Of a stretch of DNA of 52,551 nt, positions 1-52,551 are shown piece after piece; position 1 is the first letter of the stretch, and the number at the start of each line of letters is the position of its first letter. The stretch comes from Caldilineaceae bacterium SB0664_bin_27 (GTDB lineage: Bacteria > Chloroflexota > Anaerolineae > Caldilineales > Caldilineaceae), in assembly GCA_009838625.1 (NCBI GenBank), contig VXRG01000065.1:1-52551 (forward strand), given 5' to 3'. The position numbers were made by a program, and so were the translations under genes. The notes under the pieces were generated by a model. That model worked only from the letters and a program-made list of their open reading frames with translations, searched no databases and had not been told where the DNA came from.

Positions 1-1408
1 CGAAAGCAGTGCATCACTAGGGATGCATCACTTTGTGCAAAAAATCGGCCCAAAAGCGGTGGCAAGGGAGGCGTCGCGGGAGCGTGTTTTAGAGCTGATT
101 CCGGCCGCAAAGTCGGCTCGGAAATGCGGCTGTTCGCGGTTGGTCGGCTGCCGAATGTGTACAGGTTTTGTTTATGTTTTGTATAGGTATACAGAGCTGA
201 GCGGAAAGGGAATGGCCAAGCCTGGCTGCCTGCCGAAGTATATGAAATTCATCCAGAAGTATATGAAATTCATCCAATTGTGGGTGTGCATCACAGGTTT
301 CTGATGGGATCAGACTGGCGGGAATCTACGGCAACTGTCGGAACGGAAGTAGTCAAACGGCAGTAGTCAGTGGTCAGCGGTAAATGGCGGAGGAGCTGGC
401 GGCGTGAGGGCGGTGGCACGGCCTGGCCTTGCATGTCAGGAAACCTGTAAGGAGAGTGACGCAGTAAGATGCAATTGACCTTGATTGAGGTTAAGCGCGG
501 CGAGAGCGTGCGGCGTTGCGCGGGTAGGCAATTTGTGGGAGCAAGTTGCTTTACTGACAAAGGTCAAGGAGCCGTACAGTTCAAGGGCTCACGGGTAAGT
601 GATTTGAGGGCAATGTCCTGTTTTGTCCTGTTTTGTCCACATTGAAAGGGGGATGTGCGATATTCTATATTTTTTTCTTCAGATGGGGCGGCATTGTTGT
701 CTGGGCTGAAACCACCATTTCTTGTGTGATCAGCGCAGGGAGTCCGCGATGCAAACGACTTCGCAGGGCAATGGCGTCTGGTCAGGTATGCCAGCAGTGC
801 CGAAGTAAGCCTGCGTGTCGACAAGGGGAAGTACGGCGATGGTCAGAACTGAAGCGGACAGTGGCTAATGGTTGGAGGTGGAGGCGGAGTAGCTGCGGGA
901 GCGAGGGCAGGGCCAAGACCCGGCCCTGCGGGCAGAATGCGGGGAACAGACAGCGGTCTGGCTGCTTTCCGATGTATAGGAAAGTTCCCCTCGAAACTGG
1001 GATCCATCTGTGCAGGGTATTTCCGTGCGTCAAAGCCAAAGGTGCGGTATGATGGCACCACTGCCGCGACAGTCAGAACCAAGCCGCCTTGCAGTAGTTT
1101 GGAAAGACGGAACGAAAACTCCTCGCGTCTCGAATTCATTATGGGCGGGACAGCCAACTCTCACCCGTCACGGGATAGGGAACATCTTTCTTCAGGCGTC
1201 ATCTCTTGGAAAAGGTCGATGTCGATCCTCAAGGGCGGCGGGCTGGCAGGGATTCCGGACCCTGATGCCATCCGCAGAACTGTGCGCGGCCGCTATCCGG
1301 GATTGCATCCGACGCCATCTCCTGTATGACAGTCGCAGGCGAAGTCGGGACCCCGGGGGTTGCGACCGGAATCCGACTTAGTAGGACAGCAGGAACGGGC
1401 AACAGCCA
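1..1408. other. Long non-coding stretch upstream of ychF-like gene
   Basis: No open frame in either direction shows a recognisable protein, a plausible ribosome binding site or coding character. The stretch holds short repeats: GCATCAC near 10, 23 and 286, a 21-bp tandem duplication at 235-276, a 10-bp unit (TGTCCTGTTT) repeated 2.5 times at 614-638, and a GTAGTCAGTGGTCAG-like simple sequence near 347-392 that recurs inverted at 33.65 kb. It may be decayed intergenic DNA. I see no RNA gene in it. Confidence 0.6.
235..276. repeat. Tandem duplication of a 21-bp unit
   Basis: The unit GAAGTATATGAAATTCATCC plus A occurs at 235-255 and again, identical, at 256-276. The exact match points to a recent slippage event or a paired protein-binding site. 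No adjacent gene explains it. Confidence 0.85.
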
Positions 1409-2482
1409 ATGAGAATCGGAATCGTAGGCGGGCCAAATAGCGGTAAGACAACGATTTTCAACGCGTTGACCCGCAGCGCTACCGCCGCGACGGCCTACTC
1501 CAGCGGACAACTGGAGGTCCATACCGCGGTTGTGGACGTGCCGGACCCGCGTCTCGGTTTCCTCGCGCAGATGTTTGCCCCTCGCAAGGCCGTCTACGCC
1601 CAGGTGACCTATAACGACATTGCAGGACTGACCAGCGATATTGGCAGAGAGGGGCAGATTCGCGGCCCTCTTCTGAACGCAATCGCCACAAACGATGCGT
1701 TGCTGCTGGTCGCGCGGGCTTTCCACGACCCCAATGTTCCCCACCCCAATGACAGCGTCGACCCGGGCGCGGACTTTGCAGAGATGGAAACGGAGTTCCT
1801 GCTCAACGATATGGTTACGATCGAGGGACGCCTGGAACGGATCGCGGCCCAGCGCTCACGCGGTCCCGTTGAAGAGCGTCAGCGTCTGGCGCTCGAAGAA
1901 GAGCTGCTCAGGCGACTCTACCCGCTGCTTGAGGAAGGGTCGCCTTTGAGAGAGGCTGCGCTGTCCGCTGAAGAGCAGAAGCTGCTGGGCGGCTTTGGCT
2001 TTCTGAGTCTGAAGCCGATTTTGCGCGTAGTCAACGCAGGCGATGAAGATGAAGAAGAGTCGTTTTCGCGCCTCCTGAATGAAGGAACCTTCTTCCTGCG
2101 GGGACGTCTGGAGGCCGAAATCGCCCTTATGACGGCGGAGGAGGCTGCTGAATTCCTGGTTGGGTTTGGAATCGTGGAGCAGGGATTGAACAGGGCGATC
2201 CGGCGCTGTTACCAACTTTTGGGTCTGATCAGTTTCTTTACGATTGGCGACAACGAGGTCCGCTCCTGGGCCGTCGGCGCAGGAGCAACTGCGCCCGAGG
2301 CGGCGGGTGTTGTCCACACCGACATGCAAAGGGGCTTCATTCGGGCGGAAACCGTCCATTTCGACAGCCTTGAGGAGTCCGGGAGTATGGCCGCTGCTCG
2401 CAACCAGGGTCTGTTGAGGCTCGAGGGCAAGGAATACCTGGTGCAAGACGGCGATATTATGAACTTTCGGTTCAATGTCTGA
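1409..2482 (+). CDS. ychF: YchF/OLA1-like GTP/ATP-binding protein with TGS-type C-terminus
   Basis: A P-loop NTPase of the Obg-related YchF family, known to bind ribosomes and ATP or GTP. Visible features: P-loop GGPNSGKT at residues 7-14, switch-II-like DIAGL at 70-74, a helical insertion at about 125-260, and a C-terminal TGS/DUF933-type domain from about 273 to the end (LGLISFFTIGDNEVRSWAV). At 357 aa it has the usual family length. The P-loop (GGPNSGKT rather than GLPNVGKS) and the NKxD/NxxE region (VVNAGDED) diverge from the common bacterial sequence, so this may be a lineage-specific paralogue rather than the housekeeping copy. It lies 114 bp upstream of the S1-domain gene on the same strand. 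Confidence 0.85.
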   Translation: MRIGIVGGPNSGKTTIFNALTRSATAATAYSSGQLEVHTAVVDVPDPRLGFLAQMFAPRKAVYAQVTYNDIAGLTSDIGREGQIRGPLLNAIATNDALLLVARAFHDPNVPHPNDSVDPGADFAEMETEFLLNDMVTIEGRLERIAAQRSRGPVEERQRLALEEELLRRLYPLLEEGSPLREAALSAEEQKLLGGFGFLSLKPILRVVNAGDEDEEESFSRLLNEGTFFLRGRLEAEIALMTAEEAAEFLVGFGIVEQGLNRAIRRCYQLLGLISFFTIGDNEVRSWAVGAGATAPEAAGVVHTDMQRGFIRAETVHFDSLEESGSMAAARNQGLLRLEGKEYLVQDGDIMNFRFNV

Positions 2483-2596
2483 CGAGAACCTTAAAGGGAT
2501 TTCGTACCTCTTGACTTTTGTCTGGAGAAACAAAGAAAGGTATACTGCGTAGCGGTGCTGCGCAGGGACAGTACCGTCGTCAATGAGGAGCGGAAG

Positions 2597-3415
2597 ATGA
2601 CCGAAGAACCCCGTACTGTCGAGATCGAAGATGCCGACGAGACCACTAACGAGGACGACTCCGGCAAGACGGTCGTTCGCCTGAGCGTCGGCCAGGAATT
2701 GACCGGCAAAGTAAAGCAAGTTACCGACTTTGGCGCCTTTGTCGACATAGGCGCCGGCCGTGATGGCTTGGTCCATATCTCCGAACTGTCGGTCGGCCGC
2801 GTGACCAACGTGAAGGAGGTCGTGGAGGAAGGCCAGAACGTTACAGTCTGGATCAAACGGTTGAACCGTGAGCGAAACCGTATCAGCCTGACCATGATTC
2901 CGCCGGACACCAGGACGATTCGAGACCTCCAAGAGGGTGAAGTCGTCGAAGGTGTTGTTTCCAGAATGGTACCCTATGGCGCCTTCATCAACATTGGCGT
3001 GGGCACCGACGCCCTGCTTCACGTACGTGAGATGGGGAACAACTACGTCGAGAAGCCGGAAGACGTAGTTGAAATCGATGAGAAGCTGGAAGTTCGCATC
3101 ATGACGGTCAATCGCCGTCGCCGCCACATCGACGTCAGCATTAAGGGGTTGCGGGAAGAGCCTGAAGGGGATGAGGCTGAAGCAACCGATGGAGAGGCGT
3201 CTTCAGAGGAAGAGTCAGATTCGCAGGTCGTTGACAAGTTTGAGAACATCGAGGTCCTCTCGCCGATGGAGCTGGCCTTCAAACGCGCCATGGAGGCCGG
3301 AGGCGAGGAGGTTGTCCTGCCCAAGTCTACGCGGCGCCGCAAGCGAAAACAACACCGCGCCCGCTCCGAACAGGCGGAGATCATTCAGCGAACTTTGGAT
3401 ACGATGCGCGAGTAG
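2597..3415 (+). CDS. Double S1-domain RNA-binding protein
   Basis: 272 aa with two S1 (OB-fold) domains, at roughly 31-99 (GKVKQVTDFGAFVDIGAG) and 112-185 (GVVSRMVPYGAFINIGVG). These are typical of proteins that contact mRNA or the ribosome. An acidic linker follows (about 188-215), then a very basic tail with RRRKRKQHRAR. The start is the ATG at 2597, six bases after GAGGAG (2585-2590); an in-frame start at 2555 lacks this site. It is shorter than ribosomal protein S1 (4-6 repeats). A role in translation or RNA turnover is likely but not assigned. Confidence 0.85.
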   Translation: MTEEPRTVEIEDADETTNEDDSGKTVVRLSVGQELTGKVKQVTDFGAFVDIGAGRDGLVHISELSVGRVTNVKEVVEEGQNVTVWIKRLNRERNRISLTMIPPDTRTIRDLQEGEVVEGVVSRMVPYGAFINIGVGTDALLHVREMGNNYVEKPEDVVEIDEKLEVRIMTVNRRRRHIDVSIKGLREEPEGDEAEATDGEASSEEESDSQVVDKFENIEVLSPMELAFKRAMEAGGEEVVLPKSTRRRKRKQHRARSEQAEIIQRTLDTMRE

Positions 3416-3610
3416 ATTGCTGGCACATTTTTCACCTGGCAGTATTTGCCTGAATGGGGCGGCGGAAGAGCTTAACTTCCGTCGCTTTTTTGATTGGCGC
3501 CTGCGGGCATTGGAACGGGCAGGCGGCCGGGGCGGCTGACAGTCAAATGCGGCCCCCCTCCAACATAGTCATATCGTCCACCATTCTCAACTGGCAGCGC
3601 CGGAGGCACA

Positions 3611-4360
3611 ATGAATATCCGCGGCTGTGCGGCATTGGTAACAGGCGGCGCGCATCGCGTGGGAAAGGCAATTGTCCTGGACCTTGCCCGCGCCGGCGCA
3701 GATGTAGTCATTCTCTACAACAGTTCAGGTAGCGCCGCGGCGGAGACCGCACTTGAAGCAGAGGCGCTCGGCGTCCGCGCAACAACTGTGCAGTGTGATG
3801 TTTCCAATCTACATGCAGTACAGAAAATGGCACAGTTCGTGCGCGATCGTTTCGGCCGGCTGAGCGTACTCGTCAATTCGGCCGACTGGTTCGCCCAGCA
3901 TTCCTTTCCGACCGACAGCTACGGGACGTGGCACCGGATTCTCGACGTTTCCGTTCACGGCAGCTTCTACGTCAGCAACGAACTGGCGCCCCTCCTTCTG
4001 GACCAACCGGAAGCGGCAATCGTCAATATCGTAGACCTTTCAGCCTGGCATGCCTGGCCCAATTTCACCGGCCACGCAGTTGCAAAGTCCGCCCTTCTCG
4101 CTCTGACTCGACAGATGGCGCTGGAACTTGCCCCCACCGTGCGGGTAAATGCAGTGGCTCCGGGCCCTGTGCTGCCTCCACCGCATTACACCGAAGAGAG
4201 GCTGCGGCGCAGCAGCGAGCGTACACTGCTGAACCGTTGGGGAAAGGCCGAGGACGTCGCCCACGCCGTCAGGTTCCTGATCGAATCCAACTATACGACA
4301 GGTGAAGTAGTGCGCGTCGATGGCGGAGAGCTGATCGCTAAGCGGTCCCCTTCGGCCTGA
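3611..4360 (+). CDS. SDR-family protein, pteridine-reductase-like, with His in place of catalytic Tyr
   Basis: 249-aa short-chain dehydrogenase/reductase. The cofactor loop TGGAHRVG (residues 11-18) has the TGxxxRxG form of pteridine reductases, which favours NADPH. The usual NNAG/NNAS motif is NSAD and, most strikingly, the YxxxK active site is HAVAK: the codon is CAC, one transition from TAC. The downstream SALLALTRQMALEL helix and the GEVVRVDGG end are normal. Family knowledge says the Tyr is the proton donor, so activity may be lost or altered. GGAGG at 3602-3606 lies just upstream of the ATG. It stands alone between the S1 gene and the holin-like gene. Confidence 0.85.
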   Translation: MNIRGCAALVTGGAHRVGKAIVLDLARAGADVVILYNSSGSAAAETALEAEALGVRATTVQCDVSNLHAVQKMAQFVRDRFGRLSVLVNSADWFAQHSFPTDSYGTWHRILDVSVHGSFYVSNELAPLLLDQPEAAIVNIVDLSAWHAWPNFTGHAVAKSALLALTRQMALELAPTVRVNAVAPGPVLPPPHYTEERLRRSSERTLLNRWGKAEDVAHAVRFLIESNYTTGEVVRVDGGELIAKRSPSA

Positions 4361-4498
4361 AGCCGGGCATATTTGGGAAGGAGCTGAGGAAAGAATAGAT
4401 TTCGACTGCGAAGTCTTTGCGCAGAAGAAGCAACTTCGAGCCTGCCAAGCCGTAGAGTATAGCAGAAGCCAAACTCGAACTCAGGTAGGAGCCGGACG

Positions 4499-4840
4499 AT
4501 GGAGCTGTTGACAATTTGGATAGTTACGACGCTGAGTCTCCTGGTCATATCCCGCATTGGGTTGTTTGGCGTCGACATCGAAAACTTCGGTACGGCGCTT
4601 GTCGTTGCCGTCGTACTGGGCCTGTTGAACGCCGTCCTCGGTCCCATCCTGCGCTTTCTTTCCTTCCCTCTGCTCGTCCTGACCTTCGGACTCTTCAGCG
4701 TCTTTATCAACGCGGCAGTGTTCTGGCTTACGGCGAACCTGGTAAGCGGATTCGAACTGCGCCGCGGCTGCTTCAGCGCGCTGGTCGGTCCGATCGCACT
4801 GGCAGCGCTGAACTCTGTTATCATGGCGATCCTCCCCTGA
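4499..4840 (+). CDS. Four-TM phage-holin family IV membrane protein
   Basis: 113 aa with about four hydrophobic helices (roughly 2-20, 27-50, 54-77, 88-112), matching the small chromosomal phage_holin_4 superfamily-IV proteins (PF04020). Motifs such as GLLNAVLGPILRFLSFPL and INAAVFWLTANLV are characteristic. Despite the name, most chromosomal members are not in prophages and have no proven lytic role. The AGGAG at about 4486 positions the ATG. No other phage gene is nearby. Confidence 0.8.
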   Translation: MELLTIWIVTTLSLLVISRIGLFGVDIENFGTALVVAVVLGLLNAVLGPILRFLSFPLLVLTFGLFSVFINAAVFWLTANLVSGFELRRGCFSALVGPIALAALNSVIMAILP

Positions 4841-5098
4841 TCGACTCCTGTCATTTGAAGTTCGACAACCCAGGGCGACGACGAGCGCCAGGTTTCACCA
4901 TTTCCCGACAGTCCTGCAAATGATCTGTCCAGCGTGCCATCGCGGCCCTTCCCGCCCCTGGATAAGGCTGGGATTACTTGCCAGAATCGCCGCTTTTTGG
5001 TAACGTGCACTGGTGACTTACCAGTGAGAAACTGCGAAAGTGACGGAGTGGCGCCGTCCCAAGAACTGACAAAGCCTGCGGACCGGAAAGGAGCTCCG

Positions 5099-6004
5099 GT
5101 GGACCTTCTGAAAGAATTCTCAGCCGCGATGCGGACGGACAGCGAACGTCCGGAGAAGCTGGCTCTCCTGCTGGGCAAACTCATCGAGCCCGGGCTGGAC
5201 GTAGACAGCTACATCAGACGCCTGGATGAGCTGGCCGACCAGGTCGAACAAAATATGCCGGTCGGGGCGCTCGGCCGCGCCAGGGCAGAGGCTCTGATCG
5301 CGGTCCTGCACGGCGAATACGACTTTATCGGAAACGTTGAAAACTACTACGACCCGTCCAACAGCTTCCTTCACTGCGTGCTCGACGCCCGTCTCGGCCT
5401 TCCCATTACGCTCAGCCTCCTTTACACGGCCGTAGGGCACCGCCTGGGCATGAACCTGCAGGGGCTGGGACTGCCAGGGCACTTCATGTTGGAGTACAGA
5501 GACATGAACGGCGTGTGGATTCTCGATCCCTTTCATGGCAAGGTCGTTGGCAGCGAGGAGCTCTCCTACTACCTCACGCAGATCTTCCAGCAGCCGATTC
5601 GCGTCTCCGTCTCTCTGGAACAGTACCGCACGAGCACCAGCGCATGGATACAGCGCATTCTGAACAACCTGCGCTCCGTGTATATTTCCCAACACCGTCT
5701 TGCCGATGCGCTGAAAGTGCTGAACTTCATGGTAGTTGTGGACCCGGAGGAGGCAAGCCTCTGGCGGGATCGGGGAATGCTCCACTATGGGCTGGAAAAC
5801 ATGCTGCTGGCTGAGAGCGACCTGCGGCGTTATTTCCTGCTGCGCAACCGGCTGCATCTTTTCACGGGCGAAGCCGAAATGGTGTTCAGCGGCGTCGCCT
5901 TCGGAGGATGGATGCCCGAGGCAGAGCAGGAACCGACTCAGGAGGACCAGCGCGTACTGTTCGTACTGAAGCAGATTCGAGAAGAAATCAGAAGGTTGAA
6001 TTGA
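5099..6004 (+). CDS. SirB1-like transglutaminase-fold/TPR protein
   Basis: 301 aa of the SirB1 family: a transglutaminase-like core (NSFLHCVLDARLGLPITLSL, then LGLPGHFMLEYR) followed by a TPR-like helical tail (ALKVLNFMVVVDPEEASLWR; GLENMLLAESDLRRYF). SirB1 relatives usually sit near PrmC or LPS genes; their activity is unproven. I place the start at GTG 5099 because AAAGGAG (5087-5093) lies five bases upstream. The frame stays open back to 4934, but that segment has low coding character. The next gene, an acyltransferase, starts 7 bp after the stop, so the two are probably co-transcribed. Confidence 0.8.
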   Translation: MDLLKEFSAAMRTDSERPEKLALLLGKLIEPGLDVDSYIRRLDELADQVEQNMPVGALGRARAEALIAVLHGEYDFIGNVENYYDPSNSFLHCVLDARLGLPITLSLLYTAVGHRLGMNLQGLGLPGHFMLEYRDMNGVWILDPFHGKVVGSEELSYYLTQIFQQPIRVSVSLEQYRTSTSAWIQRILNNLRSVYISQHRLADALKVLNFMVVVDPEEASLWRDRGMLHYGLENMLLAESDLRRYFLLRNRLHLFTGEAEMVFSGVAFGGWMPEAEQEPTQEDQRVLFVLKQIREEIRRLN

Positions 6005-6011
6005 AGCAAGA

Positions 6012-6743
6012 ATGAGGATACCTTCCGACGCCTCCGGTTTATGGAAATTCTGCCACGCGGCGCTTACCGTCTTGCGCCCCTTGTTCTGCTCTCTGAGAGT
6101 GGAGGGCGTGGAAAACGTGCCCCTAAAGGGAGGCGTGGTTCTGGCCTGCAATCATCCCGGCGGCATGGACTGTTTTGTTATGGGCTTCGCTTCACCGCGC
6201 CAAGTCTTCTATATGGCAAAAAGGGAGCTCTTCAACATCCATCCGGTGGTGACTTTTCTGCTGTACCGCATAGGCGCATTTCCCATCAACCGGGGCGCAC
6301 GCGACATCGAGGCGATAGAGTACAGCGTTGAGCTTCTGAAACAGGGGCGTATTGTGGGCATGTTTCCTGAGGGGACCCGCAACCGCGGCAGACCCATGCG
6401 GCGCGGCAAGAGCGGGGCAGTGCGAATCGCCATCGAAGCAGGCGTGCCTGTGGTACCCGTGGCAGTGCTGGAGATTCCCCACCTGCACAAGAACTGGCTC
6501 AATCCTTTCAAGCGCACGCAACTCTCCGTTCAATTCGGACAGCCGGTGCTCTTCCCCGCGGGCTCGATGGAAGATGTGCAGGATTATACGACTGAAATCA
6601 TGCTTGAAGTTGCGCGTATGATGCCGCCTGAACTGCGCGGCTACTATGGAGAAGCGCCGGCCCCGTCCCAGGATGGAACGCCGCCGCGTACACCAATGGC
6701 AGGAGCAACCGGTCCGGCCTCCAGCGACATTGCGACCGGCTGA
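6012..6743 (+). CDS. plsC: 1-acyl-sn-glycerol-3-phosphate acyltransferase (PlsC family)
   Basis: 243-aa membrane-associated acyltransferase that would transfer an acyl group to lysophosphatidate in phospholipid synthesis. The HX4D catalytic motif is present (NHPGGMD, His48/Asp53), as is the FPEGTR substrate-binding motif at 118-123, with VPVVPVAV further on. The last 30 residues are Pro/Ala-rich and outside the fold. It follows the SirB1-like gene by 7 bp with only a weak ribosome binding site, suggesting translational coupling. The acceptor could also be another lysolipid. Confidence 0.88.
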   Translation: MRIPSDASGLWKFCHAALTVLRPLFCSLRVEGVENVPLKGGVVLACNHPGGMDCFVMGFASPRQVFYMAKRELFNIHPVVTFLLYRIGAFPINRGARDIEAIEYSVELLKQGRIVGMFPEGTRNRGRPMRRGKSGAVRIAIEAGVPVVPVAVLEIPHLHKNWLNPFKRTQLSVQFGQPVLFPAGSMEDVQDYTTEIMLEVARMMPPELRGYYGEAPAPSQDGTPPRTPMAGATGPASSDIATG

Positions 6744-6812
6744 CTGAAGCCGACCCCGCTTTTCAATCGGCGTCGCACGACCCCGCAAGATCCCGTACGA
6801 CCTTCTCTCTCC

Positions 6813-7877
6813 CTAAGCCAGCGTCGCCATAACGCCTTCCAGCGCTTCCCTGCTCGGGCGCAGTTTCTCGTCGGGCAAATGCGTAAGGGGCGTGTCCGTC
6901 AGATCCAGAAGCTCTGTGAAAGTCGGTTCCTCTTCGTTGATGTACAGCAACCCTGTGATCAACTTCTGCTCGTCCAAAGACTGCTGAATCACATTGTAAG
7001 CGGCCGTTCGATCCTTCGGGTCATGATCCGGATCAATCTTCTTGAGAATTATGCTGCCGCCGTCATGCAATTCGACCTCGATCTCGTCTTCGTACTCTTC
7101 GATTTGGATTTCTTCAAATTCGGGCACAAAACTCAGATCGTGTAACCGAATCTCGTTCGCTCGCCCGAACCCGTAACTCTTCGTCGACGTGTCGTGGTTG
7201 TTGAACGTTACACAGGGGCTGATGATATCCAGGACCGCGATGCCGCGGTGGTTCATGGCGGCCTTCAGCAATGCCTCCAGCTGCTTCATATCACCGGCGA
7301 AACTGCGGGCGACGAAAGTCGCATTGGCGGTCAGGGCTTCCATGCAGATGTCCAGCGGCGGCAAGTCGTTTACGCCCTGGTACTTGAGAAACTGGCCTTC
7401 ATCGGCGGTGGCGCTGAACTGGCCCTTGGTAAGGCCGTAAACACCGTTGTTTTCGACGATATAGATAAGGGGCAGGTTGCGTCTTACCGCGTGCTTGAAC
7501 TGGCCGATGCCGATAGAGGCTGTGTCGCCGTCTCCGCTGACTCCGATCACCTCCAACGAGGCGTTGGCGATAATCGCCCCGGTCGCCACCGAAGGCATGC
7601 GCCCGTGCAAGCTGTTGAAGCCGTGGCTCCAGCCCAGGTAGTAGGCCGGGGTCTTGCTGCTGCATCCGATCCCGCTTAATTTCACAACCTGCGTCTGGTC
7701 CAGGCCCATCTCCCAGGCCGCATTGACAATGCGCTGGCTGATGCTGTCGTGTCCGCAGCCCTTGCACAAGGTGGAAGGCCGCCCGCGATAGGAGGTCTTT
7801 TCCAGGCCGATGCGGTTGGTCTTTGCGGGGCGTGCGGCGCGTCTGGCCGCCGCGTCTGTTCTGGTCCTGGTACTCAT
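6813..7877 (-). CDS. korB: 2-oxoacid:ferredoxin oxidoreductase, beta subunit
   Basis: 354 aa. The thiamine-pyrophosphate subunit of a 2-oxoacid (probably 2-oxoglutarate) ferredoxin oxidoreductase. Visible: CKGCGH near residue 38, the GDGD...NN TPP/Mg signature at 115-118 and 143-144, and ENNGVYGLTKGQ. The C-terminal 110 residues are acidic and longer than in minimal archaeal beta subunits, as in the KorB of actinobacteria and relatives. Its ATG overlaps the korA stop by 4 nt (ATGA), so the subunits are translationally coupled. The exact keto-acid cannot be read from sequence alone. No dedicated ferredoxin gene lies nearby. Confidence 0.9.
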   Translation of the reverse strand: MSTRTRTDAAARRAARPAKTNRIGLEKTSYRGRPSTLCKGCGHDSISQRIVNAAWEMGLDQTQVVKLSGIGCSSKTPAYYLGWSHGFNSLHGRMPSVATGAIIANASLEVIGVSGDGDTASIGIGQFKHAVRRNLPLIYIVENNGVYGLTKGQFSATADEGQFLKYQGVNDLPPLDICMEALTANATFVARSFAGDMKQLEALLKAAMNHRGIAVLDIISPCVTFNNHDTSTKSYGFGRANEIRLHDLSFVPEFEEIQIEEYEDEIEVELHDGGSIILKKIDPDHDPKDRTAAYNVIQQSLDEQKLITGLLYINEEEPTFTELLDLTDTPLTHLPDEKLRPSREALEGVMATLA

Positions 7878-9718
7878 ATCAGTTCCTCCTCCAATGCTTT
7901 CCGAACCTGCTCAGCGATGTAGCGAGCGCTGAGGGGAAGTCCGTCACACTTTGCCATCGATACAAGTTTCAGAGCCTGCGCCGGTTCTTCGGTCGTCAGA
8001 ATCGAGTGGAGCTGGCCGTCACTGTTCGCCTCAATAACAAAGACTGTCTTGTTTCTGTCGATGAATGAGCGAACGCTTTCGTCTATGGGCAAAGCCCGCA
8101 GCCGCAGGTAATTTGTCGTCAGGCCTGTAGCCGCAAGACGCGCACGCGCCTCTTCGACACCGTCGTGATTGCTGCCCAAACTGATGATCCCAACGTCAGC
8201 CCCGTCAACTTCATCCAGAATGGGAGGCGGCACCATCTGTCGAGCCGTCTCAAACTTTCGCTTCAGCCTCTCCAGGTTCTGCTCCCAGTCTTCGGGCCGC
8301 TCGCTGTAATAGCCGTACTCATTGTGACCGGTGCCGCGCGTGAAGTAGGCGGCCATGTTGTGCCTTGTGCCCGGCAGCGTGCGGTAGGCAACGCCGTCGC
8401 CATCGACATCCATGTAGCGCCCCCAGGAACCCTGCCTTTCCTCCAGGTCCTCTGCACTCAGCACCTTGCCGCGCCTGAAGGGGGCGTCCGAATATTCGAA
8501 CGGCTCCGAAATGTGCATGTTCATCCCCAGATCGAGGTCGCTCAGAACGAACACGAGCGTCTGCAGCTCCTCCGCCAGGTCAAAGGCGACGCGGCCGAAT
8601 TCGAAGCACTCGGCCGGATTGGCGGGGAAGAGCACCACGTGTCTCGTGTCCCCGTGCCCAAGATAGTAGGAGGCATGAATATCTCCCTGGGAGGTGCGGG
8701 TCGGCAATCCTGTGCTCGGCCCCATCCTCTGGATGTCCCAGATGACCGCCGGCACCTCGGCGAAGTAGGCCAGCCCGGCAAATTCAGACATCAGGCTGAT
8801 CCCGGGCCCGCTCGTACAGGTCATCGCCCTTGCGCCCGTCCAGCCTGCGCCTACGACCATTCCAATCGCCGACAGCTCATCTTCAGCCTGAATGACGGCG
8901 ACGGTCGCCTTGTCGGTGTCCGGATCGGTTCGCAAGGCGGGCGCGTACTTTTCTATCGACTCGGCCAGGCTGGACGACGGCGTGATGGGGTACCAGGAGG
9001 CGAGGGACAGGCCGCCGGCCAGGGCACCCAGGGCGCCCGCGGTATTGCCATCCACCAGGATCTTGCCTTCGTTGAATCCCGTCATACGTTCTACGCGATA
9101 GCTTTCATTCCGCATATCGTGACCGCTGGTCCACTCTATTGCGCGTTCGACCATCGCCATGTTGAGCCCGGCAGCCTTCTCTTTGCCCTCAAAATGATGC
9201 AGCAGCGCCGCCTCAATCTCTGCCGGCTCGATGCCCAGCAACTCCGCCAGCACGCCAACATAGACCATGTTGGCCACATAGTCTCGCAGAGCATGGGGCA
9301 GGCCGGCCTCTTTGACGAGGTCCTTCACCGGCATCGCGTAATAGGTAACGTCTTTGCGGTTGTTGGCTACCGGCAAGGAATCGTCGTAGATGACGATGCC
9401 GCCGGGAACAACCCTTTCCATATCCTCTGCAACGGTCCGTCCATTCATACAGACCTGAATGTCGGTCATCTCCCTGCGCGCCAGAAAGCCGTCCTTGCTC
9501 AGGCGAATGATGTACCAGGTCGGCAGACCCTGGATGTTGCTGGGAAACAGGTTCTTGCCGTTTATCGGAATTCCCATCTTGAAAAGAGCGCGTAGCAGGA
9601 CACCGTTGCTCGTCTGGCTACCGGAGCCGTTCGCCGTCGCCACGTTGATGGCAAAGTCATTGACGGCTGCCGGCGCGTCCGGCACTACAACTGGCGCTTC
9701 CCGAACTGCAACACTCAT
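7874..9718 (-). CDS. korA: 2-oxoacid:ferredoxin oxidoreductase, fused gamma-alpha subunit
   Basis: 614 aa. The N-terminal gamma domain (about 25-200; GSGSQTSNGVLLRALFKMG) is fused to the alpha domain, whose YPITPSSS signature is at 243-250 and is followed by AEDELSAIGMVVGAGWTGAR. This two-subunit arrangement (KorA gamma-alpha plus KorB) is the one used by aerobic or microaerobic bacteria in the TCA cycle. It lies between a FadR-type regulator (4-nt ATGA overlap upstream) and korB (4-nt overlap downstream). GGAGTC precedes the ATG. Confidence 0.92.
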   Translation of the reverse strand: MSVAVREAPVVVPDAPAAVNDFAINVATANGSGSQTSNGVLLRALFKMGIPINGKNLFPSNIQGLPTWYIIRLSKDGFLARREMTDIQVCMNGRTVAEDMERVVPGGIVIYDDSLPVANNRKDVTYYAMPVKDLVKEAGLPHALRDYVANMVYVGVLAELLGIEPAEIEAALLHHFEGKEKAAGLNMAMVERAIEWTSGHDMRNESYRVERMTGFNEGKILVDGNTAGALGALAGGLSLASWYPITPSSSLAESIEKYAPALRTDPDTDKATVAVIQAEDELSAIGMVVGAGWTGARAMTCTSGPGISLMSEFAGLAYFAEVPAVIWDIQRMGPSTGLPTRTSQGDIHASYYLGHGDTRHVVLFPANPAECFEFGRVAFDLAEELQTLVFVLSDLDLGMNMHISEPFEYSDAPFRRGKVLSAEDLEERQGSWGRYMDVDGDGVAYRTLPGTRHNMAAYFTRGTGHNEYGYYSERPEDWEQNLERLKRKFETARQMVPPPILDEVDGADVGIISLGSNHDGVEEARARLAATGLTTNYLRLRALPIDESVRSFIDRNKTVFVIEANSDGQLHSILTTEEPAQALKLVSMAKCDGLPLSARYIAEQVRKALEEELI

Positions 9719-10446
9719 GTTTGACTCCTTACCATGCTATTCTCTTCTGCGAATGACGCCTGGCGCGCACTGCTGCGAGGAACGTCTCTCGTTCTCAGCA
9801 GCAACAGGTGCTCCTCGTGCAAAGCCCTGGCTTCATCAACTTCGTTTCTTTCAATCGCCTCTGCGATCCCCTCGTGATAACCCCAAACCTCTGTCAGGTA
9901 GCCGTAGTCGGCGTACAAATTCAGCTCGACTGCCTCATAGGCGTCCCAGTAGGTCTCTAGCAGCCCGGTGGCGAACAGGTTGTCAAGCCTGCGGAAAACC
10001 GTCATGTGGAAGGCGCGGTGCTCCTGATGAGGAATCTGGATGCGGCTCTGCTGCAGCTTGTGCCAGGCGAGCGAAACGTAGCGCTTCAGGTCCTGCTTGT
10101 CCTCATCGGTGAGGGAGAGTACGGCCGGCCGCCAGAACGCGCTCTCAATGCCATTGCGCAGCTCGCTGAACTCGCGGAAGAGGCGTTCGTTCGTAGCCAG
10201 GCCAAACATGAGGCTGGCGCGCGCCGCGGGCGTGAAGCTGTAGCTGTTGCACTCGATGCCGCGCCGGGGACGGGCCGCCACAAGCCCGAGCACGCGTGCG
10301 GCTTCCAACTGCTCGCGCAACTTGCCGATACTGACGCCCAATTCAGCGCTGAGGTCGTTCAACGAAGGCAGCCTGGCGCCGGGGACGAATCCGTTGTTAA
10401 CGATGTAGTCCAGGAGTTCCGAGTCGTTTTGACGTTGCTTGATCAT
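9715..10446 (-). CDS. FadR/GntR-type transcriptional regulator (FCD domain)
   Basis: 243 aa. N-terminal winged helix-turn-helix (about 20-70; LPSLNDLSAELGVSIGKLRE) and an all-helical FCD ligand-binding domain (about 85-225), with HRAFHMTVFRRLDN and HEGIAEAIERNEVDEARAL, typical of FadR-subfamily GntR repressors. It is the first gene of a three-gene unit with korA and korB. The three are joined by 4-nt overlaps, so it probably controls its own operon in response to an organic acid. The upstream 10,490-10,560 stretch is strikingly AT-rich with repeated AATA/TATT elements and probably contains promoter and operator; no exact palindrome was resolved. Confidence 0.85.
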   Translation of the reverse strand: MIKQRQNDSELLDYIVNNGFVPGARLPSLNDLSAELGVSIGKLREQLEAARVLGLVAARPRRGIECNSYSFTPAARASLMFGLATNERLFREFSELRNGIESAFWRPAVLSLTDEDKQDLKRYVSLAWHKLQQSRIQIPHQEHRAFHMTVFRRLDNLFATGLLETYWDAYEAVELNLYADYGYLTEVWGYHEGIAEAIERNEVDEARALHEEHLLLLRTRDVPRSSARQASFAEENSMVRSQT

Positions 10447-10650
10447 TGTTCACCCTGGTCAACCTGCAGAAACTACAGGAATCGACTAAATCATCGGATT
10501 AATAGCATCAATAGGTTCAATACTATCAAACGGAATAATCGTAATAGATCATTGCAAAGATGTCAATTCGAGCAATGGGTTGGCCTTGATCTGCGGGCCA
10601 GTGCTGAAACTCTTCGCGGAACCAGGGTAGGCGCCGGCTGTCCGGGGACC
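10447..10650 (-). promoter_or_regulatory. AT-rich probable promoter/operator region of the regulator-korAB unit
   Basis: Between the regulator and the divergently placed end of the M20 gene lies an abruptly AT-rich block (about 10,490-10,560) in otherwise G+C-rich DNA. It has recurrent AATAG/AATCG-type steps such as ATCAATAGG and CGTAATAGATC. On the minus strand TTGATA and TTGAAC could be -35 boxes, but no consensus -10 stands out. Assignment rests on position and composition only. Confidence 0.4.
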
Positions 10651-11868
10651 CTACTCCCCCGACTCGTTCTCAGCGCTTTTGCCTATCGCGAGCTGGGAAA
10701 AGGCCGCCTCGGCGAGCAGAGACACACCGGTCGGCATCACACTTTCCTCAAAGTCGAACGAAGGGCTGTGGTGAGGACTGTAGAATCCCTCTTCCGGGTT
10801 GGCCGCGCCCACCAGTACGAAACAGCCCGGGGCCCGGTTCAGGAACTCAGCCATATCCTCCCCCACCATCATCGGAGCAATCTGGGCGACATTCTGCTCG
10901 CCCACAACTTCCCTGGCGATACCTTCCATCACGCGTGCGCCGGCCTCGGAATTGATCGTGGCTGGCACGCAACTGTGCATCTCGAACTCGTAGCTGGCGC
11001 CAAACGCCTGGCAGATACCTGTGCAGATCTCTTCAAAGCGCCGTAGAAGCAGGTCGCGCACGTCAGGCTCAAAACTGCGGATCGTTCCTTTCAGGACCGC
11101 CTGCTCTGAGATCACATTGCCGGCGTTTCCGCTTTGGAAGGAGGCGACGGTGACGACCGCAGTATCCGACGGATTGGCGTTGCGGGACACGATCGTCTGC
11201 AGCGCGACTACCAGCTGGCTGGCAACCAGCGTCGCGTCAATGGTGTCATGGGGTGTGGCGCCGTGGCCCCCCTTGCCATGGACCGTCAGCGTAAAAATAT
11301 CGGCCGCTGCCCACAGGGGTCCGGGTTGGACGACGACCTGGTTGTAAGGAAGCCGGCTCCACAGATGCAGCCCGTAGGCCGCGGCCGGTTGCGGCTCCTC
11401 AAGCGCGCCGTCGTCGATCATGGCCATTGCGCCGCCCAGTCCCTCTTCGGCCGGCTGAAAGACCAGCTTGACGCGGCCCGACAGCTCATTTCGATGCCTC
11501 GTCAGCAGTTGCGCGACGCCCATTCCGATCGCTGTGTGCCCGTCGTGCCCGCAGGCGTGCATAACCCCTGCGTTTTGGGAAGCATAGGGCAACCCGGTCT
11601 CCTCGTGGATCGGTAGAGCGTCCATATCGAAGCGCAGCAGGACCGTTTCGCTGTCGTCGGGAAGGTCGTCCGGCTCCACCATGGCGATGACGCCGGTCTT
11701 GCCCACGCCGGTGCTGACCTCAAGACCCAGCTCCTGCAGGTGCGCCGCCACGATTCCGGCCGTTCGCACTTCCTGGAATCCCAGCTCCGGATGACGGTGA
11801 AAGTCGCGCCGCCATTCCACCAGCTTGGGGAGCAGTTCGTCGGCTTCTCTTCGGATCCATTCTTGCAC
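10651..11868 (-). CDS. M20-family amidohydrolase (hippurate/N-acyl-amino-acid type)
   Basis: 405-aa zinc-dependent amidohydrolase of the M20D group, which hydrolyses N-acyl or hippurate-like amino-acid conjugates. Visible: RRDFHRHPELGFQE near the N-terminus, the metal-binding MHACGHDGHT at about 103-112, FQPAEEG, GKGGHGATPHDTIDA in the dimerisation domain, and a terminal YSPHHSPSFDFEE. I choose GTG at 11,868 because GGAGAGAG lies five bases upstream; the frame could also start further 5' at 11,922. Substrate is not predictable. It is a single gene. Confidence 0.88.
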   Translation of the reverse strand: MQEWIRREADELLPKLVEWRRDFHRHPELGFQEVRTAGIVAAHLQELGLEVSTGVGKTGVIAMVEPDDLPDDSETVLLRFDMDALPIHEETGLPYASQNAGVMHACGHDGHTAIGMGVAQLLTRHRNELSGRVKLVFQPAEEGLGGAMAMIDDGALEEPQPAAAYGLHLWSRLPYNQVVVQPGPLWAAADIFTLTVHGKGGHGATPHDTIDATLVASQLVVALQTIVSRNANPSDTAVVTVASFQSGNAGNVISEQAVLKGTIRSFEPDVRDLLLRRFEEICTGICQAFGASYEFEMHSCVPATINSEAGARVMEGIAREVVGEQNVAQIAPMMVGEDMAEFLNRAPGCFVLVGAANPEEGFYSPHHSPSFDFEESVMPTGVSLLAEAAFSQLAIGKSAENESGE

Positions 11869-12329
11869 AATTCTCTCTCCAGTGTGGCTCCGTGCATCCC
11901 GGGCACAGCGCGGACAGGCCAAATGGGGTCATCAAACGCGGTTCGGCCCTATTGTATCAGTAGCTCCCCCGATCTCCATATGTTCCTCTGAGGCAGGGTG
12001 CACCTGGATACGGGCAGAAGCTTTCGTTTCCCCTCTGGAGGCACCCAGGCAGCGGACAGTTCTCGTTTCAATATCCAGCAGGTGAAATGGAGGTACGCCC
12101 TTCTGGCTTCCCTGCACTCGCCTCTCGACGCTGGGCCGTTACGCAGAGCAGTTTCGGTAAAACTGGTAATATGACGCTGACTTCGGTATACTGCCCGCAA
12201 CTCTGCTTGACTTTCGCAAAGCAGATGAGGAAGGTGTGCGAGGGCGTTTTCTCGCCTGGAAAACCTCGGCAACAGTCCCCAGCAAGCATTTCGGGGAAAC
12301 GACCTGGGCGATCGGAGAATAAACCTACC

Positions 12330-12719
12330 ATGTCCATGATTACCGGAATCGCAGAGATCGTCCTCTGGACCCGCGACAAAGAGAAAGCAGTCGCATTCTA
12401 TAGGGACCTCCTGGGCCTTGAGGTGATCTCGCCCCCTGAGCTGCCCAACGTCTTCCTCAAAGCAGGAGAAGGCGCGGCCGGGATCCCCCAGATGATCGTA
12501 ATCGTGCCGATGCCGCCGGAGATTGCAGAGCAGCCCAGCGGGCATCAGCTTCACCATCTCGCATTTGAGCTGCCGGCCGACAGCTTTGACGCCCAGGAAG
12601 AGGCGCTGCGTTCCGCCGGCTATGTGCCGCGCGGCGGTACGCATCCCGTGCTCTCCAGCCGCACCATATACATAGACGACCCCGACGGCAACGAGGTCGA
12701 GTTTATCTGCCAGCTCTAG
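12330..12719 (+). CDS. VOC-family (glyoxalase/dioxygenase fold) protein
   Basis: 129 aa with two beta-alpha-beta-beta-beta modules. It starts ITGIAEIVLWTRDKEKAVAF and ends IYIDDPDGNEVEFICQL, the usual VOC metal-site ending with a Glu ligand. Members include glyoxalase I, extradiol dioxygenases and bleomycin-resistance proteins; the function here is undetermined. The start is ATG 12,330, not the longer open frame, because the VOC fold begins there. It is followed 33 bp later by moeA, perhaps in one transcript. Confidence 0.8.
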   Translation: MSMITGIAEIVLWTRDKEKAVAFYRDLLGLEVISPPELPNVFLKAGEGAAGIPQMIVIVPMPPEIAEQPSGHQLHHLAFELPADSFDAQEEALRSAGYVPRGGTHPVLSSRTIYIDDPDGNEVEFICQL

Positions 12720-12752
12720 AATCTCGCACGCCAAGGGAGAAGGCCAAGCCAG

Positions 12753-14000
12753 ATGACGACCAGTTCACCTTACTCGATGCTCTCGGTCGAGGATGCCCTC
12801 AACATAACGCTGGAGCAGGCGCGGCCGCCGGCGCCGGTACACCGGCCTCTCGCTAAAGTAAGGGGCGCGATTCTCGCCGCCGATATTGCCGCGCAGGAGC
12901 CGTTGCCGCCCTTTCCCGCCTCCACGATGGACGGCTACGCAGTCGTCGCTGCCGACGGCCCCGGCGACTATCCTCTGATCGGGGAGGTCAGCGCGGGCGC
13001 CCTGGCCGACTTCACCGTCAAACCGGGGACAGTCGCCTACATTACAACCGGCGCGCCCTTGCCCGACGGGGCCGACGCGGTCGTCATGATCGAAGAGACG
13101 GAACGTTTGGACGGCGGCGCAGACGCGCCCCGGATTCGCATCGGACAGCAAGCGAATCCCGGCGGCAACGTGCGACCGGTAGGCGTAGACGTGGAGGCCG
13201 GTCAGACCGTATTGGCGGCCGGCGAACGTCTCGATCCCGCAGAGATCGGGCTGCTTGCCACGGCCGGCATCGTCGACGTGCCCATCTTTCCCCGCCCCAG
13301 AGTGGCCGTCCTGTCAACCGGTGACGAGCTGGTCGAGCCGGGAGAGCCTCTTGGCCCCGGCCAGATCCGCGACAGCAACCGGGCGATGCTCCTTGCGGCC
13401 ATTCGCGCAGCCGGCGGAGAGCCGGTCGATCTGGGAATCTCAGGCGACACGCAGGAAGCACTGGAGGCCCGAGTGCGCCAGGGCCTTGAGCAGGCCGACA
13501 TACTGCTGACGTCCGGCGGCGTTTCCATGGGCGATCTGGACCTGGTCAAGCCGCTACTGGAACACGCAGGCACCGTGCACTACGGCCGGGTCCGCATGAA
13601 GCCCGGAAAGCCGGTCACCTTTGCCACGGCTGACGTCGAACACGGTCGCCGTCTTGTCTTCGGGCTGCCCGGCAATCCTGTCAGCAGCATGGTAACCTTC
13701 TATCTGTTTGTCGTGCCGGCCCTGCGCAAGATGGCGGGCTGGCCGGATCCGCGGCTTCGCCGGGTCCAGGCCCGGTTGGCACAGCCCCTGCCCCTGGACG
13801 CCTACCGTCCCGAGTACCACCGCGCCACGCTCAGCTGGGACGCAGAACAGGCCTGTTTCGTAGCCGCCAGCACCGGCATCCAGGCCAGCAGCCGTCTCCT
13901 GAGCATGCGCACCGCCAATGCACTGCTGGCGCTGCCCCAAAGAGAGGGCACGCTGGCCGCAGGTGAACAGGTTGCGGCGCTTCTGATTGGGGACCTGTAA
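12753..14000 (+). CDS. moeA: Molybdopterin molybdenumtransferase MoeA
   Basis: 415 aa; inserts molybdate into adenylylated molybdopterin, the last step of molybdenum cofactor synthesis. Domains in order: N-terminal domain with [12 protein letters not shown] (52-63), [14 protein letters not shown] (98-111), the MoCF_biosynth core with STGDEL and [18 protein letters not shown] and [13 protein letters not shown], then C-terminal domain IV. Length is normal. It heads moeA-moaC-moaD-moaE with 3-20 bp gaps or overlaps. Confidence 0.93.
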
Positions 14001-14019
14001 AGGACATTCGGCCAAAACC

Positions 14020-14529
14020 ATGTCCGAACTGACCCACCTCGACAAAGAGGGCCGTGCATCGATGGTCGACGTCGGCCACAAGGACGTGACAACGCGCCAG
14101 GCTGTGGCCGAGGGCAGCGTCTATATGTCCCCGGAAACGCTGGCCGCCATTCGAGACGGGGCAGTACCCAAAGGAGACGTGCTCTCCTCAGCGCGCATCG
14201 CCGGCATCATGGCCGCCAAGCGCACGCCCGAACTGATCCCTCTCTGCCATCCGCTGCCGTTGACTAAAATCGCTATCGACTTCGAAATCGACGAGGACAA
14301 AAGCCGCGTTGTCATCGCCGCCACTGTGCGCTGCAAAGGACAAACCGGTGTCGAAATGGAGGCGCTCACCGCAGTCAGCGTCGCCGCCTTGACCATCTAC
14401 GACATGGCCAAGGCGCTGGAAAAGACGATGTCGATCGGTCAAGTCCAGCTTCTGCAGAAACGGGGGGGCAAATCGGGCGACTGGCAGCGGTCCCACCCGA
14501 CCTCCCACAAGGGAAACGACGCACCGTGA
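14020..14529 (+). CDS. moaC: Cyclic pyranopterin monophosphate synthase MoaC
   Basis: 169 aa; converts the MoaA product to cyclic pyranopterin monophosphate. Recognised by [19 protein letters not shown] near the N-terminus, [14 protein letters not shown], and [20 protein letters not shown]. The start is ATG 14,020; an in-frame TTG at 13,987 inside moeA is less likely. The stop overlaps the moaD GTG (GTGA). MoaA, which makes its substrate, is not in the window. Confidence 0.93.
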
Positions 14530-14807
14530 ATGTTCGTCTCGTCCTGTTCGCCGGCCTGCGTCAGGCAGCCGGATTCAAGCGGGAAACCGTCACCTTACCC
14601 GAAGACGCCACCGTGGGCGACCTTCTCGAAAGCCGCGTCCCCGATCTGCTGGGCCGGACCTTTTACGTTGCCGTAAACGAGGAGTTCGCGCAGCGGGACA
14701 CCGTCCTGCACGAGGGCGATGAGGTCGCCCTGCTGCCGCCGGTATCCGGGGGTCAGACCTGCCCACCCTGCAGCCCTTCGCCACGGCCACCCGCGCCATC
14801 ACACTGA
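14526..14807 (+). CDS. moaD: MoaD-like sulfur-carrier protein with a tail beyond Gly-Gly
   Basis: 93 aa. Residues 1-76 are a normal ubiquitin-like MoaD ([10 protein letters not shown]...VAVNEEF...[13 protein letters not shown]), the sulfur carrier of molybdopterin synthase. Canonical MoaD ends at the Gly-Gly, which is adenylylated and thiocarboxylated. Here the frame runs on for 17 Cys/Pro/Ser-rich residues (QTCPPCSP...) before TGA. As written it would need trimming to work. It starts at GTG 14,526, overlapping the moaC stop, and moaE begins 10 bp after its stop. Confidence 0.85.
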
Positions 14808-14816
14808 GTCACAATC

Positions 14817-15305
14817 ATGTCCGCCAAACTGTTCGAAATAACGGAAAAACCCCTTTCGCTGGACGACATTCTGCGCCGCGTCAGCCGCTCTGACTGCGGC
14901 GGCATCGCCACCTTTGCAGGCACGGTACGCGGTTCCACCGCCACCGACGACGGCGCCCGCGAAACCAGTTTCCTCGTCTACGAGGCCTACCTGCCCATGG
15001 CCGAGAAGATGATGGCCCGCATCGGCGACGAGATCCAGGAGCGCTGGCCTCTCGTCAAGGGCGTCAGTATCCTGCATCGAATCGGGCGCTGCGACATTGA
15101 AGAGCCGACAGTCCTGATCGCGGTCGCCACGCCGCACCGCGACGACGGCTGTTTCGAAGCCTGCCGCTACGCCATCGAGCGCCTCAAGGAGATCGTACCG
15201 ATCTGGAAGCAGGAAAACTGGCGCGACGGTGAAGTGTGGGTCGAGGGCCCGCGCAAGCCCGAGCTGGACGTCAGTGCGCCGGAAAGGCTGTCTGACCAGG
15301 GCTGA
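14817..15305 (+). CDS. moaE: Molybdopterin synthase catalytic subunit MoaE
   Basis: 162 aa; the large subunit that transfers sulfur from MoaD thiocarboxylate to cyclic pyranopterin monophosphate. Signatures: [11 protein letters not shown] near the N-terminus, [29 protein letters not shown], the active-site [21 protein letters not shown] segment with conserved Lys residues, and a short variable tail. Last gene of the moe/moa cluster; 300+ bp without genes follow. Confidence 0.93.
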
Positions 15306-15622
15306 AAACGCCAGGCCGGACAGCGGAAGGCAGGGCAAAATGCGCCTGCTCCGCGCGGATCCCCGTGGTCATCCAAAGAAAAAACCAATACGCCTTTGTC
15401 GTTTATCGTGCCCCTTCGTAAAACTGCGCGGACCAAAAGGGATGTTCTCCGCGACCCTCCGCGCCCTCCGCGGACAAAAGAGAGGTGTTTTTCGCGCCTC
15501 TTCGCGTGACTGCGCGGATCGATCGATTATGTTTCTCGCAAGATTCAACCTCAAAGCATCGCGTACTCTGCACCTACTATGACCAACACAAGACTCTGCA
15601 CCGGATTTTCGCCGCGCGAAAT
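15306..15622. other. Intergenic region with CCGCG-rich repeat
   Basis: No gene seen. Around 15,425-15,525 there is an imperfect low-complexity repeat built from CTCCGCG/CGCGCCTC/TGCGCGGA steps (for example CTCCGCGCCCTCCGCGG). It resembles intergenic simple-sequence repeats found in many uncultured bacteria. I see no coding or clear RNA signal in it. Confidence 0.5.
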
Positions 15623-15651
15623 TTGCCATCTGCCTCGTACCGTGCTAGCAT
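15623..15651 (+). promoter_or_regulatory. Sigma-70-type promoter for RNase P RNA
   Basis: TTGCCA (15,623-15,628) and TAGCAT (15,646-15,651) are separated by exactly 17 bp, upstream of the RNase P RNA by about 70 bp. It would produce a short 5' leader that is processed off. Confidence 0.6.
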
Positions 15652-15721
15652 AGACCGCTGTGAATCCGGCCAGGCGCGTGCAGGAAAGGCCAGTTACACT
15701 GAGGTTGGCAGCTTAACATTG

Positions 15722-16180
<459 letters not shown>

Positions 16181-16181
16181 A

Positions 16182-16209
16182 GGACGGCTTCACAACGGCA
16201 GCGCCGTCC
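16182..16209 (+). terminator. Hairpin after RNase P RNA
   Basis: GGACGGC (16,182-16,188) and GCCGTCC (16,203-16,209) form a 7-bp perfect stem just after the RNase P 3' end. No U-tract follows (GAAAA), so it may be a processing or weak termination signal. Confidence 0.35.
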
Positions 16210-16275
16210 GAAAATGTCAGATGGCTTGCGAGGCTGCTCTGCTCAATCGGCGCCGGACAGCATGCCGGCATGGAA

Positions 16276-16360
<85 letters not shown>

Positions 16361-16375
16361 TGGAAATCAGCGTCC

Positions 16376-16449
<74 letters not shown>

Positions 16450-16498
16450 CGACGTCCTGCCGGATTCACAGAAACAGAAGTTGCCTTAACATTCCATC

Positions 16499-16573
<75 letters not shown>

Positions 16574-16659
16574 TAGAGGACCGGCCCTTAAGGGGGTGGA
16601 GCCGTTGTCGGCTGGCGAACAGGTGCTGCGGCTCAGTCGCCTTACGCGTCGGTCCTTTT

Positions 16660-16732
16660 GCCGAGGTAGCTCAGTTGGTAGAGCAATGGACTGAAAATCC
16701 ATGTGTCCCCAGTTCAAGTCTGGGCCTCGGCA
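16660..16732 (+). tRNA. tRNA-Phe (GAA)
   Basis: GCCGAGG/CCTCGGC acceptor, anticodon loop CTGAAAA (GAA), T-loop GTTCAAGTC, discriminator A. Confidence 0.97.
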
Positions 16733-16843
16733 CCTTGGAGAATTCTGAACTCCTGGCCCGTTGTTTGGCAGCGTTGCGATCTGTACTGGGGCGGCCAGCG
16801 AACGGCCGGGAAAGAGTTTCTCAGGTCCCGATTCGGCTGTAGA

Positions 16844-16916
<73 letters not shown>

Positions 16917-16991
16917 TTGTTCGGGGCGGGCCATCCCCGTCTCGGAGAGAATGTAGTTGGGAAGTTGTGTTTCTGTTGGTCAACCAAATAT

Positions 16992-17064
16992 GGCGCCTAT
17001 AGCTCAAAGGCAGAGCGTCTGATTGTGGATCAGAAGGTTGCGGGTTCGAGCCCCGCTAGGCGCC
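16992..17064 (+). tRNA. tRNA-His (GUG)
   Basis: Begins with the encoded extra G-1 opposite C73; stem GCGCCTA/TAGGCGC, anticodon loop TTGTGGA (GTG). It is the last tRNA of the cluster. The low-G+C accessory island starts immediately downstream, which makes its 3' end a candidate integration site; I did not spot a second copy of the 3' end in the window. Confidence 0.95.
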
Positions 17065-17225
17065 CCTAGCGTTCGGTTGAGTCTTTGCTCTTAGTCTGAG
17101 AGACAGGGGTACTCAGCTGACGTGATTCCTACCCAAAAACGTACGAGGATCCTACAAACGGCCCAACCTCCTATGTCTGGCGGTTTTCTCGCGCTTACAG
17201 TTGGTGAAGGGATCGTGGTTGACTC

Positions 17226-17372
17226 TTAACCATGCTCCCCGATGGGCAATTTGTAGAAACCTTCGGCTCGCCGCACGAATTTAGTGCGGTTCAGGCCGGT
17301 CTGGCGTTTCAGTTCTTCCAGCTGCTCAAGCTGTTGCTGCGTGAACTGTATCTGCGCAATCTTCTTTGCCAT
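17226..17372 (-). CDS. 48-aa ribbon-helix-helix-like protein
   Basis: A very small gene read on the minus strand: a strand-forming IAQIQFT, an amphipathic helix (QQQLEQLEELKRQTG), then LNRTKFVRRAEGFY. This is the strand-helix-helix layout of CopG/Arc-type DNA-binding proteins, usually antitoxins or autorepressors. AAAGGAGG lies 6 bases before the ATG (17,378-17,385), a very strong ribosome binding site. No partner toxin follows. It is divergent from the DUF4238 pseudogene, so it may regulate the shared interval. Confidence 0.7.
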   Translation of the reverse strand: MAKKIAQIQFTQQQLEQLEELKRQTGLNRTKFVRRAEGFYKLPIGEHG

Positions 17373-17542
17373 TCGGCCCTCCTTTCGGATTCCGTGTCCG
17401 TGGGTTGGATCATGGAATCTACCATGCAGCTAGATACGTGCAAATGTCACAATTCGCTGCCATGGTCGGTAAGGAGGAAATGACCCCGCTTGAATATTAC
17501 CCGCACAATTTACGAAATTGCTAGAGGCTACGCCCACTGTCT

Positions 17543-18340
17543 ATGAGCGATCCCATATACCAACACATTGTTCCTCACTTTCTTCTGAAACGATTTGTAG
17601 ACAAAGACGGTTACTTGAACGTCTTTGACAGACGGCACCCTAACAGCGGGATCTGGAAGAGGAAGCCTGGAAAAGTCTTAGGAAGAAAGCATCTCTATAC
17701 ACAGATTGGAGAAGACGGAACAAAGGACCCAACAATGGAGACAGGGTATCTGTCAGATCTGGAACGCAGAACGGCCCCAATAGTTGGGTAAATCTTGAAA
17801 GCTGTCAGAATGAAAGAAGTGCCATCGCTTGGTGTGGATCAGGGGAAAACAATCATTGAATTCCTTTACATTCAATTGACTCGCATACCAGAACGGCGCG
17901 ACTTCTTTATTGACGAAGCAAAAAAAGTCGTCAATATCAGCGGCATAGAGGAAAGGATCTGGAAGAATTCCAGCATTGCCACCCTGGGTTACTTGGCCAG
18001 AAATGGAGATCTCAATGAGAGACTTGCCAGTCAGCGTCTTTGCTTTTCTCCCTTGAGCAATCCCAATGCTGCAAAGAAGCTGATCATCGGAAGCGACCCA
18101 TCAGTAAGACTTGACGAAGGCGAAAAAATCTTCTTTGGCAATTCACATATGGTGACATGGTTGCCGCTCGCGACCGATGTAGCTGTTGCCTGGAGCCCGG
18201 GTGACAGAGACGTTCTTAGAGAATTGAAAGACAAAGATGTATGGAAATTGAATCTCAAAGTGTTTGAGCAGAGTGCGGTGATCGCTGGATACTCTCGTGA
18301 GCTGATCGAATCATTAGTGAGTTCTTCAGGAGGATTGTAG
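17543..18340 (+). pseudogene. DUF4238-family gene broken by an in-frame TAA
   Basis: The N-terminal part reads IYQHIVPHFLLKRFVDKDGY...VFDRR, the hallmark start of DUF4238 proteins, a family common in defence and mobile regions. After 82 codons an in-frame TAA (17,789-17,791) interrupts it within the LxxIExxxAPI-like segment. The same frame then stays open to 18,340 (KTIIEFLYIQLTRIPERRDF...FGNSHMVTWLPLATDVAV). Nothing else is damaged, so the lesion is recent or a sequencing error. The next gene follows 10 bp later as if in an operon. Confidence 0.75.
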
Positions 18341-18350
18341 GAGCGACAGC

Positions 18351-18803
18351 ATGACCGCAATTAATGTAGCATTCCAGGTCCTGCGCACTGCCGGCACGTC
18401 TTTACACTATCGCGAGATTACCAAGCGGATGCCTGAACAAAGGCTGTGGACAACAGCCGGAAAGACGCCTTGGGAAACGGCAAATGCCCGACTAACCGTC
18501 GACATCAACAAGCAGGGCGGGACCTCACGTATTGTCCATGTCGGACCCGGCCTCCTTTCGCTACGAATCAATGAATCCGCTGACGAGACCACACTAAGGA
18601 GTGTAAGAATGTCATTGGAGACAACTCTTTCTGATTTGGCAGAGCGTTCCTCAGAACAAATCGGCCAATTGAGAACAGAAGAAGCCTCGAAACACGCTCT
18701 AGTCATGCCCTTCATCCAGGCTTTGGGGTATAACGTTTTCGATCCCCGTGAAATCGTGCCAGAGTTCACGGCGGATGTTGGTAATCGTAATGGGAAAAGG
18801 TAG
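18351..18803 (+). pseudogene. HARE-HTH plus type I restriction HSDR_N fragment, frameshifted
   Basis: Residues 1-70 form a HARE-HTH winged helix (VAFQVLRTAGTSLHYREITK...WETANARLTVDI), which links chromatin or restriction functions to DNA. A coiled segment follows, then the start of an HSDR_N nuclease-like domain (EEASKHALVMPFIQALGY, FDPREIVPEFTADVG). The frame ends at TAG in GGGAAAAGGTAG. Shifting one base restores VDYALLHYGNPTILF, then the match ends about 20 codons later. It is thus frameshifted at an A-run and truncated. AGGAG precedes the ATG. The N-terminal part could still be expressed. Confidence 0.7.
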
Positions 18804-19062
18804 ACTACGCCCTCCTGCACTATGGGAATCCAACCATCCTGTTCCCAAGTCTCACCCAGAATATCAGTTCATGACGGATAGAGATAGCGACGAGCAGGTT
18901 TGTGAGTAAAGTAGCATGAGTTGCATTCTTGCGCAGCATTTCGCAAGACTTCGGCAGCAGCCACAATAACTCGAATCACACACGCAACGATTCTAGAATT
19001 GTCCCAAAAAATGGACACGTCGTGAGTTTCTGGCAACCATAAATTTAGGAGTAAGGCTGATC

Positions 19063-19314
19063 ATGAGGTTTTTCGCCGTCGTCATCTTCTTTGCTGGGGT
19101 ATTGGCGTGTGCAGTCTTGGCAATTACACTGACAAGCAGTTCGGGTGCACCACAGGAAGCTGCAGGAGCGGCCATTGCTCTTGCTATCGTGACTATTCCC
19201 TATTGCATGGGAAGGTCCATTCAGATGTGGAAGGAAAGTCGCAGGCAAATGATCATTGAGGATATTCTTTTGGAAATCCGACAGGAAAGAGCAAGAACTC
19301 GGAATCTTGCCTAA
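19063..19314 (+). CDS. Small two-TM membrane protein upstream of the reverse transcriptase
   Basis: 83 aa: TM helix 1 (about 3-24), a short Ser/Gly/Pro-rich loop, TM helix 2 (about 32-50, AGAAIALAIVTIPYCMG) and a charged helix (MIIEDILLEIRQERARTR) probably in the cytoplasm. No named family recognised. It sits 121 bp upstream of the reverse transcriptase on the same strand. Small membrane proteins are common effectors or accessories in defence loci, but that role is inference here. Confidence 0.6.
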   Translation: MRFFAVVIFFAGVLACAVLAITLTSSSGAPQEAAGAAIALAIVTIPYCMGRSIQMWKESRRQMIIEDILLEIRQERARTRNLA

Positions 19315-19435
19315 ACGAAAATCGGGCGGACAGGTGCGCTATTTGGGAAAGTCATCAGTAGGCCCTGGATATGCCCATCAATGTCCACAAGTGTAAGTAG
19401 GCCTCGGTTGCCTGTCGATAGTGGAAGGAGTTTCA

Positions 19436-20974
19436 TTGTCATCAATGGAATGGGAAGAGTCTATGGCGGCAGATCATAGCGATTTGCCGAGTCGTGCGAT
19501 CATTCAGTTGTCGCACAAAGAGGCGAAAGAATTCTTGCTCAAGCACGAGAGTTATCTGAATTTTAGCTTGCCTCCCTATTTCAGGTTCGACGACCTGATC
19601 AGCGAAGTCGCCAAGAAGCTCAAGAAGAACTTCTCGTTCAAAAAGCATTGCAAAAGTGCCAGCAGAGTCGAGAGGGTCAATTACACAATTCTCAACAATA
19701 AGGATGGCAAACTGTCTTGGCGACCTTATGAGCTCATTCATCCAGTACTCTACGTTTCTCTCGTCGATCAGATGACTAGGAAGGAATCCTGGCAGGAAAT
19801 CGTCGATCGATTCACAGAATTCACTTCTCTACCGAGGATAAGTTGTCTGAGCCTTCCCGTTGAATCGTTGACGACCGAAACGGATAAAGCCGAACAGATT
19901 AAACACTGGTGGATGGAAGTTGAGCAAAAGTCTATTGAGCTCTCTTTAGAGTATGAATTCGTTGTTCACACTGACCTTGTTGACTGTTATGCTGCCATCT
20001 ATACACATTCAATTGCTTGGGCCCTCCACACGAGGGAGGTTGCAAAAGAAAACAGAACGGATATGACACTGATAGGGAACGTCATCGACCGTCATATCCA
20101 AGCTATGCGAAATGGCCAAACTAACGGTATTCCCCAAGGGTCGGTATTGACAGACTTCATCGCGGAAATGGTCCTTGGGTACGCAGATTCTGAGCTTTCC
20201 TGCAGTATTCGCAAAGAGGGGATAGAAGACTATCGAATTCTCAGATATCGAGACGATTACCGCATTTTTGTGAATAATCCCCTTCACGGCGAGATAATTC
20301 TTCGTTGCCTAACAAAGGTAGTGATTGAATTGGGGCTGAAGCTTAAGTCTGAGAAGACCAAGGTCAGCAGCGAGGTAATACAAACGTCCATAAAAGATAG
20401 CAAGCAAGACTGGGTGTTTCGGAGAACGGGCGACAGATTACTACAAAAGCAACTGCTGATAATTCACGACCATTGTTTGAAACACCCCAATAGTGGTAGC
20501 GTAAGGCGCGCCCTGTCAGAGTTTGGCAAGCGACTCGAACGCGAGACGAAGACTGACTCTCCTTTGCCTCTGATCAGCATCGTGGTTGATATCGCGATAC
20601 GCAGCCCGTCTGCGTACCCCGAAGCGGCTGCAATATTGAGCAAGCTAATCGAACTCATCAATAATGAAGGCAAAGAGAGGGCCATTGCCGTCAAAGTAAG
20701 GGATAGGTTCTCAGCGCTACCGCATACTGGGCATATGGAAATGTGGCTTCAACGGTCTACCATCAAGTTTGCCCCCGACATCGAGTATTGCGAACCCTTA
20801 TGTAGACTTGTGTGCCAAGAATCAGTCCCGATCTGGAATGACGACTGGATAGACCTAAAGGCATTGAAAGGTGTCGTCGATCCAGCGAAGATCATTGATA
20901 GGAAGATACTTAGGGAAGTCGGACGCGTCATCCAGAGCGAGGAAATTCGAATCTTTGACGAGTCATATTCCTAG
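19436..20974 (+). CDS. Reverse transcriptase of the UG/DRT/Abi (defence) type
   Basis: 512 aa. RNA-directed DNA polymerase motifs in order: KDGKLSWRPYELIHPVLYVS (about 90-109), the first catalytic Asp in VVHTDLVDCYAAIYTHSIAW (Asp180), the primer/template motif NGIPQGSVLTD (230-240), the catalytic RILRYRDDYRIF (Asp273/Asp274), GLKLKSEKTK (about 300-309), then a 180-residue helical C-terminus without maturase, HNH or X domains. That excludes group II intron and retron-typical architectures and fits stand-alone UG or Abi reverse transcriptases that protect against phage. I cannot assign the subgroup. AAGGAG (19,425-19,430) favours TTG 19,436; ATG 19,445 is an alternative. A hairpin-rich 570-nt gap follows. 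Confidence 0.88.
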   Translation: MSSMEWEESMAADHSDLPSRAIIQLSHKEAKEFLLKHESYLNFSLPPYFRFDDLISEVAKKLKKNFSFKKHCKSASRVERVNYTILNNKDGKLSWRPYELIHPVLYVSLVDQMTRKESWQEIVDRFTEFTSLPRISCLSLPVESLTTETDKAEQIKHWWMEVEQKSIELSLEYEFVVHTDLVDCYAAIYTHSIAWALHTREVAKENRTDMTLIGNVIDRHIQAMRNGQTNGIPQGSVLTDFIAEMVLGYADSELSCSIRKEGIEDYRILRYRDDYRIFVNNPLHGEIILRCLTKVVIELGLKLKSEKTKVSSEVIQTSIKDSKQDWVFRRTGDRLLQKQLLIIHDHCLKHPNSGSVRRALSEFGKRLERETKTDSPLPLISIVVDIAIRSPSAYPEAAAILSKLIELINNEGKERAIAVKVRDRFSALPHTGHMEMWLQRSTIKFAPDIEYCEPLCRLVCQESVPIWNDDWIDLKALKGVVDPAKIIDRKILREVGRVIQSEEIRIFDESYS

Positions 20975-21552
20975 TAAGGACTTGGGCATCTAGTGCAATC
21001 CAACTAGAAGGCTGAACGTCTCTCTTTCCACCCCCTGTGCTTAGGCTACTTTGTACCGACTACGCTCTTGAAGAGTGTTAGAGGAGCATCGGATCGGGGC
21101 GAGACGTCCGGGTCTGGAATTCTTGCGTCCAGTGTGGGCTACCTAAGTCGATGGGCAGTAGTTCATAACCATGAAGTTACGGAAGTTGATCCGGTTTTCG
21201 TCGGTCCCTTGTCACTTGCTGCGAACCTGGCGAATCCTTACGATGATTCGTGACTTACTTGGTTTTGGGGAGGAGATATACCAGAGGCAGTTCGCCGGCT
21301 GGCGGTTAAGTGGTGCGTTGAACCATCCGTGCATGGTGGGAAGAAGAGGCCAAAGGATGCTGAGGTAGAATCTTGAGTGTCCGAGAAGTTGGTCTGGTGT
21401 CGTATCCTACCCATCACTGTCCTTCGATGTGAGCCAATTTGAGATAGTCCAGATTAGGGAGTGCCTTGCAATTACAAGAACATGTGTACTATACTAGGCA
21501 AGGATTATCCGACTTCTATCTCTTTAACTAGCCAGTTGATTGGGAGCTCACA
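20975..21552 (+). other. Non-coding, hairpin-rich gap after the reverse transcriptase; candidate template RNA
   Basis: No credible open frame. Several hairpins can be drawn: CGAATC (21,231-21,236) with GATTCG (21,245-21,250), extended by GTCA (21,211-21,214) with TGAC (21,251-21,254); CGCC/GGCG around GGCT near 21,290; ACCAT/ATGGT near 21,325; CTTG/CAAG near 21,470. Defence reverse transcriptases such as DRT2, DRT3 and DRT9 need a neighbouring structured RNA, so this gap is a candidate for one. That is inference; the RNA could also be absent. Confidence 0.35.
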
Positions 21553-22347
21553 ATGCCATCCTCAATTGAATGGACGGACGAAACCTGGAACCCTGTCACG
21601 GGCTGCACTCGCGTTTCCCCTGGTTGCGACCACTGTTATATGTATGCCCTTTATCCCCGCTTGAAAGGGATGGGCGTCCGTGGGTATGAGACGGGTCCCG
21701 ACGAGGTTCTTCTACTCCCTGAACGTCTGCAAGCCCCCTTGTCCTGGAAGAAGCCGCGCAGAGTCTTTGTGAATAGCATGTCGGACGTCTTCCATCCAAG
21801 GGTCCCTTACGACTTCGTACTTGAAATGTTTAGGGTCATGGAAACAGCGGCCACACGAAATGGTCACATCTTCCAGATCCTGACCAAGCGCCCCGGGCGG
21901 GCCACCGACTGGTGGCTGCAGCACGAGGCATACTTCCCCAGAGGCTGGCCTTCTGGTGTCTGGATAGGCACCTCAGTAGAAAGTCAGAAATACGCCCCAC
22001 GACTCACTGTGCTTGGTCGTCTACCCGCGGCTGTACGCTTTGTATCGGCGGAACCGCTCCTTGATAAACTCGATCTAACCTATTGGCTGCGTAGAGACGT
22101 GTTGCAGTGGGTTATCGTCGGAGGCGAAAGTGGACCTGGCGCCAGGAAAATGGACCCTAGCTGGGCGCGATCTTTGCGTGATCAGACTATAGGAAATGGT
22201 GTTGCTTTCTTCCTCAAACAGTTAGGGGGAGTTCGTGACAAGCGCTCAGGAGAGAAGGCCCTTCTGGATGGTAAATTATGGCAACAATATCCAAACTCAG
22301 CCAAGGGAAAATGTAATGCCGCCCACGAAGACAAAATGGAATCTTGA
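21553..22347 (+). CDS. DUF5131 (phage Gp37/Gp68-like) three-Cys-motif protein
   Basis: 264 aa. It begins IEWTDETWNPVTGCTRVSPG followed by CDHCY, placing Cys18, Cys25 and Cys28 in the Cx6Cx2C pattern of the three-Cys-motif family, which resembles radical-SAM iron-sulfur sites. Further conserved pieces: VFVNSMSDVFHP, FQILTKRPGR, WIGTSVESQKY, FVSAEPLL and WVIVGGESGPGARKM. The function is unknown. The family occurs in phages and defence islands, typically beside TcmP, and here the TcmP gene overlaps its 3' end by 32 nt. The block is AT-richer than the chromosome. Confidence 0.85.
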   Translation: MPSSIEWTDETWNPVTGCTRVSPGCDHCYMYALYPRLKGMGVRGYETGPDEVLLLPERLQAPLSWKKPRRVFVNSMSDVFHPRVPYDFVLEMFRVMETAATRNGHIFQILTKRPGRATDWWLQHEAYFPRGWPSGVWIGTSVESQKYAPRLTVLGRLPAAVRFVSAEPLLDKLDLTYWLRRDVLQWVIVGGESGPGARKMDPSWARSLRDQTIGNGVAFFLKQLGGVRDKRSGEKALLDGKLWQQYPNSAKGKCNAAHEDKMES

Positions 22348-23416
22348 TGACCATACGTTAGGCAAGCACAGAGTTCTGAGGAACTACATGGCGGCATGGC
22401 TACCAAAAATGCTGCATTATCCGCGGCGAGTCCTATTCATTGATGGTTTTGCGGGCCCCGGTGAATACATTGATGGAGAAGACGGTTCACCGATTATAGC
22501 GTTGGAAGCGCTCACTAGTCATTCAGCCTTCGATAAAATGCAAGGTGAAATCATTTTCGTGTTCATTGAAAAGGACCAAGATCGGGCGAAGCATTTAGAG
22601 AGTGTGGTAGAACCTTACAAAGAGAGGCTCTCTGAAAACTGCATACGCATTTTCAACTCCCCATTTTCTGAAAAAATTTCTGAGATTCTCGATGCATATG
22701 AAAGTTCCGGACAAAGATTCCCACCGGCATTTGTGATGATTGATCCTTTTGGCGTTGCACATGCTCCTATGAGCGTAATTCGACGAATCCTATCTTATCC
22801 AAGCACTGAGGTAAGCTTTTCGTTTATGTATGAAGCTATCAATCGCTTCGGGGCTAGACCAGAATTCGAACGTCATCTTGATGATCTCTTCGGTTGCAAA
22901 GACTGGCGAGAAGGATTAAGTGTCCCTGATCAAGATTCCAAGAGGATGTTTTTTTATGACCTATATGAGGAGTGCCTCCGGGAAGCTGGCGCGGAATCTG
23001 TACTTAGATATGAACTTTATAAGGGAGAGAAGCCTGTTTATGCTATCTTCTTTGCTTCACAGCGTTTGGAGGGCTGCGAAGTAATGAAGGATGCAATGTG
23101 GAAAACGTCTCCTTCAGGAAGTTATCAGTTCAAAGGAGCAAAAGCCCACCAACCACTTCTAGGAATCGACCAAATCGATTTTGTCCCATTTCGCAGGGAA
23201 CTTCGTGGCGAATTCGGACCCAGAGGATGGGTAAGTATAGAGGAAGTACAGCAATATGTGAGGAGTGACAAGACGTTTTATCGCACTGGCCATCTTAAAG
23301 TGAAGACATTGCGCCCGATGGAAACGGAAGGCGAACTGGAGGCAAGGTCATCCAATCCGAATTGGAGACCGGGTATTTATCCACCTGGAACACAATTGCG
23401 GTTCTTAATGCTTTAG
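22316..23416 (+). CDS. tcmP: Three-Cys-motif partner protein TcmP
   Basis: 366 aa. N-terminus TKWNLDDHTLGKHRVLRNYM, then VLFIDGFAGPGEY, a Rossmann methyltransferase-like glycine loop, FVFIEKD (acidic residue after strand 2), FVMIDPFG, and a C-terminal winged-helix-like part (GPRGWVSIEEVQQYV...FYRTGHLKVKTLRP). TcmP always travels with the DUF5131 three-Cys-motif protein; the biochemical role of the pair is not established. AAGGG (22,303-22,307) precedes ATG 22,316, inside the upstream gene, indicating coupled translation. Confidence 0.85.
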   Translation: MPPTKTKWNLDDHTLGKHRVLRNYMAAWLPKMLHYPRRVLFIDGFAGPGEYIDGEDGSPIIALEALTSHSAFDKMQGEIIFVFIEKDQDRAKHLESVVEPYKERLSENCIRIFNSPFSEKISEILDAYESSGQRFPPAFVMIDPFGVAHAPMSVIRRILSYPSTEVSFSFMYEAINRFGARPEFERHLDDLFGCKDWREGLSVPDQDSKRMFFYDLYEECLREAGAESVLRYELYKGEKPVYAIFFASQRLEGCEVMKDAMWKTSPSGSYQFKGAKAHQPLLGIDQIDFVPFRRELRGEFGPRGWVSIEEVQQYVRSDKTFYRTGHLKVKTLRPMETEGELEARSSNPNWRPGIYPPGTQLRFLML

Positions 23417-23518
23417 TTCTTCATAGACTCAATCGCCCCAAGAGAATTTCAAACCAATTCGCGCGTGCGAGACACACCCGCCGGTTCCCCCAAGCCACCT
23501 GCCAGATTTTCGAAGGGG

Positions 23519-23737
23519 TTATCCCTCGCGCCGCCTCTCGCTGGCAGTCTTAACAGCGTGGCACCGCTGGTACAACAGTTGTAGGTTTTCGCAGTCGTGT
23601 GTGCCGGCCGGTAGGGGCACGATGTGGTCTACAAGGACCGCTACGGTGACGCGGCCAGCTACGGCACTGAGGCCGCATTGCGGCTCCGCGACGAGGACGG
23701 TGCAATGTGCACCGGACGGAGCAGACGCCGGCGCGCG
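23519..23737 (-). pseudogene. HNH endonuclease remnant
   Basis: Read on the minus strand the frame gives CGLSAVAGRVTVAVLVDHIV, then PLPAGTHDCENLQLLYQRCH and AVKTASERRREG before TAA. This is the phage-type HNH nuclease core (VDHIVPL...NLQ.LC..CH..K). The upstream part is closed by TAG at 23,738-23,740 and there is no start codon ahead of the motif. The usual first CxxC is degenerate and the L-C of NLQxLC is L-Y. It is a decayed fragment. Confidence 0.7.
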
Positions 23738-23835
23738 CTACACCTGCACAGCACTAGCCACTGCAGGAGCGGCTCACGAGGCCAGGCTTTCCAGACTTCG
23801 AACCAAGTTCCTATTGTCGTTTTCCCACTTGCAGT

Positions 23836-24402
23836 TCAATGGCATTGGCGCGTCCATTCCGTTTTGGCGGTCTTCTGACCCACGGCAACGGGGAGCTCAT
23901 CCACGACGATACAGGCTTCCAACTGCGTGCGCAGCCCCTCTACATCCAGCCCGCCATGCGAGGCGATCATCACAATCTGCGTGCGGGGCGGCTCCTCGCC
24001 CCATTCATCTGCCAGCGTCAGGCTGGCGCGTTTGCCCACCATTTGCAGAATCATCCTGTTGTCCGGCATTTCATGGAGCTGAACTACACCCTTAGCGCGG
24101 TAGATGGTTTTGGGCAGTTCCTCGAACATCCCCCGTAATGCTTTCAGCGACAGCGGTCTGTCCGTTGTCCAGCTCCAGGTGCTAAATACCAGCGCATGGT
24201 CGGTATGTTCATGGTGGTGATCTTCGGCTTCATCGAGATCCTCATCCACGCCGTGCACATGAACATCGCGCTAGGAGCGCCGATGCGGGCGTTCCGGTGC
24301 ATTCTTGCCCACACCCAGCACCAGTTCCAGCGGCGCCTGCCCGTAGGTAACTTCCAGTATGCGCGCTTCCGGCACATCGCCCCGAATCAGATCGGCCTTA
24401 TT
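23836..24402 (-). pseudogene. Truncated copy of CobW-family GTPase (C-terminal half)
   Basis: Near-identical to the 3' half of the intact CobW-family gene at 28,217-29,365 (about 590 bp duplicated, including a little sequence past the stop). It lacks the P-loop half entirely and carries an extra nonsense codon: TAG at 24,271-24,273 replaces GAG of the intact copy. The remaining frame encodes HHHEHTDH and the CobW C-terminal domain. Its 5' side is cut by an insertion-sequence end (24,396-24,438). Confidence 0.85.
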
Positions 24403-24438
24403 GTTCCCATTTCGTGGTCTAGCGATTGAGGCCAGCCA
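24396..24438 (+). repeat. Solo IS end, 43 bp
   Basis: CCTTAT followed by TTCCCATTTCGTGGTCTA and ending GAGGCCAGCCA matches, in the same orientation, the 43-bp right end at 25,667-25,709 behind the transposase fragment. Here the element body is gone and only this end remains, fused to the broken cobW copy. Confidence 0.75.
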
Positions 24439-24942
24439 TACTGGGCAGTTCTATCACGGTTGCATTCTCCAAAGGCTGGCAGATAATGTCTCTGGTGGCG
24501 ATCCATTCGCATATGGCTTGGAGGGGTCAACAAACCCAGATTTCCTGCGCAAGTGGATTCACAATTCCTTTTTGGGAAGGAAAGGCACTCTACCTAACAA
24601 TAGTAGGTTCCAAATCAATCCAAATGGAAGAGGAATCTGCTCAGCGGGTTGGAGGGACTAGCAAGGCCTCAATTCCCGCTCAACTTCATCTCGATTTGCA
24701 CTTGAAGAGGAATTCAGAAGAGAGGGCTTTTCGCCCCATGCCTGATTTAATTGGATATGATGTAAAATGTACTTGCCCCAGAAATAGTGCAGACCAAGTG
24801 AACATTGGTACTTGAGAGGAGCGGGCCACTTCTACCTTTTGGAAGTACTGAGTCTAGGCGGCATGAATGGTGAACAGAGGTGAACCGAGTTTGGCCAGCC
24901 GCAATAATGGGACCGGAGCGACGAGAATGAAAGGACAGATTC
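24439..24942. other. Unassigned debris between IS ends
   Basis: Open frames of 100-130 codons exist on the plus strand but none has a convincing start or recognisable domain, and two overlap in different frames. It is probably decayed coding DNA trapped between IS remnants. I could not identify the source. Confidence 0.4.
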
Positions 24943-25239
24943 ATGCAGATGATTCCCATTAGCCGAAAGAGGTTTTTGGAATTGCTAGAGCTGCAGATTG
25001 GCAAGAAACCCTTTAGTTTCAGTTGTAGCACCGACAAAAAGGTGTGGCCTACGCCTAGACATGGCCTCACCCAGGAGGAGGAAAGGACGTACCTGCAGGG
25101 GATATACTCCGAGTTGGACCAGATTGTGGATATAGTTGCGAAGGAAAGGGATGAGGCCGGCCGCTTTTACCTCAGTGTTGAGGGTGTATTTCTGAGCCAC
25201 GATGATAGACAAATCGCAGGTTTTAGATTTGTGGATTAG
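24943..25239 (+). CDS. Hypothetical 98-aa protein
   Basis: Soluble, mixed-charge sequence (ISRKRFLELLELQIGKKPFS...GLTQEEERTYLQGIYSEL...GRFYLSVEGVFLSHDDRQIA) with coding-like composition. AGGA precedes the ATG. I recognise no family. It lies isolated between two IS ends; it may be intact or the remnant of a longer gene. Confidence 0.4.
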   Translation: MQMIPISRKRFLELLELQIGKKPFSFSCSTDKKVWPTPRHGLTQEEERTYLQGIYSELDQIVDIVAKERDEAGRFYLSVEGVFLSHDDRQIAGFRFVD

Positions 25240-25427
25240 AGTACTGACTTGACAAAGGGCTCTTGATTCCTGGTCGATTCGCACGATTTCCTCAGGCGTC
25301 AACTTAGCCTTCGTACGTGGTCCGAGTTAAAAATCGGTATCTGCGTTCAGACTCTACTCCCTTGATCACCTCCACCAATGGCAAAGCCACCCCTTTCGAA
25401 TTGAAACTACAGTCCAAAAACTGAGTC

Positions 25428-25709
25428 GGAATGGACGGGCGAGGCCGCGCCCTCGACAACGTCTTCTGCGAACGCCTTTGGCGCAGCGTCAAGTATGAAA
25501 ACATATATCTCAACCAGTATGACACAGTACGCCAGCTGCACGCTGGCCTGACCGCCTACTTCGACTTCTACAACCATGAGCGACCACACCAAAGTCTCAA
25601 CTATCGCACGCCGGCGGAAGAGCACTTTGTGCTCTGTTCAGAGCCGGCCGCATTCGTCTAAATGCACCTTATCTTTCCCATTTCGTGGTCTAAAGATTGG
25701 GGCCAACCA
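25428..25709 (+). mobile_element. IS3-family transposase C-terminal fragment plus right end
   Basis: Codons from 25,431 read MDGRGRALDNVFCERLWRSV, then KYENIYLN and YFDFYNHERPHQSLNYRTPA: the last part of the IS3 OrfB integrase domain, including the catalytic Glu in CERLW. The D-D part and OrfA are missing; an in-frame TGA sits at 25,422. After the TAA (25,659-25,661) the element runs to the 43-bp right end (25,667-25,709) ending in CCA. Only about 280 bp of an element of roughly 1.2 kb or more remain. Confidence 0.8.
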
Positions 25710-26153
25710 TAAGATCCGGTTGACATTCCATAAGCCTTGTATCTTCTATATGAAGACCTCCAAGGTATGTGTCAGATTGATCCTTCCTCAGTGAAACAAG
25801 AAGGAGTGTGTGCACCCTAGATTTTCAGTGCACCCGGAGCTATTTTTACGAGGTTTGAAGCAGATTCAGAAGATAAGGAAGCTTCAGAATTCACGGAGGA
25901 ACTAAGGCAGCACTGGCGGTCCTGCTTATAGATTCAGTTCTTATATCGGACCTCTCTATTGCATGTAGGTTGGAAAGATTTCAAACTCATATGCGCGCGC
26001 GCGGCACCCCCGCCTTCTTTTGGCGGGCTCTGAGCAGTTTTCGCCTTTAGTCAATCTCAGAGAACACTGTATTCTTCTGCAGGTCGTTGGAGCAGTGCAA
26101 TAAAGAGAAGCCCGACCCGCGATAACTCCTCGTATCACGATGAGAAAAATCAC
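25710..26153. other. Gene-free interval
   Basis: 444 bp between the IS remnant and the membrane protein. No domain, RNA or clear repeat seen. An alternating GCGCGCGCGGC stretch near 25,995 is the only unusual composition. Confidence 0.5.
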
Positions 26154-26960
26154 ATGGATACTCTCGTAGCGAAGCTCTTACTGCCGCTCGCATTCCCCGT
26201 TGTCGTTACAATCGTCTGGCAAATTCTCACTCGCTCGTCTTGGAAAGTATTACCCTTCTCCCTCGGTGCTTATATTTTGGTTCACATTGTGATAATACCT
26301 GTAGGCGAGCTTCTTCCGCACCTTCTCAGGTTTACATACTCTAATCCCGATTGGGGATATTTTCCCTACTGGACCGCAAACCTGGCTTTTAAGGGCCTGT
26401 TCACAGAAGGCATCCAGTGGCTTATCCTCCTTTTTGTTGCCACCGAAGTAAAACTCTTCAAGCAGGGCGAAGAACTGTCGTGGCAGGAAGGAGTGCTGTT
26501 CGGGTTAGGATACGGTGTTGTGGGGATGCTGACTGCTGCAGGCAATCATTTTTACTTCGTTGCCTGGGATGCGGGCGTGTTAAGTTCTACTGGCCCGAAC
26601 ATGCCTGCAGTTTTCAGTCTGTTTCAACCTAGTTTGGACGAGGCAGCGGTGCGGCCCATGAACGATTTGCTTCCATGGTGGGTGATACTAAACGTAACGC
26701 TGGGTTTTGGTGTAACCTCCTTGATATTCCATACAGGTTCAAGTTTAGCTCTTTTCTTCAGCATTCAACGAAAGAGTGTTACGTTCTTCCTAATAGCGGT
26801 TGCATACTTCACCTTATACTCTCTTACGTCAGAACTCTTGGAGCATTTGTCCTTTAGCGGGCTTATCCGAGTCGTCGGTTCTTTCCTATTCGTGTTATTG
26901 CCCTTCATGCTGGTCTTCCTCCTGAGCAAGACGTTGCCAAAGGCAAGGGCCTCTCTATAA
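26154..26960 (+). CDS. Multi-pass membrane protein, distantly YhfC-like
   Basis: 268 aa with about seven hydrophobic helices. The layout FTEGIQWLILLFVATEVKLF followed by WQEGVLFGLGYGVVGML recalls the YhfC family of putative intramembrane peptidases (EExxR ... GxGHG). However, the key positions are changed (EGIQW; GLGYG), so catalytic activity is doubtful. It is low in G+C like the rest of the island and stands alone. The start at ATG 26,154 has only a weak ribosome binding site. It could equally be an unrelated transporter-like protein. Confidence 0.55.
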   Translation: MDTLVAKLLLPLAFPVVVTIVWQILTRSSWKVLPFSLGAYILVHIVIIPVGELLPHLLRFTYSNPDWGYFPYWTANLAFKGLFTEGIQWLILLFVATEVKLFKQGEELSWQEGVLFGLGYGVVGMLTAAGNHFYFVAWDAGVLSSTGPNMPAVFSLFQPSLDEAAVRPMNDLLPWWVILNVTLGFGVTSLIFHTGSSLALFFSIQRKSVTFFLIAVAYFTLYSLTSELLEHLSFSGLIRVVGSFLFVLLPFMLVFLLSKTLPKARASL

Positions 26961-27162
26961 TGCCTTCGAAGGGTGCTCAAGGTAACATGTTGTGAGGAGA
27001 GATCATTGACTGCCTTTTAGGCGGTTGTTAAGAAGTGAGTCTACAAAGCACATAAAGGCCGGTCGCTGCGCAAACTATGGTGAGCCCCGTCCACAGCTAG
27101 AACCACCGGCGTAAAATCGCGATTAGGGGCGACCTCTCATCCTTTCAGCAGGAGGTACCCTT

Positions 27163-27621
27163 ATGTGGGCATCTATCAATTACGGAATGCAAGAATTCAA
27201 GAGAAGAGAGATAATCCAGAGGCAAAGGGCTGGCGGGCTTGACTGGAAACAGATAGCTCAAATACTTAATAAGCAAGGATTTCGTAACAGAAAAGGCGAA
27301 GAGTTAACAGGGGAAGATGTCAGAAAAGAGTTCCAAAAATTGACAGAAGAAGAAGAATCTGTAAAGAAAAGACGCGAGAATAAACGCGCAAGGGAAAAAG
27401 CAAAGCAAGCAAGAAGGCTCGAAACTAGGCACTGGGTCGAAACAGAAGAAAGACGCAAACTTATCGCTAAACTCTATAAAGACCAAATAAGCCTTGAAGA
27501 GATCGCCTTTATACTGCATAGGGCAGGTTATCGAAGCCCAACAGGGGAAGAGATAACGACAGAAGAAATTAAGATTGAGCACGCAGACTGGCAGATCGAA
27601 GAACACAAAAAAACAATCTAA
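27163..27621 (+). CDS. Small protein with two recombinase-type helix-turn-helix repeats
   Basis: 152 aa, highly charged and the most AT-rich gene of the window. Two similar segments, DWKQIAQILNKQGFRNRKGE (about 26-45) and SLEEIAFILHRAGYRSPTGE (about 110-129), each followed by (E)xTxEx(V/I)K, match the IAxxLNxxGxxxxxGxxW helix-turn-helix of serine recombinases. A Lys/Arg/Glu-rich helix joins them. No resolvase catalytic domain is present. AGGAGG lies 6 bases before the ATG. It is probably a DNA-binding accessory protein; function unknown. Confidence 0.6.
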   Translation: MWASINYGMQEFKRREIIQRQRAGGLDWKQIAQILNKQGFRNRKGEELTGEDVRKEFQKLTEEEESVKKRRENKRAREKAKQARRLETRHWVETEERRKLIAKLYKDQISLEEIAFILHRAGYRSPTGEEITTEEIKIEHADWQIEEHKKTI

Positions 27622-27776
27622 AATCGAGTTGGTGAAAAACGTATCCAAGCCCTGAACCTGGAGTTGCTTTCATGAATGCCGAAGTGTGCGGTTTACCCTT
27701 TCACAGATCGTACTTTGGTATATAATCCCCTTTCCTTAGGTCTTGAGATTGCCCTCCTCCTTACTGATCCATATTG

Positions 27777-27849
27777 CCCATCACCGCCGGTGGCGTCGCC
27801 GTCAACAACCAACCTTCGACTGTACCCGGTATCACGATCCCCGAAATTC
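27777..27849 (-). repeat. Remnant of an SDR gene 3' end
   Basis: On the minus strand this reads SGIVIPGTVEGWLLTATPPAVMG, matching SGIVMPVDGGLLAATPLAVMG at the end of the intact SDR at 31,038-31,883. A shorter copy lies at about 29,629-29,660. Both copies directly follow decayed vapC genes. Confidence 0.6.
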
Positions 27850-28194
27850 GCCTGGACTCGACTCTCGCACCCGGACGACCCCTTCAATGTGTTCAAAGTA
27901 TCCTTCCGCCAAAACCAGATCTGCGTCGGTCTCCATGACGTGGGCAGCTATTCAGACGTCGTTGGTTGAAATAGGCCGGCCCTTTTCCCTCAGTGCGGCC
28001 GCTATCCTGGCGTAGCGGTCTGCGGTTACCGGTCCTACCTCTACGAAGGTCGAGTAGAGGCTTTCTAGCATTGAGCGGAGGTCGGCGTTGTTCCGTTCGA
28101 ACTGTGTACCTCGCCGAAAGCCGTACATTCGCTCGCCGACTACAAAGGCCGAAAGCAAGACGTCCTCGGCCCTTCGCACCAATCCTGCAACTCT
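27832..28194 (-). pseudogene. VapC-type PIN toxin, 5'-truncated with a nonsense codon
   Basis: The minus strand encodes a PIN-domain toxin from about residue 25 on: RVAGLVRRAEDVLLSAFVVG, ERMYGFRRGTQFERN, VGPVTADRYARIAAALREKG, RPISTNDV, then TGA where VapC has Trp (TNDVWIAAH), then IAAHVMETDADLVLAEGYFE and HIEGVVRVR. The first catalytic Asp segment (LDTN) is missing because the sequence is fused to the 3' flank of cobW near 28,195. With no start and an internal stop it is dead. Confidence 0.8.
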
Positions 28195-28216
28195 CTGTCG
28201 TTTTCCCGGATGCTGC

Positions 28217-29365
28217 TTACTGGCGCTGGCGCGTCCATTCCGTTTTGGCGGTCTTCTGTCCCCCGGCAGTAGGGAGCGTATCCGCGACAACACAGGCTTC
28301 CAACTGCGTGCGCAGCGCCTCTACATCCAGCCCGCCATGCGAGGCGATCATCACAATCTGCGTGCGGGGCGGCTCATCGCCCCATTCGTCGGCCAGCGTC
28401 AGGCTGGCGCGTTTGCCCACCATTTGCAGAATCATTCTGTTGTCCGGCATTTCATGGAGCTGAACTACACCCTTAGCGCGGTAGATGGTCTTGGGCAGTT
28501 CCTCGAACATCCCGCGTAATGCTTTCAGCGACAGCGGTTTTTCCGTTGTCCAGCTCCAGGTGCTGAATACCAGTGTATGGTCGGTATGTTCATGGTGGTG
28601 GCCTTCGGCTTCATCGAGATCCTCATCCACGCCGTGCACATGAACATCGCGCTCGGCGCTCCGATGCAGGCGTTCCGGCGCATATTTGCCCACACCCAGC
28701 ACCAGCTCCAGCGGCGCCTGTCCGTAGGTAACTTCCAGAATGCGCGCATCCGGCACATCGCCCCGAATCAGATCGGTCTTTATGTCCACTACGTTGAGAA
28801 ACACCTTTCTCATCTTCACTCTCGGCACGACGAGCCGCATCAGTTCGGCTTTGATCTCATCCAGTTCCTCTGCCGTGACCAGATCGACTTTGTTCAGTAC
28901 CACGATGTCCGCGACGGCGATCTGATCCAGCGCCAGCCCGAGATTCTCTTCGTCCAGTGACAGGACATGATCGACATCCACGACGACCAGAATGCTGTCG
29001 AGCTGCACCAACGGTTTGATTTCAGGTAGCAGAAAGGTATTGGCGACGGCGATAGGATCGGATACACCACTGGTCTCGACGATGATGTATTCCGGTGGGT
29101 CCTCCCGCCGCAGCAGATTGAGCGTTTCTTTCAGCAGGTCGCCACGAATCGTGCAGCAAATGCAGCCGTTCGAGAGGTTGACCGCATCGCCTTCGACGCC
29201 GACGACTAACTGGGCGTCTATGTTTATCGCGCCAAAATCGTTCACCAGCGCCGCGATCTTCAGACCGTGGTTGCCGTGCAGGATGTGGTTGAGCAGGGTT
29301 GTTTTGCCGGCGCCGAGAAAGCCGCTGAGAATCGTCACCGGCACAGGGAAGTGATGGTTCTCCAT
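28217..29365 (-). CDS. CobW/COG0523-family metal-chaperone GTPase
   Basis: 382-aa G3E GTPase. P-loop GFLGAGKTT (15-23), the CxCC metal site in NGCICCTIRGD (66-76), ETSG (97-100), NKVD (158-161), a His-rich stretch HHHEHTDH (about 253-260), and a C-terminal CobW_C domain (WSWTTEKPLSLKAL...IMLQ-like core to EWTRQ). COG0523 members deliver zinc, iron or cobalt to client enzymes; the His-rich loop favours a zinc or nickel type, but the metal is not predictable. A partial copy lies at 23,836-24,402. No Zur-box was recognised upstream. Confidence 0.9.
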   Translation of the reverse strand: MENHHFPVPVTILSGFLGAGKTTLLNHILHGNHGLKIAALVNDFGAINIDAQLVVGVEGDAVNLSNGCICCTIRGDLLKETLNLLRREDPPEYIIVETSGVSDPIAVANTFLLPEIKPLVQLDSILVVVDVDHVLSLDEENLGLALDQIAVADIVVLNKVDLVTAEELDEIKAELMRLVVPRVKMRKVFLNVVDIKTDLIRGDVPDARILEVTYGQAPLELVLGVGKYAPERLHRSAERDVHVHGVDEDLDEAEGHHHEHTDHTLVFSTWSWTTEKPLSLKALRGMFEELPKTIYRAKGVVQLHEMPDNRMILQMVGKRASLTLADEWGDEPPRTQIVMIASHGGLDVEALRTQLEACVVADTLPTAGGQKTAKTEWTRQRQ

Positions 29366-29642
29366 ATCAGGTGTTCCCCACTATTCGTGACTCATAATGT
29401 GTCGGGCGGCCGCCGACGCCTATGGGCATCTTACTTGCCGACCCGCTCGCCGTGCTTGTCGGTCTAACATTGCGGGGTTGGACAAACACCGGGGCAGGTC
29501 AGTTGTCTAAAATCCAGAACATGAAGTGAGACTAGGGAAGAACAGTTCCTACAATGCGGAGAAAGAGATAGAAGTGCTTTTCTGAATTGCCGAGAAGCTC
29601 TTTCCTCACACTTGTCCAAATTTGCTGTCACCGCCAGCGGCA

Positions 29643-29759
29643 TCACGATCCCCGAAATCCCCCTGGACTCGTCACTCGCACCCAGACGATCCCTTCAACG
29701 TACTCGAAGTGTCCGCGCATGAGCAGCGAGTATGCGCTGGAATCAAGGAGAATCTTCAT
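29643..29759 (-). pseudogene. VapC-type toxin with large internal deletion
   Basis: 38 codons: the normal VapC start MKILLDSSAYSLLMRGH (with the first catalytic Asp) is joined directly to the VapC end FEYVEGIVWVRV, so about 90 residues of the PIN domain are gone. A tail SPGGFRGS shared with the other vapC remnant follows. The ATG overlaps the antitoxin stop by ATGA, as in functional vapBC operons. The toxin cannot be active. Confidence 0.8.
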
Positions 29760-30019
29760 CTCCAGGTCGCCTCGTCCATGGTTTCGAACTCCTCGAGCGC
29801 GGCGTCCATTTCATCCGCTTCCGACTGGGTCCAGCTCCCAATCAGCCGGTCGAATGACGCACCCACCGTATCACTCTGACCTGAACCCTCCCCCAAGCCG
29901 GCCCCTCTTCTGAGCAGCCTGAGCGCGGCCTGGTTCAGGGAGATCCCTTCCCGCTTTGCCAGGCGGCGCAGGCTTGCGCTCAATTTGTCGTCAATTCCTT
30001 TGACCGTGATCTGGTTCAA
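29756..30019 (-). CDS. VapB/FitA-type ribbon-helix-helix antitoxin, now without toxin
   Basis: 87 aa. The N-terminal NQITVKGIDDKLSASLRRLA followed by KREGISLNQAALRLLRR is a FitA/VapB-like ribbon-helix-helix domain. The C-terminal acidic part (SQSEADEMDAALEEFETMDE-like) would wrap a PIN toxin. I choose TTG 30,019 because GAGGTG lies six bases upstream; a GTG three codons earlier overlaps that site. The partner toxin gene is internally deleted, leaving an orphan antitoxin. Confidence 0.75.
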   Translation of the reverse strand: MNQITVKGIDDKLSASLRRLAKREGISLNQAALRLLRRGAGLGEGSGQSDTVGASFDRLIGSWTQSEADEMDAALEEFETMDEATWR

Positions 30020-30132
30020 GGCCGACACCTCGTATAAGGAGAGGGCAAGTCAGTCATTCAGTTCGATTGCAATTCTGAGAATTTCAGAGTCTTGTCGTTG
30101 CGGCCCAATGCTGGAATGGCATTCATTTTCGA

Positions 30133-30154
30133 GCCGGTCCTCGTGGACCGGCTG
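30133..30154. terminator. Perfect 9-bp hairpin between NERD gene and antitoxin
   Basis: AGCCGGTCC-TCGT-GGACCGGCT: a 9-bp stem with a 4-nt loop, downstream of the NERD gene stop. No U-run on either strand, so it may be a weak terminator or a barrier between the two minus-strand genes. Confidence 0.4.
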
Positions 30155-30230
30155 GCCAGGGTCCCCGAATCCCACCGGCTGGCAGTTTCGGTGCCAAGAC
30201 GAATCTGTCACCGGTCTTGACAGGCAAATC

Positions 30231-30974
30231 CTAACTCTGCGCCTGTTCAACCATCCGGCACGCCGGAAAACCTTCACACCCCCAGAACTGCTTTCCTGCC
30301 GACTGCCCCTTCCGCGCCGTTCGTAACACCATCTTTCGGCCACAACGTGGACAGTGCCGCGCGGCCTGCGGGTCTTCACGCCTCACGTTGCGTACATGCC
30401 GCCGATTTGTCTCCCACGAACGCTCCATTCGTTTCGACTCGATCGCTTCGCAGACTTCAGCTACCTGAGTCTCCGACAGCACGTGCGCTTTGAATGAACG
30501 TATATGCTGTGCCCCGCCAGCGCCCACCGTCACGTTTTCCGGCATCTTTCGCTTAAACTCCGCATCGCCCACGAAAACCACGACCGACTTTACTGTACCT
30601 CTCGGTAGCCCGATGCCGGCCATAACGTCTTCCAAAGCACGAACGTGCCCGTGATTTTGCCGCAGTGGGTTCGGAAACCTGACCTTCCTTCCTCCCGGAA
30701 AGACCTGCGTCCAGTTTCGGTCCTGTTCACTTCCGAAAATCCACCCGGACATGTTCTTCGTTTCAACGACGAATACTCCGAATACCGAAACGAACACATG
30801 ATCGAGCTGCGCCGTGCCGCCTTCTGTCGGAAGTGTCACGTCGTGAAACTGCCGGTACACTGAGGATGGCAACATAACTGCCGCTCCGGCCTGCACCAGA
30901 GTCTCACCTATCTTCCCTTTTATCGGTGCCTTTAGGGCTGACCCGAGCAACCGCCCCATGCCCTTCATTCGCAA
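30231..30974 (-). CDS. NERD-domain protein with topoisomerase-type zinc finger
   Basis: 247 aa. NERD (nuclease-related) domain at about 15-140: GKIGETLVQ, GGTAQLDHVFVSVFGVFVVE, TKNMSGWIFGS, FPNPLRQNHGHVRAL. A C-terminal C4 zinc finger of topoisomerase I type (CPRCGRKMVLRTA...WGCEGFPACR) follows. NERD-zinc finger proteins are thought to bind or cut DNA; the precise role is unknown. It lies at the chromosomal side of the island. Confidence 0.88.
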   Translation of the reverse strand: MRMKGMGRLLGSALKAPIKGKIGETLVQAGAAVMLPSSVYRQFHDVTLPTEGGTAQLDHVFVSVFGVFVVETKNMSGWIFGSEQDRNWTQVFPGGRKVRFPNPLRQNHGHVRALEDVMAGIGLPRGTVKSVVVFVGDAEFKRKMPENVTVGAGGAQHIRSFKAHVLSETQVAEVCEAIESKRMERSWETNRRHVRNVRREDPQAARHCPRCGRKMVLRTARKGQSAGKQFWGCEGFPACRMVEQAQS

Positions 30975-31037
30975 TCCTCTACTGCTCTGACAACTTCAGT
31001 GCCTCTTGCAGTCATCAATGTCCAATTCTCTTACCCC

Positions 31038-31883
31038 TCACTCCCCCAGATTCCCCATCACTGCCAGCGGGGTCGCCGCCAGCAGCCCGCCGTCAACCGG
31101 CATTACGATCCCCGAAATCCAGCGCGCTTCATCACTGGCAAAGTAGAGCGCCGCGTACGCCACGTCCCACGCTGTCCCTTCCGTCCCCAGTGGCCCTATC
31201 TTGCGCCGCCTCTCCCGCTCCTCTATTGAAAACTCGGCAGTGAAAGAAGCATGCACATGCCCGGGCGCCAGGCAGTTCACGCGGATACCCTCCCGCCCAT
31301 GATGCACCGCCATGAGCCTCGTCAGCGTAGCCAGCCCGCCCTTCGCCACCGAATAGGGAACGTTGATATAGGCGCCGGCAAGAAGCCCGTCTATCGACGA
31401 AATGTGAATAATCGAACCGCCCCCGCCAGCAGCCATGTGCGGCACCGCATACTTCCAGGCCATCACCGGCCCTTTCAAGTTCACGTCCAGAGCGACATTC
31501 CAGAGCGCCTCTTCATAGTCCGTGACCTTGCCCCCGCCGATCCCGCCTGCATTGTTGACCAGAATATCCAGGCTGCCGTATCGAGCAACGCACGCCTCGG
31601 CCAGTTCGCGGCAGTCCTCTTCCCTGGTAATGTCCGCTGAAATGAAAGAGGCCTCGCCTCCATGCTCCTTGATGAACTTGATCGTCGACTCGGCCCTGTC
31701 CTCGTCCAGGTCCGCCACCACCACCCGCGCCCCCTGGCGCGCGAAAAGGACAGCTGTTGCGTAGCCGATGCCAAGAGCTGCCCGGCCTCGCGACCCCGCG
31801 CCCGTGACAATCGCCGCCTTGCCTTCCAACCTGTCTCCTTGAGGAGGAAGTCCGCCTGACACAGTTAATTCAGATTGGCTCAT
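31038..31883 (-). CDS. SDR-family oxidoreductase
   Basis: 281-aa NAD(P)-dependent dehydrogenase. Glycine motif TGAGSRGRAALGIG (slightly expanded), VADLDED after strand 2 suggesting NAD preference, NNAGG, catalytic Ser in HISSIDG, PYSVAKGGLATLTR (Tyr/Lys), and the end SGIVMPVDGGLLAATP. It is the last gene of a minus-strand cluster with a sugar-isomerase-like and another SDR gene, probably a sugar or polyol pathway. Parts of its 3' end are repeated at 27.8 and 29.6 kb. Confidence 0.87.
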   Translation of the reverse strand: MSQSELTVSGGLPPQGDRLEGKAAIVTGAGSRGRAALGIGYATAVLFARQGARVVVADLDEDRAESTIKFIKEHGGEASFISADITREEDCRELAEACVARYGSLDILVNNAGGIGGGKVTDYEEALWNVALDVNLKGPVMAWKYAVPHMAAGGGGSIIHISSIDGLLAGAYINVPYSVAKGGLATLTRLMAVHHGREGIRVNCLAPGHVHASFTAEFSIEERERRRKIGPLGTEGTAWDVAYAALYFASDEARWISGIVMPVDGGLLAATPLAVMGNLGE

Positions 31884-31982
31884 TGGAGTCTCTTCGCGTA
31901 GTAAATGGGAGGGGCAGCGTAACGTCTCCGGGTCCTGTTTCCTATAGACCGTTAACTGCTGCTCGTTCCCCGATAGTGAGAG

Positions 31983-32813
31983 TCAGACTACATCCGACAG
32001 GTAGCGGGCCTTTGAAATCTCGACGACCTCATCCGGATCGCGCCGCCACCAGTTGCGTTCTGAGAAGATCTCTACTTCGCGATAACCGTCGTACCCAGTC
32101 GCCTCCACCAGATGCCGAATGCGCCGGATGTCGATAACGCCGTCACCCATCATGCCCCGGTCCAGCCGCAGGTCGGTCGTATCCATCAGCCAGTCGCAGA
32201 CATGGAAGGAAACGATGCGTCCCGCAGACCGTTCAATTTCACGCTCCATGTCCGGGTCCCACCAGACGTGATAGACATCGACCACGATACCCAGTTCCGG
32301 ACCGGCCCCCAGCGCATCGATCCAATCGTTCGCCTGCCCCAAGGTGGACAAACAGGAACGGAACGAGCAGATCATTGGGTGCAGCGGTTCCAACGCCAGC
32401 GTCACGCCGGTATGTTTCGCATAGGGAAGGAGAGTTGCCAGGCCCTCGAGGCAGCGCGCTCGCGCCGCCGGTAGGTCTATTGACCCTTCAGGCAACCCGC
32501 CCGCGACGAAAACAATACACTCAGCCCCAAGCTCTGCGGCTTCGTCAATGGCCCGCCTGGACTCGTTCAGATTCGCCTGAAACCGGTCATTGTCCGAGTC
32601 GGTCAGCAAGCCGCAGATGCAGAGACAAGTGACGGTCATATCGTGAGCCTTGAGCCATCGCCCCGCCTCGCCCACGCCCACCTCCTGCAGCTTGTCGCGT
32701 ACAATCCCAATCGCATGGACGCCATGCCGCGCATAGCCCTCAATTGCCTGGGGTAAGGACCACTGCTGCAGCGTCGTAAACTGGTTGATTGCGAGTCTGC
32801 TGTAGTCGCTCAT
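31983..32813 (-). CDS. Sugar phosphate isomerase/epimerase family (TIM barrel)
   Basis: 276 aa of the xylose-isomerase-like TIM-barrel superfamily (AP endonuclease 2 fold). Metal-site pieces: LALEPLHP (Glu after strand 5), GIVVDVYHVWWDPDM (Asp, His), SFHVCDW (His) and YREVEIFSE (Glu near the C-terminus). Substrate unknown; neighbours suggest a sugar acid or inositol-type pathway. ATG 32,813 is chosen over TTG 32,846 because the fold begins at LAINQFTTLQ. Confidence 0.85.
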   Translation of the reverse strand: MSDYSRLAINQFTTLQQWSLPQAIEGYARHGVHAIGIVRDKLQEVGVGEAGRWLKAHDMTVTCLCICGLLTDSDNDRFQANLNESRRAIDEAAELGAECIVFVAGGLPEGSIDLPAARARCLEGLATLLPYAKHTGVTLALEPLHPMICSFRSCLSTLGQANDWIDALGAGPELGIVVDVYHVWWDPDMEREIERSAGRIVSFHVCDWLMDTTDLRLDRGMMGDGVIDIRRIRHLVEATGYDGYREVEIFSERNWWRRDPDEVVEISKARYLSDVV

Positions 32814-32864
32814 GAGCGCCCGGCTCCCGCGGCCTTCCTCAGTCAAGCAGCTTCTTAGCCATTC

Positions 32865-33608
32865 TCAATAGGTCGCGCGCCCGCCGGACACGTCAAACAC
32901 CGCGCCCGTGGCAAAAGTGCAGGCGTCGCTGCACAGCCACGTCACCATCTCGGCGTTCTCCTCGATCGTACCAAACCGTCCCATCGGGATCTTGGCCGTC
33001 ACAGTCTTGATGTACTCCGGCGTCATTTCACCGAGGAGATCGGTCTGCACCATCGCCGGAGCCACGCAGTTGACGATGATGCCGCTCTGCGCCAGCTCCT
33101 TGCCCAGCGACTTGGTCAGAGCTATCACGCCCGCCTTGGCCGCCGAGTAGGCGCAGGCGTTGGCGTTGCCCTCCTTGCCGGCAACCGATGCCACGTTGAC
33201 GATCCGGCCTCCTCCCTGTTCCAGCATGAACGGGATAACGGCCCGGCTGCATAAGAAGACGGAATTAAGGTCGGCCGCGATGACCCGGTCCCACTCTTCC
33301 AGCGGGTACTCCCATGTCGGCAGCGTCGGGCCGGCGACGCCGGCGTTATTGACCAGGATATCGATGACGCCCAGCTGGGCCAGCGTATCCTGCACCGCCT
33401 GCTCAACGCTCGCCGGTTCAGTCACGTCCACAGAAAAGACTGCCTCGAACCCTTGCCCGGCCTCCGTGCCGCGCACAGGCCCCGGGTCCAGGTCCCAAAC
33501 GGCCACAGCCCCGCCTGAGCCCGCCAGCCGCTGGGCAATCCCCAGCCCAATCCCCTTGGCCCCCCCGGTAACAACCGCCGTCCGCCCACCAAAGTCATAT
33601 TCAACCAT
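32865..33608 (-). CDS. SDR-family oxidoreductase, FabG-like
   Basis: 247 aa with every canonical element: TGGAKGIGLGIA, VWDLD (acidic residue favouring NAD), NNAGVAGP, NVASVAGKEG, YSAAKAGVIALTKSL, and VFDVSGGRATY at the end. It starts the minus-strand cluster with the isomerase and SDR genes. The likely role is oxidation of a sugar or hydroxy acid rather than fatty-acid synthesis, judged from context. Confidence 0.88.
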   Translation of the reverse strand: MVEYDFGGRTAVVTGGAKGIGLGIAQRLAGSGGAVAVWDLDPGPVRGTEAGQGFEAVFSVDVTEPASVEQAVQDTLAQLGVIDILVNNAGVAGPTLPTWEYPLEEWDRVIAADLNSVFLCSRAVIPFMLEQGGGRIVNVASVAGKEGNANACAYSAAKAGVIALTKSLGKELAQSGIIVNCVAPAMVQTDLLGEMTPEYIKTVTAKIPMGRFGTIEENAEMVTWLCSDACTFATGAVFDVSGGRATY

Positions 33609-33647
33609 CTTTACTCACCTTACCCGACCTGAACGGGCCGGGCTCGA

Positions 33648-33687
33648 AACTCAACTGACCACTAACCACTGACTACTGACCACTGCA
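33648..33687. repeat. Degenerate ACTGACCACT simple repeat
   Basis: ACTGACCACT, AACCACTG, ACTACTG and ACCACTG follow one another in about 40 bp. The inverse of this pattern occurs near 347-392. Such TGACCACT strings are scattered intergenic repeats in several uncultured lineages (from memory). Confidence 0.6.
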
Positions 33688-33828
33688 GTTCTCTTATACC
33701 CCAAGTCGTGGGAAAGTGCTACAGATGAGGGCCGCGCAGACTACCTTTTCGTCCGAAAACCGTGTTGGTCAGAACCGGTGCAATTCAGCTAAAATGCCAA
33801 GGGGAAAAGCCGCCGCACAGGAGCAAAT

Positions 33829-34875
33829 GTGAGTAAACTGCGCATAGTCATAATAGGCGCAGGAACTATGGGCCGCCGCCACATCGAATATGTTAAAGCA
33901 AGCGGCGAATGCCAGCTGGTCGGCATCTGCGACTCCGATTCCGGGGTGGCGGAGCTGGCGGCAAAGGTTGAGGCGCCCTTCTTCCACGACGCTTTTGAAG
34001 CGCTCGATCTCGCCGCTCCGGATGGGGCGATCATCGCCGCCCCCACCAATCTGCACGAAGAGCTTGCCCTTGCCTGCATCCGACGCGGGATCGTTCCCCT
34101 GGTAGAGAAGCCGGTCACCGCTGCACTTGACGAGGGCAGAAGAGTGGTCGACGCAGCCGGCGCGGCCGGCGTGCCCGTCCTGGTCGGCCATCACAGACGC
34201 TACCATCCGCGCATCAGGCGGCTCTGGAAACTGGTGAAGGAAGGCGCCATCGGCTCCCTGATCGGTGTCTCCCTCCTGTGGGCTGTCAAGAAGCCCGACG
34301 CCTATTACGATATTGTCTGGCGGACACGAGCCGGCGGTGGACCGGTACTGACCAATCTCATCCATGAGATCGACACACTCCGCTACGTCTGCGGCGAGAT
34401 AACCAGCGTCTACGCAGCCACCAGTTCGGCGACACGCGGCTTTGAAGTGGAGGACTCCGCCGCCATAACCCTGAGGTTTTCAGGCGGCGTGGTCGGCTCG
34501 ATCTTTCTTTCCGACGCGGCGCCTTCACCCTGGTCATACGAGCTGACCATGTTCGAGAACCCATCCTACGCCCACGTGGCAGGCAACTTCGCCTTTTTCT
34601 TTGGCACAGGAGGCTCAATTGCCTTTCCCACGCTGGAGCTGTGGCGCTATCCCTGCGCCGACAACGCCGGCTGGGAGCATCCACTTGAGCAGGAACAGCA
34701 TGAACCGGACGATGCCGATCCCCTGGCGGCGCAACTGGCCCACTTCTGCCGCGTCATACGAAGGGAGGAACCGCCTCTAGTCAGCGGCGAAGAGGGCCTG
34801 CGAACGCTGGCAGCAACCCAGGCCGTGCTGACCTCCGGCAGCGAGGGCATACCCGTTGAGCTCCGACCCGTTTGA
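33829..34875 (+). CDS. Gfo/Idh/MocA-family oxidoreductase
   Basis: 348 aa. N-terminal Rossmann domain (RIVIIGAGTMGRRHIEYVKA, then IAAPTNLHEELA and the family EKPV in PLVEKPVTAAL) and a C-terminal alpha/beta domain with GGPVLTNLIHEIDTLRYVCG. Members oxidise sugars or inositols with NAD(P). GTG 33,829 follows AGGAG (33,819-33,823). It is divergent from the SDR/isomerase cluster and upstream of the CoxL-like gene. Confidence 0.9.
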   Translation: MSKLRIVIIGAGTMGRRHIEYVKASGECQLVGICDSDSGVAELAAKVEAPFFHDAFEALDLAAPDGAIIAAPTNLHEELALACIRRGIVPLVEKPVTAALDEGRRVVDAAGAAGVPVLVGHHRRYHPRIRRLWKLVKEGAIGSLIGVSLLWAVKKPDAYYDIVWRTRAGGGPVLTNLIHEIDTLRYVCGEITSVYAATSSATRGFEVEDSAAITLRFSGGVVGSIFLSDAAPSPWSYELTMFENPSYAHVAGNFAFFFGTGGSIAFPTLELWRYPCADNAGWEHPLEQEQHEPDDADPLAAQLAHFCRVIRREEPPLVSGEEGLRTLAATQAVLTSGSEGIPVELRPV

Positions 34876-34966
34876 GTGGAACTGCTCGGCCACTGGTCTG
34901 TAGAACCGCTCTCTCTACACGTCAATGAAAGTGACAGTCCCGATACAAGAGTAAAGGAGACTCCCT

Positions 34967-37285
34967 ATGGCATACGCAACCTACATGGGCGCACAGATCA
35001 AGCGCAAGGAAGACCCCCGTCTGATCACCGGAAGCGGCTCATACGTGGGCGACCTGAAACTGCCCGGCATGCACCATGTCGCCTTCGTCCGCAGCCCCTA
35101 CGCGCATGCCCGCATCGGCGAGATCGACGCCTCGGCCGCCCTGGCCCTCGACGGCGTCGTCGCCGTAGTGACCGGTGAGGAACTCGCCGCACACACGGAG
35201 CCGATGCCCTTCCCCTTTGAGGTCGGTTCCGCTGACGGCGAGGCCAACAGCGTACGTACCCACCATGCCCTCACGACCGGAAAGGTGCTTCACATGGGAG
35301 AGTGCGTGGCCGCGGTAATCGCCTCTGACGCCGCCACCGCTGCGGATGCCGCCGAGGAGGTCTATGTCGACTGGGAACCACTCCCGGCCGTCGCCGGGAT
35401 CGAGCAGGCGCTCGATGCCGATGCCGCAGTGCTCTTCGACGACATGGACAGCAACGTCCAGGAGGTGTGGCGGCGCAAAGTCGGCGATGTTGATGCCGCC
35501 TTCTCCTCCGCCCACAAAGTCGTAAGCCAGCACATAACCAGCCAGCGGCTCGCCGCTGTGCCTATGGAGGGCCGCAGCATCGTCGCCGCGCCCGATCCAA
35601 CCACGGCAGGCTTGACCGTCTGGACCAGCACGCAAGCGCCCCACCTGGTGCGCGGACAGCTGGCCGCCGTCCTGCGCATGTCCGAAAACGCCATCCGGGT
35701 TATCGCCCCCGAAGTCGGCGGCGGATTCGGCGTAAAGATCGGTATCTATCCCGAGGAAGTGGTGATGGCCAGCCTGGCCATGCGCTACCAGCTTCCGCTG
35801 AGCTGGGTCGAAGGGCGCAGCGAGCACCTGCTCACCACGACGCATGGCCGCGGCCAGATAGCAGACTACGAGCTGGCGGTCACCGAAGACGGCCGCATCA
35901 CCGGCATGAGGATGCGCGTCGTGGCCGACATGGGCGCCTATCCCATCGTGCTGATCATACCCGAGCTGACGGGCTGGATGGCTGTCGGCGTCTACGACAT
36001 TCCCGCACTGGATATAGAGATCGACTGCGTTTTCACCAATACCACGCCCATCGCCGCCTACCGGGGCGCGGGACGGCCGGAAGCGGCCTACTACATTGAA
36101 CGAATGGTAGACCTGGTAGCAAATGAGTTGGGCCTGGATCCGACGGCAGTGCGCCGCAGGAACTTCATTGCCCCCGACGCCTTCCCCTACGACACGCGTA
36201 CCACGCTGACCTACGACAGCGGCGAATACGAGAAGTCTTTGGACAAAGCCCTCGACGTATCCGGCTATGCCTCGCTGCGCGCCGAACAAGAGCAGCGCCG
36301 CAGCCAGCGCAACGGCAACCTGCTTGGAATCGGTCTCGCTACCTACGTGGAGATCTGCGGGTTCGGCCCCTACGAGAGCGCTGAGGTACGCGTCGAGCCC
36401 AGCGGAACGGTCACCGTCTTTACCGGTATCTCCCCGCACGGCCAGGGACAGGAAACGACTTTTGCCCAGATTGTGGCCGATCAGCTGGGAGCAGACTACG
36501 ATCAGATCGTCGTCAAGCACGGCGACACCGCCAACACGCCCATGGGCATCGGTACGATGGGCAGCCGCGGTCTGGCGGTGGGCGGCACAGCCCTCGTGCG
36601 CGCATCCGGCAAAGTGCGGGACAAGGCCAAGGAGATAGCAGGGCACATCCTCGAAGCCGCCGCCGAAGACATTGAGCTGACGGAAGGGCAGTACCAGGTG
36701 CGGGGCGTCCCCGACAAGGCCGTAACCCTCGTCGATATCGCCGCACGCGCCTACAGCGATGACCTGCCAGACGCGATCGACACGGGTCTCGAAGGCACCG
36801 ACTATTTCCGGCCCGACCTGGTCTATCCGTTCGGCACGCACGTCGCCGTGGTCGAGGTCGAGCAGGCCACAGGCGGCGTTACCATACGCGAATACTATTC
36901 CGTCGACGACTGCGGGCCGCGTATCAGCCCCAAGCTGGTCGACGGCCAGGTCCACGGCGGCCTTGCCCAGGGCATCGCCCAAGCGCTTTTGGAAGAGGTG
37001 GTCTACAGCGAGGAAGGTCAGCTGCTGACGGGTACGCTGATGGACTATGCCATCCCCAAAGCCGCGCAGTTCCCCCGCTTTGTGACAGACTCAACCGTGA
37101 CGAATACGCCCCATAACCCGCTTGGCGCAAAGGGCATCGGTGAAGCCGCCACCATCGGCTCCACGCCTGCTATCGCCAACGCGGTCATGGACGCTCTCAA
37201 GCCGCTGGGCGTACACCATCTCGACATGCCCCTGACACCCGAGAAGATCTGGCAGGCAATTAACTCGAACGGGGCCGCCGCCTGA
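34967..37285 (+). CDS. Xanthine-dehydrogenase-family molybdopterin subunit (CoxL form-II type)
   Basis: 772-aa molybdenum hydroxylase large subunit. GGGFGVK at 251-257, the active-site loop AYRGAGR at 364-370, which marks form-II rather than true CO dehydrogenase (AYRCSFR), GHGQGQETTFAQ, and GAKGIGEA with the catalytic Glu at about 725. The enzyme hydroxylates an unidentified aldehyde or aromatic. The FAD (medium) and 2Fe-2S (small) subunits are not adjacent, which is unusual. The moeA/moaCDE cluster at 12.7-15.3 kb would supply its cofactor. MaoC-like and PhyH genes follow on the same strand. Confidence 0.9.
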   Translation: MAYATYMGAQIKRKEDPRLITGSGSYVGDLKLPGMHHVAFVRSPYAHARIGEIDASAALALDGVVAVVTGEELAAHTEPMPFPFEVGSADGEANSVRTHHALTTGKVLHMGECVAAVIASDAATAADAAEEVYVDWEPLPAVAGIEQALDADAAVLFDDMDSNVQEVWRRKVGDVDAAFSSAHKVVSQHITSQRLAAVPMEGRSIVAAPDPTTAGLTVWTSTQAPHLVRGQLAAVLRMSENAIRVIAPEVGGGFGVKIGIYPEEVVMASLAMRYQLPLSWVEGRSEHLLTTTHGRGQIADYELAVTEDGRITGMRMRVVADMGAYPIVLIIPELTGWMAVGVYDIPALDIEIDCVFTNTTPIAAYRGAGRPEAAYYIERMVDLVANELGLDPTAVRRRNFIAPDAFPYDTRTTLTYDSGEYEKSLDKALDVSGYASLRAEQEQRRSQRNGNLLGIGLATYVEICGFGPYESAEVRVEPSGTVTVFTGISPHGQGQETTFAQIVADQLGADYDQIVVKHGDTANTPMGIGTMGSRGLAVGGTALVRASGKVRDKAKEIAGHILEAAAEDIELTEGQYQVRGVPDKAVTLVDIAARAYSDDLPDAIDTGLEGTDYFRPDLVYPFGTHVAVVEVEQATGGVTIREYYSVDDCGPRISPKLVDGQVHGGLAQGIAQALLEEVVYSEEGQLLTGTLMDYAIPKAAQFPRFVTDSTVTNTPHNPLGAKGIGEAATIGSTPAIANAVMDALKPLGVHHLDMPLTPEKIWQAINSNGAAA

Positions 37286-37318
37286 ACCGCGTCGATCTGA
37301 GAAGAGAGGAGACCCAGG

Positions 37319-37753
37319 GTGAGCAGCTTCCACGTGGACATTGGCGATAGCGTTTCATTCAGCAAGACCGTCGGCGAGAGCGACGTTTACCTCTTCGCCG
37401 GCATCACCGGTGATCTGGCGCCGAACCACGTCGACGAAGAGTACATGAAACGCTCCAGCTACGGTACCCGTATCGCCCACGGCGCGCTCCTCATCGGCTA
37501 CATGTCTACCGCCTCATCCATGGCGATCGCAGACTCTCGCGGCAGCGACGAGGAGACGCCGGTCTCACTGGGTTACGACCGCATCCGCTTTCTCGCGCCG
37601 GTCTTCCTGGGCGACACGATCACCGTTCACTACGAAATCGTTTCAATTGACCAGGAGCGCAGACGGTCCGTATCCGACATACGCGTAACCAATCAGTCTG
37701 GAGAGCTAGTTGCCGTAGCCCAGCACATCCTCAAATGGGTGGCGAACAGGTAG
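37319..37753 (+). CDS. MaoC-like (R)-hydratase/dehydratase
   Basis: 144-aa hot-dog fold. The (R)-hydratase signature is clear: FAGITGDLAPNHVDEEYM, then RIAHGALLIGYMS, with the catalytic Asp and His. It would hydrate or dehydrate a CoA-linked enoyl substrate. GTG 37,319 is preceded by GAGGAG at about 37,306-37,311, 33 bp after the molybdo-enzyme stop, so the two are probably co-transcribed. Confidence 0.88.
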   Translation: MSSFHVDIGDSVSFSKTVGESDVYLFAGITGDLAPNHVDEEYMKRSSYGTRIAHGALLIGYMSTASSMAIADSRGSDEETPVSLGYDRIRFLAPVFLGDTITVHYEIVSIDQERRRSVSDIRVTNQSGELVAVAQHILKWVANR

Positions 37754-37769
37754 AGAAGAGAGGGGTACC

Positions 37770-38513
37770 ATGAATCAGGAATGGCGTAAACAGATAGAGG
37801 AGACCGCGGTACTGAATCTGGGTCAGGTTCTGGAAGGCGAGGAGTTGGACTATTTCCGCAATATGTTCGACACGGATCGCTCAGACTACCGCTACTTCTG
37901 GCGCGCTTACGGCCATCACCAGGTCGCCAACTACGACGCGCTGATCACCACCCCGCGCTTCGACGAGCTGATTCGCCATCCGCGCATACTGCCCGTCATC
38001 GAAGAGCTGATGGGCGGTCCCGTCTGCTTCGGCGAAATAGGCCTGCGCTATATGGGCCCCTACGACGGCCAACTCCACCGCGGATGGCATCGCGACAAGC
38101 CGCACCTGCCCGACCACCCGCTGCGCATGGACTACATTCAGCTTATGGTCTACCTGACCGACGTGGACGAGAGTACGCACTGCATCTCCTTCTCGCCCGA
38201 GTCGATCGACCAGCCCGTACTCAAGGACCAGCAGGCCCAACTGGACCGCGGCGGCATCTACGACCTCCACGGTCCGGCAGGGACCTGCGCACTCTTCAAT
38301 GTCGCTGCCCTGCACACCGCCACAACCCGCCCTACCATCTCAGAACGCAAGACAGTTCAGATCTACTACGGACACCGTGACAGAGCCCCTCTTGCCAACG
38401 ACTCCGGCATTCCAGCCACTTTGTGGCGCGATCACCCGGACGCAGAAACACGGGCCTTTTACGGAGTCTTGAACCAGCGTACCAAACTCTATATGGCTGC
38501 CTTTGGCAACTGA
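37770..38513 (+). CDS. Phytanoyl-CoA dioxygenase (PhyH) family protein
   Basis: 247-aa Fe(II)/2-oxoglutarate-dependent oxygenase. The iron facial triad is His107-x-Asp109 (GWHRDKPH) plus His182 in NVAALHTATTRPT, with Arg187 or Arg193 for 2-oxoglutarate. GAGGGG precedes the ATG, and the gene begins 16 bp after the MaoC-like stop. PhyH proteins are expanded in marine and sponge-associated bacteria and act on diverse substrates; the one here is unknown. Confidence 0.88.
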   Translation: MNQEWRKQIEETAVLNLGQVLEGEELDYFRNMFDTDRSDYRYFWRAYGHHQVANYDALITTPRFDELIRHPRILPVIEELMGGPVCFGEIGLRYMGPYDGQLHRGWHRDKPHLPDHPLRMDYIQLMVYLTDVDESTHCISFSPESIDQPVLKDQQAQLDRGGIYDLHGPAGTCALFNVAALHTATTRPTISERKTVQIYYGHRDRAPLANDSGIPATLWRDHPDAETRAFYGVLNQRTKLYMAAFGN

Positions 38514-38524
38514 TCAAACCTGCT

Positions 38525-39625
38525 TCAGACCGGGCTGATCTCCCGGCAGCGCTCCAGAATCTCCACCTGCCGCCGCACACTGGCCGCCGAAATCGCCGTC
38601 TGTTCCCCTGTGCGGATGGTCGTATAGATGTCTTCATAGAGACTGAACATGCCCGTGAAGAAGTTGAACTCGGGCGTGAAAGTCTCCTCTTTCCAGGGCA
38701 GTGTTTCGCTGTTGTAGCTGCGGTCCGGGGTCGGCTCTGTGTCCAGCACGAGCGGCGGCGCCTCTTCCGGGTCGAAATACTTCCAGCTGACCGAGCGCCG
38801 GTCCGCGCTCACGAGCGTCCCCTGCGTTCCCATGACCAGCCACGCGTCCTGCGGATAGGCGCAGCAGTTGGTCATCTCCACGTCGATGACAGGCCCGTCG
38901 TTCGGCTTGATGACCAGCTTGACGTGGCTCTCCGCGTCCCCGGCGAACAGGGGCGTCGTCTCCATCTGGCAGAAGATCTCCGGGTTGGGATCGTCGAAGA
39001 AGTGAATCGCCCAATCGATCGAGTGGGCTCCCTTGTTGTTCAGGTCGCCGCCGCCGTATTTCTTGAGCGTCTGCCAGTCCCAGCGCCTGCGAAAGCCGTT
39101 GCCGGTAATCCGCATCTGCACGATGCGACCCAATACGCCTGAATCGACCACCTCCTTCACCTTCAGGAAGTCGGCGTGATAGCGGTAGTTCTGATTGACG
39201 GTCAGAAGCATCCCCGTCTCTTCGGCGACTGCGATCATTTCGTCAACACCGGCCAGCGTAGGCGCCATCGGCTTCTCGACGATGACATGCTTCCCGGCCC
39301 GCATCGCCGCGGAAGCGTCGCTCACGTGCAGCTGGCTGGGCGTCGCGACGACGAGCAGCTCCACCGCATTGTCGGCGATGATCTCATCGATGTTTGAGTA
39401 GGCCAGGCAGTCAAACCGTTCGATCGCCTCCTCCTGGCGTGCAGGATCTGGATCGCAAACCGCCGTGACGCTGAACTTCTCACCGATCTGGGCCAGGACG
39501 TTTGCGTGGATGCTCCAGCCGCTCCGGCCCAATCCGCTGATTCCGATTCTCAAGGGCTCGTCCGAGGTTCCGGTCTGATTACCGTTGCTCATGTCCGGGC
39601 CGCTCCTTGGCGTAGACTCTGCCAT
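38525..39625 (-). CDS. Gfo/Idh/MocA-family oxidoreductase (second)
   Basis: 366 aa. RIGISGLGRSGWSIHANVL, VVATPSQLHVSDA and VEKPMAPTL form the NAD(P)-binding domain. NQNYRYHADFLKVKEVVDSG and GGGDLNNKGAHSIDWAIHFF belong to the substrate domain with the catalytic Lys/His pair. The N-terminal 24 residues may be untranslated (a second Met lies at 12). It converges on the PhyH gene, only 11 bp apart. Probably a sugar dehydrogenase. Confidence 0.88.
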   Translation of the reverse strand: MAESTPRSGPDMSNGNQTGTSDEPLRIGISGLGRSGWSIHANVLAQIGEKFSVTAVCDPDPARQEEAIERFDCLAYSNIDEIIADNAVELLVVATPSQLHVSDASAAMRAGKHVIVEKPMAPTLAGVDEMIAVAEETGMLLTVNQNYRYHADFLKVKEVVDSGVLGRIVQMRITGNGFRRRWDWQTLKKYGGGDLNNKGAHSIDWAIHFFDDPNPEIFCQMETTPLFAGDAESHVKLVIKPNDGPVIDVEMTNCCAYPQDAWLVMGTQGTLVSADRRSVSWKYFDPEEAPPLVLDTEPTPDRSYNSETLPWKEETFTPEFNFFTGMFSLYEDIYTTIRTGEQTAISAASVRRQVEILERCREISPV

Positions 39626-39721
39626 GCTATGCTTCCTTCCTTGTGTGATTTGTTTGACCGCTCAACGCGCGAAACATCAACCGCCGCTAAGCAGAAATGT
39701 CCTGTAAGGGAGTGAAAACAG

Positions 39722-39746
39722 TGCTATAATGGGTTGTTCGGACAAC
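39722..39746 (+). promoter_or_regulatory. Extended -10 promoter with adjacent palindrome
   Basis: TGCTATAAT (39,722-39,730) is a perfect extended -10. Three bases on, GTTGT-TCGG-ACAAC (39,733-39,746) forms a hairpin or operator right at the expected transcription start. It would fire rightward into the repeat arrays, suggesting a non-coding transcript. Confidence 0.45.
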
Positions 39747-39868
39747 GGCACTAGCATAGCAGATAGTCCAGCTATGTCGTAAAACCGCACGTCTTTCGTT
39801 GCCCGTCAGGCCTTTCACAATCGGAGATCACGAGAGTTCCTGTTTTGGCTTTCTCTCCTGTACCGGTC

Positions 39869-40054
39869 GTAAACGCTTGCAGACTCTCATAGACTTTCGT
39901 ACGAGAATCTCAGTACCTTGTGCAACACTTGTAAGCGCTCGCAAATCCACTAAGAAATATTTTGTGCACCCTTGGAGCCCTTTGCAACACTCGTAAACGC
40001 TTGCAGACTCTTGCGCTCTCTTGTGAACGGTCGCAATGCGCTATTGACATCAAA
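39869..40054. repeat. 62-bp-period tandem repeat
   Basis: GTAAACGCTTGCAGACTCT at 39,869 and 39,993 are identical, and GTAAGCGCTCGCAAATCCA at 39,931 is a variant; starts are exactly 62 bp apart. The unit ends are also alike (TTGTGCAACACTT and TTTGCAACACTC). A half-unit variant (GTGAACGGTCGCAAT) occurs at 40,023. Confidence 0.8.
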
Positions 40055-40169
40055 GGAGAATCGTTGGCCGGGCCTATTGCACCATGTTGCGTTGAACTCT
40101 TTGGAGGTTGTCCGAAATGGAGGAGCAGGCCTTGGACCTGCCCACGCAAGTAGATGCACTTTTCCCTCA

Positions 40170-40500
40170 AAACATCTTTCCATTCTCTCAGTTGAGGCGT
40201 TAATGGAACAGGGGGTCCCCCCAAAAACGTGCCAAATTGTGCCAAATTGTGCCATGTCGAGCCTAACTCCTTCTCTGCTCTCTTAGTTGAGCAGTTGAAG
40301 AGAAAAAGGGGGTCCCCCCCAAATACGTGCCAAATTGTGCCAAATTGTGCCATTTCGCGCCCAAATCCTTCTCCGCTTTCACTTTTGAGTATATGAATGG
40401 AACCGGAGTGGCCCCCAAAACCGTGCCGCAAAAGTGCCAACTTGTGCCAAGTCGCGCTTTAGAGCTTCTCCGCTTTCACTGTTGAGTAACTGAATCGCAA
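40170..40500. repeat. ~98-bp-period tandem repeat
   Basis: About 3.4 degenerate units. The core CGTGCCAAATTGTGCCAAAT occurs at 40,228 and 40,326, with a diverged form at 40,422 (spacings 98 and 96). Other unit parts repeat too: GGGGGTCCCCCC (40,211 and about 40,309), TTCTCCGCTTTCAC (about 40,369 and 40,467) and GTTGAG. Within each unit TGCCAAATTG is itself doubled. Confidence 0.8.
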
Positions 40501-40880
40501 GGCTCGCTGACGCTCGTCAGAAGAGCAGTTTGCGGGACCAAACAGCCCGTCCGCGCAAGGCGCCGGCAGTATCGCCGGTAAAGTCCGATACGCTTCATCT
40601 GTTCTTCGAGGCATTTCGCGTCGCGTTCCGCGTCGAAGAGTGTTGCTCTGCCTCGCCGCACGGTCCGCCGAAGTCTGAAATCGCATTACGTAGCCGCCAA
40701 ACCTTTAGATGCTTCTGCGCTGACCGTTGCAGGCACTGCGGCGGTCAGTGGGTTTTGGGCTTAGAAGACATGCGGGAGGGCAGGCTGGGCCAAGGCCCTC
40801 CTAGGGACCCGAACTCGCCGGTCGCGCCAGACCTGGACTCGCCTGCAGGAACAATAGCCGCTACGGCGAATCAAGCGAGT

Positions 40881-40891
40881 TGGTATATAAT
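40881..40891 (+). promoter_or_regulatory. Extended -10 promoter of the radical SAM selenoprotein gene
   Basis: TGGTATATAAT: TG-n-TATATA/TATAAT about 85 bp upstream of ATG 40,973, with no good -35. It supports the ATG at 40,973 rather than the open frame beginning at 40,880, which would overlap the promoter. Confidence 0.5.
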
Positions 40892-40972
40892 CCAGGCGTG
40901 TATGACTTGAATGGCCTTCCTGTAGAGTTGGCGCGGACCGCCAACCAAGCGGCCGCACACGAGACGGTGCCA

Positions 40973-42517
40973 ATGCGTTTCTCAGTCCTGCTGGTCTCCT
41001 GCTACGAACTCGGCCATCAGCCTCTCAGCCTGGCCTGGCCGCTGGCCGCCCTCCGGGAAGCCACCCTTGACGCCGCAACTGCCGACCTGGCCGTCGAGGA
41101 GTTCCCAACCGGCAGAGCGGCCGGCGCCGACCTGATCGCCATTGCCGTACCCATGCACACTGCGCTGCGCATCGGCGTGGACGCGGCGCGGAAGGCGCGC
41201 GCAGCGAATCCTGACGCCCACCTCTGCTTCTTCGGCCTCTACGCCTGGCTCAACCGCCACTATCTGCTGCAACTTGATGGAAGCAAGGGGCCGGTCGCCG
41301 ATTCGGTTGTCGCCGGTGAAGCGGAGCCAGTCCTGGTCGCTCTGGCAAACGCCCTGCACGCAAGCATGCCGGCAGCAGATGTCCCCGGTCTTACCACCCT
41401 CGACCATGAGGCATCACCTCATCTGGGGCGGCACTCTCTGCCGCTTCCGGATCGAACATCATTGCCCTCCCTGGACAACTATGCTCATTACGTTCCAGGT
41501 TCGTCTTCAGACGCCGAGGGGATGTCAACAGGCAACGGTGAACGGGTCGAAGATCCTGTAGCCTACCCGGCCGGCTATACTGAGGCCAGCCGCGGCTGTC
41601 TGCACACCTGCCGCCACTGTCCGGTCGTGCCAGTTTACAATGGCCGCTTTTTCGTCGTACCCGTCGAAACCGTCATCGCCGACATCGCCCAGCAGGTCGA
41701 ATACGGCGCCCAGCATATAACTTTCGGTGACCCTGATTTTCTCAATGGTCCCGGCCACGCCCGCAAAGTAGCCAGAGCCCTCAATTCCGCCTTCCCCCAT
41801 GTCAGCTTCGATTTCACGGCAAAAGTGGAACACCTGCTCAAGCATCGCCGGCTCCTGCCGGAAATGGCGGAGCAAGGGGCATCATTCGTTGTCTCTGCCT
41901 TCGAGTCAACCAGCGAACATGTACTCTCCCGTCTCCAAAAAGGCCACACACGCCAACAGATGGAGGAGGCCCTGGCCGTCGTGGCGGAGGCAGGCCTCTC
42001 GATCCAACCGACCTGGATGCCCTTTACACCCTGGACCAGCCTGGACGACTATCTCTTCATGCTGCAATGGATCCGTGACCAGGGCCTGATACCGCAAGTA
42101 CCCGCTGTGCAGCTCTCGATTCGAATGTTGGTTCCTCCAGGGAGCGCCCTACTCTCTGAAGAAGACACTGAGGCATGGCAGGGAACGCTGGACGCGCCAA
42201 ATTTCACTTTCCAATGGCAGCACCCAGACCCGCGCATGGACGCACTCCAGCAACAGGTAGCGCGCATCGCGGAATTGGCGGGCCAGTATGAAGCGGAAGG
42301 TTCGTCCGGCGCCGGCGGAGGAAACCTGCCGGATCCAGTCGGAGACGCGGCCAGTCCGTACGCTGTATTCCATCGCATCCAATGTGCCGCTCACAATGTC
42401 GCCGGTCGCCCGCCCCCCGTTTTGCCGCCTCTCTCCTCTTACATTCCCCGGCCGCCGCGCCTGACCGAGCACTGGTTCTGCTGAGCGGAGCCCACCGCCG
42501 ACCAGTTGGCCGGCTGA
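40973..42517 (+). CDS. CUAEP-tail radical SAM selenoprotein (UGA at 42,482 read as selenocysteine)
   Basis: 514 aa including selenocysteine. A B12-binding-like N-terminal domain (about 1-130; FSVLLVSCYELGHQPLSLAW), then a radical SAM domain with Cys209, Cys213, Cys216 in RGCLHTCRHCP, FGDPDFLNG and STSEHVLSRLQKGHT. The conventional frame ends HWFC-TGA at 42,482-42,484, but the codons after it read AEPTADQLAG then TGA (42,515-42,517). WFC-U-AEP is the tail of the CUAEP/CCAEP radical SAM family, in which U and C alternate, so I extend the gene through the UGA. A hairpin lies 12 nt downstream. The reaction catalysed is unknown. Confidence 0.85.
42482..42484 (+). other. Selenocysteine UGA codon (residue 504)
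   Basis: TGA between TGC (Cys503) and GCG-GAG-CCC (Ala-Glu-Pro). The downstream frame is open for 10 codons and spells the conserved family tail. Family knowledge: related proteins have Cys at this position. Confidence 0.82.
42497..42514 (+). promoter_or_regulatory. Candidate bacterial SECIS hairpin
   Basis: GCCGACC-AGTT-GGCCGGC: four G:C pairs, one A-C mismatch and two more G:C pairs around the loop AGTT with G and U at the apex. The loop begins 20 nt after the UGA, within the spacing usual for SelB-recognised SECIS elements. It ends just before the stop codon. Confidence 0.6.
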
Positions 42518-42526
42518 AATGAACGC

Positions 42527-44134
42527 ATGAACGACCGTTCCACAGCTGAAGGCATCCTGTTTACCGATCAGTATCACCTGACGATGGCGCAGTTGTACTT
42601 TCGCCTTGGGATGCACGAACGGCAGGCCCAGTTCGACCACTTCTTTCGAAACTATCCGGACTACGGCGAGCACAGGGCCGGCTTCTGCGTCAATGCCGGG
42701 CTGGAGTGGCTGCTGGACTGGATGGAGGGTGCCCGTTTCGGCGAGCAGGAAATCTCGCTGTTGCGGGGCATGACCTCCCGTAGCGGAAGCCGGCTCTTTG
42801 ACGAAGATTTCCTGTCCTGGCTGGGCGAACACGGTGACTTCAGCGGCATCTCGATTCAGGCAGTTCCCGAAGGGCGGGTCGTACATGCCCACGTGCCTCT
42901 GACCGTTGTGAACGGCCCTCTTGCCCTGGCCCAGATCCTGGAAACACCGCTGCTGAACATTCTCAACTACCAGACGCTCATCGCTACCAAGGCAGCCCGC
43001 GTGCGTGAGAGCGCCGGCGACGCGCTGGTGCTCGAGTTTGGCGTGCGCCGCGCGCATGACCGGGGCGGCAATGCCGGTACGCGCGCGGCACTGATCGGCG
43101 GCGCCGACTTCTCCTCCAATGCCGGCGTCTCGCACATGCTGGGCTACCCCCCCAAAGGCACGCACGCCCACTCACTCGTACAGGCCTTCCTGGCGCAGGG
43201 CATGACCGAGCTCGACGCCTTTCAGGCGTACGCCGATATCTATCCGGACGAATGCCTGCTCCTCGTAGATACGATCGATACGCTGGAGAGCGGAGTGCCC
43301 AATGCGATTCGCGTTTTCGAAAGGCTGAGGCAAAAAGGGTATGCGCCCGTGGGCGTGCGCCTTGATTCAGGCGATCTCGCCCGGTTGAGTACGCGTGTTG
43401 CTCAAATGCTGGATGAAGCCGGCTTTCCCAACGCGTCGATTGTGCTTTCCAATGAACTGGATGAACTGAGGATACGGGACATCAGGTTGCAGATCGTTCG
43501 CGATGCGGCGGAGAGCGGGCAGGACGCCGATAGTATTGTCAACCGCCTCGTTTACGGTGTAGGGACCCGCCTGGTCACTTCGGAGGGGGACAGTTCATTG
43601 GGCGGCGTCTACAAGCTGGTCGGTCTGAAAGTAGACAAGACTTGGAAACCGGCGATAAAGGTCTCGGAGGATCCCGGCAAGACGGCGATCCCCGGCAACA
43701 AGCGGGTATGGCGCATCGTCGACGCGCGCGGCCTGGCTGCCGCCGACCTCTTGACGCTCAAAGAGGAGGACCCGGCAGGCGACTGGCAGAACGAATGCAG
43801 CCGGGACAGCCTTGCGGACCGGCCGGACGGCTTCAATTTACAACTGCTCAATCAAAGTCATATGTCCCAGCGCCGGTGCATGCCCTTCGCGAGCATCTCC
43901 CGGATTGAGCCGCTGCTGTCAGACGTGATGACGGCAGGGCGACTCGTGTACGAAAGGCCTTCTTTGGAGGAGATCCGGGCCTTTCGCCAGGCGGACGTGG
44001 CCGAACTTGATGAGGAGGTACGCAGGCTGATCGATCCGAAACCGTATCAGGTAGCAGTCAGCGGGAGCCTGTGGGCGCTGCAGGAGAAGCTTCTGCGCAG
44101 GCTGTCGACCGGCAGGGCTGGCCCGAATTCTTGA
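42527..44134 (+). CDS. pncB: Nicotinate phosphoribosyltransferase
   Basis: 535 aa; makes nicotinate mononucleotide from nicotinate and PRPP in NAD salvage. Recognised by the N-terminal [42 protein letters not shown] with the catalytic His region, [22 protein letters not shown] and [20 protein letters not shown]. The length matches long bacterial and eukaryote-like NAPRT. The start is 9 bp after the selenoprotein stop with no good ribosome binding site, implying coupling to readthrough of the UGA, an interesting dependence. Confidence 0.92.
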
Positions 44135-44254
44135 CCAAGCACCGTCACATCGATAGAATACATCCTGCACAAAGAGCGCGCCGCGCCGCGACAGTTCCGC
44201 AGTACTGCATTTGCCGGCGATCAAGAGGCCGCTTCGCCTGCTGAAGAGGATAAA

Positions 44255-45811
<1,557 letters not shown>

Positions 45812-45892
45812 TTCCATGCCGGCGCGTGCGCTGTCTGCGTGCGCTGGGACGAAACCAACTAGCGGGCCGCGGCCTGGTCGATTGCTTCCCAT

Positions 45893-47026
45893 ATGAATTC
45901 ACTCGTTTTCAATATCCTGATCTTTCTTGTCGGCTTCGCGCTTCTCACCGGCGGAGCCGATTTTCTTGTACGCGGGGCGAGCCGTCTGGCGGTTCGTCTG
46001 AATGTGCCCCTGGTTGTCATCGGGCTGACCGTTGTGGCGTTCGGCACGAGTTTGCCGGAGCTGGTCGTCAGCCTGATAGCGAATCTTCAGGGGGGAACCA
46101 AAGCCAACCTGGCCATCGGCAATGTCGTCGGTAGTAACATCGCAAACCTCGCCCTGATCCTTGGTGTTGTCGCCCTGCTGCGTCCGCTCCCCGTTGACCG
46201 CCAGCTGATTCAGCGTGAATATCCCCTGATGATCGGCGTTTCTCTGCTGTTCACTTTTATGGCGTGGGACGGGCAGGTCGTTCGCTGGGAAGGGGTCCTT
46301 CTCTTCCTCGGGCTTCTTGGATTCATCTACTGGAGCTACGTTGGCAGCCGCTCACTTGCCGCGGAAAAAGAGAGCGAAGCGCTGGAATACATTGGAGGGG
46401 AGGCAGAGGCTGGACCCTCTTCGGAAGATTCCGCGGACGCCGCCGGCAGCGAAGCGGAAGGCCCCGAGTCCGAACTTGCTCAGTCACAGGAAAGAATCGC
46501 CCGCGCAGCCAGGAATCCGTTGCTGCCTGCCGCCATCTCCGGACTGCTACGCTCTCTCCTGCTGCGGGATATCGGCATGGTCGTGATCGGCATCTCGATT
46601 CTTGTCTTTGGGGCCGACCTGCTCGTCGACTCGGCAACATTCATCGCCAGGTATTTTGGCGTCAGTGAGCTTGTGATCGGGTTGAGCCTGGTGGCCCTGG
46701 GGACGAGTCTGCCTGAGCTTGCAGCCTCGGTCGTGGCCATTCTGTACAAGAGAGGCGACATCGCCCTGGGCAATCTCGTTGGCAGTAATCTGTTCAATAT
46801 GCTGGCAATCGTGGGGATAGCGGCTGGTGTCCGGGCCTTGCCCGCCCCCTTAACCATGCGTTGTGTAGATTTCCCCGCCATGCTCGTGATAGCAGTACTA
46901 CCGCTCCTTCTGGTGCTGCGGGCTCCCCACATGGTAAGTCGTTGGAAAGGGGCGGTTATGCTGACCCTCTATTTGGCCTACACAATCGGGATATTCGTCA
47001 TTGAGCAGGGCAACGGGATTTGCTAG
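45893..47026 (+). CDS. Calcium/sodium antiporter (CaCA family, YrbG-like)
   Basis: 377 aa, about ten TM helices in two inverted halves. Each half carries the alpha-repeat signature: FGTSLPELVVSLIA with GNVVGSNIANLALILG, and LGTSLPELAASVVA with GNLVGSNLFNMLAIVG. The conserved Glu and Asn residues coordinate cations. A long acidic cytoplasmic loop (about 162-205, Glu/Asp/Ser-rich) joins the halves. No clear ribosome binding site precedes ATG 45,893, so the start is less certain. Confidence 0.9.
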   Translation: MNSLVFNILIFLVGFALLTGGADFLVRGASRLAVRLNVPLVVIGLTVVAFGTSLPELVVSLIANLQGGTKANLAIGNVVGSNIANLALILGVVALLRPLPVDRQLIQREYPLMIGVSLLFTFMAWDGQVVRWEGVLLFLGLLGFIYWSYVGSRSLAAEKESEALEYIGGEAEAGPSSEDSADAAGSEAEGPESELAQSQERIARAARNPLLPAAISGLLRSLLLRDIGMVVIGISILVFGADLLVDSATFIARYFGVSELVIGLSLVALGTSLPELAASVVAILYKRGDIALGNLVGSNLFNMLAIVGIAAGVRALPAPLTMRCVDFPAMLVIAVLPLLLVLRAPHMVSRWKGAVMLTLYLAYTIGIFVIEQGNGIC

Positions 47027-47259
47027 AGAAGTGACGTATGTCCTGGGAAAGTGGGACCCTCCTCTCAGAGTAGTACGTGAAAGATTCTGAAGCAATCGGA
47101 GAAAGGTGGCCGGACGAACGACAGGCCCCGAGCCCTCAATGTTCTAGTCCAGTTGGAACAACGTGGCAAATTCCGGTACCCGGTTTTGCACAAGAGGGGA
47201 AGCCAAAGCCGATTTCACCGAATGAAGGAGTGATCGCAGGTTGGAGGGAGAGCAACCAG

Positions 47260-49152
47260 TTACTCCGTCATCTGAATGGAAGTCGCGATCTGGCGATAAA
47301 TCTCTTCAATCGTCGTCTCGTCGGCGCGATAGAACCGGCCTTTGCCGATCCGGGCCAGGTCTTCCAGCAGACCTGCATCAGCATCCCGGCCAAAAGCCAC
47401 CGTATGGACGAAGACCTGATTTTGGCCTCCCTGTATGGCCCTCTGCAAATCTCGCAAGCGGTATTCGCTGTCGTTATCGCGACCGTCAGTCAACACGACA
47501 ATTGCATATGTGGCTTCGGAGTCGACCAAGTCCGTAAGCTCACTTTGGGCCGCCCACAGCGCATCAATTAGCCGGGTGGAGCCGCCGGCCTGCATGCTCT
47601 CGATCATGTACAGCACGTGACCGCGCCCCTCAGCATCCAGCATGTGTAGTGATCCAAACTGCTTCACGCCAGATCCGAACTCCACAAGTCCGATTCTGTC
47701 ACCATCTCCCTGCATCTGGTCCACGAATCCTTGAAGGGCAATCTTTGCTCCGGAGAGTTTACTGCCTTTCATCGAATCGCTTGTATCCACAACCAGCATC
47801 ACGTTGACGGGAGGCATTGACAGACGCCAGGCGTCCATTACGATTTCCAGTACCGGTTGCGGGGGCAGCGTCAAGAGCGTCTGCGGCGAGAGAGGGTCGA
47901 CTATTCCGGTCTCTGCGAATGGGCTTGGCTCCGCCATCAGGTCAATAGTCAAGTCAACCGGTCTGAATCCAGCCTCAAGCAGTGCATACTGGCTGTCTTC
48001 GCTGAGCAAGAATCGGGTGAACGCACGGTAGGTGCTGCGCTGGTTCCGGGTCACGGCAGGACCTGCCCGCCCGTCCAATTCCAGCAGTGCGAAGGGATAG
48101 TCCGCCCAAAGCGTTCCCTCTTTCGGATAGATGGCAACCAATTGCCCGTTAGGAAAAACCGGACCGGCTTTGCCTTCGCCGGACAGCCAGGAGAGACCGC
48201 GATCAGAGGACCGGTTCCAGGCGATTACTGCCTGCTCTTGCGTAACAAAGGCATCGAGAGGCCCTTTGACTTTACCTTCCTCACCGTTTGCGCCACGCTC
48301 CCCCTGCATTGGTTCTGCGTGCGACCGTCCGTTTGCGCCGAGAACAATCGCTGCTCGCTCCGCCTGACGTACATAGTCTACAACGTCAGCTCGGGTTGCG
48401 ATTTCTGTCGTGAGTCCGCGTGTGATGCCGGCGCCGGCATGGAACTTGGACAATGTCGCCGCGATGCCGGAGATGCTCTCCGGACTGGGATGGCCCCAAC
48501 TGAAATTCGTCGAAGGCGCGGCCGCCCGAGTATGGACCTCCTGCCAACCGATCGACTGATGCGGCCAGCCCAACTGCTGTGCCGCGTTTAACTGCACGGC
48601 GATGACGACCGGGCTGACGGCAAAGAGCGTGGTCTGGCCTACCCGGCTCGCCGTCAAAGTTCCTGACTCCGTCGGAAACAGGGTTGCCCAACGCACTTCA
48701 ATCAAATCAAGCCAAAGTGAACTGTCCGGCACGACTGCCTGAAAGCCCGGCTGCTGTAACGACTCCGCGACGATTTCAGAGGAGGAACGGGTAACCATCT
48801 CAACTTGCATCATTTCCCCGTCTGGCGTGCGGAGTCTGAGCCCGTTGAACTTGCCGGCCCGCTCCCTCAGCGATTCCGCCACAGATGGAGATACGGCCAC
48901 GGTCAATGATGCACTGTTGGAAGGCCATGGGTAAGCAGCTGCTCTTTTGACTTCGGATGTTGCAGAACTTTCGCCGGACAGAATGCCCGCGATCCAGGCA
49001 CCAGCGCGCACAGTTGTCATCCCGCAGGCGCACAGCAGAAAGCAGCCAACCACCGCAAACGCGAAAAACTGCCGTCGCGGCGGGAAGCGCGAAAGCTTTG
49101 CTTCGCTGGGAACTGCCTGCTCCTGCTCTTTCCCGTCCTGGGTCCCGCTCAT
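47260..49152 (-). CDS. Exported solute-binding-like protein with C-terminal von Willebrand A domain
   Basis: 630 aa. A hydrophobic export segment at about 29-43 ends in LLCACG, a possible lipobox. The middle (about 80-420) has the extracellular solute-binding fold style (LTVAVSPSVAESL, AGPVFPNGQLVAIYP, FTRFLLSEDSQYALLEAGFR). The VWA domain begins near 450 with the MIDAS motif DTSDSM (456-461), and continues with GGSTRLIDALWAAQSEL and VLTDGRDND. ATG 49,152 overlaps the upstream gene's stop (ATGA). Such proteins may sense or organise at the cell surface; the role is unknown. Confidence 0.82.
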   Translation of the reverse strand: MSGTQDGKEQEQAVPSEAKLSRFPPRRQFFAFAVVGCFLLCACGMTTVRAGAWIAGILSGESSATSEVKRAAAYPWPSNSASLTVAVSPSVAESLRERAGKFNGLRLRTPDGEMMQVEMVTRSSSEIVAESLQQPGFQAVVPDSSLWLDLIEVRWATLFPTESGTLTASRVGQTTLFAVSPVVIAVQLNAAQQLGWPHQSIGWQEVHTRAAAPSTNFSWGHPSPESISGIAATLSKFHAGAGITRGLTTEIATRADVVDYVRQAERAAIVLGANGRSHAEPMQGERGANGEEGKVKGPLDAFVTQEQAVIAWNRSSDRGLSWLSGEGKAGPVFPNGQLVAIYPKEGTLWADYPFALLELDGRAGPAVTRNQRSTYRAFTRFLLSEDSQYALLEAGFRPVDLTIDLMAEPSPFAETGIVDPLSPQTLLTLPPQPVLEIVMDAWRLSMPPVNVMLVVDTSDSMKGSKLSGAKIALQGFVDQMQGDGDRIGLVEFGSGVKQFGSLHMLDAEGRGHVLYMIESMQAGGSTRLIDALWAAQSELTDLVDSEATYAIVVLTDGRDNDSEYRLRDLQRAIQGGQNQVFVHTVAFGRDADAGLLEDLARIGKGRFYRADETTIEEIYRQIATSIQMTE

Positions 49153-50405
49153 CTCTTCTCGTACATCTCCTGCAAGTGTAAGAGAGCCGACAGGAGCTCT
49201 CGGTTCAGAGGCTGCATCACATTGACGCTGGAAACGTCGTCCTCTACGCCCAACCGGCTCCACTGTTCGAAGAGGCTCCCCTCCGCGGCGTTTACCCGCA
49301 TGCTGGAATCGGCCGGTCGCAGCCCGAATTCGAGCGCCCTGCGCTGCTGCCCTTCGCTGAGCAGGAAATTCTGAAACGCCAACGCCGCCTCCTTTTGCGC
49401 CGTTGATGTCTCAGGGCCTGCCCAGATCGCGAAAGGGAAGTCGAACCAGGTAGTCAACTTCGGGTAGTAAAGAAGTACCGGCTCCTGCCAGCGGTTTTGA
49501 ATGCCCGCCATATTTCGGAGAAGCTCGCTTTCCAGGAACTGCCCTCCATCTCCCGCTGTATAGCCGAACAGGGCGACGCTCTTCGCAGTACCCTTCTCGC
49601 CAGCTACCAAATGGGTCGTCGCGCCCATCAGCTCAGACAGCCATGTTCCGAACTGGGGGTCGACAACGTCTTCAGCGAGGACATCGGTTCTGTCAAAGTA
49701 TTCACCTGCCGCTGTGACGATTGCCGCCAGGCCGCTCACACTCTTATCAGCTGAGTTGACCGCCAACTTGAAATTGCCCCAGCCGGGATCTCCGCCCAAC
49801 TCCTTCCAGCCGGTGGGGGCGACGGCCGCTTTGTGAAATGTGTACCACGAGGGCGGGCCGAGATTCTCAAGCAGCGGAGCGCCCCGGCTGCGAAACAGTC
49901 CCCAGACGAGAAGTGTATTCGCCAGCGGGCTCATACGGTATTGCCCGTCGTTCAGGAACTGATCTCGCCCCAGTTGCTCCCGAAAGGACGCGTTGGCCAT
50001 TTCCACGAGAAAACGGCCATCCGCTATCCAAGCAGTTGGAAAGGATTCAAGAGCTTCTAACTTTTCCTGGGGCAGGTCTTCGAGGGGCACGTCCGCCGGC
50101 AATGCTGCGAAGTCGTTGCGCTCCCACTTGCCCAGCGCAGCCAAGCCGTCCATCGGGATGAGTTCCACCTCAATGGCCGCGCCATCCGCCAAGTGGCCTG
50201 TAGCATTGAATTCATCGGCCGCAGCCTGCACCCACGATGTCACAGGAAGGGCTGTGATGACCTGAATTCGGACGACCTGTGGGCGAACGGGCGCCAGGCC
50301 GAGGGCGGTAGCATTCCCAGTTATTGTGCGCCAGACCAGTGTCCCTACTACCAGGACGACCGCCGCCGACAATAGCGCAACAATGAAGAGCCGCGTACGA
50401 ATCAT
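49149..50405 (-). CDS. Membrane-anchored solute-binding-like protein
   Basis: 418 aa with one N-terminal TM or signal anchor (about 5-25; LFIVALLSAAVVLVVGTLVW) and an extracellular substrate-binding-like domain (WVQAAADEFNA, FDFPFAIWAGPETSTAQKEA, LAFQNFLLSEGQQRRALEFG). The latter piece is closely similar in pattern to the middle of the downstream VWA protein, so the two are probably paralogous in this part. It overlaps its neighbours by 4 nt at both ends; no ABC permease or ATPase follows. Confidence 0.8.
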   Translation of the reverse strand: MIRTRLFIVALLSAAVVLVVGTLVWRTITGNATALGLAPVRPQVVRIQVITALPVTSWVQAAADEFNATGHLADGAAIEVELIPMDGLAALGKWERNDFAALPADVPLEDLPQEKLEALESFPTAWIADGRFLVEMANASFREQLGRDQFLNDGQYRMSPLANTLLVWGLFRSRGAPLLENLGPPSWYTFHKAAVAPTGWKELGGDPGWGNFKLAVNSADKSVSGLAAIVTAAGEYFDRTDVLAEDVVDPQFGTWLSELMGATTHLVAGEKGTAKSVALFGYTAGDGGQFLESELLRNMAGIQNRWQEPVLLYYPKLTTWFDFPFAIWAGPETSTAQKEAALAFQNFLLSEGQQRRALEFGLRPADSSMRVNAAEGSLFEQWSRLGVEDDVSSVNVMQPLNRELLSALLHLQEMYEKR

Positions 50406-50749
50406 TGTTCCTGGGCGAGAGGTGTGCCGCAGAATCCGCAGACCGCGTTCAGTTCGGTGGCCGTGCCTTCAATGAGGTCCTTCGGAGTCGTCGCGCCGCA
50501 AGACGCGCACTGCGCCGCATACCGCACCTGGGCTCTGGGCTCGTCCTCAAGAGGCTTGTCGACTCGCAACGGAATGTCCTCGTCGTCCGAATCCGAATGC
50601 CCCAGGTATGCTCCCAACAGACTGGTTACGCCGACGAGTACGAGAATCCCCGGCCAAATCCAGTCCGTGGCGAACAGGATGGCCAGCCCGATCATAAATA
50701 CGGCACCGGTCAGTCCTTGGCGGGGAGCGGTGAATTTCTTAGTTTTCAT
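50402..50749 (-). CDS. Small membrane protein with C-terminal zinc ribbon
   Basis: 115 aa: basic N-terminus, two TM helices (about 12-45, GAVFMIGLAILFATDWIWPG and ILVLVGVTSLLGAYLG), an acidic linker and a CxxC...CxxC zinc ribbon (CASCG...CGFCG) at the end. First gene of a three-gene minus-strand unit joined by 4-nt overlaps. ATG 50,749 is preferred; a GTG at 50,776 is possible. No named family. Confidence 0.7.
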   Translation of the reverse strand: MKTKKFTAPRQGLTGAVFMIGLAILFATDWIWPGILVLVGVTSLLGAYLGHSDSDDEDIPLRVDKPLEDEPRAQVRYAAQCASCGATTPKDLIEGTATELNAVCGFCGTPLAQEQ

Positions 50750-50961
50750 GGATACAAGATTCCTACTTTGGTCCACACCGTCGCTGTCGCGTTAGATTCT
50801 ACTACAGTCTGGCTGGAGGTAACACTATCTGCGAAGGTAGGAATTGCAGCTGTTACTAAGTCTCAAAAGATTGCGTTCGAGCAGAGGAAACCACTGTTTT
50901 CGTTCGGCTTAGGGGTCTGGGACAGTACCAGAGGATGCAGAAGAGGCAGAGGTCCGGTCTT

Positions 50962-52175
50962 TCAGAAGGAGTGTTTGCGATACGACCCGTGGCGACTATG
51001 TAGAGATTTAGCCTGATGTTGTGAAGCTTTCGAATTTCTACCTCGAGCTAGAGTTTCACGCCTGTTGTCGACGTAACTGTTCCAAGCTTCGTGGCCCATG
51101 TCAGAAGCTGCAGCGTGAACATAGTGCACCAGGCGCCCATCGACCCGGCTGTCGCCCGCGAACTGGCAAAGTTTTGTGCGACTAATGTTTCCATTCTGGA
51201 TTTCACCGATGAGCCAGTCTTCGTATTGGGACGTGTTTCGAGCGGGTGGCCGACGTTTCTGGACCCGTCGAATGACGTCTATCCCGTCTACTGAGTCTGC
51301 TCTGAAAAGTGCATCCCGTTTCTGTATACGGATAACTGTGGCTTCAGCCTCCTTAAGCGTCTGTGACACTTCTGCAAAATGTCGATCGTGGCCAGCTTCA
51401 GTTTACTCGCTCTAAACTGACCGGCCTCAGCCGCAACAGCGCGTTTTTCGGCCGCCTCCCGCGCGTATTCACTCTCCTGAGCCAAATCCTCGGCTCTTTG
51501 CCTGGCGACTTCCGCGGCGCTTGTCTCACTTTGCGCATGGGCTAGCGCGATCTCGGCAGCCCGGGTCTGCTCATGTGCCTCAATTGTGAGCTCTTCAAGG
51601 ACTCGCGCCCTATTCTCGGCCGCGAGTTTCCCCAAATTGGCCTCTTTCAGCTTTGCCTCCAGTTCCTTCACAAGGGCTTTTCCTGCTCCTGAGAAAGACC
51701 AGGCTGGGTCTCCTAATTCTTCCCTGAGACGGGATACGGCCTCGTGTTCTTCCCGAGCCCTGATACTTTCGAGCAGATAGGCAATGTGGCAAAGACTTCC
51801 CTGAGTGAATTCGTCATCCAAGTCGCGCAAGTGGGTAGGATGCGACGCCCGGTTCCTAGCCTCTGTAACCCTCCTCAACTTCCGAAGGACCTTGATGTCG
51901 CCGCCAAATCGAGCTGAGAAAATGTCTTCCCAGTAACACTCAGCGATTGTCGCCAAGAAGCTGACTTCGATGGCAGATTCCAAGTCGGAACATAATCGCA
52001 GGTTTCTGGCAAAGCTCATGCTCTGATCACCCCTCAACGATCGCTCCAAGGAATCTTTCGCTGATGCGCCTGGAGCGAGGTCAAGACATTCAACAAAAAC
52101 TGGACGCATGGTGTCCATAAATATGTCCAACGCATTCAACAAAGCTTCTTTGTTCGGGCGGTCTACGACGGCCAT
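50962..52175 (-). pseudogene. Swt1-type HEPN protein gene with a frameshift
   Basis: From ATG 52,175 (GGAGGGG upstream) one frame gives a Swt1-like HEPN domain (about 1-150) with the RNase motif ARNRASH (R107-x4-H112), then a long coiled coil rich in AEx/EAx heptads, ending after KLKLATIDILQKCHRRLRRL at a stop at 51,288. A second frame is open from about 51,410 and continues the coiled coil naturally as HFAEVSQTLKEAEATVIRIQ. It then adds a compact helical end (EDWLIGEIQNGNISRTKLCQ, LVHYVHAAASDMGHEAW) to 50,962. I infer one gene split by a single shift near 51,370-51,420. It could be an error, decay or programmed shift. HEPN-Swt1 proteins are common in defence loci. Confidence 0.65.
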
Positions 52176-52551
52176 TGTTTCCCCTCCATCCTTTGGGAAG
52201 AGTTCAGCGCTCTTCAACGTCAACAGATTCCATCTCGACAATACTTAAGAGGGATTACCATGTGGGGGAGGGACTTCACCTTTCTGATGTTGCACCAACT
52301 TCCAGCCGCAACGGCAAACAGAGGCGTATAGAACAAGGTAGCTTTTGGAATTGCAAGCGGGCCCACGCTCTCTTCTCTGCCCCCTGTACTTGTATGCTGG
52401 CGCCTCTGGATGAAAACAATCGGAGGATGCCATAGTCTATCAACCATTTAGTGACGGACCGTGACATCCAGCTGACCAGGAATCTGACAGAATGCCGACA
52501 TGAAATCCTTTATCTGACAAAGACGACCTACCGATTTATTGCTCCCCATCC
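52176..52551. other. Window end; possible 5' end of a gene
   Basis: Mostly no gene. From GTG 52,451 (+) the frame MTDRDIQLTRNLTECRHEIL, then YLTKTTYRF, stays open to the window edge and looks protein-like, but has no ribosome binding site, so it is only a possible partial CDS. Confidence 0.3.

What the first reader, a model, noticed from the sequence alone, without database searches (positions are those of the whole stretch)
40973..42517. Radical SAM selenoprotein hidden behind a UGA: WFC-U-AEP tail
The gene looks complete at TGA 42,482, but the following ten codons spell AEPTADQLAG and give the conserved CUAEP tail. A 4+2-bp hairpin with an AGTT loop lies 20 nt after the UGA. This implies that the organism decodes selenocysteine, and ordinary annotation would lose the tail that probably carries the functional Cys-Sec pair. 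The C-terminal Cys-Sec could be the site of modification or redox chemistry.
Basis: partly seen in the sequence, partly recalled or inferred. Interest (0 to 1): 0.85.

Follow-up and report, generated by a model that had tools for sequence, protein, structure and literature searches.

The report
Selenocysteine-tailed cousin of arsinothricin enzyme
This bacterial gene encodes a radical-SAM enzyme whose apparent stop codon is predicted to be read as selenocysteine, adding a short conserved Cys-Sec tail; NCBI has already named the family, its nearest named relative takes part in making an arsenic antibiotic, and it likely does related but still untested chemistry.

Summary
The ORF from 40,973 reaches UGA 42,482-42,484; reading on gives C-U-AEPTADQLAG and a stop at 42,515. 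The 4+2-bp hairpin is there, its AGUU loop starting 20 nt after the UGA. The genome has selA, selB, selD and tRNA-Sec(UCA). Of the 80 best named relatives (12 phylum names), 65 carry UGA and 15 a Cys codon at this position. The hairpin covaries in UGA relatives and not in Cys relatives; selB passes its cut-off in 31 of 35 Sec genomes examined and 5 of 15 Cys genomes. The window's hairpin alone is not better than chance. The family, selenoprotein status included, is already in NCBIfam (NF040546); this gene is a member (629 bits, cut-off 500). Added here: a clear relation to ArsL, whose tail has Cys-Cys at the aligned position; recurrent neighbours (ATP-grasp ligase, 24 of 79 loci; iron or Fe-S supply genes, 35 of 79); and ATP-grasp genes beside 3 of 4 ArsL-type genes fetched. 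Best mechanism, inferred: the Cys-Sec pair holds a soft acceptor for an ArsL-like radical transfer. Arsenic itself is not supported by the neighbourhoods.

The parts
40973..42481 (+). Radical SAM protein up to the in-frame UGA (503 codons, ATG start)
   Evidence: NF040546 628.7 bits with the tail, 608.2 without; PF04055 41.9 bits
41597..41620 (+). CxxxCxxC motif, Cys209, Cys213, Cys216
   Evidence: invariant in the 51-row alignment
42479..42481 (+). Cys503, first residue of the vicinal Cys-Sec pair
   Evidence: invariant in the 51-row alignment
42482..42484 (+). UGA predicted to be selenocysteine 504
   Evidence: TGA in 30 of 30 same-order loci, window included; TGA in 65 and TGY in 15 of 80 named relatives
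42485..42514 (+). Read-through tail AEPTADQLAG
   Evidence: AEP in 79 of 80 named loci, SEP in L062
42497..42514 (+). Predicted bacterial SECIS hairpin (7-nt arms with one A.C mismatch, AGUU loop 42504-42507)
42515..42517 (+). Terminating UGA
42527..44134 (+). Nicotinate phosphoribosyltransferase, starts 9 nt after the second stop; the same neighbour lies within 1.5 kb in 13 of 79 named loci, Caldilineaceae and near kin
   Evidence: (NF006695 556.2 bits, cut-off 469)

Best explanation
The gene encodes a member of NCBI's CUAEP/CCAEP-tail radical SAM family whose in-frame UGA is predicted to be decoded as selenocysteine, and the resulting C-terminal Cys-Sec pair likely holds a soft acceptor atom, a metalloid such as arsenite being the first candidate, in the active site for a likely ArsL-like radical transfer of the 3-amino-3-carboxypropyl group of SAM. 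Shown: family membership, the conserved tail, the Sec machinery in the genome, the Sec/Cys exchange, the covarying hairpin, the sequence relation to ArsL, and a vicinal Cys-Cys at the aligned position in three ArsL-type proteins. Inferred: Sec insertion in the cell, the ligand role of the pair, the radical chemistry, and that the ATP-grasp enzyme encoded nearby in 24 of 79 loci couples the product (an amino acid) to a second building block. The iron or Fe-S supply genes next to the gene in 35 of 79 loci would help to keep its cluster loaded.
For: Family: NF040546 628.7 bits, cut-off 500. Machinery. Tail: 30 of 30 same-order loci with UGA; 65 UGA and 15 TGY of the 80 kept named loci. Hairpin: mean 6.45 of 7 pairs in 58 distinct UGA arm pairs, 0 of 2000 shuffles as high; 15 Cys arm pairs 3.67, 439 of 2000 as high. 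selB over cut-off in 31 of 35 Sec and 5 of 15 Cys genomes, Fisher p 1.8e-4. ArsL: NF040542 278.7 bits, next family 31.6; C503 and U504 align with the CC of RCCLKC in 3 of 3 ArsL-type proteins aligned. Neighbours: ATP-grasp within 2 kb downstream in 24 of 79 loci (66 of 79 hold 2 kb there), from Rokubacteria, Nitrospirota, Chloroflexota, Planctomycetota and Ignavibacteriota; ATP-grasp also in 3 of 4 ArsL-type neighbourhoods fetched, out of 16 ArsL/RCCLKC hits listed (yes, no).
Against: The ArsL cut-off (450) is not reached and the last Cys of RCCLKC is missing. Arsenic genes are nearly absent beside the family: ArsM-like and ArsR-like ORFs near 1 of 79 loci (L071), one more ArsM-like hit 7 kb away in L059. 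The ATP-grasp enzymes of the two groups share only 22-27% identity in the best matches, and this superfamily is large. In the window's own family the neighbour is NAPRT, not ATP-grasp. The fold is closest to AprD4 and B12-type radical SAM enzymes, which do several chemistries. The tail is modelled with modest confidence (residues 501-510 mean pLDDT 61), and its place relative to the cluster was not measured.
Confidence: 0.4

Rival explanations
1. A Sec-containing radical SAM enzyme of the cobalamin-like class that makes a 5'-deoxyadenosyl radical, or transfers a methyl group, on an organic small molecule; the Cys-Sec tail quenches or accepts the radical or gives an electron and proton at the end of the cycle.
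Against: By sequence it is far closer to ArsL than to any of these families (278.7 against 31.6 bits or less).
Confidence: 0.3
2. The Cys-Sec pair is a redox switch or reductant (selenenylsulfide) that protects or recharges the enzyme and takes no direct part in catalysis.
For: Cys-Sec tails serve redox roles in other selenoproteins (recalled, e.g. thioredoxin reductase); iron-traffic or Fe-S genes lie beside 35 of 79 loci, which suits an oxidation-sensitive enzyme.
Against: The pair is invariant together with A-E-P in 51 rows and has an aligned CC in ArsL, which points to a substrate role more than to an accessory one.
Confidence: 0.2
3. The UGA is an ordinary stop and the downstream similarity is a relic.
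For: In this one sequence the hairpin is not stronger than shuffles or synonymous recodings.
Against: Tail and UGA kept across phyla, Cys codon instead in 15 of 80 loci, covarying hairpin only in UGA forms, selB co-occurrence, full Sec machinery in the genome.
Confidence: 0.02

Closest known systems
NCBIfam NF040546, CUAEP/CCAEP-tail radical SAM (seleno)protein
   Same: Full-length match over the curated cut-off, same C-U-A-E-P tail; relatives in public records already bear this name.
   Different: Nothing of substance; the window copy has longer inserts near residues 175-195 and 445-460 than the more distant rows.
ArsL, arsinothricin biosynthesis radical SAM protein (NF040542; PMC8552651, abstract start and passages seen)
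   Same: 33-36% identity in the alignment, same radical SAM motif, a vicinal Cys-Cys in the C-terminal tail; an ATP-grasp gene nearby in 3 of 4 ArsL-type loci fetched.
   Different: Below the ArsL cut-off; AEP instead of LKC after the pair, so the last Cys is missing; Sec instead of Cys; longer C-terminal region; no ars operon around it.
AprD4 and B12-type radical SAM enzymes (OxsB, TsrM, MgmA)
   Different: 15-20% identity in these rows; no Cys-Sec tail known for them (recalled).

Membership tests
NF040546 CUAEP/CCAEP-tail radical SAM (seleno)protein | Score over the curated cut-off of 500 bits | tested here: met
   628.7 bits with tail, 608.2 without
NF040546 CUAEP/CCAEP-tail radical SAM (seleno)protein | C-terminal C-U-A-E-P or C-C-A-E-P | tested here: met
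   WFC-UGA-AEP
Bacterial selenoprotein | Genome encodes SelA, SelB, SelD and tRNA-Sec | tested here: met
   All four over their cut-offs in G000; ARAGORN calls tRNA-SeC, anticodon TCA. Of 14 control genomes 5, 2, 1 and 2 pass for tRNA-Sec, selB, selA, selD
Bacterial selenoprotein | SECIS hairpin just after the UGA under selection | tested here: met
   Family covariation, 0 of 2000 shuffles; the window copy alone is not significant
Bacterial selenoprotein | Cys-codon homologues at the position | tested here: met
   15 of 80 loci
Bacterial selenoprotein | Sec found in the protein | not testable with these tools
   Needs mass spectrometry or 75Se labelling
ArsL (NF040542) | Score over the curated cut-off of 450 bits | tested here: not met
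   278.7 bits
ArsL (NF040542) | RCCLKC tail | tested here: not met
   WFCUAEP; only the CC position is shared
ArsL (NF040542) | Lies with ars genes | tested here: not met
   NCBIfam scan of 7 window neighbours shows none; among 79 relatives close ArsM/ArsR-like ORFs at one, L071
Cobalamin-dependent radical SAM enzyme | B12-binding domain (PF02310) over cut-off | tested here: inconclusive
   16.6 bits, cut-off 32.1; fold matches B12 enzymes and AprD4 alike; some listed relatives carry PF02310

The most novel reading that the evidence does not exclude
A widespread selenocysteine-dependent branch of ArsL-like enzymes that forges a carbon-metalloid bond (or a carbon bond to another soft atom) at a Cys-Sec site and feeds an amino-acid warhead to an ATP-grasp ligase: a hidden, phylum-spanning organo-metalloid natural product pathway.
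Probability: 0.25. Interest if true: 0.8.

Novelty: new member of a known kind. Interest (0 to 1): 0.42.

Why it matters
The family has a name, but I found no report of its reaction: in the held library no paper holds CUAEP or RCCLKC, and the five that hold the letters ccaep have unrelated titles and were not opened; no paper holds arsinothricin with selenoprotein or with ATP-grasp. Natural Sec and Cys forms, a related enzyme with a known product and recurrent partner genes make the function testable. If Cys-Sec is a substrate ligand, selenium would have a catalytic role in a radical SAM enzyme beyond redox housekeeping.

Tried and rejected
Stop-codon reading: rejected. Hairpin significance from the window alone: tried, not significant. 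The best-stem search picked another register (CCAG loop) for the window and most of its genus; a fixed register was used. Arsenic operon as proof of an arsenic substrate: 20 proteins from three ArsL-type loci compared with ORFs of 80 aa or more in 79 loci, essentially absent. Phage origin: no near match. Position of the tail relative to the SAM site: not measured, the tool returns no coordinates. In one search positive distances can mean upstream or downstream; separate them. L062 (SEPT tail) was not caught by the pattern and L072 was too short; both are out of the hairpin counts, and L062 is out of the neighbour counts and the tree. Haft and Gwadz 2023 and Haft and Tolstoy 2025, seen only as references, are not held, so whether they discuss this family is unchecked. 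Of PMC13188914, PMC9312934 and PMC12013277 only passages were seen; the string nf0405 does not occur in the main text of the first or third.

Full report
OBSERVATION. The ORF starts at ATG 40,973 and runs to UGA 42,482-42,484; reading on gives AEPTADQLAG and a UGA at 42,515-42,517. On its own it is unremarkable: z -0.34, 71 of 200 shuffles as good.

SELENOCYSTEINE. The genome (5.35 Mb, 188 contigs, 96.7% complete) has tRNA-Sec at 67.6 bits (gathering 47), anticodon TCA, SelB 322.7 bits (cut-off 242), SelA 546.6 counted with its neighbour piece in the frame (cut-off 268) and SelD 328.7 (cut-off 125), the last with a TGA of its own. Of the 14 control genomes 5, 2, 1 and 2 pass these cut-offs. 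In the order (46 genomes, all of the window's family), 31 of 46 hold the CUAEP family over its cut-off; the 30 fetched loci, the window's own included, all show W-F/Y-C-TGA-AEPT. A quick tree of 79 of these, the window and three ArsL-type proteins, tail left out, needs at least 4 Sec/Cys changes: Bacteroidota/Ignavibacteriota, Nitrospirota, a Ktedonobacteria group and one Anaerolineales row. The NCBI names on that tree cover 12 phyla.

HAIRPIN. Of 108 tails examined (93 UGA, 15 Cys; L072 and L062 dropped, L040 left out as the window's duplicate), synonymous recoding gives a mean z of -1.30 for UGA rows (52 of 93 below -1) and -0.19 for Cys rows (3 of 15); most of the window's own genus, the window included (-0.06), lies near or above -1. 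The 93 UGA rows reduce to 58 distinct arm pairs with a mean of 6.45 of 7 pairs; shuffling the 3' arms gives 5.06, sd 0.11, and 0 of 2000 reach the observed value. The 15 Cys arm pairs give 3.67 against 3.50, 439 of 2000 as high. So pairing is kept by compensating changes where UGA is kept. selB exceeds its cut-off in 31 of 35 Sec-form and 5 of 15 Cys-form genomes (50 of 80 loci given; Fisher p 1.8e-4). Of the four Sec genomes without it, G081 has two pieces that together span most of the model (207.6 and 120.6 bits) and G064 a piece beginning at base 2 of a contig (191.5 bits); G072 and G091 show nothing better than 168 and 81 bits.

FAMILY. NCBIfam NF040546 (CUAEP/CCAEP-tail radical SAM (seleno)protein) matches at 628.7 bits (cut-off 500), 608.2 without the tail. 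Relatives in public records already bear this name, among them the Thermomicrobium roseum gene, whose annotated CDS nevertheless ends at the aligned UGA. The finding is correct but not new as a family.

NEIGHBOURS. Among 79 loci: an ATP-grasp gene with an L-amino-acid-ligase C-terminal domain (representative scanned) within 2 kb downstream in 24 (14 Sec, 10 Cys), same strand in Rokubacteria, Nitrospirota, Planctomycetota and Ignavibacteriota, opposite strand in the seven Chloroflexota cases; a YggX, IscA or NfuA type gene within about 400 nt on the same strand in 35 (26 upstream, 11 downstream, 2 both); within 1.5 kb DUF169 in 6, a formyltransferase-like gene in 12, NAPRT in 13. In the window NAPRT follows the second stop by 9 nt. 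ArsL-type loci on plasmids of Priestia, Alicyclobacillus and Pantoea carry an ATP-grasp gene too, that of Pseudomonas amygdali does not (4 of 16 listed hits fetched); the ATP-grasp groups share 22-27% identity in the best matches. Arsenic genes are nearly absent beside the CUAEP loci, so arsenic is only a candidate.

VERDICT. Selenoprotein: about 0.97. ArsL-like radical transfer with the Cys-Sec pair as acceptor ligand: about 0.4, inferred.

Noticed in passing
L111 9369-9430 (Thermogemmatispora carboxidivorans): Cys form (TGT) that still carries an 8-bp SECIS-like hairpin with an AGTTC loop, in a genome where selB passes its cut-off: looks like a recent Sec-to-Cys change with a fossil SECIS.
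   Followed up: partly
L079, L084, L105, L122 tails: Gemmatimonadota and Latescibacterota members use a GGAAA apical loop instead of AGTT, changing the tail to AEPTASRKGS; the proteins are very close across the two phylum names, so transfer or misbinning.
   Followed up: no
L071, about 1.4-1.8 kb upstream of the rSAM gene: The one CUAEP locus of 79 with close ArsM-like and ArsR-like ORFs.
   Followed up: partly
window 40211-40503: Three head-to-tail copies of a 98-nt repeat (79% and 63% identity to the first) upstream of the gene.
   Followed up: no
window 15724-17066: RNase P RNA (class A) followed by six tRNA genes on the + strand.
   Followed up: no
G000 contig 180, 25109-26104 (L130): selD of the same genome has an in-frame TGA, likely a second selenoprotein.
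   Followed up: no
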